Assembly: GCA_023701125.1 (NCBI GenBank)
Contig: JAMPXO010000021.1
Location: forward strand, 1-56,138
From: Vicinamibacteria bacterium
GTDB lineage: Bacteria > Acidobacteriota > Vicinamibacteria > Fen-336
Length of the DNA: 56,138 nucleotides
Reading direction: 5' to 3'
Positions 1 to 56,138 of the stretch are shown one piece after another. Below the pieces are notes generated by a model that was not told the DNA's origin, searched no databases, and saw only the letters and a list, made by a program, of their open reading frames with translations. Made by a program: the position numbers and the translations under genes. How positions within the stretch are numbered: the stretch's first letter is position 1; each line of letters opens with the position of its first letter.

Positions 1-210
1 CGGCGGCGGGGTGTCGAGCCCGGGCTCGTCGCCTGCCGGCGGTCGCGGCGGCGGCGTGGGCGCCGGAATCGTCGCCTGCGCCACCTGCTGCAGCGGCCGC
101 CACCAGAAGGCGTAGGCCGCGACCGCCGTGGCCACCGAGACCACGCCGGTCACGATCAGCACCAGCGCCGCGCCCCACACCCAGCGCGCGGAGCCGGACT
201 CCCCGCTCAT
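1..210 (-). CDS. Hypothetical membrane-anchored protein (C-terminus cut by window edge)
   Basis: Open frame of 70 codons running off the left edge of the window. It begins at an ATG four bases after the stop of the upstream gene (215-748), so the two are probably co-transcribed. Residues about 10-36 form one hydrophobic helix rich in Ala and Val, ending in a short aromatic stretch (AYAFWWRP). This is followed by a Pro-rich segment (PAPTPPPRPP) that looks like a linker into a missing domain. I infer a single-pass inner-membrane protein with a periplasmic Pro-rich linker. The visible part matches no family I recognise and the function is unknown. The start is chosen from the short spacing and the frame. 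Confidence 0.6.
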   Translation of the reverse strand, partial: MSGESGSARWVWGAALVLIVTGVVSVATAVAAYAFWWRPLQQVAQATIPAPTPPPRPPAGDEPGLDTPPP

Positions 211-214
211 CGCG

Positions 215-748
215 TCAGTTGCCCCGGGACTTGGCGGCTTCTTCGTCCTGGTAGGTGACCTTGCGGCCCGTGCGGGTCTCCAGGATGGTGAGCGTGTTGC
301 GGATGATGTCCTTGCCCAGCTCGAAGATCACGGCCTGTTCCGTGCCCTTGGAGTCCTTGTAGGTGATCGTCAGGAAGTGGGTCCGCTTCTTGGAGAACAG
401 GAACAGCGGCGAGATCAGGATCGCCTCCGCCACCCGGCGGCCGGACTTCTGCCCGTACTCGAGCTCGACGACCCGCTTGTAGGGCACTTCGATCAGCCCG
501 CCGCTCTTCTCCGCGACGAACACGAACTTGGAAGCGTCCGTCGTCGTGATCAGGCCCTCGGTCTTGATCGCGACCGAGTTGATCGTGCCGCCCAGGAACT
601 TCGCCTCGTTCTTGCCGACAGCGGCCGCCGTCGGAGCCAGCAGGGCGAAGACCAGCCCCGCCGCCAGCAGGCGCTGCGCCGGGGCAGTACCGAACGGATT
701 GCGAAAAGGCACGACTGTCCACAGACCGGCGAACGTGTCACGGTTCAT
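215..748 (-). CDS. Conserved hypothetical secreted or membrane-anchored protein
   Basis: Protein of 177 residues. The ATG is preceded by a strong ribosome site (GGAGGT, 7 nt upstream), which rejects the longer frame that reaches 880. A hydrophobic segment at about residues 28-46 ending in an Ala-rich region looks like a signal peptide or anchor. The remainder is a predicted beta-rich domain with the run PYKRVVELEYGQKSGRR at about 95-111 and a hydrophobic patch (ISPLFLFSKK) near 119-128. I have seen similar proteins described only as conserved hypotheticals in Acidobacteriota, and no enzymatic motif is visible. It leads a probable operon with the Pro-rich membrane protein downstream. Location and function are inference. 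Confidence 0.75.
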   Translation of the reverse strand: MNRDTFAGLWTVVPFRNPFGTAPAQRLLAAGLVFALLAPTAAAVGKNEAKFLGGTINSVAIKTEGLITTTDASKFVFVAEKSGGLIEVPYKRVVELEYGQKSGRRVAEAILISPLFLFSKKRTHFLTITYKDSKGTEQAVIFELGKDIIRNTLTILETRTGRKVTYQDEEAAKSRGN

Positions 749-873
749 TTTGGGGTGACCTCCAACCACAGACGCGCAATCGGTGGAGAAAACGGTCAGC
801 CCGGCGGGCCCGAATTTTCCTTTTCCCGTTGACCGCTGCCGGGCAGCTCGAGGAGCACGGCCCATTGCTCCTC

Positions 874-902
874 TTGACATCCCACAGGAGCCGCCGTAGC
901 TT
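874..902 (+). promoter_or_regulatory. Candidate sigma-70 promoter for padR-permease
   Basis: A perfect -35 hexamer TTGACA lies at 874-879. Seventeen bases later comes the weak -10 candidate TAGCTT (897-902), 25 bp before the first possible padR start. The -10 matches only half of the consensus, so assisted or repressed initiation is plausible. PadR proteins commonly repress their own promoter. Confidence 0.4.
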
Positions 903-923
903 CCTATTGGCGTCCCACAGGAG
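880..923. repeat. Exact 11-bp direct repeats in the padR promoter/leader
   Basis: The sequence TCCCACAGGAG occurs at 880-890 and again at 913-923, a 33-bp pitch (about three helical turns). The first copy abuts the -35 hexamer TTGACA. The second contains the AGGAG ribosome site just upstream of the ATG at 928. This is a candidate pair of regulator sites, but a small duplication of leader sequence would look the same. Confidence 0.45.
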
Positions 924-948
924 TGCGATGTCGAGCGAGGAGCGAGGC

Positions 949-1302
949 ATGGGAGACGACAAGTCGAGCATCTTGCAGGGCACCCTCGATCTGATGGTGC
1001 TCAAGACCCTGGAGCAGATGGGGCCGCTGCACGGCTACGGGATCGCCCGCCGCCTGGAGCAGATCAGCGAGGACGTCCTGACCGTCAACCAGGGAACCCT
1101 CTACCTGTGCCTGGTGCGGCTGGTGCAGAAGCGGTGGGTGGCCGCTTCGTGGGGCACGTCCGAGAACAACCGGAAGGCGAAGTTCTATGCGCTGACCCGC
1201 GCCGGACGCGCGCAACTGCGGAGCGAAGCCGCCCATTGGCACCGGATCGCGTCGGTCATCGAGCGCGTGCTTGCGCCGGCGGGGGGAGGAAACCCGGCAT
1301 GA
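949..1302 (+). CDS. PadR family transcriptional regulator
   Basis: Protein of 117 residues with the PadR winged-helix core. The N-terminal run SSILQGTLDLMVLKTLEQ, the LHGYGIARRLEQ helix and the wing (NQGTLYLCLVRLVQKRWV) match the family, as does the KFYALTRAGRAQL strand-helix. The family usually begins with MG..K then the LQGTLDL helix, which favours the ATG at 949, served by GAGGAG at 937-942. An in-frame ATG at 928 has its own AGGAG site and would add seven residues. The stop overlaps the start of the ADOP permease (ATGA), so the pair is translationally coupled. In Acidobacteriota, PadR genes of this type sit directly before ADOP permeases and presumably control them. The effector is unknown. 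Confidence 0.9.
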   Translation: MGDDKSSILQGTLDLMVLKTLEQMGPLHGYGIARRLEQISEDVLTVNQGTLYLCLVRLVQKRWVAASWGTSENNRKAKFYALTRAGRAQLRSEAAHWHRIASVIERVLAPAGGGNPA

Positions 1303-4010
1303 GTTCCTGGCTCGATTCCTGGCGCGTCCTCTCCGCCCGTCTCGCGGGACACCTCCGCCGCCGTCAGCTCGACAGCGAACTCGAGGAGGAGCTCGCCGCC
1401 CACCTGGCCCTGGCCGAGGACGAGTACGTGCGCCGGGGCCGCACCCCGGAGGAGGCGAAGCGCCTCGCCCGCGTCGACCTGGGAGGGCTGGCCCAGTTGC
1501 AGGAGGCCAGTCGCGAGGCCCACGGGCTGCCCTGGCTCGACGCCGCATGGCTCGAGATGCGCCTCGCCTTCCGCACGTTGCGGAGGTCGTGGGGCCTGAC
1601 CCTGGTCGGCGGCTTCGCGATGACGGTGGCGATCGCCATCGGCGGCGGCGCCTTCAACGTCATCCACGCGGTGATGGGCGCCACGCTGCCCCTCGACGAA
1701 GGCGAGCGCGTGGTGGCGCTGATGGCGTGGGGGGCCCGGCAGGATCGGCGGCAGGGAGTGGCTCCCGCGGATCTCGATCGATGGCGCGAGACGCTGCGCC
1801 TGGTGGAGGACGTGGGCGGCTTTCGGGATCGCGAGCTGCCGGCGAAGACCGGGCCGGCGCTGGCCGGCGCGCCGGGCCATCCCGTGCGGGTCGCGGAGAT
1901 CACCGCGTCGGGCTTCGACCTGGCGCGGGTGGCGCCGCTCGTCGGCCGTTCGATCCAGCGCGACGACGAACGGCCGGGCGCCCCGGCCGTGGTGGTGATC
2001 GGCCACGACGCGTGGCGCGGGCGCTTCTTCTCCGATCCACGGATCCTGGAGCGGACGCTCTGGCTGGGCGACACGGAGCACCAGGTGGTCGGAGTGATGC
2101 CCGCCGGCTTCGCGTTCCCGCTCGACTACTCCTTCTGGACCCCGCTGAAGACGTCGATCGGCCCCGCCGCCGCGGGCGACCGGGTGACGGGGATCCTCAG
2201 CTTCGGCCGCCTTCGCGACGGAGTGAGGCTCAAGGCGGCTCAGGCGGAACTGGCGGCGGCGGGCCTGACGCGTGGACTCTATCCAGCGAGCGACGAGCCC
2301 CCCGTGCCCCGGATGACGTCTTACCCGCTGGCCTTCGTCAGGGCCGAGCGTGGCGTCGCGCTGGGCATCGTGCTCCTGCTCGCCGGTCTGCTGCTGCTTC
2401 CGCCCTGCGCGAACGTGGCGATCCTGGTCCACGCGCGGACGGTGGCGCGCCAGGAGGAGATCTCCCTCCGTTACGTGCTGGGCGCCAGCCGAGGCCGGAT
2501 CGTCGCGCAGCTCCTGGCCGAAGTGCTGGCCCTGGCCCTGGGCGCAGCGATCCTGGCCGTCGCCATCATTCGCCTGGTGGGACGCTACGTGCAGGAGACG
2601 CTGCTCGCCGGCAACCGACTGCCGTTCTGGATCGACTTCCAGGGCCTGCCGCTCCCGACCCTGGCCCTGACCCTGGCCCTGGCGCTGCTCGCCGCGGCCA
2701 TCGCGGGGGTCGGTCCCGCGCTGCGGGCGACCGGCGATCTGGCACAGGCCGGCCTCAAGTCGCTGGGTCGCGGGACCGGGCCCCGACTCGGCCGCACCTG
2801 GACCGCCCTGGTCGTGGCCCAGATCGCCTTCGCCGTGGCCGTGCTGCCTTCCGCCGCTTCGATGGCCTGGGGAGCCCTGCGGCCCGGGATCCTGGGTCGG
2901 GACTTCGTGGCCGAGGACTACCTCGTCGCGAAGGTCGTCCCGAACGCCGTGGACTCGGGTTTCGCGCGAAGCCGCCGCGAGTTCCTGCGGAACCTGCGAA
3001 GCCAGCCCGGGATCGGCCCCGTCGCCCTCTCGCGAACGGCTCCGGGACGCGAGTCCTGGGGCGTCGTCGCCCTGCTGCCGCTGACCTCCCGAGCGAGCGC
3101 CCCCGCGGCCGCACCCCAGGACGCGCTCCCGTCGAGGGTGGCCCTCGACTCGAACGCGGTGAACGACACGTTCTTCGAGACCTACCCGATCCGCGGGCTC
3201 GCGGGGCGCGGGTTCGAGGCGGCCGACTTCGAGGCCGGCGAGGAGAACCGCGCGGTGCTGGTCAGCCGGACTCTCGCCGTCCACCTGGCTGCGGAGGCCG
3301 GGGCAGCGGGCGACCTGGGTCGCGTGCTCGGCCGCCGCCTGCGATATCTGAACACCGCGGCGGGGCCGTCGCCGGAGAACGGGCCCGTGTTCGAGATCGT
3401 CGGCGTCGTCTCGGACCTTCCCGACAACCTCGACGCTCGCATCCTCTATCACCCGTTGTCGGCGGACTCGAGCGACGAGGCGACGCTGTCGGTTCGCCTG
3501 GCGGGAGCGAAGGACGGCGCCGCCCCGCGATTGTGGGCCAGCGCCGAGCCCTTCTCGGCGGCGCTGCGGCTGTCCGACCTGCGCACGCTCGAGGACGTCT
3601 ACACGGAGAACGAACGCGACGACAACCTCTCGGCCTACGCCCTCGCGGCCGCGACCACGAGCGTGCTGCTGCTGTCGGCCGCCGGCATCCACGCGCTGAT
3701 GTCGTTCACCATCCACCGCAAGCGTCGCGAGATCGGCATTCGTTCGGCGCTGGGCGCCCGGCCGCAGCGTCTGCTCCTGGACGTGTCCCGGCAGGCTCTC
3801 GTGCAGGTCGGTCTCGGAGCCCTGCTGGGAGGGAGCGTGGCGATGGCGCTCGCCTACTGGATCCCCGTCGACGAACTCGGCGGCCGCAGCGTTCCCGGGC
3901 TGATCCCGGCGGCGGCGCTGCTGCTGATGGGCGTCGGCCTGCTGGCCGCCATCGGCCCCGCTCGCCGGGCCCTGCGCGTCGAGCCGACCGAGGCCCTGCG
4001 CGAAGGCTAG
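1299..4010 (+). CDS. ADOP-type duplicated ABC transporter permease (FtsX/MacB family)
   Basis: Protein of 903 residues. The N-terminal prefix (about 1-80, with LDSELEEELAAHLALAEDEY) is the permease-prefix helix bundle seen in acidobacterial duplicated orphan permeases. Then come two MacB-type units, each a periplasmic core domain followed by three-helix FtsX membrane segments. The first TM is near residue 105 and FtsX helices lie at about 350-480. A second periplasmic domain follows, with closing helices at about 780-895. The coupling-helix motif occurs twice (EISLRYVLGASRGRI and EIGIRSALGARPQRL), and the protein ends with the family signature PTEALREG. No ATPase is adjacent, as is usual for these 'orphan' permeases. 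The substrate is unknown; export of antimicrobials or lipids is only a family-level guess. Confidence 0.92.
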   Translation: MSSWLDSWRVLSARLAGHLRRRQLDSELEEELAAHLALAEDEYVRRGRTPEEAKRLARVDLGGLAQLQEASREAHGLPWLDAAWLEMRLAFRTLRRSWGLTLVGGFAMTVAIAIGGGAFNVIHAVMGATLPLDEGERVVALMAWGARQDRRQGVAPADLDRWRETLRLVEDVGGFRDRELPAKTGPALAGAPGHPVRVAEITASGFDLARVAPLVGRSIQRDDERPGAPAVVVIGHDAWRGRFFSDPRILERTLWLGDTEHQVVGVMPAGFAFPLDYSFWTPLKTSIGPAAAGDRVTGILSFGRLRDGVRLKAAQAELAAAGLTRGLYPASDEPPVPRMTSYPLAFVRAERGVALGIVLLLAGLLLLPPCANVAILVHARTVARQEEISLRYVLGASRGRIVAQLLAEVLALALGAAILAVAIIRLVGRYVQETLLAGNRLPFWIDFQGLPLPTLALTLALALLAAAIAGVGPALRATGDLAQAGLKSLGRGTGPRLGRTWTALVVAQIAFAVAVLPSAASMAWGALRPGILGRDFVAEDYLVAKVVPNAVDSGFARSRREFLRNLRSQPGIGPVALSRTAPGRESWGVVALLPLTSRASAPAAAPQDALPSRVALDSNAVNDTFFETYPIRGLAGRGFEAADFEAGEENRAVLVSRTLAVHLAAEAGAAGDLGRVLGRRLRYLNTAAGPSPENGPVFEIVGVVSDLPDNLDARILYHPLSADSSDEATLSVRLAGAKDGAAPRLWASAEPFSAALRLSDLRTLEDVYTENERDDNLSAYALAAATTSVLLLSAAGIHALMSFTIHRKRREIGIRSALGARPQRLLLDVSRQALVQVGLGALLGGSVAMALAYWIPVDELGGRSVPGLIPAAALLLMGVGLLAAIGPARRALRVEPTEALREG

Positions 4011-4080
4011 GGGATGCGCACCGGGCCCCTCGGGGCTACGAGTCGGCCAGCGCTCGGTGGCCAGCCGCGCACGGGGCGCC

Positions 4081-4482
4081 TCACAACACCAGCGCCACGC
4101 CTGCCGTGCGCGCGGCCCTCTGCAGCTCTCGATCGAGCGTGGCCAGCGGCAGTGCGCGGCGGATCGCGGTTTCCAGGTACGTCGCGTCGTAGACCGTGAG
4201 CCCGTGGGCGCGGGCGAGCTGGACTGCGCCACCCGGGGCCCGCAGGGAAGCCTCGACCTCGATCGGCAACCCGCTGAGGATGCCGAGCACGCGGTCGGCG
4301 AGGGCCGGCGCGATCCGCTTGCGCCGCTCGGCCTGGACGAGCACGTTGGCGACCTCGGCCGGGAACAGCGCCGGGACGACGGCGCCCTCGGCGACGACCC
4401 GCTCCAGGACGGCGTCGGTGGCGGGCGTCACTTCGTCGGCGAACCACCAGGCCGCAGCGACGGACGTGTCGATGACCAACAC
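4081..4482 (-). CDS. vapC: VapC-like PIN-domain toxin ribonuclease
   Basis: Protein of 133 residues starting at GTG (MLVIDTSVAAAWWF), one base after the antitoxin stop. PIN-domain acidic residues are in place: D5 (VIDTS), E43 (FPAEVANVL), D99 (YDATYLE) and D117 (ATLDREL). PIN toxins of the VapC family cleave specific RNAs, often tRNA or rRNA, with Mg2+. The upstream partner is a Phd/YefM-type antitoxin, giving a normal antitoxin-toxin order on the minus strand. An in-frame extension far upstream runs through other genes and is rejected. The gene is complete and looks functional; the RNA target is not visible from sequence. Confidence 0.92.
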   Translation of the reverse strand: MLVIDTSVAAAWWFADEVTPATDAVLERVVAEGAVVPALFPAEVANVLVQAERRKRIAPALADRVLGILSGLPIEVEASLRAPGGAVQLARAHGLTVYDATYLETAIRRALPLATLDRELQRAARTAGVALVL

Positions 4483-4483
4483 G

Positions 4484-4720
4484 TCAGGGCCGCCCCGTGT
4501 CGCGCAACTTCCGCACGCTGAGGCCACGCAGCCGCGCGCCGCTCCGGATCTGCCGCAGTTCGTCGACCAGGCGCGACGCGTCCTGCGGCGGGTCGCCGAG
4601 GGGCACGAGGCGCGCGATCGCCTTGCCGTGGCGGGTGATCGTGAACTGCTCGCCGCGTTCCACCCGCTCGAGCAGGGCGGGCAGGTGGGTCTTCGCCTCG
4701 TAGGCGCCGATGGTCGACAT
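4484..4720 (-). CDS. Phd/YefM-family antitoxin
   Basis: Protein of 78 residues. The N-terminal Phd/YefM fold is clear: IGAYEAKTHLPALLERVERG then EQFTITRHGKAIARLVP. The C-terminal half is charged (DELRQIRSGARLRG...), as expected for the disordered toxin-neutralising tail. It is followed after one base by the PIN toxin. The ATG sits 3 bp from a pair of palindromes (4724-4742) that probably bind the antitoxin dimers for autorepression. No Shine-Dalgarno site is visible upstream, so the message may be nearly leaderless. Confidence 0.92.
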   Translation of the reverse strand: MSTIGAYEAKTHLPALLERVERGEQFTITRHGKAIARLVPLGDPPQDASRLVDELRQIRSGARLRGLSVRKLRDTGRP

Positions 4721-4723
4721 ACG

Positions 4724-4742
4724 ACTAGTCTACAACTAGTCT
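4724..4742. promoter_or_regulatory. Tandem palindromic operator of the toxin-antitoxin pair
   Basis: ACTAGTCT occurs twice, at 4724-4731 and 4735-4742. Each copy contains the palindrome ACTAGT, and the copies are 11 bp apart (one helical turn). The site ends 3 bp from the antitoxin ATG. Phd/YefM antitoxins bind short tandem palindromes overlapping their promoter, so this is the likely autoregulatory operator. Confidence 0.65.
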
Positions 4743-4796
4743 GATCTCGCGAGACTCGCGGGCCGATGCTGGCGAGGCCTGGATCAGGGAACTCCT

Positions 4797-7700
4797 CTAC
4801 ACCCCCAGTTGGCGGCGCCTCCACAGCAGGTACAGCACCGGGTAGACGAGCAGCTCGAGCAGGAAGCTGGTGGCGAGACCGCCGACCATCGGCGCCGCGA
4901 CCCGCTTCATCAGGTCGGAGCCGGTGCCCGTCGACCACAGGATCGGCATCAGGCCGACCATCGCCGAGATCACCGTCATCGCCTTCGGCCGCACCCGCTT
5001 CACGGCGCCGTGCACGATCGCCTCGATCAGTTCCGCGTAGGTCGTCAGCTTGCCCTGTTGCTTCGCCTCGTCGTAGGAGAGGTCGAGGAACAGCAGCATG
5101 AAGACGCCCGTCTCGGCGTCGAGGCCGAGCAGGGCGATCACGCCGACCCAGGCCGCGATCGAGACGTTGTAGTCGAGGCCCCACATCAGCCACACGGCGC
5201 CGATCGCGGAGAACGGCACCGCCGTCAGCACCATCGCGGTCTTCACCGCCGAGCCGGTGTTGGCGAACAACAGCAGCACGATCAGCACCAGCGTGACCGG
5301 CACCACCAGCTTCAGCCGCTCGCGGACGCGCAGCATGTTCTCGTACTGCCCGCTCCACTCGATCGAGTAGCCGGCCGGCAGCGTCACTTTCGCGGCCACC
5401 GCGGCCTTGGCGCGGTCGACGAAGCCGCCGATGTCACTGTCGGCGGTGTCGACGAACACGTAGCCGGCCAGCAGCGCGTTCTCGTTGCGGATCATCGCGG
5501 GGCCGGTGACCGTGCGCAGGTCCGCGACCTGGCTGAGCGGGATCTGGGCACCGGACGGCGTCATCACCAGCACCCGGCCCAGCTTGTCGAGGTCGTCGCG
5601 CAGCTCGCGCGGGTAGCGGACGTTGACCGGGTAGCGGGCGCGGCCCTCGATCGTGGTGGTGACGTTCTCGCCGCCGACCGCGGACAGGATCACCTGCTGC
5701 ACCTCCGCGACCGACAGTCCGTAGCGAGCCAGCGCCTCGCGGCGCAGCTCGAAGTCGACGAAGTAGCCGCCGGCCGCGCGCTCGGCGTAGGCGCTGCGGG
5801 TGCCGGGCACATGGCGCAGGGCACCCTCGACCTCCTGGCCGAGGCGCTCGATCACCGTCAGGTCGGGGCCGAAGATCTTGACCCCGACCGGCGTGCGCAC
5901 GCCGGTCGACAGCATGTCGATGCGGGCCTTGATCGGCATCGTCCAGGCGTTGGTGACGCCGGGGATCTGCATCGCCGCGTCGAGCTCGGCGATCAGCTCC
6001 TCGCGGGTCAGGTGCTCGGGCACGATCCGCCGCAGCACCAGGTCCTTCAGCCACTCCGGCGCCCACTCCGAGTAGAAGCGCGGCCGGGCCCGCCACTCCG
6101 CCGGCGGCTTCAGCAGCACCGTCGTCTCCATCATCGAGAACGGCGCCGGGTCGGTCGAGGTCTCGGCGCGGCCGGCCTTGCCGTGCACCCGCTCCACCTC
6201 GGGGAACGACTTCAGGATCCGGTCCTGGATCTCGAGCAGCCGCGAGGCCTCGGTCACCGAGATGCCGGGCAGCGTCGTCGGCATGTACAGGATCGAGCCC
6301 TCGTCGAGCGGCGGCATGAACTCGTGGCCGAGCTGCAGGTACACCGGCACCGTGCTCAGGATCAGCAGCAGCGCGGTCGCGAGCGTCGTCTTCGGGTGGC
6401 GCAGCACCGCGCGGCAGGCGGGCTCGTAGATTCCGAACAGCACGCGGCTGACCGGGTGCCGCTCTTCCTTGTAGTAGGTGCCGACCGCCAGCGAGGTGGC
6501 GAGCTTCGCCAGCCAGCGCGGGCGGAACGTGAACGGGTCCATGCGGGTGAAGAACATCCGCAGCGCGGGGTCGAGGGTCAGCGCCAGCACCGCGGCGATC
6601 GCCATGGTCAGGTTCTTGGTCCAGGCCAGCGGCGTGAACAGCCGGCCCTCCTGGTCGACCAGGGTGAAGATCGGCAGGAACGCGACCGCGATCAGCAGCA
6701 GCGAGAAGAACACCGACGGCCCGACCTCGAGCAGCGCGTCGAGCCGCACCTTGTGGAAGTCGCCCTGACGGCCACCGTGCTCCCACAGCTCCAGCTTCTT
6801 GTAGGCGTTCTCGACCTCGACGATCGCGCCGTCGACCAGCACGCCGATCGAGATCGCGATCCCGGCCAGCGACATCAGGTTCGACGAGATCCCCATCCAC
6901 GCCATCGGGATGAAGGCCAGCAGCACCGCGATCGGGATGGTCACGATCGGCACCAGCGCCGACGGCACGTGCCACAGGAACAGCAGGATCACCGCCGAGA
7001 CGATCACGATCTGGGTCACCAGCTCGTGCTTCAGGGTGTCGAGCGCGCGGTCGATCAGGTCGGAGCGGTCGTAGGTGGTGACGATCCGCACCCCGGCCGG
7101 CAACGACGGCTCGACCTCCTTCAGCCGCTGCCGCACGCGCTCGATCACGGCCCGCGCGTTCTCGCCGTGGCGCATCACCACGATGCCGCCGACCGCGTCG
7201 CCCTGGCCGTCGAGGTCGGCCACGCCGCGCCGCAGCTCGGGCCCGATCGCCACCGTGGCCACGTCGCGCAGCAGCACCGGCGTACCGCCCGGGGTCGAGC
7301 GCAGCACGATCTGCTCGAGGTCCTCGCGGGCGCGGATGTAGCCGCGACCACGCACCATGTACTCGCGGCCGGCGAACTCGACGAGACGGCCGCCGACGTC
7401 TTCGTTGCCCTGGCGCACCGCGTCGGAGACCTGCATCACCGACAGGTCGTAGGCCTTCAGCCGGTTGGGGTCGACCGTGACCTGGTACTGCTGGACGAAG
7501 CCGCCGAGCGAGGCGACCTCGGCGACGCCGGGCACCGCCTGCAGCCGGTAGCGCAGGCTCCAGTCCTGGAACGAGCGCAGGTCGGCCAGCGAGTGCTTCC
7601 CGGAGTCGTCGACCAGCGCGTACTGGAACACCCAGCCGACGCCGGTCGCGTCCGGCCCCAGCTCGGTCTTGACCCCGGACGGCAGCAGCGGCTGGATCTT

Positions 7701-8042
7701 GGAAAGGTACTCGAGCACCCGCGAGCGGGCCCAGTACAGGTCGGTCTTGTCCTCGAAGATGACGTAGACGTAGCTGAAGCCGAAGTCGGAGAAGCCGCGG
7801 ATGCTCTTCACCTTCGGCGTGCCGAGCAGGGCCGACACGATCGGGTAGGTGACCTGGTCCTCGATGATGTCGGGGCTGCGGTCCCAGCGCGAGTAGACGA
7901 TGACCTGGGTGTCGGAGAGGTCCGGGATGGCGTCGACCGGAATCGTGCGCAGGGTGTGCACGCCGTAGAGCACGGCGAGCACGGTGAGCAGCAGCACCAG
8001 CACGCGGTGCTCGGCACTCCAGCGGATGATGGCTTTCGTCAT
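4797..8042 (-). CDS. cusA: CusA-type Cu(I)/Ag(I) RND efflux pump
   Basis: Inner-membrane proton-driven pump of 1081 residues, the usual length for heavy-metal RND proteins. It has the N-terminal TM (about 13-30), the porter motifs (PDLSDTQVIVYSRW; FGFSYVYVIFED) and the TM4 motif GVLVDGAIVEVENAYKK. Methionines that match the CusA metal-relay residues M573, M623 and M672 of E. coli are present as M587 (ILYMP), M637 (FSMMETT) and M710 (RIDMLSTG), which supports monovalent copper or silver as substrate. The stretch between the last two is about 24 residues longer than in E. coli. It is the last gene of a cusC-cusB-cusA operon, 7 nt after cusB. A zinc/cobalt (CzcA) role is less likely. Confidence 0.93.
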   Translation of the reverse strand: MTKAIIRWSAEHRVLVLLLTVLAVLYGVHTLRTIPVDAIPDLSDTQVIVYSRWDRSPDIIEDQVTYPIVSALLGTPKVKSIRGFSDFGFSYVYVIFEDKTDLYWARSRVLEYLSKIQPLLPSGVKTELGPDATGVGWVFQYALVDDSGKHSLADLRSFQDWSLRYRLQAVPGVAEVASLGGFVQQYQVTVDPNRLKAYDLSVMQVSDAVRQGNEDVGGRLVEFAGREYMVRGRGYIRAREDLEQIVLRSTPGGTPVLLRDVATVAIGPELRRGVADLDGQGDAVGGIVVMRHGENARAVIERVRQRLKEVEPSLPAGVRIVTTYDRSDLIDRALDTLKHELVTQIVIVSAVILLFLWHVPSALVPIVTIPIAVLLAFIPMAWMGISSNLMSLAGIAISIGVLVDGAIVEVENAYKKLELWEHGGRQGDFHKVRLDALLEVGPSVFFSLLLIAVAFLPIFTLVDQEGRLFTPLAWTKNLTMAIAAVLALTLDPALRMFFTRMDPFTFRPRWLAKLATSLAVGTYYKEERHPVSRVLFGIYEPACRAVLRHPKTTLATALLLILSTVPVYLQLGHEFMPPLDEGSILYMPTTLPGISVTEASRLLEIQDRILKSFPEVERVHGKAGRAETSTDPAPFSMMETTVLLKPPAEWRARPRFYSEWAPEWLKDLVLRRIVPEHLTREELIAELDAAMQIPGVTNAWTMPIKARIDMLSTGVRTPVGVKIFGPDLTVIERLGQEVEGALRHVPGTRSAYAERAAGGYFVDFELRREALARYGLSVAEVQQVILSAVGGENVTTTIEGRARYPVNVRYPRELRDDLDKLGRVLVMTPSGAQIPLSQVADLRTVTGPAMIRNENALLAGYVFVDTADSDIGGFVDRAKAAVAAKVTLPAGYSIEWSGQYENMLRVRERLKLVVPVTLVLIVLLLFANTGSAVKTAMVLTAVPFSAIGAVWLMWGLDYNVSIAAWVGVIALLGLDAETGVFMLLFLDLSYDEAKQQGKLTTYAELIEAIVHGAVKRVRPKAMTVISAMVGLMPILWSTGTGSDLMKRVAAPMVGGLATSFLLELLVYPVLYLLWRRRQLGV

Positions 8043-8049
8043 CGTGGCC

Positions 8050-9339
8050 TCAGTGGTGCGGCGTCGCTGCCGGGCTGCCGGCCGCGTCGGCCTTCATCCC
8101 GCGCAGCGCCGCCTCCAGGCTCGACTCGGAGTCGATCAGGAAGTTGGCCGCGGTCACCACCCGGTCGCCTTCGACCAGGCCCGCGAGCACCTCGTAGCCG
8201 CTCTCGGCGCGAGCGCCGAGCCGCACCTCGCGCGGCTCGTAGCGGCCGTCGCCGCGGTCGAGGAAGACGAGCCGGCGCTCGCCGGCGTCGATCACCGCCG
8301 CGAACGGCACCACCAGCGCGGGGCCGCCGGAGGCCTGCAGCGCCACGTCGACGTACATGTCGGGCTTGAGCAGCCCGCCCGCGTTGTCGACCTCGAGCCG
8401 GACCTTGACCGTGCGCGTCTTCTCCTCGACCGTCGGCGCGACCCAGGTGACGACGCCGCGCAGCGTGCGGTCGGCGAGCGACGGCACGTGGATCAGGCCG
8501 GGCATGCCGACCCGGACCTGGGGCAGGTCGTGCTCGTAGATGTCGGCCAGCACCCACAGCCGCGACAGGTCGGCGATGTCGAACAGCGTGTCCTGCGGCA
8601 TCACCCGCATGCCGTGGTAGACGTTCTTGGCGACCACGTAGCCCGAATTCTGGGCGCGCAGCTCGAGCGTGCGTTGCGGCTTGCCGGAGACCTCCAGCCG
8701 GGCCACCTCGTCGGCCGGGATGTCCCACAGCAGCAGGCGCTGGCGGGCGGCTTCGAGCAACCCTCGGCCGCCGGCGGCGGTGTCAGGGGCACCTTTCGCC
8801 TCCATCTCGCGTTGCGCGCGCAGGGCGAGCAGGAACTCCTGCTGGGTGGCGACCAGCTCGGGGCTGAAGATCGACAGCAGCGGTTCGCCCGCGCTCACGT
8901 ACTTGCCGACGAAGTCGACGTGCAGGTGCTCGACGTAGCCTTCGAAGCGGGTGTGGACGTGGTGCAGGCGGCGTTCGTCGACGGCGACGACGCCGACGGT
9001 GCGCAGCGAGCGCGCGCCTTCGCCGCGGCGGACCGGCTCGCTGGCGACGCCGAGCCGCTGCCGCTTGTCCGCCGACAGCGTCAGCGGCACGCGGCCCGCG
9101 ACGGCCTCGCCGACGGGCGCCGCCCCGCCACTTTCGCCGGGGCCGTCGACCTTGACCAGGTCCATGCCGCAGATCGGGCACGGCTGCTGGTGGTCGGAGG
9201 TGAACTCCGGGTGCATCGGACAGTGCCAGAGCTCCTTCGCCGCGGCGGCAGACGGCGTGTTGCGGGTGCCGGCGAAGTAGCCGCCGGCGACCAGCACGGC
9301 CGCGGCGAGGAGAAACGTGACGATCTTCAGCGGGCGCAT
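8050..9339 (-). CDS. cusB: CusB-type periplasmic adaptor with CPMHP metal-binding domain
   Basis: Membrane fusion protein of 429 residues linking the RND pump to the outer-membrane channel. It has an N-terminal anchor or signal (about 5-23). Residues about 38-63 form the heavy-metal-binding domain (WHCPMHPEFTSDHQQPCPIC then GMDLVKV). Next come the barrel-sandwich/hairpin region (LGVASEPVRRGEGARSLRTV; RFEGYVEHLHVDFVGKYV) and the beta-barrel with LWVLADIYEHDLPQV. The His-rich C-terminal tail ends TPHH. CusB proteins pass Cu(I) to CusA, and the Cys/Met/His N-domain is typical of adaptors in metal exporters. It sits between cusC (6 nt upstream) and cusA (7 nt downstream). Confidence 0.92.
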   Translation of the reverse strand: MRPLKIVTFLLAAAVLVAGGYFAGTRNTPSAAAAKELWHCPMHPEFTSDHQQPCPICGMDLVKVDGPGESGGAAPVGEAVAGRVPLTLSADKRQRLGVASEPVRRGEGARSLRTVGVVAVDERRLHHVHTRFEGYVEHLHVDFVGKYVSAGEPLLSIFSPELVATQQEFLLALRAQREMEAKGAPDTAAGGRGLLEAARQRLLLWDIPADEVARLEVSGKPQRTLELRAQNSGYVVAKNVYHGMRVMPQDTLFDIADLSRLWVLADIYEHDLPQVRVGMPGLIHVPSLADRTLRGVVTWVAPTVEEKTRTVKVRLEVDNAGGLLKPDMYVDVALQASGGPALVVPFAAVIDAGERRLVFLDRGDGRYEPREVRLGARAESGYEVLAGLVEGDRVVTAANFLIDSESSLEAALRGMKADAAGSPAATPHH

Positions 9340-9345
9340 CTTCGG

Positions 9346-10632
9346 TTACTCCTCGACACCGGCCTCGGCGAGGTCCGCCGAGTGCCACAGCACGTGGGCC
9401 AGCAGTTCCAGGTATTCCCAGCGGTCCTCGAAGTCCGTGGTGTGGGCCTCGAGCACGCTGACGAAGGGCACGCGACCGGCGCGGTAGGACGCGAGCGTCG
9501 ACTCCACCGCGAGCCGGTCGGCGATCAGCACGCCTTTCTCGAAGGCGCGCGCTTCGTCGACCGCGGCGACGTACTCCGCCAGCGCGCGCTGGGCAGTGGC
9601 CCGCACCTCGAGCGCGACGGCGCGGGTGCGCGCCCGCGAGGCCACGAGCATCGCCTCCGCCTCGGCCGCCATCTTCTGCTGCTTGCGGCCGCGCCACAGC
9701 GTGGGCCGGAAGCCCAGCTCGACCGCCCACATGTCGGGTAGCGCGCCACGGTTGACATAGCGCCCGCCCAGCTCGAGGTCGGGCTTGCGCTCGCTGCGGG
9801 CGACGCCGTGGCGGGCAAGGGCGACCGCCTCGCCCGCGCGGGCGAGCGAGACCCACGGGCTCGCCTCCACGGCCCAGGCCGCGGCCTGCTCGCTGGAGGG
9901 CAGCAGCCACTCGTGCTTCGCGACGTCGCCGAGGACGGTCGGCGTCTCGACCGCGGCCGTCGCGTCGCGGTCGAGCAGGGCGTTGAGCGCGGCCTGCGCC
10001 ATCCGCTCGTTGCCGCGCTCGTGGGCCCGCATCTGATCGAGCCGCGCCATTTCGGCCTGGGCCCGCAGCACGTCCGGCTGCTCGGCGAGGCCGACCGCGT
10101 AACGCGAGCGGGTCAGCGACTCGAGGTCGGCGACGGTGCGCTGCTGCTCGCCGAGCAGCGCCTGGTTGGCGCGGGCCAGCAGCAGGTCGGTGTAGGCCCT
10201 CCGCACCGCGCGTTCGAGCGCGCGCCGCTCCTGCACGATCGGGTGGGCGAGCGCGAGGGCCTCCGCCTTCGCGACGGCCTCGCGGGCCCGCCGCTTGCCG
10301 GGCCACGGCAGTTCCTGGCTGACCTTCAATCCGATCCCGGCGTCCATGTCCTCGCCGATCCAGCCCGGCTCGCCGCTGCCCTCGGCCTCGAGGGCGACCA
10401 GCGGCTCGGCGAGCGCGCCGGCCATCGGCACGCGATGCTCCGCAGCCAGGCGCTCGGCTTCCGCCATCGCGAGCCGCGGGTGACGGGCGAGGGTCTCGGC
10501 GACCAGCGCCTGCAGCGCGGGGTCGTCCTTCAGCGGGAACGGGTCGACGAAGCCCGGCGCGGGCGCCTGCGCGGCCGCCGACAGCGACGGAAGAAGGGCG
10601 AGCACGGCGATACGAAGCACGGAGCGCGACAT
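9346..10632 (-). CDS. cusC: TolC/CusC-like outer-membrane efflux protein
   Basis: Protein of 428 residues. The ATG at 10632 has GGAGGT seven bases upstream; a longer frame to 10713 lacks a site. The signal peptide is at about 1-22 (ending SAAAQA). Two OEP repeats of long helices and short strands follow: ALVAETLARHPRLAMAEAERLAAEHRVP near 50, and the LKVSQELPWPGKRRAREAVAKAEALA segment near 108, which is typical of CusC/CzcC-like channels. The second repeat is at about 260-420. It provides the exit duct for the CusBA pump. It is the first canonical pump gene of the operon, 118 bp after the small Cys-rich protein. Metal specificity rests on its partners. Confidence 0.9.
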   Translation of the reverse strand: MSRSVLRIAVLALLPSLSAAAQAPAPGFVDPFPLKDDPALQALVAETLARHPRLAMAEAERLAAEHRVPMAGALAEPLVALEAEGSGEPGWIGEDMDAGIGLKVSQELPWPGKRRAREAVAKAEALALAHPIVQERRALERAVRRAYTDLLLARANQALLGEQQRTVADLESLTRSRYAVGLAEQPDVLRAQAEMARLDQMRAHERGNERMAQAALNALLDRDATAAVETPTVLGDVAKHEWLLPSSEQAAAWAVEASPWVSLARAGEAVALARHGVARSERKPDLELGGRYVNRGALPDMWAVELGFRPTLWRGRKQQKMAAEAEAMLVASRARTRAVALEVRATAQRALAEYVAAVDEARAFEKGVLIADRLAVESTLASYRAGRVPFVSVLEAHTTDFEDRWEYLELLAHVLWHSADLAEAGVEE

Positions 10633-10750
10633 CGGAAAGACCTCCGGGGACTCGGGGGAAGCCGGCGCGGGCGCGAAGACTGAACCGCGACGGCGGAACG
10701 GGACGAGTCGCACGCGGCGCCCTGGACAGCGGCGCGGCGCGGAGGCGGCG

Positions 10751-11131
10751 CTAGACGCGGAGGACGGCGGGCTGCGCGGAGGCGGGAGGCGAGACGAACG
10801 GGCGCGGCGAGACCGCGCGCGACGGGGCGACAGCGGCGGGGACGGCGGGCAGCGCCGCAGCGACCAGCACGGCCGGCGAAGCGGGCGACGCCGCGCGAGC
10901 GGTGGCCTCCGCGCTCTCGCGCGAGGGACCGCTCATCTGCTGGCAGCAAGCCTCTTCCTGGGCTTGCCAGCCGGCGCGCGAGGCGCAGCACGAGTGGTCG
11001 GCGGCCATGCCGTCGGCGCTGGCCACCGGCGTTGCGTCGGGACCGCACGGGCAGAGGGCGAACAGCGGCAGGATCAGCACGGCCACCAGGCCGAGCACGA
11101 TCCAGCTGCGGAGCGCCGTATACCCCCTCAT
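10751..11131 (-). CDS. Small Cys/His-containing membrane protein leading the copper operon
   Basis: Protein of 126 residues. The N-terminal hydrophobic helix (about 9-29) is followed by a metal-binding-looking stretch with CPCG near 32, HSCC near 51 and EACCQQM near 64, then a low-complexity Ala/Pro/Val tail. It has the layout of the small Cys/His proteins (for example DUF2946-type) found in copper loci, but I cannot show homology by eye. The ATG at 11131 lies inside a dyad resembling a copper-repressor operator and has no ribosome site, so translation may be leaderless or may start at a downstream GTG. Position and direction suggest co-transcription with cusCBA and a role in copper handling at the membrane (inference). 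Confidence 0.62.
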   Translation of the reverse strand: MRGYTALRSWIVLGLVAVLILPLFALCPCGPDATPVASADGMAADHSCCASRAGWQAQEEACCQQMSGPSRESAEATARAASPASPAVLVAAALPAVPAAVAPSRAVSPRPFVSPPASAQPAVLRV

Positions 11132-11170
11132 GGTATGAGTACGATGCGGCATCGGCTGGCCGGCTGTCAA
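11118..11170 (-). promoter_or_regulatory. Copper-operon promoter with two dyads (candidate CsoR-like operator)
   Basis: On the minus strand a consensus -35 (TTGACA) covers 11170-11165. Downstream is a perfect 13-bp palindrome (CGATGC-G-GCATCG, 11142-11154). Next is ATACC-N7-GGTAT (11120-11136) with five Cs after TA, similar to CsoR-class copper-repressor operators. The start codon of the Cys-rich gene lies in the second dyad. No good -10 appears at 17 bp, so activation with a long spacer (MerR/CueR style) is also possible. No copper regulator gene is present nearby. Confidence 0.45.
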
Positions 11171-11186
11171 GGGCGAACGCACCTTT

Positions 11187-11846
11187 TCACTCGGGCGGGA
11201 CGATCAGCCGCGGCCCGGTGGGCTCCTCAGCCGCCGGCACGCCGCCGGACTCGGCCAGCATGCGGCCGGCCAGGCGGGTGGCGGTGTCGAGGAACGCGGT
11301 CGGCCCGGCGGCCTCGCGCAGCGTCGCTTCCACGCTCTTGCACAGCGCGCCCAGCACGCGGAGCAGCGCGGCATCGCGCGGACGCACGACCGAGCCGTCC
11401 TCTTCCTTCGCCTCGTACAACCCCGACAGCTCGCGGACGGCGGCCCGGGTCAGTGCGTCTTCGGCCGGGTGCTCGTAGACGATGCCCTTCTCGCGGGTGG
11501 CCGTGGTCTTCGCCAGCACCTCGAGCGCCTGGTACAGCAGGGCGTCGTCGAGGCCGCGGACACGGGCACGGATCGCGGGCAGCGAGGCGATCGTCATCAG
11601 CACCAGCGGCGCCTCTTCGTCTTCGTCGAGGCCCTCGAGGAAAGGGCCGACCCGACGGGCGTCGCGCCGCATCTCGGTCTCGCGGCCGTCCCAGGATCCG
11701 GCGTGGGCTCCCTGCAGGTACGTGCAGTCGTCGGGGCAGGCGACCTCGACCCGGCGCTTGGAGCCGCAGCAGGCGGCGCAGATCGCCTCGCCCTTGGCCG
11801 GGCAGTGGCGCTTGCCCTTGCGTCGCGAGCACAGTGGACAACTCAT
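11187..11846 (-). CDS. Cys-rich putative zinc-binding protein
   Basis: Protein of 219 residues from ATG 11846. The first 45 residues hold a dense cysteine cluster: MSCPLCSRRKGKRHCP, then ICAACCGSKRR and ACPDDCTYL. This is suited to bind one or two zinc ions in a treble-clef or zinc-ribbon fold. The rest is soluble and helical (ALLYQALEVLAKTTATREKG; LVLMTIASLPAIRARVRG) with no catalytic motif. I recall the 'RKGKR.CPA...ICA.CCG.KR' pattern only from uncharacterised proteins. It is divergent from the kinase gene at 11964, and its end lies 17 bp from the copper-operon -35 box. It may act in nucleic-acid or protein binding; this is not established. Confidence 0.8.
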   Translation of the reverse strand: MSCPLCSRRKGKRHCPAKGEAICAACCGSKRRVEVACPDDCTYLQGAHAGSWDGRETEMRRDARRVGPFLEGLDEDEEAPLVLMTIASLPAIRARVRGLDDALLYQALEVLAKTTATREKGIVYEHPAEDALTRAAVRELSGLYEAKEEDGSVVRPRDAALLRVLGALCKSVEATLREAAGPTAFLDTATRLAGRMLAESGGVPAAEEPTGPRLIVPPE

Positions 11847-11871
11847 GTCGGCCCGCAAGTATGCCCTTTCG

Positions 11872-11900
11872 TTGACTCCCGCGGGGGGGCGCTATATCTT
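11872..11900 (+). promoter_or_regulatory. Candidate sigma-70 promoter for the kinase gene
   Basis: TTGACT at 11872-11877 and TATCTT at 11895-11900 are separated by 17 bp, with a C/G-rich spacer. The gene start (11964) lies 63 bp downstream of the -10, leaving a moderate leader without an obvious ribosome site. Confidence 0.45.
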
Positions 11901-11963
11901 CATTCCGTCTCCACTTCCGCCTATTCCTCGTGCCGTCGAAGGGAACGCTGCGGGCAGCTTCTA

Positions 11964-13850
11964 ATGACCACGGGCCGACCGAAGGATCCACCCGGCCCCC
12001 CGCCTCAGGCGCCGGGAGAGGACGAACTCGTCACCGCCAACGACTTGTTCGGCGACCTCGTCGACGTGCCGGCGAGCGTCCAGCCCGTGGCGCCGCCGGC
12101 GACTCGCCACGACCCGATCAAGGTCCAGTTGCGCGAGCCCGGCTCGGCGGGCAAGCCCCGGTCCGCCGCCGACGCGCCGCTGCCCGAGGAGATGGCGGCG
12201 CTGCTGTCGGCGTTCGACGAGGCGCCGTCGCCGGCCACTCTGCCACCCGTGGCCGCGCCGCCCGCTCCGAAACCGACGGTCGCCGCGGCGCCAGCCGCCG
12301 CTCCGGCTCCGGCTCCGGCTCCGGCTCCGAAGCCCGCTCCGAAACCGACGGGCGGGCCGGCGGAGGTGGAGGGCTTCGACTCCGCCGACTTGCTCGACGG
12401 GCTTTTTGGCGAGGCGGGCGCGACGCCAGCCCCGCCACCGGCGCCGACGTCACCGCCCGTGGCGGCGAAGCCCGCGCCCGCACCGCCACCGACCGCACCG
12501 CCACCGGCCCCGGCGGCCGCGAAGGCCGCCCGCCCGGCGACCCCGGAGGTGGACCGGATGCTCGCGGGGGTGCTCGGCAACGTCGACAAGCCGACCAGCC
12601 GCACCGCCACCAAGTTCAGCATCGCCGCCCCGGTCGTGCCCGCCCCGACCGACGGTGGAATCGACCTGCTGTCGCTCGCCGCCGATGCCTTCGGCGCGCC
12701 GGCGGCGCCACCGCCACGCCCCGCTCCGCCGGCTCCGGCGCCGCCGGCCGCCACCGACGCCTCGTCATTCGGTCCCTACGTGCTGCTGGGCAAGATCGCG
12801 ATGGGCGGCATGGCCGAGGTGTTCCTGGCCAAGCGGCCGGGGGTCGAGGGCTTCGAGAAGGTGCTGGCGATCAAGCGCATCCTGCCCCACCTCTCCGACA
12901 ACCAGGAGTTCGTCTCGATGTTCGTGGACGAGGCCAAGATGGTCTCCGGCCTGACCCACCCGAACATCGTGCAGATCTTCGAACTCGGCAAGCTGGAGCA
13001 CAGCTACTTCATCGCCATGGAGTACGTGCACGGCCGCGACCTGCGCACGATCCAGAAGCGGGCCCGGGAGAAGGAGACGCCGTTCCCGGTCGGGCTGGCG
13101 ATGCTGATCACCGCGCGGGTGGCGGCAGCGCTCGAGTTCGCCCACCGCAAGAAGGACGAGAAGGGCCAGCCGCTGCAGATCGTCCACCGCGACATCTCGC
13201 CGCAGAACATCCTGATCAGCTTCGAGGGCGACGTGAAGCTGACCGACTTCGGAATCGCCAAGGCCGCGGCCAAGGCCTCCACCACCGACCGCGGGGCGCT
13301 GCGCGGCAAGCTGCTCTACATGAGCCCGGAACAGGCGTGGGGCAAGCCCGTCGACCGCCGCTCCGACGTGTTCTCGCTGGGCGTCGTCTTCTACGAGCTG
13401 CTGACCGGGCGCAAGCCGTGGGCGGCCGCGCAGGACGTCAGCGTGCTGGAGATGGTGCGCAAGAGTGCCATCACCCCGCTGCGCGACGTCAACCCCAAGG
13501 TGCCGCCGAGCCTCGCCGCGGTGGCGATGAAGGCGCTCGAGCGCGACCACGAGCACCGCTACCAGGACGCCTCGGAGTTCCTCCAGGACCTGGAGCGCAC
13601 GCTGCGCAACGTGCCCGTCACCCCCGCCGACCTGGCCCGCTTCATGCGCCAGCTCTTCGACGACCAGGAGCGCGGCGAGGTCGAAGCCCAGGCCGTCGAC
13701 GCCCCGGCCGGCGCGGGCCCGGCGGTCGAGGTCGACACCAACCCCACCGGCAACCAGGGCCCTCGCGACGACGAGGACCACACGGCACCCTCGGTGCCGC
13801 GGGACCCGGCGGCGATCCAGAGGTTCCTCAAGAACTTCGGCATCAAGTAG
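11964..13850 (+). CDS. Cytoplasmic Ser/Thr protein kinase with Pro/Ala-rich N-terminus
   Basis: Protein of 628 residues. Residues 1-265 are low-complexity Pro/Ala-rich with short islands (TANDLFGDL; SADLLDGLFGEAG; TSRTATKFSIAAP). The kinase domain spans about 269-540: glycine loop (LLGKIAMGGMAEVFLA), K304 (LAIKRIL), catalytic loop HRDISPQN with D410, DFG with D428 and the SPEQAWGKPVDRRSDVFSLG motif. HRDISPQN in place of HRDLKPEN is common in myxobacterial-type kinases and should be active. No transmembrane helix is seen. A short acidic tail ends the protein. It is followed 33 bp later by a 76-residue coiled-coil protein, probably in the same operon. The N-terminal islands may be docking or autophosphorylation sites (inference). 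Confidence 0.9.
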   Translation: MTTGRPKDPPGPPPQAPGEDELVTANDLFGDLVDVPASVQPVAPPATRHDPIKVQLREPGSAGKPRSAADAPLPEEMAALLSAFDEAPSPATLPPVAAPPAPKPTVAAAPAAAPAPAPAPAPKPAPKPTGGPAEVEGFDSADLLDGLFGEAGATPAPPPAPTSPPVAAKPAPAPPPTAPPPAPAAAKAARPATPEVDRMLAGVLGNVDKPTSRTATKFSIAAPVVPAPTDGGIDLLSLAADAFGAPAAPPPRPAPPAPAPPAATDASSFGPYVLLGKIAMGGMAEVFLAKRPGVEGFEKVLAIKRILPHLSDNQEFVSMFVDEAKMVSGLTHPNIVQIFELGKLEHSYFIAMEYVHGRDLRTIQKRAREKETPFPVGLAMLITARVAAALEFAHRKKDEKGQPLQIVHRDISPQNILISFEGDVKLTDFGIAKAAAKASTTDRGALRGKLLYMSPEQAWGKPVDRRSDVFSLGVVFYELLTGRKPWAAAQDVSVLEMVRKSAITPLRDVNPKVPPSLAAVAMKALERDHEHRYQDASEFLQDLERTLRNVPVTPADLARFMRQLFDDQERGEVEAQAVDAPAGAGPAVEVDTNPTGNQGPRDDEDHTAPSVPRDPAAIQRFLKNFGIK

Positions 13851-13883
13851 AGACGAACACGGGATTCAAGAAGGAGAGCCAGG

Positions 13884-14114
13884 ATGGCGTTGTCGAAGGA
13901 GCAGGCCCAGTTCTACCAGACCACCATGGAGATGACGCGGAAGCAGATCTCCGACCTCAACCAGCAGATCGAAGAAGAGCTGGCCAAGGTCAAGGAGCGG
14001 CTCGCGGAGCTGCAGAACTCGAAGAACGCTGCCAAGCAGATCTACGACGGGGCCTGCAAGATCCTCGGCGTCGAGAACGACCTCGAGAAGGAAGAGGAGG
14101 CGGCCGCCGAGTAG
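13884..14114 (+). CDS. Small coiled-coil protein downstream of kinase
   Basis: Protein of 76 residues with a good ribosome site (AAGGAGAG, about 6 nt upstream of ATG). Residues 8-50 are a strongly amphipathic, charged helix (TRKQISDLNQQIEEELAKVK and KERLAELQNSKNAAKQI) with heptad spacing. The tail is acidic (DLEKEEEAAAE). No known family comes to mind. Its position 33 bp behind the kinase suggests a substrate, adaptor or oligomerisation partner, which is inference from gene order only. Confidence 0.8.
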   Translation: MALSKEQAQFYQTTMEMTRKQISDLNQQIEEELAKVKERLAELQNSKNAAKQIYDGACKILGVENDLEKEEEAAAE

Positions 14115-14140
14115 GCGGCGCCCGGGCGCCCCGGCTTTCG
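14115..14140 (+). terminator. GC-rich palindrome after the kinase operon
   Basis: A perfect 14-bp palindrome (GGCGCCCGGGCGCC, 14117-14130) begins three bases after the stop of the small coiled-coil gene. It is followed by CCGGCTTTC. It can form a very stable stem but has only a three-T tail, so it is a weak candidate intrinsic terminator. Confidence 0.35.
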
Positions 14141-14251
14141 TATCGCCGCGCGCCTTGGTACCCTCGCCGACTGCCGCACCGGGTGCGGGCCTGACGTCGG
14201 CCCGCCCCCCGGTTCCACAGTCGAGCGGCCGAAAGGACGACCAACAAAGCC

Positions 14252-15097
14252 GTGGCCTGGTTCAGACGCGACAACACCCCGCTGACCTCGAGCGAGCAGG
14301 CGAGCCGTGTGCCCGAGGGCCTGTGGATCAAGTGCGGCTCCTGCAAGGACGTCCTCTACCGCAAGGACGTGCTGAAGAACCAGTCGGTGTGCGCCAAGTG
14401 CGGCTTCCACTTCCGCATCACCGCCCGCGAGCGCCTCGCCCTGCTGTTCGACGACGGCCGCTACGAGGAGCTCGACGCGGGCCTCGTCTCCGCCGACCCG
14501 CTGGCCTTCAAGGACACCAAGGCCTACGCCGCGCGGCTGAAGGACGGCCTGCAGAAGACCGGCTCGCCCGACGCCCTCGTCTCCGGCTTCGGCAAGATGG
14601 AGACGATGCCGATCGTGATCGCGGCGATGGAGTACGGCTTCATCGGCGGCTCGATGGGCGTGGTGGTCGGCGAGAAGGTGACCCGCGCGGTCGAACGCGC
14701 GCTGGCCGAGAAGGCGCCGCTGATCGTGATCTCCTGCTCCGGCGGCGCCCGCATGATGGAGGGCACGCTGTCCCTCATGCAGATGGCCAAGATCTCGGCC
14801 GCGCTGGCCCGCCTCGACAGCGCCGGCATCCCGTTCGTGTCGGTGCTGACCGACCCGACGACGGGCGGCGTGACCGCCTCGTTCGCGATGCTCGGCGACC
14901 TCAACGTGGCCGAGCCCGGCGCGCTGATCGGCTTCGCCGGGCCACGAGTGATCGAGCAGACGATCCGCCAGAAGCTGCCCGCCGGCTTCCAGCGCTCCGA
15001 GTTCCTGCTCGAGCACGGCATGCTCGACCTGATCGTCGACCGCCGCGAGATGCGGGAGACGCTGGCGCGCTGCCTGCGGATGCTGCGCGGCCAGTGA
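14252..15097 (+). CDS. accD: Acetyl-CoA carboxylase carboxyltransferase subunit beta
   Basis: Protein of 281 residues, the normal length for AccD. The N-terminal zinc finger is C28-x2-C31-x15-C47-x2-C50. The carboxyltransferase core contains the GGSMGVVVGEK oxyanion segment (about 131-141), SCSGGARMMEG (about 163) and the family block LTDPTTGGVTASFAMLGD (about 205-222). With AccA it transfers CO2 from carboxybiotin to acetyl-CoA, the first step of fatty-acid synthesis in the cytoplasm. The start is GTG (GTG GCC TGG TTC), with an AAAGGA site rather far (14 nt) upstream. accA, accB and accC are not in the window. Confidence 0.96.
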   Translation: MAWFRRDNTPLTSSEQASRVPEGLWIKCGSCKDVLYRKDVLKNQSVCAKCGFHFRITARERLALLFDDGRYEELDAGLVSADPLAFKDTKAYAARLKDGLQKTGSPDALVSGFGKMETMPIVIAAMEYGFIGGSMGVVVGEKVTRAVERALAEKAPLIVISCSGGARMMEGTLSLMQMAKISAALARLDSAGIPFVSVLTDPTTGGVTASFAMLGDLNVAEPGALIGFAGPRVIEQTIRQKLPAGFQRSEFLLEHGMLDLIVDRREMRETLARCLRMLRGQ

Positions 15098-15103
15098 AGC
15101 CGA

Positions 15104-15190
15104 CGGGGGTTTGGGGCGGAGGAGCTCCGTTCGCGACGTAGCCCCCATGGGACCGGTGACGGGCTTCGCCCGGCACCGGAACCCGACGGG
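15104..15190. repeat. Dispersed intergenic palindromic repeat, copy A
   Basis: It begins 7 nt after the accD stop. The first, imperfect hairpin joins GGGG/GCCCCC around GGAGCTCC. The second has arms CCGGTGACGGGC (15153-15164) and GCCCGGCACCGG (15168-15179), with one mismatch and a TTC loop, flanked by GGGA and AACCCG. It shares GACGTAGCCCCC, GGGACCGG and GGAACCCGA blocks with copies at 23312, 41960 and 42044. Confidence 0.75.
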
Positions 15191-15197
15191 CGGCCGC

Positions 15198-16691
15198 GTG
15201 GCCGCCACGACCTGGCTGGCGGGCGCGTCGCTGCTGGCGGCGCTGATCACCGGCTGGAGCGCCGACCGAGCCTGGAGTTCGCTCGTCGACTACGCGCCCG
15301 CTCCGCCGGCCGCGACGGCCGGGCGCGCGGCCGGTCCCGCGCTCTCGCCACGCGTGGTGCTGGTGCTGGTCGACGGCCTCGGGGTGGACAGCGCCCGCGA
15401 GGTGCCCGCGCTCGACGCGGTGTCGCGGCGCGGCGCGGCGCTCACCTGCGCCGTGTCGCCGCCGTCGCTGTCCCGCCCCGGCCGCGCCACGCTGCTGACC
15501 GGCGCGCGCCCACACGTCCACGGTGCAACGACCAACTTCCACCCCGACCGGCCGGCGGCCGCTCCCTCGCTGCTCGACGGCCTGAGCGGCGCGCGGGTGT
15601 GGGGTTCGAAGCTGTGGCCGGGGCTGTTCCCGCGCGGCTTCGGTGGCGGCGCCCACGTCACCCGCGTCGACATCCAGCACGCCGAGCACCGCGACAAGGC
15701 CGAGGCGCTGTTCGCCGCCGAGCGCGCCGCCGTCGCCGAGGCGGTAGCCGCGCTCGACCGGGACCTCGGCTTCGCCGTGATCGACCTGCTGGGCGTCGAC
15801 TCCTCCTCCCACGACCACGGCGTCGGCTCGCCCGAGCAGCGCGACGCCTTGCGCCACGTCGACGCGATGCTGCAGGCGCTGACGCCGGCCGTGCTCGAGC
15901 GCGGCGGCACGCTGGTGGTCACCGCCGACCACGGCCACGTCGCCGAGGGCGGTCACGGCGGTGACGAGCCCGAGGTCACCGCGGTGCCGCTGGTGCTGGC
16001 CGGCGCCGGCGTGCGCGCCGGCGCGCGCGGCGCCTGCGCCCATCTCGACGTGGCGCCGACGCTGGCCGTGCTGCTCGGCGTCGCGGCGCCCGCGGCCGCC
16101 GAGGGCCGGGTGCTGTGGGAGGCGCTGGTGTCCGCGGCACCGACCGCGCTTGCGGCGCGAGCCGCGGGGCCGATCACGAACGGCGGGCCACGGGCGGGGC
16201 GGCTGGCCACGGCGCTGGTCGCCGCCGTGCTGGCGGTGGGGCTGTGCGCCCTCGGCGTCAGCGTCGCGGGGCCGTTGCCGAGCGCGGGCTTCGGCCTGGC
16301 CGCCGCCGCCAGCGCGGCGCTGCTGCTGCAGTGGAGCGGGCTGCGGCTGTCGCTCTCGGGCATCAACGACGAGGCGCTGCTGGTGCCCTACTTCAGCCGC
16401 GTGCTGGCGTTCGCCACTCTGGCCGGCCTGTGCGGGGCGGTCGCCGCCGCCGCGCTCGCCCGCGACCGGGCGCGGCTGGTGGTGGTCGCCGGCGCGGTGG
16501 CGGTGAGCCAGGGCTCGCTGCTGCTGTTCGCCGCCGTCGTCCACGGCCGCCACTCGCTGCTCGTCGACGGGCCGATCGAGGCCATCGGCGTCGTCTTCTT
16601 CGCGTTCGCCGCACTCGTCGCCAGCCTCGGCCTGGCCCCGCTCCCGCTCGTGGCCGCGATCGCCCACGCGGTTCGGGGGCGCGTTCGGTAG
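15198..16691 (+). CDS. Membrane-anchored alkaline-phosphatase-superfamily phosphodiesterase
   Basis: Protein of about 497 residues from the GTG at 15198. An upstream in-frame ATG (15147) lies inside palindromic repeat copy A and is therefore doubtful. An N-terminal anchor (TTWLAGASLLAALITGW) is followed by an alkaline-phosphatase/type I phosphodiesterase domain: VVLVLVDGLGVDSAREV (metal Asp), SRPGRATLLTGARPHVHG (nucleophile region), VIDLLGVDSSSHDHG (metal Asp/His) and VTADHGHVAEGGHGG. The last 170 residues are about six transmembrane helices. The layout resembles phosphoethanolamine/GPI-type transferases, with an extracytoplasmic catalytic domain fused to a membrane bundle. It could cleave or transfer phospho-head groups on envelope lipids or glycans. 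The substrate is unknown. It is followed 10 bp later by the VanX-type dipeptidase. Confidence 0.8.
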   Translation: MAATTWLAGASLLAALITGWSADRAWSSLVDYAPAPPAATAGRAAGPALSPRVVLVLVDGLGVDSAREVPALDAVSRRGAALTCAVSPPSLSRPGRATLLTGARPHVHGATTNFHPDRPAAAPSLLDGLSGARVWGSKLWPGLFPRGFGGGAHVTRVDIQHAEHRDKAEALFAAERAAVAEAVAALDRDLGFAVIDLLGVDSSSHDHGVGSPEQRDALRHVDAMLQALTPAVLERGGTLVVTADHGHVAEGGHGGDEPEVTAVPLVLAGAGVRAGARGACAHLDVAPTLAVLLGVAAPAAAEGRVLWEALVSAAPTALAARAAGPITNGGPRAGRLATALVAAVLAVGLCALGVSVAGPLPSAGFGLAAAASAALLLQWSGLRLSLSGINDEALLVPYFSRVLAFATLAGLCGAVAAAALARDRARLVVVAGAVAVSQGSLLLFAAVVHGRHSLLVDGPIEAIGVVFFAFAALVASLGLAPLPLVAAIAHAVRGRVR

Positions 16692-16701
16692 CATCGAGGG
16701 C

Positions 16702-17349
16702 ATGCACGCCCTCGCTTTCGCCCTGCTGCTCCAGGCCGCGCCCGCGCTCGCGGTGGAGCCCTCAGGTCCTCCGGTCGACGCCCGCGCCTTCCGCCCACCC
16801 GACCTGGTCGAGCTCGTGAAGCTCGAGCCCACGTTGCGCACGGACGTGCGTTACGCGACGGCCAACAACTTCACGGGCCGCGCGGTCTACTCGCAGCCGC
16901 GGGTGCTCCTGCAGCGGCCGGCGGCCGAGGCGGTCGTCCGCGCGCACCGGGCGCTGGCGGCGCAGGGTTACGGGCTGCTGCTGTTCGACGGCTATCGGCC
17001 GTGGCGGGTGACGAAGTTGTTCTGGGACGTGACGCCGCGAGAGAAGCGCGACTTCGTCGCCAACCCGGCGAAGGGCAGCAAGCACAACCGCGGCTGCGCG
17101 ATCGACCTCACGCTGTTCGAGCTCGCGACCGGCCGCGAGGTGACGATGCCCAGCGCCTACGACGACTTCACGGAGAAGGCGAGCCCGGACTGGCCCGGCG
17201 GCAGCGCGGAGCAGCGAGCGGCGCGCGACCTGCTGCGGAGGACGATGGAAGCGGTCGGCTTCCAGGTCGAGCCCAACGAGTGGTGGCACTTCAACTTCGC
17301 CGGCTGGCAGGAGTGGCCGCTGCTGGATCTGCCGTTCGAGGAGCTGTAG
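16702..17349 (+). CDS. D-alanyl-D-alanine dipeptidase (VanX/DdpX family)
   Basis: Secreted zinc dipeptidase of 215 residues with a signal peptide at about 1-17. Zinc ligands and catalytic base are at H128 and D135 (SKHNRGCAID), E193 and H196 (EWWHF). The spacings (7 residues, 61 residues and E-x2-H) match those of VanX (H116, D123, E181, H184). The DGYRP motif is at R99. The family hydrolyses D-Ala-D-Ala, in peptidoglycan turnover (DdpX) or glycopeptide resistance (VanX). No vanHA, vanRS or ddp transporter genes adjoin it, so a turnover or nutrient role is more likely than resistance. A ddl gene lies 25 kb away. The gene converges with the next, 5 bp between stops. Confidence 0.92.
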   Translation: MHALAFALLLQAAPALAVEPSGPPVDARAFRPPDLVELVKLEPTLRTDVRYATANNFTGRAVYSQPRVLLQRPAAEAVVRAHRALAAQGYGLLLFDGYRPWRVTKLFWDVTPREKRDFVANPAKGSKHNRGCAIDLTLFELATGREVTMPSAYDDFTEKASPDWPGGSAEQRAARDLLRRTMEAVGFQVEPNEWWHFNFAGWQEWPLLDLPFEEL

Positions 17350-17354
17350 TTCCC

Positions 17355-17996
17355 TCAGCGCCCGGCGCGGGCCGCGCGGTCCACGCGGTTGCCCCACCAC
17401 CACAAGAGGGGGATCAACAACAGCGCGGAGAACGTCACGGCCGTCGTCGACGGTGGCGGCGGGCCGAACAGGTTGCCGAGGTGGACGACGAGCAGCGTCG
17501 CCGCCAGCGCCAGGGCCGGGCCGCGGCGGGCCGCGCCACGCAGGTAGCAGGCGACGCCGGCGGCGAACAGCGCCAGCTCCACGACCAGCGTGGCCCAGAG
17601 CGAGTTCCACAGCCCGAGGCCGTAGACGGCCTCCGCGCCGGGCACGAGCGGCAGGTCGGGCCGGTGGGTGATCCAGTCGAGGACGAAGTGGCTGGCCGCC
17701 AGCGCCGCCAGCAGCAGGCCCTGGCGCAACCGCGACCTGCGCTCCGCCGCCGCGAGGCCGAAGGCGAGGCCCGCCACCACGACCATCGACAGCGAGTGCG
17801 ACCACGGGTAGTGCTCGAAGCGCAGCGGGGTGACGACCGTGTCGCCCGGCGCGATCGCGAAGCGCTCGACGCCCGCCAGCACCAGCACGGGCCAGATCGC
17901 ATCCGGCAACTGGGCCGCGACGAAGGCGGTGCCGAGTCGCAGCCGCGGCTCGGCTGCCCTTGCCCCGAAAGCGACGCCGAGGTGGCCGATGAACAT
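17355..17996 (-). CDS. DUF457-like membrane protein (YdjM-type putative metal-dependent hydrolase)
   Basis: Integral membrane protein of 213 residues with about five or six helices. Conserved polar motifs match the membrane-bound metal-dependent hydrolase group: MFIGHLGVAFGAR at the N-terminus, QLPDAIWP (about 30), HYPWSHSLSM (about 64) and SHFVLDWITHRPDLP (about 102). His and Asp residues face a common membrane site. The ATG has a strong site (AGGAG, 7 nt upstream), which overlaps the stop region of the reductase gene upstream, so the two form an operon. The family is annotated from phage-induced and SOS-linked members. The reaction is not known, and 'hydrolase' is inferred from the motif only. 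Confidence 0.8.
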   Translation of the reverse strand: MFIGHLGVAFGARAAEPRLRLGTAFVAAQLPDAIWPVLVLAGVERFAIAPGDTVVTPLRFEHYPWSHSLSMVVVAGLAFGLAAAERRSRLRQGLLLAALAASHFVLDWITHRPDLPLVPGAEAVYGLGLWNSLWATLVVELALFAAGVACYLRGAARRGPALALAATLLVVHLGNLFGPPPPSTTAVTFSALLLIPLLWWWGNRVDRAARAGR

Positions 17997-18004
17997 GCGT
18001 TCTC

Positions 18005-18988
18005 CTAGATCACGACCACGGCCCGGCCGTGAGCCTGGCGCGCGAGCAGCGACTCGCACGCCGGCAGCAGCTCCGCGAGCGACACCTGGCGGCTGACGAT
18101 GCGCTCGAGAGCGGGCGGCTTCCAGTCGGCGCCGAGCCGGTCCCACAACTGCTTGCGCAGCGGCATCGGACAGTTCGTGGAGCTGACCCCGAGCAGGCTG
18201 ACACCGCGCAGGATGAGGGGGAACACCGTGGTGTGCAGCTCCGCGCCGCCGGCGTTGCCGACCGCCGCGACGTTGCCCCACGGCCGCACGTGGCGGACGA
18301 GGCCCGCGAGCAACAGGCCGCCGACGTTGTCGACGACGCCCGCGAAGCGGCCGCTCTCCAGCGCTCGGCTGCCGAGGCCGAGGCCGGCCGGGGTCGCGGT
18401 CTCCAGGGCCCCCAGCCCACGCAGCGCCGGGTGATGCTCCTCACGACCCGAGACCGCGATCACCTCGTAGCCCTGGGCGGCGAACAGTGCGACGGCGACC
18501 ATGCCGACACCGCCCGACGCGCCGGTCACGACGATCGGCCCCGCCGCCGGGGCCTGGCCGTTCTCGAGCATGCGGTGCAGGCACAGCGCCGCGGTGAAGC
18601 CGGCGGTGCCGAGCGCCATCGCCTCGAACGCGGAGAGCCCGACCGGCAGCGGCACGACGATCTCGGCAGCGACGCGAACGCGCTCGGCGAAGCCGCCGTC
18701 GCAACTCTCGCCGAGGCCGGCGCCGTTGACGAGCACCGCATCGCCCGGCGCGAAGCGGGGATCCGACGAGCTCTCGACCACGCCCGCGACATCGATCCCG
18801 GCGTTGAGCGGGAAGCGCTTCAGGATGCGACCGCGGCCGGTGACGGCCAGCGCGTCCTTGTAGTTGACGCCCGAGTGGGTGGCGCGGATCACGACCTCGC
18901 CCGGCGACAGGTCGGCGACCTCCATCTCGACCAGGCGAGCCAGGACGCTCCCCTGCTCCTCGAACACCCGAAGCGCCCTGAAGCCCAA
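18005..18988 (-). CDS. acuI: AcuI/YhdH-type acrylyl-CoA reductase (NADPH, MDR superfamily)
   Basis: Protein of 327 residues, normal for the YhdH/AcuI group. The GroES-like N-domain (HSGVNYKDALAVTGRGRI, about 38-55; PLNAGIDVAGVV) precedes a Rossmann domain with VTGASGGVGMVAVALF (about 153-168) and SGREEHH. It lacks the zinc-ligand cysteines of alcohol dehydrogenases, as expected for quinone-oxidoreductase-like MDRs. AcuI reduces acrylyl-CoA to propionyl-CoA. The start is TTG: AGGAGG lies 8 nt upstream and the protein begins MGFRALRV in register with the family. An inverted repeat (19002-19019) directly upstream may be a regulator site. The gene for the DUF457-like protein follows 8 nt after the stop. 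Confidence 0.88.
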   Translation of the reverse strand: MGFRALRVFEEQGSVLARLVEMEVADLSPGEVVIRATHSGVNYKDALAVTGRGRILKRFPLNAGIDVAGVVESSSDPRFAPGDAVLVNGAGLGESCDGGFAERVRVAAEIVVPLPVGLSAFEAMALGTAGFTAALCLHRMLENGQAPAAGPIVVTGASGGVGMVAVALFAAQGYEVIAVSGREEHHPALRGLGALETATPAGLGLGSRALESGRFAGVVDNVGGLLLAGLVRHVRPWGNVAAVGNAGGAELHTTVFPLILRGVSLLGVSSTNCPMPLRKQLWDRLGADWKPPALERIVSRQVSLAELLPACESLLARQAHGRAVVVI

Positions 18989-19001
18989 GCACCTGCCTCC
19001 T

Positions 19002-19019
19002 GAGTGAGAGCGCTCACTC
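19002..19019. promoter_or_regulatory. Inverted repeat upstream of acuI (candidate TetR-type operator)
   Basis: GAGTGA-N6-TCACTC is a perfect 6-bp inverted repeat with spacer GAGCGC, lying 13 bp upstream of the TTG start of acuI. Size and symmetry suit a TetR/AcrR-family dimer, and acuI in other bacteria is controlled by the TetR protein AcuR. No such regulator gene lies in this window. Confidence 0.45.
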
Positions 19020-19165
19020 TAACCTCGGTGCGGCTTGGCCGTGCACGCCCGCCGGTGCAGTATGCGAAGAGGCGGGCGGCGCTCCCCGGGGCGCGCCGTG
19101 GCCGCGCGCCCTGGTTTTGCCGGCCCGCGGTCTTCGCGGCCGGATTCGGTTCCGGAGTCAACGCC

Positions 19166-20041
19166 ATGTGCTTGCGTTCGCTGTTCGGCCTGTTGCTGGC
19201 CGTCGCCCTCTTCCCCTCTGCCGCCGCTTTCGCGCAGTCGCGCGACGACGCCCGACCGCGCGACCTGCAGCGGCTTGAGGAGGACCTCGCCAACCTCGAC
19301 GCCCAGCTCGCCGTGATGGAGCAGGGCCCCGACGCCGACCGCTTCCGCGCGCGGGCCGAGGAGATCCGCGAGGAGACCATCTACCTCAAGGTCAAGGCCC
19401 GCAACCACCAGCGCAGCGGGCGCGACGGCACCGGCCTCGGCTACGACGAGGTCCAGGACGTGCGCGGCCAGGTGGCCGACCTGCTGGTCGACATCGACGA
19501 GGCGTTCGGGACGCCCGACGCGGGCCGGTCCACGGGGCGGCCGATCGTGCTGCCGGCCGGCACCCAGATCCAGGTCCGCCTCGACCACGAGGTGTCGTCG
19601 CTGACCGCGCGGATGGAGGACCGGATCGAGGCCTCGGTGCAGCAACCGCTGCGCGAGGGCGGGCTGCTGGTGATCTCCGCCGGCACCCGCATCCGCGGCA
19701 TCGTGCGCGAGGTGGAGCCCGCCCAGCGGCCGAGCAAGAGCGGGCGCCTGGTGCTGGAGTTCGATGCCTTCTACCTCGACCGCGAGCGACTCGACATGCG
19801 CGGCACGGTGGCCGCGGTCGGTGGCCCGGCCGAAGACCGGGCCAAGAAGGCCGGCATCGGCGCGGTCGTCGGCGGCATCCTCGGCGGCATCCTCGGCGGC
19901 AGCGAAGGCGCCGTCGTGGGCGCGATCCTGGGCGGCGGCGGCGCGGTCGTCGCCAGCAAGGGCGAAGACGTCACGCTGCCGGCCGGCACCGAGCTGACGG
20001 TGCGCCTGGAGCGTCCGCTGACGTTGCCCGCTCAGCGCTGA
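19166..20041 (+). CDS. Secreted protein with coiled coil, twin LPAGT domains and glycine zipper
   Basis: Protein of 291 residues from ATG 19166 (GGAG, 8 nt upstream). A signal peptide (about 1-25, ending AAAFAQS) is followed by a coiled coil (DLQRLEEDLANLDAQLAVME, about 30-50). Two related beta-domains follow, one starting VLPAGTQIQVRLDHEVSS (about 129) and the last starting TLPAGTELTVRLERPL (about 273). They resemble the TrbI/VirB10-like or SAF-like 'LPAGT.I.VRL' unit. Between them is a glycine zipper (GGILGGILGGSEGAVVGAIL, about 237-256) that may insert in a membrane. No enzyme motif is seen. It is probably an envelope protein. I do not recognise a named family. A kinase gene starts 24 bp downstream. 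Confidence 0.78.
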   Translation: MCLRSLFGLLLAVALFPSAAAFAQSRDDARPRDLQRLEEDLANLDAQLAVMEQGPDADRFRARAEEIREETIYLKVKARNHQRSGRDGTGLGYDEVQDVRGQVADLLVDIDEAFGTPDAGRSTGRPIVLPAGTQIQVRLDHEVSSLTARMEDRIEASVQQPLREGGLLVISAGTRIRGIVREVEPAQRPSKSGRLVLEFDAFYLDRERLDMRGTVAAVGGPAEDRAKKAGIGAVVGGILGGILGGSEGAVVGAILGGGGAVVASKGEDVTLPAGTELTVRLERPLTLPAQR

Positions 20042-20065
20042 CCCCAGGTCCGGTAGAGTCCGCCC

Positions 20066-22713
<2,648 letters not shown>

Positions 22714-22717
<4 letters not shown>

Positions 22718-23292
22718 GCCGAGGCCCGGCCCGCCAGGAAGCGGCGGAGCCAGGCACGGGCCAGGCGCCAGTCCGACTTGACCGTCGACGGCGAGACCTG
22801 CAGCGCCTCGGCGGTGTCTTCGACCGAGAGTCCGCCGAAGTAGCGCAGTTCCACCATCCGCGCCTGCCGCTCGTCCTGGGCGGCGAGGGCGTCGAGCGCC
22901 TCGTCGAGGGCCAGCAGATCGAAATCGGGGCCGCGGGTCGCCAGCGCCGCGTCCTCCAGCTCGATGCGGCGGGGCGCGGCGCCGCGGCGGGCGGCGCGGC
23001 GGCGCCGGGCGTAGTCGATCAGGATCCGCCGCATCAGCCGCGAGGCCACGGCGTAGAACTGGAGCCGGTTCTGCCAGTGCGCGGAGCGCTGGTCGGCGAG
23101 GCGGAGGTAGACCTCGTTGACGAGCGCGGTGGCCTGCAGGGTGTGGTCCGAGCGCTCGCGGCGCAGGTGGCGGGCGGCGCTCCGGCGCAGCTCCTGCTGG
23201 ACGAGCGGGATCAGCGCGTCGAGCGCCGCGCGGTCGCCTTCGCTCCACTCGTTCAGCAGGCGCGTGACGTCGTCGGCACGAGCAGCGGACAT
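22714..23292 (-). CDS. ECF RNA polymerase sigma factor (Sig-70_X6/TIGR02999-like)
   Basis: Protein of 192 residues with sigma region 2 (ALVNEVYLRLADQRSAHWQN then RLQFYAVASRLMRRILIDYAR, about 55-97) and region 4 (LDALAAQDERQARMVELRYF then GGLSVEDTAEALQVSPSTVK, about 133-172). The N-terminal LLNEWSEGDRAALDALIPLV is typical of the X6 subfamily. No anti-sigma gene adjoins it. The convergent gene is a transmembrane kinase, which fits sigma control by phosphorylation. The stop codon is read from the same CTAG as the kinase stop on the opposite strand. The ATG is 20 bp from palindromic repeat copy B. Target promoters cannot be read from the window. Confidence 0.92.
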
Positions 23293-23311
23293 TGCGGCCG
23301 AGTTTACGGCC

Positions 23312-23367
23312 GTCTCGCGACGTGGCCCCCTGGACCGGCGCCGGGTTCATCCCGGCGCCGGAACCCG
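23312..23367. repeat. Dispersed intergenic palindromic repeat, copy B (5'-shortened)
   Basis: It lies between the coiled-coil operon stop (23375) and the sigma-factor start. It keeps GACGTGGCCCCC and GGACC, then perfect 11-bp arms CCGGCGCCGGG (23335-23345) and CCCGGCGCCGG (23351-23361) with loop TTCAT, and ends AACCCGA. The first hairpin of the full-length copies is mostly absent. On the minus strand it could also end the operon transcript, but there is no T-run. Confidence 0.75.
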
Positions 23368-23374
23368 ACATCCT

Positions 23375-24304
23375 TCAGGCCGGAAGCTGGGCCAGCGCCT
23401 GGCGCGCACCGTCGAGTTCGTACTGGGCGCAGTGCTCGGTCGCGGAGCGGTACAGCTCGACGATCCGCCGCAGGCCGTCGAGCCCGGCCCGGGAGTCGAC
23501 CTCCGCCTGTTCGGCCAGGTCGTCGAAGTCGCTGTCCGCCGCAGCGCGCTCGGTGGTCTCCAGCGTCTCGACCACGAACGTCGCCTGCTGGGTGAGTGCC
23601 GTCAGCAACTCGCGGTGCGCCTCGAGGTACGCGGCCGTGGCCTCGTCCACCGCGGCCTTGATGGTGTCCGGGGCCTGCAGGAACGCCGCTTCCAGCTCGA
23701 CCTGGAACTCGGCCACCGCGGCCGCGAACTCCTGGCCGAGGGCCTCGATCCGCGCCACGGCCTGGTCGGCGGCAGCCTCGGCCTGGACCCGGGCTTCGTC
23801 GATGCGCGCTTCAGCGGCGTCCAGGGCCTGCGGCAGCTCTTCGCCGAGGAAGGTCTCGACCTCGGCGGCCGTCTCGTCGAGCCGGGTCTCCAGTTCGTCC
23901 GCACGCTGGCGCAGGCTCACGATCGCCGCGGCCAGCCGCCCGAGCGCCTGCTGGTGCAGGGTGTCGGCGTCCGTCACCGCTTCCTGCGCGGAAGCCAGCT
24001 CGCGCACGAACCCACTGCGAGAACCCTGCAGCGCGATCGTGGCGTCGTCGATCTCGGACGGCAGCTTGACCAGCGCCTCGGCCTGCGCCATTTCGGTCGT
24101 GATCATGTCCTGGACGTCGACCAGCCTGTCCCACAGCTGCTGGGCGCCGCGGTCGAATTCGTCGACGGCGGACGACAGCTCCGCCCCCAGCCGCTCGCCT
24201 TCGCCCTGCGCGCGATCGAGTTCCTGGTTGGCCTGGTCCAGGTCGGCGACGAGGCGGCGCACGCGCTCCACGGCCTCGCTGGCGGCGGTTTCGAGATCAG
24301 CCAC
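23375..24304 (-). CDS. Coiled-coil protein, operon member 5
   Basis: Acidic, Ala-rich protein of 309 residues starting at GTG with AGGAGG 6 nt upstream, 10 bp behind member 4. Nearly the whole length is predicted helix with heptad-like runs: RVRRLVADLDQANQELDRAQ (about 14-33), AAIVSLRQRADELETRLDET (about 126), ARIDEARVQAEAAADQAVAR (about 165) and the DGLRRIVELYRSA segment near the end. No signal peptide, TM or catalytic motif is visible. One Cys sits near the C-terminus. It resembles apolipoprotein- or laminin-like long helical proteins only in composition. It is the last gene of a five-gene operon, and a palindromic repeat follows. Function unknown; a structural subunit is the working guess. 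Confidence 0.85.
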   Translation of the reverse strand: MADLETAASEAVERVRRLVADLDQANQELDRAQGEGERLGAELSSAVDEFDRGAQQLWDRLVDVQDMITTEMAQAEALVKLPSEIDDATIALQGSRSGFVRELASAQEAVTDADTLHQQALGRLAAAIVSLRQRADELETRLDETAAEVETFLGEELPQALDAAEARIDEARVQAEAAADQAVARIEALGQEFAAAVAEFQVELEAAFLQAPDTIKAAVDEATAAYLEAHRELLTALTQQATFVVETLETTERAAADSDFDDLAEQAEVDSRAGLDGLRRIVELYRSATEHCAQYELDGARQALAQLPA

Positions 24305-24314
24305 GTCTCACCTC

Positions 24315-25247
24315 CTACACGAACGGGATGCCGGCCTGGTCCGCGGCCCGGCGGACCTCGCCGATCATCGTGTTGAGCGGTTGCTCGGACCAGCCGAACG
24401 CCTCCGACAGCCGCTCGTACTCTTCGCGCACCGGGCGCAGGCTGGCCGCGGCCTGGGCGAGCTGCCCGTTGACGGAGTCGACGACGGCGTGCAGCCGGGA
24501 GACGGCGTCCGACATCGTGCGCGCCAGCTCGGCGACCTGCTGCTCGACCTCGGTCGTCGCCTCGGCGCGCTGGCCGTCGAGCGTCGCCGAGGCCTCGTGG
24601 ATCTGGGCCACGGCCTGGTCGCGGGCGGCGACGGCGGCATCGAGCAGCGCCGTCGCCTGCTGGCCCATGGCCGCCACCAGCTCGTCGAGGGCGCCCTGCA
24701 TGCGCTCGGCGTCCGCGATGATCGCGGTCTCGGCCTCGGCGACGGCCGCGCTCATCTCACCCACGCCCGCGGCCGCGACGGCGACGGACTGCTGCACGGA
24801 GGCAGCGACCTCGTCGGCCCGGGCGCGCAAGCCTCCGACCTCGCCCGAGACGAGCTGGCGGGCTTCTTCCATCTGCTCGGCACCGGTCGCCAGGTGGTCG
24901 CGGGCGCTCTCGAGCGCGTCGTCGAGACGGGCTGCGGCTTCGCGCAGCGGCTCGGCGCTCCAGGTGTCGCTGGCCTCGTGCGCGGCCCGGGCCGAGGCCT
25001 CGAGCCGGGCCAGGGCGCCAGCCACCCCGTCCTCGGCGTCGGCCGCCGCCTTCTGCACGGCCGCGAGCTGTTGGTGCAACCGCGGGCCCTGCTCCGCCAG
25101 CAGCTCGTGGGCGCGGTCGAGCTCGTCGGCGAGAGCGTCGGTACGCTCGTCGAGTGAGCGGGCCGACCGGATCAGCTCGCCGAGCTGGTCGGGAATGTCC
25201 GGGATCAGGGTGCCGAGTTCCGAGACCTGCTGCGCCAGTTCCGACAT
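24315..25247 (-). CDS. Coiled-coil protein, operon member 4
   Basis: Protein of 310 residues, Ala/Glu-rich, with continuous helix prediction. It opens MSELAQQVSELGTLIPDIPD and continues with heptads (SLDERTDALADELDRAHELL; RLHQQLAAVQKAAADAEDGV). The middle is rich in Ala-Val-Ala helix (AAVAEAETAIIADAERMQGA). It ends in a distinct short domain, EEYERLSEAFGWSEQPLN then TMIGEVRRAADQAGIPFV, which could be a docking tail. Ribosome site AGAGGAG about 11 nt upstream. The gene lies 15 bp after member 3 and 10 bp before member 5. No enzymatic, membrane or export signal is seen. The pattern of helices with loose heptads recalls chemoreceptor or tape-measure stalks, but no conserved tip is present. Confidence 0.85.
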   Translation of the reverse strand: MSELAQQVSELGTLIPDIPDQLGELIRSARSLDERTDALADELDRAHELLAEQGPRLHQQLAAVQKAAADAEDGVAGALARLEASARAAHEASDTWSAEPLREAAARLDDALESARDHLATGAEQMEEARQLVSGEVGGLRARADEVAASVQQSVAVAAAGVGEMSAAVAEAETAIIADAERMQGALDELVAAMGQQATALLDAAVAARDQAVAQIHEASATLDGQRAEATTEVEQQVAELARTMSDAVSRLHAVVDSVNGQLAQAAASLRPVREEYERLSEAFGWSEQPLNTMIGEVRRAADQAGIPFV

Positions 25248-25262
25248 GGGCTTTTCGCTCCT

Positions 25263-25613
25263 CTAGACCTGGAAGGCGCCGAGGTCCTCTTCGAGCTGCT
25301 CGAGGACGCGCCGGGACGTCGCCAACTGGTCGATCAGGTACTTGCGCTCGAGCACCGTGACCGACACGCCGCCCATGCTGGTGGCGCCCTCGAGCAATTC
25401 CTCCTGCAGGGCGCCGACGCCGCCTTCGAGCAACTTGTCGCGCGCCGCGTCGACCAGCGTGGTGACGCTCGTGCTCACGTGCATGGCGAGGTTCTCGACG
25501 TCGGAGACGACGGCCGCGACCAGCTCGCCCGCCTCTGTCTCCAGCTCCAGCTCCTCGCGGACCTTCTGTACCTCGGACTCGAGGTCAGGCAACAGTTCGC
25601 GCAACGTGGTCAT
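25263..25613 (-). CDS. Short helical protein, operon member 3
   Basis: Protein of 116 residues with GGAGG 5 nt before its ATG. Two helical halves flank a small glycine-rich turn. The first (LRELLPDLESEVQKVREELE) leads into an Ala/Val helix (VVSDVENLAMHVSTSVTTLV). Then comes EGGVGALQEELLEGATSMGG and a final helix LIDQLATSRRVLEQLEEDLG. It is the shortest member of the five-gene operon and sits between the octapeptide-repeat protein and member 4, 14-15 bp from each. No family is recognised. Size and position suit a connector or chaperone for the longer coils (inference). Confidence 0.82.
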   Translation of the reverse strand: MTTLRELLPDLESEVQKVREELELETEAGELVAAVVSDVENLAMHVSTSVTTLVDAARDKLLEGGVGALQEELLEGATSMGGVSVTVLERKYLIDQLATSRRVLEQLEEDLGAFQV

Positions 25614-25627
25614 GTGTTCCTCCCGAC

Positions 25628-26704
25628 CTACGAACCACCGTCTGGCCCGACCAGGCTGCCGGCGTCGTTCCCGATCAAGCTGCCGCCGTCCATGCCGATC
25701 AGGCTGCCGCCGTCCATCCCGATCAAGCTGCCGCCGTCGTTGCCGACGAGGGTCGAGCCGTCGTCGCTGATGAGTGAGCCGCCGTCCATGCCGATCAGGC
25801 TGCCGCCGTCCATGCCGATCAGGCTGCCGGCGTCGTTCCCGATCAGGCTGCCGGCGTCGTTCCCGATCAGGCTGCCGCCGTCCATCCCGATCAGATTCCC
25901 GCTCGCGGCGACCACGCCGGCGCCCGGCGGAAAGAGGGCCCCGCCGTCCAGGCCGGCGCCACCCGCCGGGTCGAGCGGGGCCGCGCCCAGGCCCGACCCG
26001 AGGCCCCCGGCCTGGAAACCCCCGAAGGCGGCTCCCGCGGTCGAGGCGCTGGCGAAGGTCGCGGCGCCTGCCTCGGCCCCCAGGCCCAGCGGTTCGAGCA
26101 CGCCGTCCTGCACGCCACGGTCGAACCCGTCGCCGGCGACCGACAGGTTGGACACGAGTTCGGCGTAGCGCTGCATGTGTCCGGTCAGGCCGGGCAGGAG
26201 CTGCTCCGACTGCGACTGCACCGCGTCCATGGCGAGGGTGACCGACTTGAACGCCGCGTCCATCGACTCGTCGAGCCGCGCCCGCATCTCCCGCGCCTCG
26301 TCGTCGGCCGCGTCCGCCGACGACTGCAGCGGCTCGAGGCCCTGGGCCCGGACCTCCGCGTGGCTGGACACCAGTTCCTGCACGGCCTGCTCCACGGCCG
26401 CCGGTTCGTCGGAGCCCACCTGCGTGACGAGAGCCGCGACCTCGTCGGGGGCCCCCGCTTCCGCGGCCGCGGAGAGCGCCTGAATCGCGGCGGACAGCTG
26501 CCCCCCGCCCGTCTCGAGGGCGGACCGCAGCTTCGGCGCGGCTGCAGCCAGCTCCGGCGCGCGCGCGTCGAAGCGCTCGCGCGAGGACGCCATCTCCGCC
26601 GCCGCCGATCGCGCGTCGGCGGCCATCTGCCCGAGCCGCTCGCGGCTCTGGGCGATGACCTGGTTGAAGCGCTCGAGTTCCTGGATGCCTTCTGCTGCCG
26701 ACAT
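25628..26704 (-). CDS. Coiled-coil protein with C-terminal octapeptide repeats, operon member 2
   Basis: Protein of 358 residues. Residues 1-195 are helical (LERFNQVIAQSRERLGQMAA; LSAAIQALSAAAEAGAPDE; EMRARLDESMDAAFKSVTLA). Residues about 200-269 are a Gly/Ala/Phe-rich flexible linker. Residues 270-358 are eleven copies of an octapeptide with consensus SLIG(M/N)D(G/A)G. The regular Leu-Ile, Asp and Gly-Gly-Ser spacing suggests a beta-solenoid or stacked turns, perhaps Ca2+-binding, though it is not the nonapeptide RTX repeat. No signal peptide is present. AGGAG lies 8 nt upstream of the ATG. Within the operon it is the only member with a beta-type domain and may be the capping or adhesive subunit. 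Confidence 0.85.
   Translation of the reverse strand: MSAAEGIQELERFNQVIAQSRERLGQMAADARSAAAEMASSRERFDARAPELAAAAPKLRSALETGGGQLSAAIQALSAAAEAGAPDEVAALVTQVGSDEPAAVEQAVQELVSSHAEVRAQGLEPLQSSADAADDEAREMRARLDESMDAAFKSVTLAMDAVQSQSEQLLPGLTGHMQRYAELVSNLSVAGDGFDRGVQDGVLEPLGLGAEAGAATFASASTAGAAFGGFQAGGLGSGLGAAPLDPAGGAGLDGGALFPPGAGVVAASGNLIGMDGGSLIGNDAGSLIGNDAGSLIGMDGGSLIGMDGGSLISDDGSTLVGNDGGSLIGMDGGSLIGMDGGSLIGNDAGSLVGPDGGS
25631..25897. repeat. 24-bp in-frame tandem repeats encoding octapeptides
   Basis: Eleven 24-bp units plus one codon fill the 3' end of the member-2 gene. On the plus strand the unit reads like CCGATCAGGCTGCCGCCGTC plus four bases, varying at a few positions. Units encoding MDGG and NDAG alternate in blocks, indicating recent duplications. 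Repeat number may vary between strains. Confidence 0.9.
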
Positions 26705-26728
26705 GGGTTCGCTCCTGACCGGCGCCGT

Positions 26729-27616
26729 CTACGCCAGCGCCTGGGCCGCCTGGGCGACCTGCTCGACGTGCTCGACGAAGCCGCGGATGCCGTTGGCGTG
26801 GTCGAGGACGCGAGTGCGACTCTCGGCCAGGTCGTTCACCGTCCGTTCCGCTTCCTGGCCGAGCTCTTCGAGTGCCCCTTCGAGTTGGGGCAGGAGCGCC
26901 TGCAGCCGCTCCACGGCTTCCTCTCCGTACTTCCGTCCGATCTCCTGCGCCGTCTCGTCGATCAGCGCCGGCACCTGTGCGCGCAGCTCGTCCACCTGCT
27001 CGCGGGCCTGGCTCACGGCGCTGTCGGCGACTTCGCCGGCCCTTTCGGCGAGGTCGAGGATCGCGGCTTCGAAGCGTTCCGCCTGCTCGATGATTTCGCC
27101 CAGCCGTGCGTTCACGTCGTCGCGCAGGCGCTGGACCTGGCCCCGGAAGTCATCCACGGCCGACTCGAGGCTGCGCATCTGCCCGCCGGCGGCCTCCTCG
27201 AGTTCGCGCATCGCCGCGACCGCCTCGTCGACGGCTGCCACGATCGGGTCGGGGTCGTCGTCGAAGTCCTCGGCCAGCCGCTGCTGTTCGGCGCGGCTGG
27301 TCTCGAGCAGCCCTTCCATGCGCGCGAACAGGCCCTGCAGCTCGGTGTGGGAGGCTTCGACCTCGGCCTGCAGCGCGTCGAGCCGAGACCTGGCCTCGGC
27401 GGCCTGGTCGTGCACGTCGTCCTCGAGCTGCCCGAGGCCTTCGGCAAGCGCCGCGAGGCCGGCCTGCGCCGCGGCGCCCTCGGCGCCCGCCCGGGCGGCG
27501 ACGCCCTGGGCATGGCCGAAGATCGCCGCCACCGCCGCCAGCGCCGCATCGGCCTGTTCGCTCAGGCCGAGGACCTCCGTCGTCGCCTGCCCCAGCAAGT
27601 CGGTGAGTTCGGCCAT
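26729..27616 (-). CDS. Coiled-coil protein, operon member 1
   Basis: Protein of 295 residues from the ATG at 27616, with GGGGGAGG just upstream; an extra five codons upstream are unlikely. Acidic, Ala/Glu-rich and helical throughout: GLSEQADAALAAVAAIFGHA, AEARSRLDALQAEVEASHTE, ELQGLFARMEGLLETSRAEQ and, near the end, EEAVERLQALLPQLEGALEE. A small non-helical break (DFDDDPDPIV) divides it at about 115-125. It has no signal peptide, membrane span or catalytic motif. It is the promoter-proximal gene of the five-gene operon, 24 bp ahead of member 2, with 138 bp between its start and the gltX terminator. The partner proteins share composition rather than obvious sequence identity. Function unknown. 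Confidence 0.85.
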   Translation of the reverse strand: MAELTDLLGQATTEVLGLSEQADAALAAVAAIFGHAQGVAARAGAEGAAAQAGLAALAEGLGQLEDDVHDQAAEARSRLDALQAEVEASHTELQGLFARMEGLLETSRAEQQRLAEDFDDDPDPIVAAVDEAVAAMRELEEAAGGQMRSLESAVDDFRGQVQRLRDDVNARLGEIIEQAERFEAAILDLAERAGEVADSAVSQAREQVDELRAQVPALIDETAQEIGRKYGEEAVERLQALLPQLEGALEELGQEAERTVNDLAESRTRVLDHANGIRGFVEHVEQVAQAAQALA

Positions 27617-27754
27617 GTTCCTCCCCCGCACGAGTCACGGGGCCCGCCGGACGGGGAGACAGCCAGGCCTGCACCTGCGTCTGCCTGTTCGTTCCGGAGA
27701 AGAGCCCTTGACCCAAGACGCGCGGTCCGGGAGGAAAAGGGGCAGGCCGCTGCG

Positions 27755-27781
27755 AAAAAAGGCGCCGCGGCCGGGGCGTCG
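27755..27781 (-). terminator. Intrinsic terminator of gltX
   Basis: On the minus strand, starting 7 nt after the gltX stop, the sequence can pair CGCC with GGCG around a CCGG-containing loop. It runs into CC followed by six Ts (27760-27755). The long T-run is rare in this GC-rich window and supports termination before the coiled-coil operon. Confidence 0.55.
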
Positions 27782-27787
27782 TCCTGC

Positions 27788-29266
27788 CTAGAGGGTCGCG
27801 GCGGCGCTCCGCATGCGGGCGCAGACGCGCTGCCGGCCGACCAGCTCGAGCAGCTCGAACAGGGAGGGGCCGACCGACTGGCCGCTGACCGCGGTGCGCG
27901 CCGCGTTGATCAGCACGCCGGCCTTGACCCCCAGCTCGTCGGAGTACGCCCGCAGCAGCGGCTCCAGCGCCGCGTGGGTGAACTCGGGCTCCGCCTCGAA
28001 GCGCGCTGCCAGCGCGGGCAGCCACTCCTTGAGGCGCGGCTCCTTGCCGAGGTTCTTCTCGCGCGCCGCTGCGTCGGTCTCGAAGTCGTCCGCGAAGTAG
28101 GCGCGACCCGGGCCGGCGAAGTCGGAGAGCGTGACGAAGCGGGTCCGCAGCAGCGCCAGCGCGCGCAGGAACCAGTCGTGTCTCGCGCCGCCCGCGGCGT
28201 AGGCGTCGTCCCACAGCCCCGCGCCGCGCAGTACCGGCTCGACCCGCGGCGCCAGATCCTCGACCGCCATCCTGTTGAGGTGCTCCTGGTTCAGGTGGAG
28301 CGCCTTCTTGTCGGTCCACATCCGCGGATCGGACTCGGAGAAGTTGATGATCGCGTTCGAGCGGCTGATGCCCTCGAGCGTGAAGGCCGCGGTCAGCTCC
28401 TCGGTCGTGTAGATCTCCTTGTCGCCGCCCGCCGACCAGCCGAGCAGGGCCAGGAAGTTGCGGAACGCCTCGGGCAGGAAGCCGCGGTCGCGGTAGGTCG
28501 TCACCGACACCACCTCGCCGTGCTTGCGCTTGGAGAGCTTGGTGCGGTCCGGCGCGTTGATCAGCGGCAGGTGGGCGAAGCGCGGCGGCTCGCTGCCGAT
28601 CGCGCGGTAGATCAGCAACTGCTTGTGGGTGTTCGACAGGTGGTCCTGGCCGCGGATCACGAACGTGATCCGCATCTCCACGTCGTCGCACACGACCACG
28701 TGGTTGTAGAGCGGGGTGCCGTCGGGGCGCAGCAGCGCAAAGTCCTCGATGTCCGCGTGCTTGCGCTCCTGGACCCCGTACACCGCGTCCTCGAAGCGGG
28801 TGCCGCCGCCGTCGAGGGGCACCTTGAAGCGGATCGCGAACGGTTCCCCGGCCGCGGCGCGGCGGTCCGACTCCGCGACCGACAGCGCGCGCGAGGCATC
28901 GTCGCGCAGCCACGGCCGCTTGTCCGCCTCGGCCTGCTTGCGCTGCGCCTCCAGCTCCGCGGAAGTCGCGAACGAGCGGTACGCCCAGCCCTTCTTCAGC
29001 AGCTCGTGGGCGACCGCCTTGTGACGTTCGATGCCCTCGCTCTGGAAGTACGGGCCCTCGTCCCACGAAAGCCCCAGCCACTCGAGCCCCTCGAGGATGC
29101 TCTTCGTGTTGGTGTCGTTCGAGCGCTCCTTGTCCGTGTCCTCGATGCGCAGGATGAAGGTGCCACCGTGCTTGCGGGCGTACAACCAGTTGAAGAGGGC
29201 GGTGCGGCCGCCGCCGACGTGGAGGTAGCCGGTGGGGCTGGGAGCGAAACGGACACGCAGGCTCAT
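27788..29266 (-). CDS. gltX: Glutamyl-tRNA synthetase
   Basis: Class I aminoacyl-tRNA synthetase of 492 residues, full length. The HIGH-type motif appears as PSPTGYLHVGGGRTALFNWL (about 9-28) and the KMSKS-type motif as TKLSKRKHG (about 240). Other family blocks include ILRIEDTDKERS (about 37), GEPFAIRFKVP and WLGLSWDEGP. It charges tRNA-Glu in the cytoplasm. In many bacteria lacking GlnRS a non-discriminating form also charges tRNA-Gln, which cannot be decided here. The gene starts at ATG (MSLRVRFAPSPTG), divergent by 85 bp from the S9 peptidase gene, and ends at a T-rich terminator ahead of the coiled-coil operon. Confidence 0.97.
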   Translation of the reverse strand: MSLRVRFAPSPTGYLHVGGGRTALFNWLYARKHGGTFILRIEDTDKERSNDTNTKSILEGLEWLGLSWDEGPYFQSEGIERHKAVAHELLKKGWAYRSFATSAELEAQRKQAEADKRPWLRDDASRALSVAESDRRAAAGEPFAIRFKVPLDGGGTRFEDAVYGVQERKHADIEDFALLRPDGTPLYNHVVVCDDVEMRITFVIRGQDHLSNTHKQLLIYRAIGSEPPRFAHLPLINAPDRTKLSKRKHGEVVSVTTYRDRGFLPEAFRNFLALLGWSAGGDKEIYTTEELTAAFTLEGISRSNAIINFSESDPRMWTDKKALHLNQEHLNRMAVEDLAPRVEPVLRGAGLWDDAYAAGGARHDWFLRALALLRTRFVTLSDFAGPGRAYFADDFETDAAAREKNLGKEPRLKEWLPALAARFEAEPEFTHAALEPLLRAYSDELGVKAGVLINAARTAVSGQSVGPSLFELLELVGRQRVCARMRSAAATL

Positions 29267-29351
29267 ACGTGGTCGATTGTACGGGTCCGCGCGCGCTACG
29301 ATGCGCGCGGCCGCCGCACGACCCCAGAATCACCCCCGCTCGAGGTCCCCG

Positions 29352-32237
29352 ATGCGCCTTCTCCGCCCGCTCTCCCTGCTCGCCGGCCTGCTGCTGGCGC
29401 TGCTCCCCGTTGCGGCGACAGCCGCGGACGGCCGCCGGCCGCTGAAGATCGAGGACGAGCTCGCGCTGCGCTCGGTCTCCGATCCGCAGTTGAGCCCCGA
29501 CGGCGCCTGGGTCGCCTACACGCTCGGCTGGAGCGAACGGGAAGGCGACCGCCACGACAGCGATCTCTACATGGTCCCCTTCGTCGGCGGCGAGCCGCTG
29601 CGGCTGACCGCGAGCGACAAGGCGGAGAGCCGGCCGCGTTGGAGCCCGGACGGCCGCTCGCTCGCCTTCCTCGCGGACCGCGATGGCAAGGGCGCGCAGG
29701 TGTGGCGGCTCGACCGCCGCGGCGGCGAGGCGACGAAGCTGACGGCGTTCGCGGGCGGCGTGTCCGACTTCGCCTGGAGCCCTGACGGCCAACGCCTCGC
29801 GCTGGTGGTCACGGACCCCGACCCGGAGCCGGCCGCGAAGCCGGGCGACGATGCGACGCCGAAGCCGATCGTCGTCCGCCGCCGCCAGATGAAGCGCGAC
29901 GGCCTTGGCTACCTGACCGAGCGCCGCGACCGCCTGCACGTCTTCGACCTGCGCACGAAGACCTCGTTCCAGCTCACCGACGGCGCGTTCGACGACTCCG
30001 CTCCGGCCTGGAGCCCCGACGGCGGCCTTGTGGCGTTCGTGTCCAACCGCAGCGCCGACCCCGATGCCAACCAGAACAGCGACGTGTTCGTCGTCCGCGC
30101 GCTGCCCGGACAGACGCCGCGGCGCGTCGTCGACGGGCCAGGCACCGACAGCCAGCCCGCGTGGTCGCCGGACGGGAAGTGGATCGTGTACGTGGCGGGC
30201 GCCAGGGTCGAGGACCTCTGGTACGGCGCGACCCACGTGGCCCTCGCGCCCGCGGCCGGCGGCCCGGGACGGCCGCTGACCGCGGCACTCGACCGCAACG
30301 TGGTCGGGCCGCGTTTCACGGCCGACGGCGCGGCGGTGCTGTTCCTGGTCGAGGACGGCGGCAACCAGCACCTGGCCCAGGTCATGCTCGCCGACGGCAC
30401 GGTCAGCCGGCTCGTGGCCGGAGAGCGCGACGTGCAGGCGTTCGGGCTCGGGCCGAAGGGCACGCGGGTCGTGCTCGAGAGCCGCCCGCGTCAGCCGTTC
30501 GAGATCTCCGCGGTCGAAGCGGGCGGTGCGTTGCGGCGGCTGACGCGGGCCAACGACGACTGGCTGGCCGGCATCGCGCTCGCCGACGTGGAGCGCTTCC
30601 AGGCGACGTCGAAGGACGGCACGAAGATCGACGGCTTCCTGGTGCGGCCGCCGTTCGCGAAGCCGGGCGAGAAGCTGCCGACGATCCTGCGCATCCACGG
30701 CGGCCCGGCGATGCAGTTCTCGACCGCGTTCGAGATGGAGTGGCAGATGCTGGCCGCCCAGGGCTACGCCGTGGTCGCCGCCAACCCGCGCGGCTCGACC
30801 GGCTACGGCACCGCCTTCAGCCGCGCGATCTGGGCCAACTGGGGCCGGGTCGACTTCGAGGACGTGATGGCCGCCGTCGACCACGTGGTGGCGATGGGCG
30901 TCGCCGACCCCGAGCGGCTGGGTGTCGGCGGCTGGAGCTACGGCGGCATCCTCACCAACTACGTGATCACCCAGACGACCCGCTTCAAGGCCGCGATCTC
31001 GGGCGCGTCCGAGGTCAACTACACCGCCAACTACGGCACCGACCACTACCAGTACGAGTGGGAGACGGAGCTCGGCCTGCCGTGGAAGAACCCCGAGCTG
31101 TACCTGAAGCTGTCGCCCTTCTTCCACGTCGAGCAGGTGAAGACGCCGACCCTGATCCTGTGCGGCCAGGAGGACTGGAACGTGCCGCTGCTCAACTCCG
31201 AGCAGCTCTACCAGGCCCTGCGCCGGCTGGGGGTGGCGACCGAGCTGATCGTCTACCCCGGCGAGGACCACGGCATCGACCGGCCCTCGTTCGTGCAGGA
31301 CCGCTGGCAGCGCTACCTCGCCTGGTACGACCGCTACCTGCGGCCCGAGACAGCAGCAACGACCACGGAAGACACGAAGAAGCCTGCGCCCCTCGCGACC
31401 TCGCTGCTGGGCCGGCCGCTGTTCGCGCGCGAGCTGCCCGAGGAGGTGGCGACCGCCCTGCAGGCGAAGCTCGATGCGGCTACGCAGGACTTCGTGCGCG
31501 ACCCGGACGTCGCGGACCACGTGATCTGGCTGGCACGGCGGCTCGGCTACCTCGGCCGCTACGCCGAGGCGATCGCGGTGCTCGACCGCGGTGTCAAGCG
31601 CTTCCCGCGCGACCATCGGATGTACCGCCACCGCGGCCACCGCCTGCTCACGCTGCGGCAACTGGACGCAGCACGGGCCGACTTCACGAAGGCCTCGGCG
31701 CTGATCGCCGGCGTGCCCGACGCGATCGAGCCGGACGGCGCGCCCAACGCCGCCGGCATCCCGGTCTCGACCACCCATTTCAACGTCTGGTACCACCGCG
31801 GGGTGGTCGAGTACGTGAAGGGCGACTTCGCGGCGGCGGTCACGAGCTGGCAGCAGTGCCTGAAGTTCTCGCAAGGCAGCAACGACCGGCTGACCGCGAC
31901 CAGCGACTGGCTGTACCTGGCGTTGCGCCGGCTCGGCCGCGACGCGGAAGCGGCGGCGCTGCTCGCGCCGTTCACGGCCGAAACGCGGGTGATCGAAAAC
32001 GACGTGTACCTGCAGCGGCTGCTCGTCTACAAGGGCGTGAAGCCGGTCGAGGAGCTGCTCGCCGGCTCGACGGACACGACGGAGGCGGCCACCCGGCTCT
32101 ACGGCGCGGGCGCGTGGCTGCTGCTGGCGGGACGCGAGGAAGAAGCGCGCGCGGCGTTCGAGCGCGTGGTGTCGCTGCCGGACTGGGCCCCGTTTGCGGT
32201 GATCGCCGCCGAGGCCGAGCTGGCACGGGTGAAGTAG
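29352..32237 (+). CDS. S9 family serine peptidase fused to a TPR-like domain
   Basis: Exported protein of 961 residues with a signal peptide (MRLLRPLSLLAGLLLALLPV..., about 1-27). A PD40/WD40-like propeller with repeated 'WSPDG' blades occupies about 35-410. The alpha/beta hydrolase is at about 420-690: nucleophile S529 in GGWSYGG, D608 (CGQEDWNVPL) and H640 (GEDHGID). These identify a prolyl-oligopeptidase-family (S9C-like) exopeptidase acting on short peptides in the periplasm or outside the cell. After a Thr/Lys/Pro linker (about 668-685) there are about 275 residues of TPR-like repeats (GRYAEAIAVLDRGVKRFPRD; FNVWYHRGVVEYVKGDFAAA). These are not part of the usual family length and look like a fused second protein. 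The tricorn homolog follows 20 bp later, so both act in peptide breakdown. Confidence 0.93.
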   Translation: MRLLRPLSLLAGLLLALLPVAATAADGRRPLKIEDELALRSVSDPQLSPDGAWVAYTLGWSEREGDRHDSDLYMVPFVGGEPLRLTASDKAESRPRWSPDGRSLAFLADRDGKGAQVWRLDRRGGEATKLTAFAGGVSDFAWSPDGQRLALVVTDPDPEPAAKPGDDATPKPIVVRRRQMKRDGLGYLTERRDRLHVFDLRTKTSFQLTDGAFDDSAPAWSPDGGLVAFVSNRSADPDANQNSDVFVVRALPGQTPRRVVDGPGTDSQPAWSPDGKWIVYVAGARVEDLWYGATHVALAPAAGGPGRPLTAALDRNVVGPRFTADGAAVLFLVEDGGNQHLAQVMLADGTVSRLVAGERDVQAFGLGPKGTRVVLESRPRQPFEISAVEAGGALRRLTRANDDWLAGIALADVERFQATSKDGTKIDGFLVRPPFAKPGEKLPTILRIHGGPAMQFSTAFEMEWQMLAAQGYAVVAANPRGSTGYGTAFSRAIWANWGRVDFEDVMAAVDHVVAMGVADPERLGVGGWSYGGILTNYVITQTTRFKAAISGASEVNYTANYGTDHYQYEWETELGLPWKNPELYLKLSPFFHVEQVKTPTLILCGQEDWNVPLLNSEQLYQALRRLGVATELIVYPGEDHGIDRPSFVQDRWQRYLAWYDRYLRPETAATTTEDTKKPAPLATSLLGRPLFARELPEEVATALQAKLDAATQDFVRDPDVADHVIWLARRLGYLGRYAEAIAVLDRGVKRFPRDHRMYRHRGHRLLTLRQLDAARADFTKASALIAGVPDAIEPDGAPNAAGIPVSTTHFNVWYHRGVVEYVKGDFAAAVTSWQQCLKFSQGSNDRLTATSDWLYLALRRLGRDAEAAALLAPFTAETRVIENDVYLQRLLVYKGVKPVEELLAGSTDTTEAATRLYGAGAWLLLAGREEEARAAFERVVSLPDWAPFAVIAAEAELARVK

Positions 32238-32257
32238 TGGGGGAAGGAAGGACTGCG

Positions 32258-35200
32258 ATGTCTGTGAGCATTGACACGTTGATGCGGAGCCGCGCGGGCC
32301 TGGGCCTCGGCCTGGCCCTCGGCCTGGCCCTCGCCCTGCCGGCTGTGGCCGTGGACACGGCCGACACCCGGCTGCTCTCCGAGCCCGCGGTTTCCGCGGA
32401 GCGGATCGCGTTCGCCTACGCGAACGACCTGTGGACGGCGAAGCCCGACGGCAGCGGCGTGGCCCGGCTGACCTCGCACCCCGGGGTCGAGTCGGGGCCG
32501 CGCTTCTCTCCGGACGGCGCGTGGATCGCGTTCACCGGGCGTTACGAGGGCAACACCGACGTCTACGTGGTGAGCGCGGCAGGCGGCGTGCCGCGGCGCC
32601 TGACCTACCACCCGGGCAACGACACGGCGCTCGGCTTCACGCCCGACGGCAAGAGCGTGCTGTTCGCCTCGCCGCGCGAAGTGCACACGCTGCGGTACCA
32701 GCAGCTCTTCACGGTCCCGGTCGAGGGTGGCTTCCCCACCAAGCTGCCGATCCCCAACGCCTCCAAGGCCGCGATCTCGCCGGACGGCAAGACGATCGCG
32801 TACCTGCCGCTGTACGAGGCGTTCAACCAGTGGAAGAACTACCGCGGCGGCACCACCGCCCGCCTGCTGCTGTTCGACACGAAGACCTACGACGTCGTGC
32901 AGGTGCCGCAGCCCGAGGGCCGGTGCAACGACACCGACCCGATGTGGCTCGACGGCGCGCTCTGGTTCCGCTCGGACCGCGACGGCGAGTTCAACCTCTA
33001 TCGCTACGAGCCGGCGACGAAGGCGGTCACGCGGGTGACCCGCCACGAGGACTTCCCGGTGCTGACCGCGAGCGCCGGCGCCGGCTCGCTCGTCTACGAA
33101 CAGGCAGGCGCGCTGCACCGCCTCGACCCGAAGTCGGGCACGGCCAGCCGGCTGAAGGTCGGCGTCGCCACCGACCTCGTCGAGCACCGCCCGCGCTGGG
33201 CGAAGGGCGCGAAGTGGGTCCGCGGCGGCCACATCTCGCCGACCGGCGCCCGCGTCGCCCTCGAGTTCCGCGGCGAGATCGTCACCCTGCCGCGCGAGAA
33301 GGGCGACGAGCGCAACCTGACCCAGACCCCGGGCGTGCACGAGCAGTCGCCGTCGTGGTCGCCCGACGGGCGCGCGATCGCGTACTTCTCCGACCAGAGC
33401 GGCGAGTACCAGCTCGTGATCGCGCCGCAGGACGGCAAGGGCACGCGCCGCTCGCTGCCGCTCTCGGGCTCCGGCTTCTACTACGACATCCGGTGGTCGC
33501 CGGACGCGAAGAAGCTCAGCTACACCGACAACTCGCGCGCGATCTGGATGCTGGACGTGACGAGTGGCGTCTCGACGAAGATCTCCGCCGACAAGATCTA
33601 CGGGCCGAACGGTCTGGAGGCGCTCGACCACGCCTGGTCGCCCGACTCGCAGTGGCTGGCCTTCACCCGCAACAACGAGGTCTTCTTCAACCGCATCTTC
33701 CTGTACTCGCTGGCGACGAAGCAGGAGATCGCGGTCACCGACGGCCTGTCCGACGCGCGGCGGCCGGTCTGGGACGCCTCCGGCAAGTACCTGTTCTTCA
33801 AGGCCTCGACCGATGCCGGTCCGGTCGTCGACTGGTTCTCGCAGGCCAACGCCGACATGGAGATCAACGAGCAGCTCTACCTCGCCGTGCTGGCGAAGGG
33901 CGTGACCTCCCCGCTGGCGAAGGAGAGCGACGAGGAGAAGCCGAAGGAGGACAAGCCGGCCGAGACCGCGAAGTCGGCGACCGACAAGGCGAAGGCCGGC
34001 GACAAGCCCGCCGAGAAGAAGGACGAGCCGGTGAAGGTGACGGTCGACGAGGACGGCCTCGCGCTGCGCATCCTGGCGTTGCCCGCGAAGGCAGGTCGCT
34101 ACGGCGACCTGACGGCGGGGCCCGCCGGCCAGATCTTCTACCGCCGCGGTTCCTTCGAAGGCCGCGTCCCCGGCGGCGACGCCGCGCTGTTGCGCTACGA
34201 CCTCGGCAAGCGCAAGGAAGACACGCTGCTGGAGAAGGCCGACGGCTTCCAGCTCTCGGCCGACGGCAAGCGGGCTCTCGTCCGGGTCAAGGAGAGCTGG
34301 TCGCTGGTCGACATCGCCGACAAGCTGGACCTGGCCAAGTTCAAGCTCGACGTCGACAAGGTCCAGGTCCGGGTCGAGCCGCTCGCGGAGTGGACGCAGA
34401 TCTACGACGAGGCGTGGCGCGTCAACCGCGACTACTTCTACGACCCGGGCATGCACGGCGCCGACTGGAAGGCGCTGAAGACGAAGTACGCGGCGTTCCT
34501 GCCCCACCTCGCCACCCGCAACGACCTGCAGCGGGTGATGACCTGGCTGCACTCGGAGCTGGCCGTCGGCCACCACCGGCAGAGCCCCGGTGACACGCCG
34601 TGGGAGCTGGAGAACGTGCCCGGCGGCCTGCTCGGCGCCGACTACGCGGTCGAGAACGGCCGCTACCGCTTCAAGAAGGTGTTCGGCGGCCTCAACTGGA
34701 ACCCGGACCTGCGCGCGCCGCTGACCGAGCCCGGCGTCGACGTCAAGCAAGGCGAGTACCTGCTGGCCGTCGAAGGCCGCGACCTGAAGTTCCCCGACGA
34801 GATCTACGCCCGCTTCGAGCGCACCGCGGGCAAGTCGGTCGAGATCACGGTCGGCCCCAACCCCGACGGCACCGGCTCGCGCACGGTCAAGGTGGTCCCG
34901 ATCGACAACGAGGCCAACCTGCGCAACCGCGACTGGGTCGAGGGCAACCTGGCCAAGGTGACGGCGGCGACCAACGGCCGCGTGGCCTACGTCTACGTGC
35001 CCAACACGGCGGGCCCGGGTCACACCTACTTCAAGCGCTACTTCTTCCCGCAGTCGAACCGGGAGGCGCTGATCATCGACGAGCGCCACAACGGCGGCGG
35101 CCAGGTCGCCGACTACTACATCGACCTGATGCGGCGACCGCGGCTGTCGTACTGGGCGTTCCGCTACGGCGCCGACCTGAAGACGCCGATCGCCGGCATC

Positions 35201-35584
35201 CACGGGCCGAAGGTGATGCTCGCCGACGAGACCGCGGGCTCCGGCGGCGACATGCTGCCGTGGATGTTCCAGCAACTGAAGCTCGGCAAGGTCGTCGGCA
35301 AGCGCACCTGGGGCGGCCTGGTCGGCGTGCTCGGCTTCCCGACGCTGATGGACGGCGCGGTGATGACGGCGCCCAACCTGGCGATCTGGACCGAAGACGG
35401 CTTCATCGTCGAGAACGTGGGCGTGCCGCCCGACGTCGAGGTCGAGCAGACGCCGAAGGACGTGATCGCGGGCCGCGACCCGCAGCTCGAGAAGGCGATC
35501 GAGATCGCTCTCGCCGAGCTGAAGGCCAACCCCGTGGTCACCCCGAAGCGGCCGCCGTTCCCGGTCCGGGTGCGCAAGCCGTAG
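32258..35584 (+). CDS. Tricorn-like protease (S41 family) with signal peptide
   Basis: Protein of 1108 residues with AAGGAAGGA before the ATG and a signal peptide with a Gly-Leu repeat (about 11-30). It has the tricorn order: a PD40 beta-propeller (about 40-330), a second propeller (to about 680), a helical bundle (WTQIYDEAWRVNRDYFYDPG, about 715), a PDZ-like domain and the S41 core. Catalytic residues are H772/H773 (VGHHRQSPG), S995 (ETAGSGGDML) and RHNGGG. A Lys/Glu/Ala/Pro-rich insert of about 45 residues (about 548-595) interrupts the second propeller. Tricorn proteins degrade peptides of several residues and pass them to exopeptidases; the S9 gene just upstream is a plausible partner. 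Export makes this an envelope version rather than a cytosolic proteasome accessory. Confidence 0.93.
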   Translation: MSVSIDTLMRSRAGLGLGLALGLALALPAVAVDTADTRLLSEPAVSAERIAFAYANDLWTAKPDGSGVARLTSHPGVESGPRFSPDGAWIAFTGRYEGNTDVYVVSAAGGVPRRLTYHPGNDTALGFTPDGKSVLFASPREVHTLRYQQLFTVPVEGGFPTKLPIPNASKAAISPDGKTIAYLPLYEAFNQWKNYRGGTTARLLLFDTKTYDVVQVPQPEGRCNDTDPMWLDGALWFRSDRDGEFNLYRYEPATKAVTRVTRHEDFPVLTASAGAGSLVYEQAGALHRLDPKSGTASRLKVGVATDLVEHRPRWAKGAKWVRGGHISPTGARVALEFRGEIVTLPREKGDERNLTQTPGVHEQSPSWSPDGRAIAYFSDQSGEYQLVIAPQDGKGTRRSLPLSGSGFYYDIRWSPDAKKLSYTDNSRAIWMLDVTSGVSTKISADKIYGPNGLEALDHAWSPDSQWLAFTRNNEVFFNRIFLYSLATKQEIAVTDGLSDARRPVWDASGKYLFFKASTDAGPVVDWFSQANADMEINEQLYLAVLAKGVTSPLAKESDEEKPKEDKPAETAKSATDKAKAGDKPAEKKDEPVKVTVDEDGLALRILALPAKAGRYGDLTAGPAGQIFYRRGSFEGRVPGGDAALLRYDLGKRKEDTLLEKADGFQLSADGKRALVRVKESWSLVDIADKLDLAKFKLDVDKVQVRVEPLAEWTQIYDEAWRVNRDYFYDPGMHGADWKALKTKYAAFLPHLATRNDLQRVMTWLHSELAVGHHRQSPGDTPWELENVPGGLLGADYAVENGRYRFKKVFGGLNWNPDLRAPLTEPGVDVKQGEYLLAVEGRDLKFPDEIYARFERTAGKSVEITVGPNPDGTGSRTVKVVPIDNEANLRNRDWVEGNLAKVTAATNGRVAYVYVPNTAGPGHTYFKRYFFPQSNREALIIDERHNGGGQVADYYIDLMRRPRLSYWAFRYGADLKTPIAGIHGPKVMLADETAGSGGDMLPWMFQQLKLGKVVGKRTWGGLVGVLGFPTLMDGAVMTAPNLAIWTEDGFIVENVGVPPDVEVEQTPKDVIAGRDPQLEKAIEIALAELKANPVVTPKRPPFPVRVRKP

Positions 35585-35597
35585 GCCGGTTCCACCC

Positions 35598-37040
35598 GTG
35601 TCCGCGTTGACGCCCGCGTCGAACGCGACACCCGAGGCCCGTGAAGCCCGCGGCTTCACGGGCCTCGACCTCGTTTCCTGGGCGCTCGGTTCGCTGCTGC
35701 TGTGGGCCGTCTGGAGCGCGCGCATGGCCGGCGACCCGGGCCTGATCGGCGAGGAACTGGCGCTCGGCTACCGCGCCCCGGTCTACTTCGCCCACCACCT
35801 CGTCGCCGACTCCTACGCGACGACCTACTCCGTCCACGCCTTCTACGCCGCGGTCAACGCGCTGTTCCCCGTCGGCCTCCACTCCACGCGGCTGTGGAGC
35901 CTGCTCGTCTGCTCGTTCGCCTTCCCGCTGTTGTCGCGGTTCGCGCGCGAGCTCGCGCCGGGAGCCGGTATCGTCGCCCCGCTGGCCGCCGTGCTGGTGC
36001 TCGCCTCCTGCCCCCCGTTCGCCTGGCTCGCCACGGGCCAGATCGACATGGCGGGCACCGTGACCCTCGGCCTCGCCCTGCTGCTGTCGCCGGTCAGCCA
36101 TCCGTTCGTGCGGGCCGGCCGCGTGCAGCCGGCAGCGGTCGTGGCGTGGGTCCTGCTCGCCGTCGTCGCGCTCCACTGGTACGGAGCGGCGATGGTGCTG
36201 GTCGCCGCGTCCGCGGTCGGCCACGCGACGACCACGCTGCGCGAGCGACCCGGCGGGCGCGGTGTCGCCCTGCTCGCCGCCGTCGGCGCAGCGACGCTCG
36301 CGCTGGCGGCGTGGCCATGGCTTTACTACACGGAGGTGTCGGGCTTCACCGGCGGCGGCCAGGCCCTGGTCGCGAGTGGCGCGGCGCTCGCCGCGGCCGT
36401 GGAGGCGCTGGCCGACGACCTGTTCCTGCATGGCCGCTCCTACCTGCTGTCGTGGCCGGTGCCGGCCGGCGCGTTCGACCTGCGTTACGCCGGGGCCGCC
36501 GTGCTGGCGCTCGCGGCGGCGGGAGCGTGGCGCTGTCGCCGACACCCGCTGCTGCCGGGCATCGCCCTCGCCGCGCTCGCGTCCGCCGCCCAGGCCGTGC
36601 TGGTGTGGCCGCTGCCCGGCCTGCGCCGCGGGCTGATCCTGGTCGCGCTGGTCGCGCTGGTCGCGGGCGTGGAGCTCGACGCGCGCCTGCGCCGGACGCG
36701 ACCCGCGCTGGCGGCGCTCGCGCTGGGCCTGCTGCTCCTGTTCCAGTTTGCCCCGTTCGGGCGGCTGCTGAGCCACCTGCGGCACGATCACATCGCCTGG
36801 CTGCAGCGCGACCTGCGGGTGCCGTTCGGGCCCCGCCACTACGAGCCGGCGCTGGAGACCCTGGTGCTGACCCTGCGCGAGCAGCCGCTGGTGGCAGAGG
36901 CGTTGCCGCTCGACTACGCCCTGCTGGTCAAGGGCGTGTGTCGTTCACGCGGGCCGTGCCATCCGCTCACGGTACCGGGGCTCGAGGCACCGGCGCCGAT
37001 CCTCGCCTGGCTCGCCACGGGACCCGGGGACCCGCCCTGA
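35598..37040 (+). CDS. Multi-spanning membrane protein, possible glycosyltransferase of the PMT/ArnT type
   Basis: Protein of 480 residues starting at GTG, 13 bp after the tricorn stop. About ten or eleven hydrophobic helices are visible (WALGSLLLWAVWSARMAGDP; AAVVAWVLLAVVALHWYGAA; LILVALVALVAGVELDARL). A polar first loop between TM1 and TM2 (GLIGEELALGYRAPVYFAHH) has the position of the lipid-sugar-binding loop in GT-C glycosyltransferases, though the typical DD/DE pair is not clear. It has a hydrophilic C-terminal domain (about 395-480). I cannot name the family with confidence. A 16-bp perfect inverted repeat lies within the first codons. It converges with the alpha/beta-hydrolase gene, with one base between stops. 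Confidence 0.75.
   Translation: MSALTPASNATPEAREARGFTGLDLVSWALGSLLLWAVWSARMAGDPGLIGEELALGYRAPVYFAHHLVADSYATTYSVHAFYAAVNALFPVGLHSTRLWSLLVCSFAFPLLSRFARELAPGAGIVAPLAAVLVLASCPPFAWLATGQIDMAGTVTLGLALLLSPVSHPFVRAGRVQPAAVVAWVLLAVVALHWYGAAMVLVAASAVGHATTTLRERPGGRGVALLAAVGAATLALAAWPWLYYTEVSGFTGGGQALVASGAALAAAVEALADDLFLHGRSYLLSWPVPAGAFDLRYAGAAVLALAAAGAWRCRRHPLLPGIALAALASAAQAVLVWPLPGLRRGLILVALVALVAGVELDARLRRTRPALAALALGLLLLFQFAPFGRLLSHLRHDHIAWLQRDLRVPFGPRHYEPALETLVLTLREQPLVAEALPLDYALLVKGVCRSRGPCHPLTVPGLEAPAPILAWLATGPGDPP
35633..35667. repeat. Perfect 16-bp inverted repeat at the 5' end of a membrane-protein gene
   Basis: Arms CGAGGCCCGTGAAGCC (35633-35648) and GGCTTCACGGGCCTCG (35652-35667) are exactly complementary with a CGC loop. 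The hairpin is about 50 bp after the tricorn stop and 35 bp into the next frame (codons about 12-23). There is no T-run. Confidence 0.85.
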
Positions 37041-37041
37041 A

Positions 37042-38394
37042 TCAGCGCGGGTCGAGCCGGCGCCGGATCTCCGGGGCGTCGAGCAGCGGGGCGAGCAGTG
37101 GCTCCGCGGCCAGCCGCTCGCGATCGGCGAAGCCCGCGTCGAGGCCGCGCCCGAGCGCGGCCAGCGCGGCCTTGCGGTCACCCGCCTTCGCCAGCGCCGT
37201 CGCGTGGCGCACGTGCAGCACGGCTCGCTCGGGTGTGATCTCGCAAGCGAGGCCGAGCATCAGCGCCGCGCGCCGCAGCGCACCGGACCCGTCGAGGTCG
37301 CGCCACAGGTAGAACGCGGACTGCACGCGCAGCCAGCTCAACACCCGCCGCGCCGCTGCGCCCTCGGGGCCGCTCCGACGCGCGCGACCGAGCAGGGTGT
37401 CGATGCCGACCTCGGCTGCAGCCGCGGCGACGACCACGGCCTCCTCGCGGGCCGCGACCCGGGCCAGCGCCGCGCCGGTCACGGCCACCTGCTCACGCTC
37501 CCAGGCGTCCCACTTGCGTTCGTCTTTCGCGACGCGCTGCTGCTCTTTCGACGCCCTCAACCGGGCGGCGGCCGCGGCCGACGCCGCGGTGTCGGCCACG
37601 CCGTGGTAGCTGGCGACGATCGACTCGTGCTGGCGCAGCGCGGCGGTGAGTGCGCCGGCCTCCTCCTCAGCCCGCGCCCGCGCGAGATCGGCGGCCAGGG
37701 CGCGCTCGACGAACGCGGGGTCGGGAGCACGCCGGCCGTCCCGCAGCGCGATCAGCTCCAGCCAACGCAGCGCGTCGGTGGCGGCCCCGGGAGGCGGCCA
37801 CTCGTGTTCGCCCGCGAAGGACGCGAGGCGGTGGTCGCGGCCCGCGGCCTGCAACCCCGCGGCGATCGCCTTCATCTCGAGGTGGTTGAAGTCGGCGTCG
37901 CCGGCGAGGCCGTACCACGCGGTCGCGGGCGGATCGGCCCGCGTCTCCGCCCGCAGCCGGCCGCCGACCGCGACGAGGCCCGCGACCGCGCCTGAGTCCT
38001 TCGCCAGCAACCAGGCCACGGTGTGGCCGCCCGAGAAGCCGGCGGCGTAGATCCGCCGCTCGTCGACCGCGTAGGCCGCGCGCACGTCGGGCCACATCGC
38101 CCGCACCGCCCGCGCGTTCGGCTCCCAGGGGCCGTCGCTGCGCGTGTCGTTCGAGGCGGCGACGATCACACCCAGCTCTTCGGCCGCGGCGCGGAACACC
38201 TCGGCCGCGTCAGCCCCGGCGCCGCGCGGGTCGAACACGAACAACAGCGGCCACTTCTTCTCGGGCGTGTAGGTCGTGGGCAGGTACAGCGCGTAGGTCT
38301 GACGCGGATCGGAGGGACAGGCGAGGCCGTCGACGATCCGCCCCGGCTGCGGCGCGGTCGCCGCGAGCAGCGCGGCGAGGGCCGCCGCGATCAA
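37042..38394 (-). CDS. Alpha/beta hydrolase (esterase/depolymerase-like), coupled to the Mo-hydroxylase operon
   Basis: Protein of 450 residues. The start is a TTG whose last two bases form the TGA of the FAD subunit (TTGA overlap), so translation is probably coupled. An N-terminal signal-like helix (IAAALAALLAA) is followed by an alpha/beta-hydrolase domain: WPLLFVFDPRGAG (about 45), the nucleophile elbow GFSGGHTVAWLL (about 114-125, Ser after GF) and WYGLAGDADFNH with FAGEHEWPPP supplying Asp/His. This matches the PHB-depolymerase/esterase-like layout. The second half (about 225-450) is helical with no clear repeats (RASKEQQRVAKDERKWDAWE). It is probably secreted. Whether it supplies or removes the Mo-hydroxylase substrate is unknown. 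Confidence 0.78.
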   Translation of the reverse strand: MIAAALAALLAATAPQPGRIVDGLACPSDPRQTYALYLPTTYTPEKKWPLLFVFDPRGAGADAAEVFRAAAEELGVIVAASNDTRSDGPWEPNARAVRAMWPDVRAAYAVDERRIYAAGFSGGHTVAWLLAKDSGAVAGLVAVGGRLRAETRADPPATAWYGLAGDADFNHLEMKAIAAGLQAAGRDHRLASFAGEHEWPPPGAATDALRWLELIALRDGRRAPDPAFVERALAADLARARAEEEAGALTAALRQHESIVASYHGVADTAASAAAAARLRASKEQQRVAKDERKWDAWEREQVAVTGAALARVAAREEAVVVAAAAAEVGIDTLLGRARRSGPEGAAARRVLSWLRVQSAFYLWRDLDGSGALRRAALMLGLACEITPERAVLHVRHATALAKAGDRKAALAALGRGLDAGFADRERLAAEPLLAPLLDAPEIRRRLDPR

Positions 38395-39242
38395 CGCCGA
38401 CGCGAGGGGGCCGGGCGGCGGCCGCCCGTCTGCTGCCAGAACTGGCGCAGCAGGCCGGCGGCGACGAAGCGGCGGTACTCCGCCGTCGAGCGCAGGTCGT
38501 CGATCGGGGCGATGTCCTGCTGCAGCGCGTCCACCGCCGACTCGAGATCCGCGCCCGCGGCCAGCGCGGCCTCCGCGCGCTTCGCCCGCAGCGGCACCGG
38601 GCCGACGCTGCCGAGCGCGATCCGTGGCCGCGCCGCACGCACGCCCGCGAACACGACCTTGGAGATGGCGTTGGCGGCGCGGGTGCCGACCTTGCGGAAG
38701 AACGAGGGCCCGGGCTGGGGCGGGATCAGCACCGCCTGGATCAGCTCGTCCGCGCGCAACGCGGTGTGGCGGTAGGCGACGAAGAACTCGCCGAGCGGCA
38801 CGCGGCGCACGCCGGCGGTACTGGCCAGCTCCAGCTCCGCGTCGGCCGCGAGCAGCACCGGCGCGGAGTCGGCCGCGGGCGAGGCGTTGGCGAGGTTGCC
38901 GCCGACGGTCGCGCGGTTCTGGATCTGGACGCCGCCGATCTCGCGCGCCGCGGCGCACAAGGCGGGCAGCGCCCTCGCCACCCGCTTGTCGTCGCGGATC
39001 TGCGCGAACGTGGTCAGCGCCCCGATCCGCAGGCCGCCATCCTTCGTCGCCGCGATCCCGCGCCACGCCTTGAGCCGCGACAGGTCGACGAAGCGGCGCG
39101 ACGGGCACAGGCCCGCGTTGAGGGCGACGTAGAGGTCGGTGCCGCCAGCGATCGGCGTGAGCGGCCCGTCGCGCAACAGCGCCAGCGCCTCGTCCGGCCG
39201 CTCGGGCCGCAGCAGTGCGAGCGTGGAGAAGGCCGTCTTCAT
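38391..39242 (-). CDS. FAD-binding subunit of a xanthine-dehydrogenase-family molybdenum hydroxylase
   Basis: Protein of 283 residues, usual for the CoxM/XdhB-type subunit. The FAD-binding signatures are PIAGGTDLYVALN (about 31-43) and ATVGGNLANASPAADSAPVL (about 113-132). A C-terminal CO-dehydrogenase flavoprotein domain (IALGSVGPVPLRAKRAE) is also present. It passes electrons from the 2Fe-2S subunit to its acceptor. The ATG overlaps the stop of the iron-sulfur subunit (ATGA) and its own stop overlaps the hydrolase start, so all four genes form one operon. The start at 39242 (MKTAFSTLALL) gives a natural N-terminus; the frame continues upstream without support. Confidence 0.92.
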   Translation of the reverse strand: MKTAFSTLALLRPERPDEALALLRDGPLTPIAGGTDLYVALNAGLCPSRRFVDLSRLKAWRGIAATKDGGLRIGALTTFAQIRDDKRVARALPALCAAAREIGGVQIQNRATVGGNLANASPAADSAPVLLAADAELELASTAGVRRVPLGEFFVAYRHTALRADELIQAVLIPPQPGPSFFRKVGTRAANAISKVVFAGVRAARPRIALGSVGPVPLRAKRAEAALAAGADLESAVDALQQDIAPIDDLRSTAEYRRFVAAGLLRQFWQQTGGRRPAPSRRR

Positions 39243-39772
39243 CGTGACCGCCGAGCCGCCGCCGAGCGAGCCTTCGGCTTCGTCTTCGCCCGTGGCGTGG
39301 CCTTCGCGCGCGCCGCCGGCTTCGGTTTCGGCGCGGCCCTGGCGCCACCGCGGGCGACGGCGACCGAGCGGTAGATGCCCGCGTAGCCCGTGCAGCGGCA
39401 GAGGTTGCCCGCGAGACCCTGCTTGACGGCCTCGAGCGACGCCGCGCGCGGCAGCGTGGAGGCCGCGAGCAGGAAGCCGGGCGTGCAGATTCCGCACTGG
39501 GCCCCGCCCTCGGTGACGAACGCCTGCTGCAGTTTCGTGTGTCCACGCAGGCCCTCGATCGTGGTCACCTTCGTGCCCTCGGCCTGCGCGACCGGCACCA
39601 GGCAACTGTTGACCGGCGCGCCGTCGAGCAGCACCGTGCAGGCGCCGCACTCGCCTTCGCCGCAGCCTTCCTTGGTCCCGGTCAGCCCGCAGTCCTCGCG
39701 CAGCACGTCGAGCAGCCGCCGCATCGGCGCGACCTTCAGCTCGACCGGCTTGCCGTTCAGCGTGAAGCGCAC
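39239..39772 (-). CDS. 2Fe-2S subunit of the molybdenum hydroxylase, with basic C-terminal tail
   Basis: Protein of 177 residues from the GTG at 39772, which overlaps the end of the large-subunit gene by 16 nt. The plant-type cluster is at about 36-57 (CGEGECGACTVLLDGAPVNSC) and the second cluster at about 98-135 (CGICTPGF ... LCRCTGY). These are diagnostic of CoxS/XdhC-type subunits, which are normally 150-170 residues long. Here the last 32 residues (from about 146) are a Lys/Arg/Ala/Pro tail (APKPKPAARAKATPRAK then TKPKARSAAARRSR), resembling histone H1. It could bind nucleic acid or acidic surfaces, or be a neutral low-complexity addition. It carries electrons from the molybdenum centre to the FAD subunit. 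Confidence 0.92.
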   Translation of the reverse strand: MRFTLNGKPVELKVAPMRRLLDVLREDCGLTGTKEGCGEGECGACTVLLDGAPVNSCLVPVAQAEGTKVTTIEGLRGHTKLQQAFVTEGGAQCGICTPGFLLAASTLPRAASLEAVKQGLAGNLCRCTGYAGIYRSVAVARGGARAAPKPKPAARAKATPRAKTKPKARSAAARRSR

Positions 39773-41886
39773 TTCAACAGCCTCTCGGGAGTGGCCGGCA
39801 CCTCGCGCACGTCGAAGCCGGCGTGGCGCAGCGCGTTGACGACCGCCGGCGCCGGCCCGTCCATCGGCAGCTCGCCGACGCCCTTGGCGCCGAACGGCCC
39901 GTGGCGGTAGGCCTGCTCGAGGATCGCGACGTCGAACTCCGGGGTGTCCTTCGTCGTCGGCATCATGTAGTTGGTCAGTTGCGCGTTGGCCATCTTGCCG
40001 TCGCGCATCACGACCTCCTCCGACAAGGCCCAGCCGAGGCCCTGCGCGCTGCCGCCCTCGATCTGGCCGCGGCTGTGACCGGGGTGGATCGCCTTGCCGA
40101 TCTCCTGCACCGCGGTCAGCTTCAGCGGCCGCACCTCGCGCGTGACCGGGTCGACCTCCAGCTCCACCACGTCGCAGCCCCAGGCGTAGGTGCCGTAGGC
40201 GTCGCCCTTGTAGCGCTCCTCGTCCCAGTGGATCTCGGCCGGCTTCTCGTACTGCTTCGTCACCACCAGCGCGCCGTGGCGGGCGAGGTACTGCGTGGGC
40301 GTGAGTCGCCCGAGCTTGTGCTTCAGCTCGCGCGCGGCGCGCTGCAGGATGGCGCCGACGATCATGCAGGTGCGCGAGGCGACGGTCGGGCCGCTGTCCG
40401 GCACCAGCCCGGTGTCGGCCGGCGCGACCTCGATCGCCGACAGCGGCCAGCGCAGCGTGTCGGCGACGATCTGGGCCAGCATCGTGCGCGTGCCCTGGCC
40501 GATCTCGGTCGAGCCGACCAGGATGCGTGCGCCCTTCGCGGTCAGCTCCAGCGAGGCGCGCGAGGCGAGCCGCACCTCGCCCGCGCCGGTGAAGCCCGAG
40601 CCGTGGAAGAACAGCGCGAGGCCGATGCCCTTGCCCGTGCCCGCCCACGCCTTGCGCTTGCGGTGGAAGTCGCTGCGCCGTACCGCCTCGCGCAGCACCG
40701 GCAGCGCCGAGGTGTCCTTCGGCAGCTTCTGCCCGGTCGCGGTCACGTCGCCGGGGCGGAACGCGTTCTTCTCGCGCAGCTTGACGGGGTCGATCCCCAG
40801 TTGCTCCGCGCAGCGATCCATGTGGGCCTCGATCGCGAACTGGGTCTGCGGCGCGCCGAAGCCGCGGAAGGCGCCGTTGGGCGGGGTGTTGGTCATCACC
40901 ACCCGGCCGTCGATCGCGACCGCGGGGCAGCGATAGGGGCCGGTGGCGTGCAGCACGCCGCGCGACAGCACGACCGGCGACAGCGTGACGTAGGCGCCGC
41001 CGTCCATCACCACCTCGGCCTCGATCGCGAGCAGCGCACCGTCGCGGCTGAAGCCGGTGCGCAGGCGCACGATCGACGGGTGGCGCTTGGTCGTCGCCCG
41101 CATGTCTTCGGCGCGGTCGTAGACGATCTTGACCGGGCGCCGCGCCTTCAGCGCCAGCAGCGCGGCGTGGCCCGCGATCACGGACGGGTAGTCCTCCTTG
41201 CCGCCGAAGCCGCCGCCCGTCTCGGTCTGCACCACCCGCACCTTGTCGGCCGGCAGCTTGAGCAGCCGGCAAAGGGCCTTGTGCACGTAGTGCGGGCACT
41301 GCAGCGAGCCGTGGACCGTGATGCCACCGTTCTCGGGCACCGCGATCACGCCGTTGGGCTCGATGTAGACGTGCTCCTGGGCACCGGTGCGGTACTCGCC
41401 TTCGACCACCACGGGGGCCTTGCGCAGCGCTGCGCCGGCGTCGCCGCGCGCGATCCGGATGTGCTTGAAGACCCGCGGCGAAGCGAGCGGGTCGAACACC
41501 GGCGCGCCCGGGATCATCTCGACCTCGGCCGGCACCGCAAACAGCGCCTCGCGGTCGGCATGGGCCAGCAACAGCACGGGCTCTTCGGCGTGGCGGATCT
41601 CGCCCCAGGCCAGCGCCGGCTGGTCGTCCTCGATCACCGCGATCACGTTGTCGCCGGGGATGTCGCGGGGGCCGACGACCACGAGGCCCAGCGGCAGGCC
41701 GCCGGGACCGAGCCGCACCGAGCGCAGCCGGCCGCAGGCGTGCGGCGCGCGGATGGTGCGGCCGTGGAGCATGCCCGGGAAGCTCAGGTCGTCGACGTAG
41801 CGCGCGCGGCCGTCGACCTTCGCCGCGCCCTCGAGACGGGGCACGGAGCGGCCGACGCTGCCGGCGCGAGTGCTGGCCTTGCCCAC
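39757..41886 (-). CDS. Molybdenum-binding large subunit, xanthine dehydrogenase family
   Basis: Protein of 709 residues starting at GTG, somewhat shorter than the usual 750-780. The cofactor motifs are GGGFGGKEDYPS (about 221), NGAFRGFGAPQTQF (about 337), GQGTRTMLAQ (about 475) and the catalytic glutamate motif GAKGVGELPMDGP (about 674). The active-site loop of true CO dehydrogenase (AYRCSFR) is absent, so it should be a purine or aldehyde-type hydroxylase; the substrate is not decidable by eye. It is the first gene of the operon large-2Fe2S-FAD-hydrolase. No XdhC-like maturation factor or molybdopterin gene is in the window. Confidence 0.92.
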   Translation of the reverse strand: MGKASTRAGSVGRSVPRLEGAAKVDGRARYVDDLSFPGMLHGRTIRAPHACGRLRSVRLGPGGLPLGLVVVGPRDIPGDNVIAVIEDDQPALAWGEIRHAEEPVLLLAHADREALFAVPAEVEMIPGAPVFDPLASPRVFKHIRIARGDAGAALRKAPVVVEGEYRTGAQEHVYIEPNGVIAVPENGGITVHGSLQCPHYVHKALCRLLKLPADKVRVVQTETGGGFGGKEDYPSVIAGHAALLALKARRPVKIVYDRAEDMRATTKRHPSIVRLRTGFSRDGALLAIEAEVVMDGGAYVTLSPVVLSRGVLHATGPYRCPAVAIDGRVVMTNTPPNGAFRGFGAPQTQFAIEAHMDRCAEQLGIDPVKLREKNAFRPGDVTATGQKLPKDTSALPVLREAVRRSDFHRKRKAWAGTGKGIGLALFFHGSGFTGAGEVRLASRASLELTAKGARILVGSTEIGQGTRTMLAQIVADTLRWPLSAIEVAPADTGLVPDSGPTVASRTCMIVGAILQRAARELKHKLGRLTPTQYLARHGALVVTKQYEKPAEIHWDEERYKGDAYGTYAWGCDVVELEVDPVTREVRPLKLTAVQEIGKAIHPGHSRGQIEGGSAQGLGWALSEEVVMRDGKMANAQLTNYMMPTTKDTPEFDVAILEQAYRHGPFGAKGVGELPMDGPAPAVVNALRHAGFDVREVPATPERLLKCASR

Positions 41887-41959
41887 CGAAGTTGCCGGAT
41901 CTTAGCCCGACTGGGGCAAGCCGGTGCGTCGACACCGACGGGGAAGACCATGGGGGGGC

Positions 41960-42030
41960 GGGGGCGGAGGAGGCTACGCCTCCGACGTAGCCCCCGCGGG
42001 ACCGGCGACGGGTTCACCCCGGCGCGGGAA
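41960..42030. repeat. Dispersed intergenic palindromic repeat, copy C
   Basis: Full-length copy. The first hairpin has outer arms GGGGGC (41960-41965) / GCCCCC (41990-41995) around the inner stem GGAGGC-TAC-GCCTCC (41969-41983). The second hairpin, CCGGCGACGGG (42002-42012) against about 42017-42027, carries two mismatches. It lies 5' of the Mo-hydroxylase gene, in tandem with copy D (86-bp pitch). Confidence 0.8.
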
Positions 42031-42043
42031 CCCGATGGTTCGT

Positions 42044-42118
42044 GCGGGGGCGGAGGAGGCTGCGTTGTCCGACGGAGCCCCCGCGGGACCGACGCCGGGT
42101 CTCCCGGCGTCGGAACCC
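42044..42118. repeat. Dispersed intergenic palindromic repeat, copy D
   Basis: Tandem neighbour of copy C. The first-hairpin outer arms are GCGGGGGC (42044-42051) and GCCCCCGC (42077-42084). The second hairpin has perfect 11-bp arms CCGACGCCGGG (42089-42099) and CCCGGCGTCGG (42103-42113) with a TCT loop, preceded by GGGA and followed by AACCC. It ends nine bases before the tRNA-Ser 3' end. Confidence 0.8.
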
Positions 42119-42124
42119 AATAAG

Positions 42125-42219
<95 letters not shown>

Positions 42220-42304
42220 GCGAGGCGTGTTGCAGGGGAAGCAGATTACCACGCAAACGCCCGCCGGCGCGTATCATCGCCGCCTCGTAACGAGGGAGGC
42301 TGCG

Positions 42305-43405
42305 GTGGCGCGGGTTCGGGTCGGGGTGTTCCTGGGGGGGGCGTCTTCGGAGCGCGAGATCTCGCTGGCCTCCGGCCGGATGATCGCGGAGCACCTGCCG
42401 CGCGAGCGCTACGACGTCGTGCTGTTCGACACCCTGGCGCTGATGGCCGGCCACCCGAAGCTGGACCCCGCACTGCGCGAGAAGGCCGCTTCGCTAATCG
42501 CCCACCGCGCGAGCCCCGAGCGGCTGGCCGGGCGCGACCGCGAGTTGCCCGCGGCCCTCCAGCGCCAGGTCCAGGACGCCGCCGCCGCCGCCGCGCCCGC
42601 CACCGAGGCGCTGGTGGTCAGCGCCGACGGCCGCCGGCCGATCGACGTCGCCTTCATCGCGCTGCACGGGGCGTACGGCGAGGACGGCACGATCCAGGGC
42701 CTGCTGGAGCTGCTCGGCATCGCCTACGTCGGCTCCGGCGTGCTGGCCTCCGCGCTGGCGATGGACAAGGCGATGGCGCGGAAGATGTTCGGCGCCGAAG
42801 GCATCCCGATCCCGCGCGGCGTGGTCGTGGAGCAAGGCGCCGACGACGAGGCCGACGCTCGCGCGCGAGCGCGGGCGCTGGCGCCGGCGGTGGTCAAGCC
42901 TTCGCGCCAGGGCTCGAGCGTCGGCATGAGCCTGGCCGATGACGCGGCGGCGGTCGACGCCGCGATCGACCTCGCCTTCGGCTTCGATCCGCGGGTCGTG
43001 GTCGAGGAGCGGGTGCGCGGCCGCGAGCTGACGGTGGGCGTGATCGGCGGCCGCACGCTGCAGGCGCTGCCGCCGGTCGAGATCGTGTCGAAGCGCGCGT
43101 TCTTCGACTACCAGGCCAAGTACGACCCGGCGCAGAGCGAGGAGCTCTGCCCCGCGGACCTGACGGCGGGTGAACTCGCGGCCGTGCAGGAGGTGAGCCT
43201 GCGCGCCCACCGCGCGCTCGACTGCCGCGGCCTGTCGCGCACCGACCTGATCCTGTCGCCGGAGCGCGGCCCGGTGGTGCTGGAGGTCAACACGCTGCCG
43301 GGGATGACGATCAACAGCCTGCTGCCCAAGGCGGCGCGGGCGGCCGGCATCCCGTTCGGGGACCTGCTCGACCGCCTGGTCCGCCTCGCGCTGGGCGAGG
43401 AGTAG
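42305..43405 (+). CDS. ddl: D-alanine--D-alanine ligase
   Basis: Cytoplasmic ATP-grasp enzyme of 366 residues that makes D-Ala-D-Ala for peptidoglycan. The start is GTG, with GGGAGG 5 nt upstream. Diagnostic blocks are VGVFLGGASSEREISLASG (N-terminus), ALHGAYGEDGTIQGLLE (about 119-135), YVGSGVLASALAMDK (about 139-153), VVKPSRQGSSVG (about 198) and the metal-binding EVNTLPGMT (about 328-336). The KRAFFDYQAKY and GLSRTDLIL segments are also typical. It is monocistronic here, between tRNA-Ser (divergent) and the rubrerythrin gene (convergent, 9 bp apart). The VanX-type dipeptidase at 16702 acts on the product of this enzyme. Confidence 0.96.
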   Translation: MARVRVGVFLGGASSEREISLASGRMIAEHLPRERYDVVLFDTLALMAGHPKLDPALREKAASLIAHRASPERLAGRDRELPAALQRQVQDAAAAAAPATEALVVSADGRRPIDVAFIALHGAYGEDGTIQGLLELLGIAYVGSGVLASALAMDKAMARKMFGAEGIPIPRGVVVEQGADDEADARARARALAPAVVKPSRQGSSVGMSLADDAAAVDAAIDLAFGFDPRVVVEERVRGRELTVGVIGGRTLQALPPVEIVSKRAFFDYQAKYDPAQSEELCPADLTAGELAAVQEVSLRAHRALDCRGLSRTDLILSPERGPVVLEVNTLPGMTINSLLPKAARAAGIPFGDLLDRLVRLALGEE

Positions 43406-43414
43406 CGCAGAGCC

Positions 43415-43939
43415 CTACTGGGCGACGGGCTCGTCCGCGAAGTCGTCGGGATTCAGTCCGGAGTCCGGCGGCAGCCGCAGCAGCTCGCGCTTGACGAGGG
43501 CCTGGTGGTGGACCTCCTCGTCGCGCAGCTCCTGGAACAGCTCCTTGACCGACGGGTCCTTGATCTGGTCGAGCAGGCCGGCGAAGAACTCGTGGGCCTT
43601 GCGCTCGCAGCCGAGCGCCGACTCCATCGCCTGGCGCGGGGTCATGAACGCGCGCGCCTCGTCGTACTCGGGCGCCTCGACGTCGAACAGCATGGCGCTG
43701 CTGACCTTCGACGGCGCGTCCGCGAACAGCCGCTGGCGGCGGCCCGCCAGCTCGGCGCGGTGCTTCTCCTCGTTGCCGGCCATGAAGCGGAAGAACGACT
43801 CCGCCTCCGGGTTGTGGTGGACCTGCATCTGGTCCGCGAACTCGAGGTAGCGCTCCTTGGCTTCCTCCTCGATCAGCACCGCGAGGTCGAGCGCGTCCTG
43901 CAGCGAGAGCTTGCCGTAGTCGAGACCCTGCACGCTCAT
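43415..43939 (-). CDS. Rubrerythrin-like ferritin-family protein
   Basis: Helical protein of 174 residues with a di-iron carboxylate pattern. The glutamates and histidines are in LIEEEAKERYLEFA (about 22-35), GNEEKHRAELAGRR (about 55), CERKAHEFFAGLLDQI (about 110) and RDEEVHHQALVKREL (about 137). No C-terminal rubredoxin domain is present, so this is the ferritin-like (erythrin) form. Such proteins reduce peroxide. Its ATG overlaps the KorB stop (ATGA), placing it as the third gene of the oxidoreductase operon. It could protect the oxygen-sensitive 2-oxoacid:ferredoxin enzyme (inference from coupling). Confidence 0.85.
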   Translation of the reverse strand: MSVQGLDYGKLSLQDALDLAVLIEEEAKERYLEFADQMQVHHNPEAESFFRFMAGNEEKHRAELAGRRQRLFADAPSKVSSAMLFDVEAPEYDEARAFMTPRQAMESALGCERKAHEFFAGLLDQIKDPSVKELFQELRDEEVHHQALVKRELLRLPPDSGLNPDDFADEPVAQ

Positions 43940-44817
43940 GCCGCCGTCTCCTTCTTCTTCGCCGCGAACAGCTCCAGCACCCGCTCCCGCGGCAGCGCCT
44001 TGCCCGCCTGCTCCTGCTGGCGCGCGCGCACCAGCGCGTCGTAGGTCGGCGGCGGTTGCGGCGCGCGGTAGAACACGCCCGTGTGCAGCTCGTGGCCGTA
44101 GCCCTGGGCCAGCCGCATCGCGGCGATCACGTCCGCCGGGTCGTGGCCGAGGCTCTGCAGCGACTTCATCACCGCCTTGTGCTGCTTGAGCTGCCAGTCG
44201 TCCTCGCCGAACGTCACGCACGGCGACTGCACGTTGACGAACGAGAAGCCGGGGAAGCGGATCGCCTCCTCGATCACCGCGGCCAGCCCCGCCATGTCGG
44301 CCGGCGTGCCCTGGGCGACGAACGGCGCGCCGTAGGAGAGCACGTACAGCAGCGGGTTGACCGGCTGCTCGAGCGATCCCAGCGACGAGGTCACGGTCTG
44401 CAGTCCCTGCTTCGAGGTCGGCGACAGCTGGCCCTTGGTCAACCCGTAGATCTGGTTGTCCATTACGATGTAGGTCAGGTCGATGTTGCGTCGGATGGCG
44501 TGGGCGACATGGCCGCCGCCGATCGAGAAGCCGTCGCCATCGCCGCCGGCGACCAGCACGAGCAGGTCGGGGTTGGCGATCTTCAGGCCCTGCGCGATCG
44601 GCAGCGCGCGGCCGTGCACGGAGTTGAAGCCGTACGCGGTCGTGTAGCCGGGGATGCGGCTGGAGCAGCCGATGCCGGAAACGAACGCGATGTCGTGCGG
44701 CAGGCGGCCGACCGCGGCGAGCGCGCGGTAGATCGCCTGCACGACCCCGAAGTCGCCACAGCCCGGGCACCAGATCGGCTTGAGGTCGCTCTTGAAGTCC
44801 TTCGGCTGGCAGTTCAT
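43936..44817 (-). CDS. korB: 2-oxoacid:ferredoxin oxidoreductase, beta (TPP) subunit
   Basis: Protein of 293 residues, normal for KorB. Thiamine-diphosphate motifs are present: IWCPGCGDFGVVQAIY (about 15-30), SGIGCSSRIPGY (about 47) and GGDGDGFSIGGGHVAHAIRR to VMDNQIYGLTKGQLSP (about 91-132). With KorA it oxidatively decarboxylates 2-oxoglutarate (or a related 2-oxoacid) to the CoA thioester, reducing ferredoxin. It is 4 nt downstream of korA and overlaps the rubrerythrin start. The separate delta/ferredoxin subunit is not nearby, so soluble ferredoxin must serve. Substrate choice between 2-oxoglutarate and pyruvate is inferred from the two-subunit layout. Confidence 0.92.
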   Translation of the reverse strand: MNCQPKDFKSDLKPIWCPGCGDFGVVQAIYRALAAVGRLPHDIAFVSGIGCSSRIPGYTTAYGFNSVHGRALPIAQGLKIANPDLLVLVAGGDGDGFSIGGGHVAHAIRRNIDLTYIVMDNQIYGLTKGQLSPTSKQGLQTVTSSLGSLEQPVNPLLYVLSYGAPFVAQGTPADMAGLAAVIEEAIRFPGFSFVNVQSPCVTFGEDDWQLKQHKAVMKSLQSLGHDPADVIAAMRLAQGYGHELHTGVFYRAPQPPPTYDALVRARQQEQAGKALPRERVLELFAAKKKETAA

Positions 44818-44821
44818 CGCG

Positions 44822-46609
44822 CTACTCCACGGGGGTCAGGGTCTCGGCGCCCTGACTCTGCATGACGATGGCGGTCTCGCGCAGGCGCGCGACCACCTCG
44901 GCGGGCTGGAACGGGTTGGCGCCGGAGCGGGCGAAGCTCTGCACGCCCTTCGGCACGTCGATCTGCATCCGCAGCAGGCGGTAGAGCTGGCCCTGGTGCG
45001 ACTGCTCGACGACCAGGCCGGCCTGGACCGAGGCGAAGAACTCGCGGTAGACCTCCTCGGAGATCGGCCACAGCAGCTTGGGCACCAGCAGCTTCGCGCG
45101 CAGGCCGTGCTGGCGCGCGCGCTCGAGGGCCTCGATGCAGACGCCGGCGATCGAGCCCCAGGCCACCAGCGCCAGCGGCGAACGCGGGTCGCCGTGGATC
45201 TCGAACAGGTCGCGCCGGCGCTTCAGCGGCTCCAGCTTCTTGAACCGCTTCTCGTTCATCCTCGAGTGCATGGCGCCGCTGGCCGTCGGGTCGCCGTGCT
45301 CGTTGTGCTCGATGCCCGAGCCGAGGTAGTTGCCGCCGGGCATGCCCGGCGCCGAGACCGGGCTGACGCCCGACTCGGTGAAGCGGAAGCGGGCGTACTT
45401 CTCGAGGTCCGCCGCGGTCGGCACCGCGCGGTCGATGATCTTGAACGCGCGGGTGTCGATGTTGTCGCAGGACTCCTTGCGCTGGGCGATCTCCTGGTCC
45501 GACAGGATGATCACGGGCGTCTGGTACTGCTCGGCGATGTTGAAGGCCTCGACGGTGACGCCGAAGGTGTCGCGCACGGAGACCGGCGCCAGCACGGGCC
45601 GCAACACGTCGCCGTGGGCGGACAGCGCCGCCTGGAACAGGTCGGACTGCTCCGACTTGGTCGGCAGCCCGGTGGAGGGACCGCCGCGCTGGACGTTGAC
45701 GATCACCAGCGGCAGCTCCGCGATCGTGGCCAGGCCCATGATCTCGCTCTTCAGCGACATGCCCGGGCCCGAGGTCGCGGTCATCGCCTTGACGCCGCCG
45801 AAGCTGGCGCCGAGCGCCGCGCCGATGCCGGCGATCTCGTCTTCGGCCTGCAGCACCGCGCCGCCGTGCTTCCACACCTCGCGGGTGAAGAACTGCATGA
45901 CCTCGGTCGAGGGCGTGATCGGGTAGCCGCCGAAGAAGCGACAGCCGGCGAAGATCGCGGCGGCGGCGCACATGTCGTTGCCGTCGGTCAGCAGCTTGGG
46001 CTCTCCCGGCGGCGCCGGCTCCATCGTGCGGGGCTCGCGCAACGGGTGCTCGGCAGCGTAGTTGCGCCCGGCCTCGAAGGCCCGCTCGTTCGCCGCGACC
46101 AGCTCGGCGCTCTTTTTCGCGAATTTCTTGCGCATCCCGGCAAGCAAGTCGTCGGGAGCCAGGCCGAACCAGCCCACCAGCAGGCCGAGGATGACGGTGT
46201 TCTTGGCCTTGTCGGTGCCCGCGGTCTGACGCGCCAGGGCGTCGATCGGCACGGGCATCACCTCGTGCGGGACCACGGCGCCCAGCGGCAGCTTGTCGGG
46301 GTCGACCCCGGTCTTGCTGTCGTAGATGACGACCGTGTTGCCGCCCACCGGCAGCTCCGCTCCGAACTTGAGGAAGTCTTCCCAGTTGAGGGCTACGGCC
46401 ACGTCCAGCGTGCCCCCCGGGTTCAGCACGGGCTTGGTGGAGATGCGCACGCGGCAGGACGACTCGCCACCGCGGATCTGCGACCCGAAGCTCTTGGTCA
46501 TGATCGCCGCGTAGCCGGCTCCGGCCGCGGCCGCGATCAAGGACTCTCCGGCGGAGACGATCCCGTCTCCTCCAGACCCGGCCATCCCGATGACGAGATC
46601 GTGGGACAT
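44822..46609 (-). CDS. korA: 2-oxoacid:ferredoxin oxidoreductase, fused gamma-alpha subunit
   Basis: Protein of 595 residues. The gamma domain comes first (1-190: IGMAGSGGDGIVSAGESLIA, then KSFGSQIRGGESSCRVRIS), followed by the alpha pyrimidine domain (from about 205: FGGYPITPSTEVMQFF; VLQAEDEIAGIGAALGASFG; TATSGPGMSLKSEIMGLA). The C-terminal part carries PLALVAWGSIAGVCIEALE. The gamma-alpha fusion with a separate beta subunit is the KorAB architecture found in aerobic and microaerobic bacteria that use this enzyme in the TCA cycle. It is the first gene of korA-korB-rubrerythrin. The start ATG (MSHDLVIGMAGSGGDG) is natural for the family. Confidence 0.94.
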   Translation of the reverse strand: MSHDLVIGMAGSGGDGIVSAGESLIAAAAGAGYAAIMTKSFGSQIRGGESSCRVRISTKPVLNPGGTLDVAVALNWEDFLKFGAELPVGGNTVVIYDSKTGVDPDKLPLGAVVPHEVMPVPIDALARQTAGTDKAKNTVILGLLVGWFGLAPDDLLAGMRKKFAKKSAELVAANERAFEAGRNYAAEHPLREPRTMEPAPPGEPKLLTDGNDMCAAAAIFAGCRFFGGYPITPSTEVMQFFTREVWKHGGAVLQAEDEIAGIGAALGASFGGVKAMTATSGPGMSLKSEIMGLATIAELPLVIVNVQRGGPSTGLPTKSEQSDLFQAALSAHGDVLRPVLAPVSVRDTFGVTVEAFNIAEQYQTPVIILSDQEIAQRKESCDNIDTRAFKIIDRAVPTAADLEKYARFRFTESGVSPVSAPGMPGGNYLGSGIEHNEHGDPTASGAMHSRMNEKRFKKLEPLKRRRDLFEIHGDPRSPLALVAWGSIAGVCIEALERARQHGLRAKLLVPKLLWPISEEVYREFFASVQAGLVVEQSHQGQLYRLLRMQIDVPKGVQSFARSGANPFQPAEVVARLRETAIVMQSQGAETLTPVE

Positions 46610-46681
46610 GTCGTCCCCCTCCTTAGACGCGGGACTGGCCCGCAGGGTGGTCCCTAGAGCAAGGCCAATGCCAGGACGGAT

Positions 46682-47851
46682 TCAGCGAGCCGCGGCGGTC
46701 TCCCGGACCGGGTCGCCGTCCTTCATCTCGCGCAGGGCCTGGAACGGGCCGGCCACGATCTTCGTGCCGGCCTCGAGCCCGACCACCTCGATGTCGAGGC
46801 CGCCGATCACGCCGGCGGTCACCGCCTGGAAGCGGGCCACGCCGGAGTCGAAGGTGAACACGCCCGTCCGCTCGCCGCCGCCCTCGCCCGGCCGCAGCAC
46901 GACGGACTGCAGCGGCACGGTGACGGCGTCCTTGCGCTCGCTGGCCAGGATCTTCGCGTCGCAGGTCAGGCCGGGCTTGAGCACGTCGCCGGGGTCGAGC
47001 CGCAGCAGCACGCGGAACTCGCGGGCCGCGGCGCCCTGGCCGACCACGGGCAGCGCGCTGGAGCCGACCTCGATCACGCGGGCCGGGATCTCGCGCTCGG
47101 GCAGCGCCTCGAGCGTCACCGTCGCCGTCTGGCCGACCTTCAGCCGCAACACGTCGGCCTCGGCCACCCGCACCTCGGCGTCGAGCGTCGCCAGGTCCGA
47201 GACGGTCATCAGGATGGTGCCGGGCTGGTTCTGCACGCCGATCACGACCATCTCCCCCTCGCGCACGGCCAGCCGGGTCACGGTGCCGTCCATCGGCGAG
47301 GTGATCTCGGTCTTCGACAGCGCGTCGGCGGCGCGCCGGCGCTGGGCCTCGGCCTGGCTGCCGCGCTCGCGCAGGGCGCGGGCCTGGGCCCGCGCGGCGT
47401 CGCGCGCGGCCCGTGCGCTCTCCAGCTCCGACGGCGGCAGCAGGCCATCGCGGGCGAGCTGCTCCGCGCGGCGCAGCGCGCTCTCGGCCTCCTGCTCGCG
47501 AGCCGCCGCGGCCGTCGCGTCGGAGCCCAGCGACTGCACCCCGGCCGCCGCGGCCGCCTCGTCGCTGCGGGCCGGCACCGCGTCGAGCCGGGCCAGCAAC
47601 TGGCCCGCGCGCACGCGGTCGCCCTCCTTGACCCGCAGTTCGACGACGCGGCCCATCGCCGACGAGCCGAGGTCGACGTAGCGGCTGGCCACGACCTGGC
47701 CGGAGGCGGTGACCCAGGAGCGGAACACCGGCTGCACGCGCGCCGCCGCGACCTCGACCGCAGTCGGGCGCGGGCCGCGACCGCGCAGCGAGACGACGGC
47801 CGCGACGGCGGCCAGGACCAGGACCAGGACGACGACGCGGTGGCGATTCAC
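46682..47851 (-). CDS. Periplasmic adaptor (HlyD/RND-MFP family) for an ABC exporter
   Basis: Protein of 389 residues starting at GTG with AGGAG 8 nt upstream. An N-terminal anchor (RVVVLVLVLAAVAAVVSL) is followed by the barrel-sandwich halves (GSSAMGRVVELRVKEGDRVR near 63; ITSPMDGTVTRLAVREGEMV near 183). Between them is a helical hairpin (REQEAESALRRAEQLARDGL) and after them a beta-barrel and membrane-proximal domain (about 245-389). The gene is divergent from two MacB-type permease genes with 83 bp between starts, so the three probably form a MacA-MacB-like tripartite exporter. No ATPase gene is adjacent. Substrates of MacAB systems include macrolides, lipopeptides and heme precursors; none can be assigned here. 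Confidence 0.9.
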   Translation of the reverse strand: MNRHRVVVLVLVLAAVAAVVSLRGRGPRPTAVEVAAARVQPVFRSWVTASGQVVASRYVDLGSSAMGRVVELRVKEGDRVRAGQLLARLDAVPARSDEAAAAAGVQSLGSDATAAAAREQEAESALRRAEQLARDGLLPPSELESARAARDAARAQARALRERGSQAEAQRRRAADALSKTEITSPMDGTVTRLAVREGEMVVIGVQNQPGTILMTVSDLATLDAEVRVAEADVLRLKVGQTATVTLEALPEREIPARVIEVGSSALPVVGQGAAAREFRVLLRLDPGDVLKPGLTCDAKILASERKDAVTVPLQSVVLRPGEGGGERTGVFTFDSGVARFQAVTAGVIGGLDIEVVGLEAGTKIVAGPFQALREMKDGDPVRETAAAR

Positions 47852-47934
47852 GGGACGCTCCTGCTTACCTTGTCTCGACCGGCACGGCCCCGGCGCGCGA
47901 GGCGCCACGCTTCCGCTTCGGGCCGCACCGTCGC

Positions 47935-49197
47935 ATGATCCTACCGATGCTCGGGCTGCGATGGGTGAACGCCTGGCGCGAGGCGCTGCGGGAGGCGCGG
48001 GACACCGTGCTCGGCTACCCGCTGCGCTCGGCGCTGGGCGCGCTCGCGATCGCGGTGGCGGTGGGCACGGCGGTGCTGGTGGACGCGGCCGTCGGCGGGC
48101 TGGCCGAGTTCGCCCGGCTGTCGACCGCGCGCGCGTTCGGCGCGGAGACCTTCGTCCTGGCCCAGGTCGCCTCGCCCGGCCAGGTCTCGCGCCGCGAGCT
48201 GTCGCGGATGCTGGAGCGCAACCGGCCGCTGCGCCGGACCGACCTCAAGGTGCTCGCGGAGCTGGCCGACGATCGAGTGATCTACGCAGCCACCGCGCAG
48301 GCCGCGGCCGACGTCTCCGCCTTCGGGCGCAAGCTGGAGAACGCGGCGATCGCCGGCACCGGCGCCGCGCTGCCGGAGATCCGCGAGCTGGACGTGCACG
48401 CGGGCCGCTTCTTCCTGCCCGAGGAGGAGCGGCGCGGCGCCTTCGTCGCGGTGATCGGCTTCGACGTCGCGGCCGCGCTGTTCCCCGACCGCGACCCGCT
48501 GGGCGCTACGCTGCGCCTCGCCGGCCGCGGCTTCACGGTGGTCGGCGTGCAGGACCGCCAGGGCACCGCGGGTGGCACCTCGCTCGATCGTTACGTGTGG
48601 ATCCCGCTGCCGGCGTTCGAGCGCGTGCTGGGCGCGCCGCGCACGCTGCAGGTGTCCGGGCGGGCCACGCCGGGCGGCACGTTCGACGCCGCGGTCGATC
48701 ACGCGCGGGCGTCCCTGCGCGCGCGCCGCGGGCTGCGGCCGGGGGCGGCCGACGACTTCGAGATCCTGACCCCGACCTCGGCCCGCGGCTTCGTCACCAA
48801 CCTCGCCGACCGCGTGTCGGGAGCGGCGTTGCCGCTGACCGCCATGGCGCTGCTGGCGGCGGTCGTCGTCGTCACCAACACGACGCTCGTCTCCGTCACC
48901 CAGCGCATCCACGAGATCGGCGTGCGCCGCGCGATCGGCGCCTCGCGCGAACAGGTGCGGCGCGAGGTGCTCGCGGAGTCGACCCTCGTCTCGCTGGCCG
49001 GCGGGCTGTTCGGGCTGGCCGCGGCCGCCGCGCTGCTCTCGCTGGTGCCCGCCAGCGCGAACTTCCCGCTGCACGTGCGGATGAGCGGCATCGCCCACGG
49101 CCTGGTCGCGTCGGCGCTGGCCGGAGCGCTGTCGGGCCTCTACCCCGCGTTGCGGGCGTCGCGGATCGACGTCGCCACCGCGCTGAGGCTGGAGTGA
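47935..49197 (+). CDS. MacB/FtsX-type ABC permease, first of two
   Basis: Protein of 420 residues with the MacB permease fold. TM1 is at about 30-55 (YPLRSALGALAIAVAVGTAV). The periplasmic MacB core follows (residues about 55-285, with FVAVIGFDVAAALFPDRDPL and GRGFTVVGVQD). The three closing helices carry the coupling motif HEIGVRRAIGASREQVRREV (about 323-342). The C-terminal signature is YPALRASRIDVATALRLE. It lacks an ATPase domain. Its TGA overlaps the GTG of the second permease (GTGA), so the two are made together and could form a heterodimer. The divergent adaptor gene lies 83 bp upstream. Confidence 0.9.
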   Translation: MILPMLGLRWVNAWREALREARDTVLGYPLRSALGALAIAVAVGTAVLVDAAVGGLAEFARLSTARAFGAETFVLAQVASPGQVSRRELSRMLERNRPLRRTDLKVLAELADDRVIYAATAQAAADVSAFGRKLENAAIAGTGAALPEIRELDVHAGRFFLPEEERRGAFVAVIGFDVAAALFPDRDPLGATLRLAGRGFTVVGVQDRQGTAGGTSLDRYVWIPLPAFERVLGAPRTLQVSGRATPGGTFDAAVDHARASLRARRGLRPGAADDFEILTPTSARGFVTNLADRVSGAALPLTAMALLAAVVVVTNTTLVSVTQRIHEIGVRRAIGASREQVRREVLAESTLVSLAGGLFGLAAAAALLSLVPASANFPLHVRMSGIAHGLVASALAGALSGLYPALRASRIDVATALRLE

Positions 49198-50453
49198 ACC
49201 GCGCGCTGCGCTCGTTCGGAGCCGCCCCCGGCCTGGCCTGGGACGCCGTGCGGCGCGAGCCGCTGCGGGCCGCGCTGGCCGTGCTCGGGATCGTGATCGG
49301 CATCGTCACCCTGGTGTTCGTGACCTCGGTGCTGACCGGCCTGCGCAACCAGGTCGCGCTGCTGTTCCGCGAGTTCGGCACCGACAACATCTTCGCGTAC
49401 CACCGCACGGGCGATCCCTACCAGCGGCCGAGCGAGGCGGAGGCCAACCGCCGCCCGCTCGACCCCGACCTGGCCGCGGCGATCGCGGTCGCGGCGCCCG
49501 CCGTGCGCGACGTCGCCGTGCAGGTCATCGTGCCGGCGGTGCAGGGCACGCGGGTGCTGACCGCGCGCGCCGCCGGCAACGAGTCCGACACCATCCTGGT
49601 CGAGGGCCAGTCGGCCAACTACCTCGACGTCACCAGCGGCGAACTGTCGGCGGGCCGGCCGTTCACGGACCTCGAGGAGCGCAGCGCAGCGCGGGTGGCG
49701 ATCATCGGCGCCAACGTCGAGAAGGCGCTGTTCGGGATCCGCGGCGCGGTCGGCCGCGAGCTGAGCCTGGGCGGCTACGCCTTCAGCGTCGTCGGCGTGC
49801 AGGAGAAGCGCCGCGGCGGCTTCTTCGGCGAGAACCGCGGCGACAACGTGATCGCGATCCCGCGCGGCACCGCGCAGCGGCTGTTCCCGGATGCGGAGGA
49901 GACGGTGCTCTACATCCGCGCCGTGCCCGGCCAGCGCGAGCGGGCCCGGGACGAGGCGCGGGCGCTGCTGCGACAGTTGCGCGGGCTGCGGCCGGGTGCG
50001 GAGGACGACTTCAACCTCTCGACCGCGGACCAGATCATCGCCCAGTTCGACCGGCTGTCCGCGGTGATCGGCCTGGTCACCCTCGCGCTGGCCGCGGTCA
50101 GCCTGGTGATCGGCGGCATCGGCGTCGCCAACGTGATGCTGATCGGCGTCGCCGAGCGCACCCGCGAGATCGGCCTGCGTCGCGCGCTCGGCGCTCGCCG
50201 CGGCGACGTGCTGATGCAGTTCCTGATCGAGGCCGCGCTGCTGTCGCTGGCGGGAGGAGCGGCCGGCGTGGCGCTCGCCAGCGGCCTCGGCTTCGCCGTG
50301 TCGCTGGCGGCGCCGACGTTCCCCGCGGTGCCCGCGCCGTGGGTCGTCGTCGCGGGTCTCTTGTCGTCGATCGGCACCGGCATCGCGGCCGGCTTCTGGC
50401 CCGCCCGCAGCGCGGCCCACCTCGACCCCGCGACCGCCCTCCGCCACGACTGA
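49194..50453 (+). CDS. MacB/FtsX-type ABC permease, second of two
   Basis: Protein of 419 residues starting at a GTG within the stop of the first permease. TM1 (LRAALAVLGIVIGIVTLVFV, about 27-46) is followed by the periplasmic core (about 50-285; VAIIGANVEKALFGIRGAVG, YAFSVVGVQEKRRGG). The closing helices hold the coupling motif REIGLRRALGARRGDVLMQF (about 323-342). The ending is FWPARSAAHLDPATALRHD. It differs in sequence from the first permease, which fits a heterodimeric exporter. The ATP-hydrolysing partner is not in the region examined and must be encoded elsewhere or shared. Confidence 0.9.
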   Translation: MNRALRSFGAAPGLAWDAVRREPLRAALAVLGIVIGIVTLVFVTSVLTGLRNQVALLFREFGTDNIFAYHRTGDPYQRPSEAEANRRPLDPDLAAAIAVAAPAVRDVAVQVIVPAVQGTRVLTARAAGNESDTILVEGQSANYLDVTSGELSAGRPFTDLEERSAARVAIIGANVEKALFGIRGAVGRELSLGGYAFSVVGVQEKRRGGFFGENRGDNVIAIPRGTAQRLFPDAEETVLYIRAVPGQRERARDEARALLRQLRGLRPGAEDDFNLSTADQIIAQFDRLSAVIGLVTLALAAVSLVIGGIGVANVMLIGVAERTREIGLRRALGARRGDVLMQFLIEAALLSLAGGAAGVALASGLGFAVSLAAPTFPAVPAPWVVVAGLLSSIGTGIAAGFWPARSAAHLDPATALRHD

Positions 50454-50541
50454 CACCTCGACGGCCGACTTTTTGCTTGCCGGGTGTCCGCCGCCGTGTC
50501 AGGATCCGCGCGCTTCTCATTCACAATCGATCGAGGTGACC

Positions 50542-51405
50542 ATGCAGCGCCATCCAATTGCGGCCACGGCTCTCTTGTGTCTTGTGACGTCCGGCACGTT
50601 GCCGGTGTCGGCCCAGGACGAAGCCGTGACGTGGGAACCGGGCCCGACGACGGCCCACCTCGGCCGCGACGTGGCCGAACTCGCGCTGCCCGACGGGTAC
50701 CGCTTCGCCGACGCCGCCGGCACCCGTCGGCTGATGAAGGCGCTGGGCAACACGGTCGACAACACGGAGGTCGGCCTGGTGACGCCCACGGCAGAGGACC
50801 AGGACTGGTTCCTCGTCTTCGAGTACCACCCCGAGGGCTACGTCAAGGACGACGACAGGGACGAGATCGACAAGGACGCCCTGCTCGAGACCTATCGACG
50901 CGGGACCGAAGAAGCCAACGCCGAGCGCAAGAAGCACGGCATCCCGGGGTTGCACGTCAGCGGCTGGTTCGAAGAGCCGCGCTACGACGAGCGGACCCAC
51001 AACCTGGTCTGGGCGCTGCGCGCGAAGAGCGACGATGGCAGCGAGGTCGTGAACTACAACGTGCGGCTGCTGGGGCGCGAGGGATACATGTCGGCCACCC
51101 TCGTCGACGCGCCGGACAATCTCGCGCACTCCAAGAACGAGGTGGCCCAGCTGCTGAAGCAGTTCGCCTACAAGAAGGGAAAGAGCTACGCCGAGTTCGT
51201 CTCGGGCGACAAGGTCGCCGAGTACGGGCTGGTGGCGCTCGTGGCGGGCGGGGCGGGAGCGGCCGCGTCGAAGCTGGGCCTGTTCGCGGTGCTCGCCAAG
51301 TTCTTCGGAAAGCTCGGCAAGGCAGCGGTGTTCCTCGTGGTCGGCGCCCTGGCCGGCCTCAAGCGTCTGTTCGGCGCCATCGCCGGCCGCCGGCAGGAAG
51401 GCTGA
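50542..51405 (+). CDS. DUF2167 family membrane protein
   Basis: Protein of 287 residues with GAGGTG just before the ATG. A signal peptide (about 1-24, ending VSAQ) is followed by a soluble domain with the family-like segments AELALPDGYRFADAAGTRRL (about 48), WFLVFEYHPEGYVKDDD (about 92) and HNLVWALRAKSDDGSEVVNY (about 153). The C-terminus has two or three hydrophobic helices (LVALVAGGAGAAASKLG; AAVFLVVGALAGLKRL). DUF2167 proteins are envelope proteins of unknown role. Just behind the stop is a short GC hairpin (CCCCGG/CCGGGG, 51407-51423) before the next gene. Confidence 0.85.
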   Translation: MQRHPIAATALLCLVTSGTLPVSAQDEAVTWEPGPTTAHLGRDVAELALPDGYRFADAAGTRRLMKALGNTVDNTEVGLVTPTAEDQDWFLVFEYHPEGYVKDDDRDEIDKDALLETYRRGTEEANAERKKHGIPGLHVSGWFEEPRYDERTHNLVWALRAKSDDGSEVVNYNVRLLGREGYMSATLVDAPDNLAHSKNEVAQLLKQFAYKKGKSYAEFVSGDKVAEYGLVALVAGGAGAAASKLGLFAVLAKFFGKLGKAAVFLVVGALAGLKRLFGAIAGRRQEG

Positions 51406-51433
51406 CCCCCGGAACGCCCGGGGCGCCAGGCCT

Positions 51434-52543
51434 GTGGTCGCGCTGCTCCACGAGCTCTTTCCCTGGGCCCTGTTGTTCTTCGTCGCCAACTCGGTCGTGC
51501 GCGCGCACGGCCGCGGCTGGCTGTTGCTCTCCTGGCGGGGTGAGCCGCACGCCGCCTGTCGCGACGGCGTGTGGCTGGCGGGCCTGTCACCGCTCTGCGA
51601 GGTCGTGCGCCTCGAAGAGCCGCGGATGTGGCTGGGCACGGACGCGCTGTACCTGGCGCGGCACGACGCCCCCGCCAACCGCTTCACCGCGCCGGCCGAC
51701 ATGGTGCCGCTGGCGTGGAGCGCGGTCGCCCTTGCCCGGTGTGCGGGCCGCAAGGTGGTGGTCGGCGACGGCGTGTGGCGGGCGCATTCACCGCAGGAAG
51801 CCGAGGCCATGGCCACCCGGCTGCGCGAGTGGGCGATCCTCGCCCCGGATCGTCGAGCACGGCAGGTCGCCGACTGGATCGCGCAGAGGCGCTCGCTCCC
51901 GCTCGTGCGCGAGCAGCGGGCGCGCCAGGCTCCGGGCCTGTTCCGGCTGCGCGGGGCAGCCACGGGCTGCTTCGCTGCGGGCTTCGTCGCGCTCCCGCTC
52001 GCGCTCTACGCCGGGGAGCTGCCCTCCGCACTCGCCCTGCTGTTCCTGCTGCTGGCCGCGGGGGCCACGGCCGCGGCGGTGCGGGTCGCCTGGACGATGC
52101 TGGCCGCCTGCGGGGTCACCGGCGCTGCCCGTCGACGCGCGCTCGAGCCGTTGGCGTTCTACCCGCCGCTGGCCGCCCATGCGGCGTCCTTCGCCACTCG
52201 CGAGGTGTACACCGACTTCGCCCCCAGCGCCGTGGCGGCCGCGCTCGGCACGCCCGCAGCCGCCCGCGCGTGCGCCCTCGAGGAGTGGCTGGAGATCGAG
52301 ATCGGCCGTTCGTGCACCACGACCCCGGACCTCGCGGGCTACTGGGCGGCGCGGACGAGTGCGCTGGAGGCACTGCTGCGGGAGGCGGACCTCGGCTCGA
52401 AGGAGCGGCTGCTGGAACGCCCGCGGCAGGACTTTCGCGCCCGCGCCTTCTGCCCCGGCTGCGACGCCGAGTATCGCGAACCACGCCCGGCGTGCGCAGA
52501 ATGCGACATCCCGCTGCGGCAGTGGGAACCCGCGCCGGACTGA
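51434..52543 (+). CDS. Membrane protein with C-terminal zinc ribbon, unknown function
   Basis: Protein of 369 residues starting at GTG, 28 bp after the DUF2167 gene. An N-terminal hydrophobic stretch (LFPWALLFFVANSVVRAHG) is followed by a soluble domain (about 30-170) and a central pair of membrane helices (CFAAGFVALPLALYAGELPS; ALALLFLLLAAGATAAAV). A second soluble part follows, and the extreme C-terminus is a four-cysteine ribbon (CPGCDAEYREPRPACAEC, about 341-358). I do not recognise the family. The ribbon could bind zinc and a protein partner. It is probably co-transcribed with the DUF2167 gene. It converges with the HD-GYP regulator, with 24 bp between stops. Confidence 0.75.
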   Translation: MVALLHELFPWALLFFVANSVVRAHGRGWLLLSWRGEPHAACRDGVWLAGLSPLCEVVRLEEPRMWLGTDALYLARHDAPANRFTAPADMVPLAWSAVALARCAGRKVVVGDGVWRAHSPQEAEAMATRLREWAILAPDRRARQVADWIAQRRSLPLVREQRARQAPGLFRLRGAATGCFAAGFVALPLALYAGELPSALALLFLLLAAGATAAAVRVAWTMLAACGVTGAARRRALEPLAFYPPLAAHAASFATREVYTDFAPSAVAAALGTPAAARACALEEWLEIEIGRSCTTTPDLAGYWAARTSALEALLREADLGSKERLLERPRQDFRARAFCPGCDAEYREPRPACAECDIPLRQWEPAPD

Positions 52544-52567
52544 CTCGGCGCGCCGGGGCGGGGGCCT

Positions 52568-54094
52568 TCAGTCCACCAGCAGGTGTCGGTGCAGGCGGTA
52601 CTCCGCCACGAACAGGCGGACGATCAGCGGATCGAAGGCCGTGCCCGTCCCGGCCTGCACCTGCTCCAGGGCCTGGTCCTCCGTCAGCGGCATCGCGCCC
52701 GGGGCCACTTCGTGGGTCAGCACGTCGAAGGCGTTGGCGACCGCGACCACGCGGGCGCTGCGCGGGATCTCTTCGCCCGCGAGGCCGAGCGGGTAGCCGC
52801 CGCCATCCCAGCGCTCGTGGTGGGCGTGGACCGTCGACAGCAGCCGCTCGAAGCGGGTGATCGGTCGCAGCAACTCGAGGCCGAGCCGCGGATGCTCGCG
52901 CATCACCCGCTGCTGCTCCTCGGTCGGCGGCGCGGTGAGCACCTCGGGGGCGATCTGGATCTTGCCGATGTCGTGGAGCAAGGCGCCGAAGTGCAGGTCG
53001 CGGCGCTCGTCCTCGCTCATCCCCAGCCGCCGCGAGACCATGTCCGACAGCGCGGCCACCCGCCGCGAGTGGCCGCGGCCGCCGGCGTCGATGCGGTCGA
53101 GGATCGCGACCAGCAACTGCGAGACGTGGGTGAAGAAGTTGTCGGCCTGCTCGAGCGCGCGAGTGCGGTCGAGCGCCACCCCGGCCTGGCGGGCCAGCCC
53201 GCGCAGCAGGAGCTGGTGCTGGGCGTGGAAACCACCCTTGCGCCCGGCCACCACCAGCACGCCGTGGACGGAGCCGTGGTGCAGCGGCACGGCCATCCAG
53301 CCCGGGCGCGCGGTCGGCATCGCGTCGCAGCGGCGCGAGTAGCGCGGGTGGGCCTCGGCGGCCTCCACGCTGACCCCCTCGTCGGACTCGGCGGCGAGCG
53401 GCGCCAGTCCTTCGCCCGGCGCCAGCCGCACGCCGGCCAGGCCCTGAATCGCGTCGCCGGCGGCCTCCTCGATCAGCACCTCGCGGCCGGGCCGCAGCAG
53501 CAGCACGCGCACCAGCTCGGCGCCGGTCAGCCGCCGCGCCGCGTCGACCAGCAGCTCGAGCAGGCGGTCGACGTGCTCGGCGCGGGCGATGCCGGTGCCG
53601 CGCTCGACCAGCACCCGCAGCAACTCGTTCGACTCCAGCACGCGGTCGAGCAGCTCCTGGTTGCTGCGCAGCAGCGCCCGCCGCTCGAGCGAGCCGCGGA
53701 CGACCTTGCCCAGGTGGTGGGCGTCGAACTCGCCCTTGCGGATGTAGTCGAACACCCCGCGCTGCAGGGCCTGGACCGCGGACTCGATGCCTTCGTGGCC
53801 AGTCAGCACGACGACCTGGGTGAGCGGGTGGACCTCCTGGATGCGGGTGGCCACGTCGAGTCCCGACAGGCCCGGCATCACGAGGTCGACGACCGCCGCG
53901 CCGTATTCGGTCTCGGTCGCCGCCTTCACTGCGGCCACCGGGTCGGTCTCGGTGCGGACCTCGAGGCCGGCCTCGGTCAGCACCTCGGCCACGACGCCGA
54001 GCATGTCCGGCTCGTCGTCGACGACGAGCACGCGGCGGGCGGCGCTGTCTTCGGCGCTCAGCGGGTCCCCGGCGTTTTCGGCCACGCGCTGCAC
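52568..54094 (-). CDS. Response regulator with REC, GAF-like and HD-GYP domains (c-di-GMP phosphodiesterase)
   Basis: Protein of 508 residues starting at GTG. A receiver domain (about 20-140) has the acidic pocket VVDDE (D26, D27), phospho-acceptor D70 in VVDLVMPG and the switch lysine in FDYIRKGEF. A coiled linker and a GAF-like sensor domain (about 165-320: ERGTGIARAEHVDRLLELLV ... GWMAVPLHHGSVHGVLVVAG) follow. The HD-GYP domain (about 335-500) has H374-D375 (LLHDIGKIQI) and HAHHERWDGGGYPLGLAGEE. All residues needed to bind metals and hydrolyse cyclic di-GMP seem present. No histidine kinase adjoins it. A hairpin (54135-54165) separates it from the Spy-like gene upstream. Confidence 0.93.
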   Translation of the reverse strand: MQRVAENAGDPLSAEDSAARRVLVVDDEPDMLGVVAEVLTEAGLEVRTETDPVAAVKAATETEYGAAVVDLVMPGLSGLDVATRIQEVHPLTQVVVLTGHEGIESAVQALQRGVFDYIRKGEFDAHHLGKVVRGSLERRALLRSNQELLDRVLESNELLRVLVERGTGIARAEHVDRLLELLVDAARRLTGAELVRVLLLRPGREVLIEEAAGDAIQGLAGVRLAPGEGLAPLAAESDEGVSVEAAEAHPRYSRRCDAMPTARPGWMAVPLHHGSVHGVLVVAGRKGGFHAQHQLLLRGLARQAGVALDRTRALEQADNFFTHVSQLLVAILDRIDAGGRGHSRRVAALSDMVSRRLGMSEDERRDLHFGALLHDIGKIQIAPEVLTAPPTEEQQRVMREHPRLGLELLRPITRFERLLSTVHAHHERWDGGGYPLGLAGEEIPRSARVVAVANAFDVLTHEVAPGAMPLTEDQALEQVQAGTGTAFDPLIVRLFVAEYRLHRHLLVD

Positions 54095-54134
54095 CCCCGA
54101 TCGAATGTGCGACTGGGGATGCTAGCAGGTCGGC

Positions 54135-54165
54135 GGTCCCCGGCGCCGCCCCTGGCGCCGGGACC
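54135..54165. repeat. Intergenic hairpin, possible diverged member of the palindromic repeat family
   Basis: GGTCCCCGGCGCC (54135-54147) pairs with GGCGCCGGGACC (54154-54165) except for one extra C, with loop GCCCCT. Its GGCGCC core and GGGACC flank resemble the other dispersed copies, but the longer conserved blocks are missing. It lies between the Spy-like gene (stop 54175) and the HD-GYP gene (start 54094) and may act as the Spy terminator. Confidence 0.45.
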
Positions 54166-54174
54166 CGTCCTCGG

Positions 54175-54663
54175 CTACTGCTCGACGGGCGGCGGGCCGG
54201 ACGGGCCGCCGTGGTGCCCGCCGAATCCCCGCCCGCCGTGGCGGCCGCCGCGCTGCGCGAGCTGTGCGCGCTGCTCGTCGGTCAGGATCTTCTCGACCTC
54301 CGTGCGGGTCGCCTCGTGGGCCGCGTGCATCTTCTCGCCGGCCGCCTTCATCGCCAGCGCCGCTTCGCCGACCGCGGTCGGGTCGGGGCTCTCCGCCTCG
54401 AGCGCTCGCTCGAACGCCTCGCGCGTGGTGCGCGCCTCCTCCATCAGCGGCTCGAGCGCCGCCCGGCGTTTCTCGTGCAGCGCCTTCATCTGCTCGCGCT
54501 GGGCATCGGTCAGGTCCAGCCCCGCCATCGGGCCCATGCCGAAGCCCGGCCCGCCGTGGCCGTGGCCGGGGCCGTGCCCGCCCGGCCCCTGGGCCGTCGC
54601 CACGCCCGCCCCGACCATCGCCGCGACCACCGCGGCCGCCATCGTCAGTCGCATCGCCTTCAT
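54175..54663 (-). CDS. Spy/ZraP-like LTXXQ periplasmic protein, His-rich
   Basis: Protein of 162 residues with AGGAGG 6 nt before the ATG and a signal peptide (about 1-25). The mature protein starts with a Gly/His stretch (GPGGHGPGHGHGGPG). The helical core follows, carrying two LTXXQ motifs (LTDAQREQM, about 52; LTDEQRAQL, about 128), typical of Spy/CpxP/ZraP folds. The C-terminus is again His/Gly-rich (GGRHGGRGFGGHHGGP). Family members are periplasmic chaperones or metal-buffering proteins. The His-rich ends favour metal binding, ZraP-like. The gene lies downstream of the Gly/Met-rich protein (59 bp apart), both divergent from an OmpR-type regulator that may control them. Confidence 0.88.
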   Translation of the reverse strand: MKAMRLTMAAAVVAAMVGAGVATAQGPGGHGPGHGHGGPGFGMGPMAGLDLTDAQREQMKALHEKRRAALEPLMEEARTTREAFERALEAESPDPTAVGEAALAMKAAGEKMHAAHEATRTEVEKILTDEQRAQLAQRGGRHGGRGFGGHHGGPSGPPPVEQ

Positions 54664-54722
54664 CGCTTCCTCCTGGCGACGGCTCCGTCGCCCTGGTTTC
54701 GCCCCTCGCTCCACAGTCCCGT

Positions 54723-55466
54723 TCAACGCGGCTCTGCCGCGCCCAGCGCCGGCCGCGCGTACACCAGCCGGAACTTCACCGCCGGCATCGGACCCTGCCC
54801 GCCGCCCAGCTCGAAGTCGACCTGCAGCCGGCCGTCCTCGCGCAGGCGATAGCGCTCCTTCATCGCCCCGCGAAGGCCGCCCGTCTTCACCTCGAGGCCG
54901 CCCTCGTGCCAGCGCGCCACGACCTCGCGAGCGCGACCGTCGGCGCCGTCCCTCTTGTGCTTCTGGCCGTCGGCGCGCAGCCGCCGCGAGCCGCGCTCGG
55001 TGCTGAAGATCAGCGCGCCCTCGTGCTCCTCGATCACGAACTGCGGCGAGGGCACCGGCCCGCGCGGACCACGCAGACCGTCTTCGCCCTCTGCGCCGGA
55101 CGCCCGCGGCCGCACGCCGTCGAGTGGCGGCTCGTCGAAGCTCTCGCGCTCGGAGCCGGTCCCGCGGCCGCCCGGGCCACCCGGACCGCCCATCCCGCCG
55201 CCACGGCCGCCGCCCATCCCGCCCGGTCCACCCATGCCGCCGCCACCGCCCATGCCGCCCGGTCCGCCCCGGCCGCCACCCTCGCTGCCCCTGTCGCGGC
55301 CACGCATCGACTCCATCGCCTCGCGCAGCTTCGCGGCCGGGTCGTCGCTGTGCTCCGCGTCGAGCACCCACGGCCCGGTGATCGCCGGCGCCGCGTCCGC
55401 GGCCAGCACGCCCTGTGCAAGCGCGGCGCCAAGCAGCCCGGCGAGAATGTCCCTGGTGCGTGCCAT
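54723..55466 (-). CDS. Secreted Gly/Met-rich protein, unknown function
   Basis: Protein of 247 residues with a GGAGG site before its ATG. A signal peptide (about 1-26) is followed by a short helix (DPAAKLREAMESMRGRD). Then comes a low-complexity Gly/Met/Pro/Arg segment of about 45 residues (GGPGGMGGGGGMGGPGGMGG and continuing) with eight or so methionines, and a C-terminal beta-rich domain (about 140-247; FVIEEHEGALIFSTERGSRR; YRLREDGRLQVDFELGGG). Spaced methionines can bind Cu(I), but this is speculation from composition. I do not recognise the C-terminal domain. It is probably co-transcribed with the Spy-like gene and divergent from the response regulator, with 126 bp between. Confidence 0.75.
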   Translation of the reverse strand: MARTRDILAGLLGAALAQGVLAADAAPAITGPWVLDAEHSDDPAAKLREAMESMRGRDRGSEGGGRGGPGGMGGGGGMGGPGGMGGGRGGGMGGPGGPGGRGTGSERESFDEPPLDGVRPRASGAEGEDGLRGPRGPVPSPQFVIEEHEGALIFSTERGSRRLRADGQKHKRDGADGRAREVVARWHEGGLEVKTGGLRGAMKERYRLREDGRLQVDFELGGGQGPMPAVKFRLVYARPALGAAEPR

Positions 55467-55592
55467 CTCTTCTCCTCCGCTTCCCGTACATGAGACGACA
55501 GCCGACCTTGCGAGAACCCTAAGCGGCGCGAGTTTCCCCGCACCGGCGGCGCTTCAGCGCGGCTTAAGGATCGGGCGTCAGGCTCTGGGTCG

Positions 55593-56138
55593 ATGAGCGC
55601 GCGCATCCTGCTGATCGAGGACGACGAGGCGCTCGGCCGCCAGGTCGAGGCGCGGCTGCGCCAGTCGGGCTTCGAGCCCACCTGGCTGCGCGACGGCAGC
55701 GCCGCGTTGGGCGTCGACCCGTCCGGCTTCGCGCTGGTGGTGCTCGACCTGATGCTGCCCGGCGCTCACGGCCTCGACGTGCTGAAGGCCTACCGCGCGG
55801 CGGCGGCCGAGACGCCGGTGCTGGTGCTCTCCGCCCGCAACGACACGGCGACCAAGGTCCGCGCGCTGGAACTGGGCGCCGACGACTACGTGACCAAGCC
55901 GTTCTGGCCGGAAGAGCTGCTGGCGCGGGTCCAGGCCCGGCTGCGGCGGCCGTCGCTGCAGCGCGAGAGCGTGGTCGTGCACGGCGCACTGCGGGTCGAC
56001 TTCGAGGCGCGGACCGCGGCCGTCGACGGTGCCGCCGTCGAGCTGACGCGGGTGGAGTTCGACCTGCTGGCGGCGCTCGCCCGCCGTCCGGGCGCCGCGG
56101 TGGCGCGACAGTGGCTGGTCGAGCACGTGCTCGACCCC
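55593..56138 (+). CDS. OmpR/PhoB-type response regulator (3' end beyond window)
   Basis: Open frame of 182 codons from ATG 55593 to the window edge, without a stop. The receiver domain contains ILLIEDDEALG (D10, D11), phospho-acceptor D52 (VVLDLMLPGAHG), LVLSARND and YVTKPFWPEELLAR (switch Lys near 102). The winged-helix effector domain begins at about residue 125 (VVVHGALRVDFEARTAAVDG) and is cut at about 182 (VARQWLVEHVLDP). It stands divergent from the Gly/Met-rich and Spy-like genes. This is the layout expected for an envelope- or metal-stress regulator such as CpxR or CusR. The sensor kinase is presumably downstream, outside the window. Confidence 0.93.
   Translation, partial: MSARILLIEDDEALGRQVEARLRQSGFEPTWLRDGSAALGVDPSGFALVVLDLMLPGAHGLDVLKAYRAAAAETPVLVLSARNDTATKVRALELGADDYVTKPFWPEELLARVQARLRRPSLQRESVVVHGALRVDFEARTAAVDGAAVELTRVEFDLLAALARRPGAAVARQWLVEHVLDP

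What the first reader, a model, noticed from the sequence alone, without database searches (positions are those of the whole stretch)
10751..11170. Copper operon led by a Cys-rich membrane protein under a promoter with two dyads
The cusCBA operon is preceded by a 126-residue protein with CPCG, HSCC and ACC motifs after one helix. Its ATG lies inside ATACC-N7-GGTAT, which resembles CsoR-class copper operators. A second perfect palindrome (CGATGC-G-GCATCG) lies between this and a consensus -35. Two different regulators, or one at two sites, may act. No regulator gene is linked. The small protein may be a new copper carrier feeding CusB.
Basis: partly seen in the sequence, partly recalled or inferred. 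Interest (0 to 1): 0.58.

Follow-up and report, generated by a model that had tools for sequence, protein, structure and literature searches.

The report
CsoR-controlled copper pump with sensing leader
An Acidobacteria copper-efflux operon carries a copper-repressor site on its first start codon, and its small cysteine-rich first gene looks less like a copper carrier than like a leader peptide whose translation switches on the pump genes behind it.

Summary
In detail: a 126-aa Cys-rich ORF (11131-10751, minus) heads cusCBA, its ATG lies in ATACC-N7-GGTAT (11136-11120), and a second palindrome and a TTGACA are present. The first dyad is almost certainly a CsoR operator. In the 5.4-Mb genome the exact pattern occurs only here and before copZ-copA-csoR, which holds the only CsoR gene found. 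It is identical in both congeners, and it forces the rare codons AGG GGG TAT. The second palindrome is absent from the congeners and is common by chance. So the regulator exists, unlinked. The small protein fits the published CutF-like copper-sensing leaders better than a carrier. Comparable Cys-rich ORFs precede cusC-like genes in 26 of 30 loci in the class and 19 of 26 new loci in the phylum. They are very divergent, yet 43 of 45 end in a tail fixed to the stop codon, (L/F)(R/L)(I/V/L)-stop. Sequence at the leader stop pairs with the cusC Shine-Dalgarno region of its own locus, well above swapped pairs, other positions and 44 ordinary gene pairs. Inference: CsoR gates transcription by cytosolic copper, while a ribosome held at the leader stop unmasks cusC. 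The pairing is weak in the window's own locus, and nothing was tested at the bench. New variant of a known kind.

The parts
11120..11136 (-). CsoR operator ATACCATGAGGGGGTAT, overlapping the start codon of the leader
   Evidence: exact copy number and position, identity in two congeners, same dyad beside csoR in 6 of 13 CsoR-bearing genomes, rare codons kept
11165..11170 (-). -35 element TTGACA
   Evidence: sequence; conserved in both congeners
11141..11146 (-). likely -10 (CATCGT; CATTCT and CATCCT in the congeners), 18-nt spacer; predicts a start within a few nt of the ATG, i.e. a nearly leaderless mRNA
   Evidence: sequence comparison only; inferred
11142..11154 (-). second palindrome CGATGC-C-GCATCG; judged a chance palindrome over the -10/spacer
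   Evidence: not conserved; frequency in window
10751..11131 (-). Cys-rich leader ORF, 126 aa, CutF-like; CPCG 27-30, HSCC 46-49, ACC 61-63, SPP 114-116, tail VLRV-stop
   Evidence: no Pfam or NCBIfam match; AF2 mean pLDDT 50 with residues 81-126 below 50
10738..10747 (-). candidate anti-Shine-Dalgarno arm just after the leader stop (CGCCTCCGCG)
   Evidence: duplex prediction, best-pairing window of the 240-nt profile centred at +6; weak individually (-13.8 kcal/mol), strong across loci
10641..10645 (-). cusC Shine-Dalgarno GGAGG
   Evidence: sequence; predicted unpaired probability 0.01
9346..10632 (-). cusC, outer membrane efflux protein
   Evidence: PF02321
8050..9339 (-). cusB, adaptor with heavy-metal binding domain
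   Evidence: PF16576 and PF19335
4797..8042 (-). cusA, RND pump
   Evidence: TIGR00914 1088 bits

Best explanation
A copper-efflux operon with two layers of control. Layer 1 (well supported in silico): the cytosolic Cu(I) repressor CsoR, encoded elsewhere in the genome in copZ-copA-csoR, binds ATACC-N7-GGTAT over the transcription start and start codon, and copper releases it. Layer 2 (inferred): the first ORF is a CutF-like leader. It is exported while being translated, and its Cys motifs reach the periplasm when the ribosome is at the end of the ORF. Copper on the nascent chain delays the ribosome at the (L/F)(R/L)(I/V/L)-stop end, which covers the arm that otherwise pairs with the cusC Shine-Dalgarno sequence, so cusC (and with it the pump) is translated. 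Cytosolic copper would permit transcription and periplasmic copper would permit translation. Shown here: operator, csoR in trans, conserved leader architecture, coevolved pairing across loci. Inferred: stalling, copper binding, export, direction of the response.
For: CsoR layer: one PF02583 gene in the genome, 100.8 bits, best PDB matches CsoR 4m1p and 4adz with the Y-C and H-x3-C ligand positions aligned. It sits in copZ-copA-csoR, whose promoter carries ATACCCCTGGGGGGTAC and ATACCGCCAGGGGGTAT. The exact pattern occurs at 2 places in 5.41 Mb, the reversed control at 0. The dyad is identical in 2 of 2 congeners and adjoins csoR (within 3 kb) in 6 of 13 CsoR-bearing genomes among 40. Codons AGG (1.3% of Arg), GGG (12% of Gly) and TAT (2% of Tyr) are kept inside the operator. 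Leader layer: leaders found in 26 of 30 OEP loci. Tail relative entropy is 3.0, 2.7 and 2.9 bits at -1 to -3, against a null 99.9th percentile of 1.08, with several Leu and Arg codons in use. The tail is present in 43 of 45 leaders, held-out loci included; last paired Cys to C-terminus has a median of 66 residues. Anti-SD pairing peaks at +0..+9 after the leader stop (mean z -1.07, n=26; 0 of 1000 circular shifts as low), and at the same place in 19 held-out loci (-1.09). Own versus swapped partners: -389 against -305 (sd 12), n=23, with the effect at centres 0 and +20 (z -7.4, -5.3; next largest -2.1). 44 ordinary gene pairs: +0.56 at the stop, swap z -0.53. CutF precedent read.
Against: In the window's own locus the pairing is modest (-13.8 kcal/mol). 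The lowest-energy fold pairs the SD with -36..-39, inside the leader, and the SD is no more hidden than in shuffles (22% as hidden). The whole leader-cusC junction is not unusually stable (z 0.0). In the held-out swap test a control window at -60 also deviated (z -3.7). 4 of 30 OEP loci had no leader (L110, L113, L115, L116). Of the further 26 loci, 5 had no candidate, 1 no SD, and 1 candidate was dropped as a wrong frame. The exact dyad alone is near chance frequency in 5.4 Mb (about 0.6 expected by my own arithmetic). Seven of 13 CsoR genomes lack an exact dyad near csoR; no tested cus promoter outside the genus has the dyad. No signal-peptide predictor was run.
Confidence: 0.66

Rival explanations
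1. The small protein is a periplasmic or membrane-anchored copper carrier or buffer that hands Cu(I) to CusB or CusC. CsoR control as above.
For: Conserved CPCG, HSCC and ACC motifs, first place in a copper-efflux operon. CusB has its own HMBD, so a CusF-like supply step is plausible.
Against: A carrier does not explain a tail fixed to the stop codon, a leader stop region that coevolves with the next gene's SD, or extreme divergence of the rest. AF2 sees no fold (pLDDT 50, only 3 sequences).
Confidence: 0.2
2. The leader acts the other way round, like CruR: stalling without copper, relief and Rho termination with copper.
For: Same general anatomy; long GC-rich junctions; CruR heads copper operons.
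Against: That logic lowers expression in copper, which suits uptake but not an efflux pump. No DUF2946 match, no RAPP. The SD pairing fits translational unmasking better than Rho.
Confidence: 0.08
3. The leader is an ordinary translationally coupled first gene; the pairing only couples cusC to leader translation and senses no copper.
For: Coupling would also need an arm at the leader stop; it explains without a sensor.
Against: Does not explain conserved Cys motifs with narrow spacing to the stop or the conserved tail; junctions of 57-259 nt are long for plain coupling; 44 ordinary gene pairs show no such pairing.
Confidence: 0.2
4. The tail is a C-terminal degradation signal and not an arrest signal.
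For: Non-polar C-termini are known degradation signals, as argued for CruR; CutF is degraded after export.
Against: Does not explain the pairing at the leader stop; the two could coexist.
Confidence: 0.25

Closest known systems
CutF of Rhodobacter capsulatus and CutF-like proteins (PMC9973294, PMC8456105)
   Same: [quoted passage not shown] OEP is the commonest neighbour in the published set; an mRNA structure hides the next SD. CutF ends ...PPPRL, which also fits R-(I/L/V)-stop.
   Different: 28 of the 45 leaders here lack PP in the last 15 residues, so the published filter would drop them; they share a stop-anchored (L/F)(R/L)(I/V/L) tail. Here the leader stands under a CsoR operator placed on its start codon. 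Phylum Acidobacteriota; the paper calls phyla other than three 'minor'.
CruR / DUF2946 of Bordetella pertussis (PMC9426467)
   Same: Cys-motif leader with C-terminal arrest motif heading a copper operon
   Different: No DUF2946 match, no RAPP, next gene is an exporter, opposite expected sign
CsoR regulons with copZ-copA
   Same: CsoR protein, tandem dyads in the copZA promoter; operator form ATACC-N7-GGTAT as recalled for Bacillus subtilis copZA (recall, no call)
   Different: A second unlinked operon, cusCBA, is brought in by an operator that lies on the start codon and dictates residues M-R-G-Y
CzcI of Cupriavidus metallidurans
   Same: Small protein upstream of an RND metal-efflux operon; PMC9973294 groups it with CutF-like proteins though it lacks PP
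   Different: No sequence comparison was made here

Membership tests
CutF-like (rule of PMC9973294) | under 150 aa | tested here: met
   126 aa
[quoted passage not shown]
   SPP 114-116 of 126; only 17 of 45 leaders meet it
CutF-like (rule of PMC9973294) | N-terminal signal peptide | tested here: inconclusive
   hydrophobic stretch 10-26 and AF2 helix 3-25; no signal-peptide program run
[quoted passage not shown]
   118 nt to cusC, PF02321
CutF-like (rule of PMC9973294) | similarity to one of the published HMM clusters | not tested
   those profiles are not on hand
CutF mechanism | structure hiding the next SD, with an arm within reach of a ribosome at the leader end | tested here: inconclusive
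   supported across loci; weak in the window's own locus
CutF mechanism | copper-dependent, cis-only action of the leader | not testable with these tools
   needs genetics
CruR / DUF2946 | Pfam DUF2946 match | tested here: not met
   0 Pfam families at E <= 1
CruR / DUF2946 | RAPP near the C-terminus | tested here: not met
   tail SPPASAQPAVLRV
CsoR repressor | PF02583 and Cu(I) ligands C, H-x3-C | tested here: met
   100.8 bits over cut-off 22.8; ligand positions aligned to 4m1p and 4adz
CsoR operator | same dyad in the promoter of csoR's own operon | tested here: met
   two copies before copZ-copA-csoR; same pair before copZ in congener G002
CsoR operator | binding lost with Cu(I) | not testable with these tools
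   needs biochemistry

The most novel reading that the evidence does not exclude
A phylum-wide class of copper-sensing leader peptides of RND efflux operons, largely missed by the published PP-based rule, that act at their own stop codon: a short (L/F)(R/L)(I/V/L)-stop tail holds the terminating ribosome, which uncovers a coevolved anti-SD helix of the exporter gene. In this genus a CsoR operator on the start codon adds cytosolic sensing, so two compartments must both report copper before the pump is made.
Probability: 0.38. Interest if true: 0.75.

Novelty: new variant of a known kind. Interest (0 to 1): 0.55.

Why it matters
It turns 'unknown Cys-rich protein' ORFs before copper pumps in Acidobacteria into a testable regulatory class, gives a tail that can find leaders the PP rule misses, and makes a concrete prediction (a ribosome at the leader stop frees the exporter's SD) that a toeprint or compensatory mutation can test. 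It also shows how one genus brought the periplasmic exporter under CsoR by placing an operator on a start codon.

Tried and rejected
Second palindrome as a second operator: rejected (not conserved; common by chance). A promoter dyad as a general feature of these cus operons: rejected; no dyad with at most one mismatch to TACC-N7-GGTA was seen before the leaders of other genera. The conserved tail as a by-product of an anti-SD in the last codons: rejected as the full explanation, since Leu and Arg codons vary, although the coding side does contribute to pairing (z -3.2). Leu codon bias in the tail (CTG 1 of 16 against 439 of 1018 in the OEP genes) was noted and not built on. Whole-junction RNA stability: nothing (z 0.0). 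SD accessibility against shuffles: mixed, 7 of 26 loci at or below 5% and several at or above 80%. AF2 of the leader: no fold. Rfam: only a tRNA in the window. Low synonymous change at codons 11-30 (1 change in 18.8 sites): not explained. A first, smaller control set of 11 ordinary gene pairs gave the same answer as the 44. Literature on CsoR over cusCBA or on CutF-like leaders in Acidobacteria: search listings only; no fitting title was listed, and those papers were not read.

Full report
What is there. The window is contig C133 of a 5.41-Mb Acidobacteria genome; the two nearest named relatives are the MAGs ACD1 and ACD2. On the minus strand a 126-aa ORF (ATG 11131) is followed by cusC, cusB with a heavy-metal binding domain, and cusA. 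The ATG lies inside ATACCATGAGGGGGTAT; TTGACA is at 11170-11165. The start at 11131 is right: the upstream GTG at 11182 lies before the -35, and the two congeners share no earlier start. The likely -10 (CATCGT, CATTCT, CATCCT in the three genomes) stands 9 nt before the ATG, so the mRNA should be nearly leaderless; this is inference from sequence.

The dyad is a CsoR operator. The genome has one CsoR-family gene, closest in the PDB to CsoR itself, with the copper ligands aligned. It lies in copZ-copA-csoR, whose promoter holds two dyads of the same form, one in the -35/-10 spacer and one just after the -10. The exact pattern occurs at only two places in the genome, here and there. The copy here is identical in both congeners. 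Among 40 genomes searched for CsoR, 13 have it, and in 6 of these an exact dyad lies within 3 kb of csoR; in congener G002 the copZ dyad and csoR lie on different contigs. Exact dyads also occur in genomes with no CsoR hit, so the pattern alone is not diagnostic. Inside the operator the codons are AGG, GGG and TAT, used for 1.3%, 12% and 2% of Arg, Gly and Tyr in cusCBA, and they are the same in all three genomes: the DNA signal dictates the first residues.

The second palindrome does not hold up. Both congeners lack it, it overlaps the -10, and such palindromes are frequent at 73% GC.

The small protein belongs to a widespread class of leaders. Around 30 cusC-like loci of the class, 26 have a short Cys-rich ORF with a hydrophobic start just upstream. 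The sequences are very divergent, yet the last residues are nearly fixed with respect to the stop codon: -1 is I, V or L in 25 of 26, -2 is R or L in 25 of 26, -3 is L or F in 25 of 26. Relative entropy there is 2.7-3.0 bits, against a 99.9th percentile of 1.08 for random columns. Codons vary, so selection is on the peptide. A second set of 26 loci from other classes of the phylum gave 20 candidates by rule, one of them a wrong frame; the rest end LFRI, TFRI, TLRI, ALLV and the like. Over both sets 43 of 45 fit. The last paired Cys stands a median of 66 residues from the C-terminus (quartiles 62 and 79; 25 of 26 in the first set within 53-70). That is about what a ribosome tunnel plus a translocon would hold (general knowledge), so the Cys motifs would just be exposed outside when the ribosome reaches the stop. 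Leaders with such tails were also seen before cusC-like genes in Omnitrophota and Spartobacteria records.

The leader stop pairs with the next gene's ribosome-binding site. For each leader I slid a 24-nt window along the transcript and computed pairing with the SD region of the next gene. The strongest mean pairing lies at +0..+9 after the leader stop (z -1.07, n=26); none of 1000 circular-shift controls reached it in any bin. In 19 held-out loci the peak is in the same bin (-1.09). Partners prefer their own locus: total own energy -389 against -305 (sd 12) for swapped partners, 23 loci, only around the stop (z -7.4 and -5.3 at centres 0 and +20; all others between -2.1 and +1.5). In 11 held-out loci z is -4.3, but a control at -60 also deviates there (-3.7). 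In 44 ordinary gene pairs, found with a crude ORF picker, the sign is opposite (+0.56) and the swap test is flat (z -0.53). Several helices are long, e.g. in L094, L095 and L093. In the window's own locus the arm CGCCTCCGCG against CCCCGGAGGTC gives only -13.8 kcal/mol; it is the best window of its profile, but the minimum-energy fold prefers an arm inside the leader. The start and SD of some distant loci (L103, L117, L119) are uncertain.

How it most likely works. CsoR blocks the promoter until cytosolic copper rises. The transcript then begins with the leader, which is exported as it is made. Without periplasmic copper the leader terminates quickly, the helix hides the cusC SD and little pump is made. 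With copper bound to the nascent Cys motifs the ribosome lingers at the tail and stop codon, the arm is covered, and cusC is read. The second half follows the published CutF model (PMC9973294: abstract, sections 8, 10-12 and passages read; PMC8456105: passages) and is inferred here. The CruR paper (PMC9426467: abstract and sections 9-11 read) shows the opposite sign for an uptake operon.

Known or new. The leader meets the size, PP, neighbour and strand rules of the CutF-like set, and not DUF2946. What I did not see in those passages is the stop-anchored tail as a family mark, the coevolved arm at the leader stop over many loci, Acidobacteriota as a host phylum (0 occurrences of the word in the main texts of the two CutF papers), or a CsoR operator on a leader's start codon. 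Their supplementary figures and lists could not be read, so some of these leaders may already be listed there. I file it as a new variant of a known kind.

Noticed in passing
window 4081-4720, minus strand: A type II toxin-antitoxin pair just downstream of cusA: Phd/YefM antitoxin at 4720-4484 (PF02604) and a PIN-like toxin reading frame after it (PIN by eye only).
   Followed up: partly
window 11187-11858, minus strand: Upstream neighbour is a Cys-rich zinc-ribbon-like protein (MSCPLCSRRKGKRHCP...) with no Pfam or NCBIfam match above cut-off; it is kept in the same place in both congeners and ends about 55 nt before the leader ATG.
   Followed up: no
window 11101-11042, minus strand: Codons 11-30 of the leader show almost no synonymous change between G000 and G001 (1 in 18.8 sites, against 36 in 104 over the gene); a further nucleotide-level constraint is possible.
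   Followed up: no
L131/L133 and L096 (genome G016, contig C304): Two CsoR-family genes (18999 and 22630) lie on the same contig as the leader-OEP pair (28788), a linked arrangement unlike the window's.
   Followed up: no
L078, L082 (Omnitrophota), L075 (Spartobacteria): Cys-rich ORFs with the same kind of tail (FRL, LRL, YLI before stop) precede cusC-like genes in other phyla.
   Followed up: partly
L037 (genome G034), 1501-1517: A CsoR-family match begins 142 nt after an ATACCATAAGGGGGTAT dyad, the site closest in sequence to the window's operator seen outside the genus.
   Followed up: no
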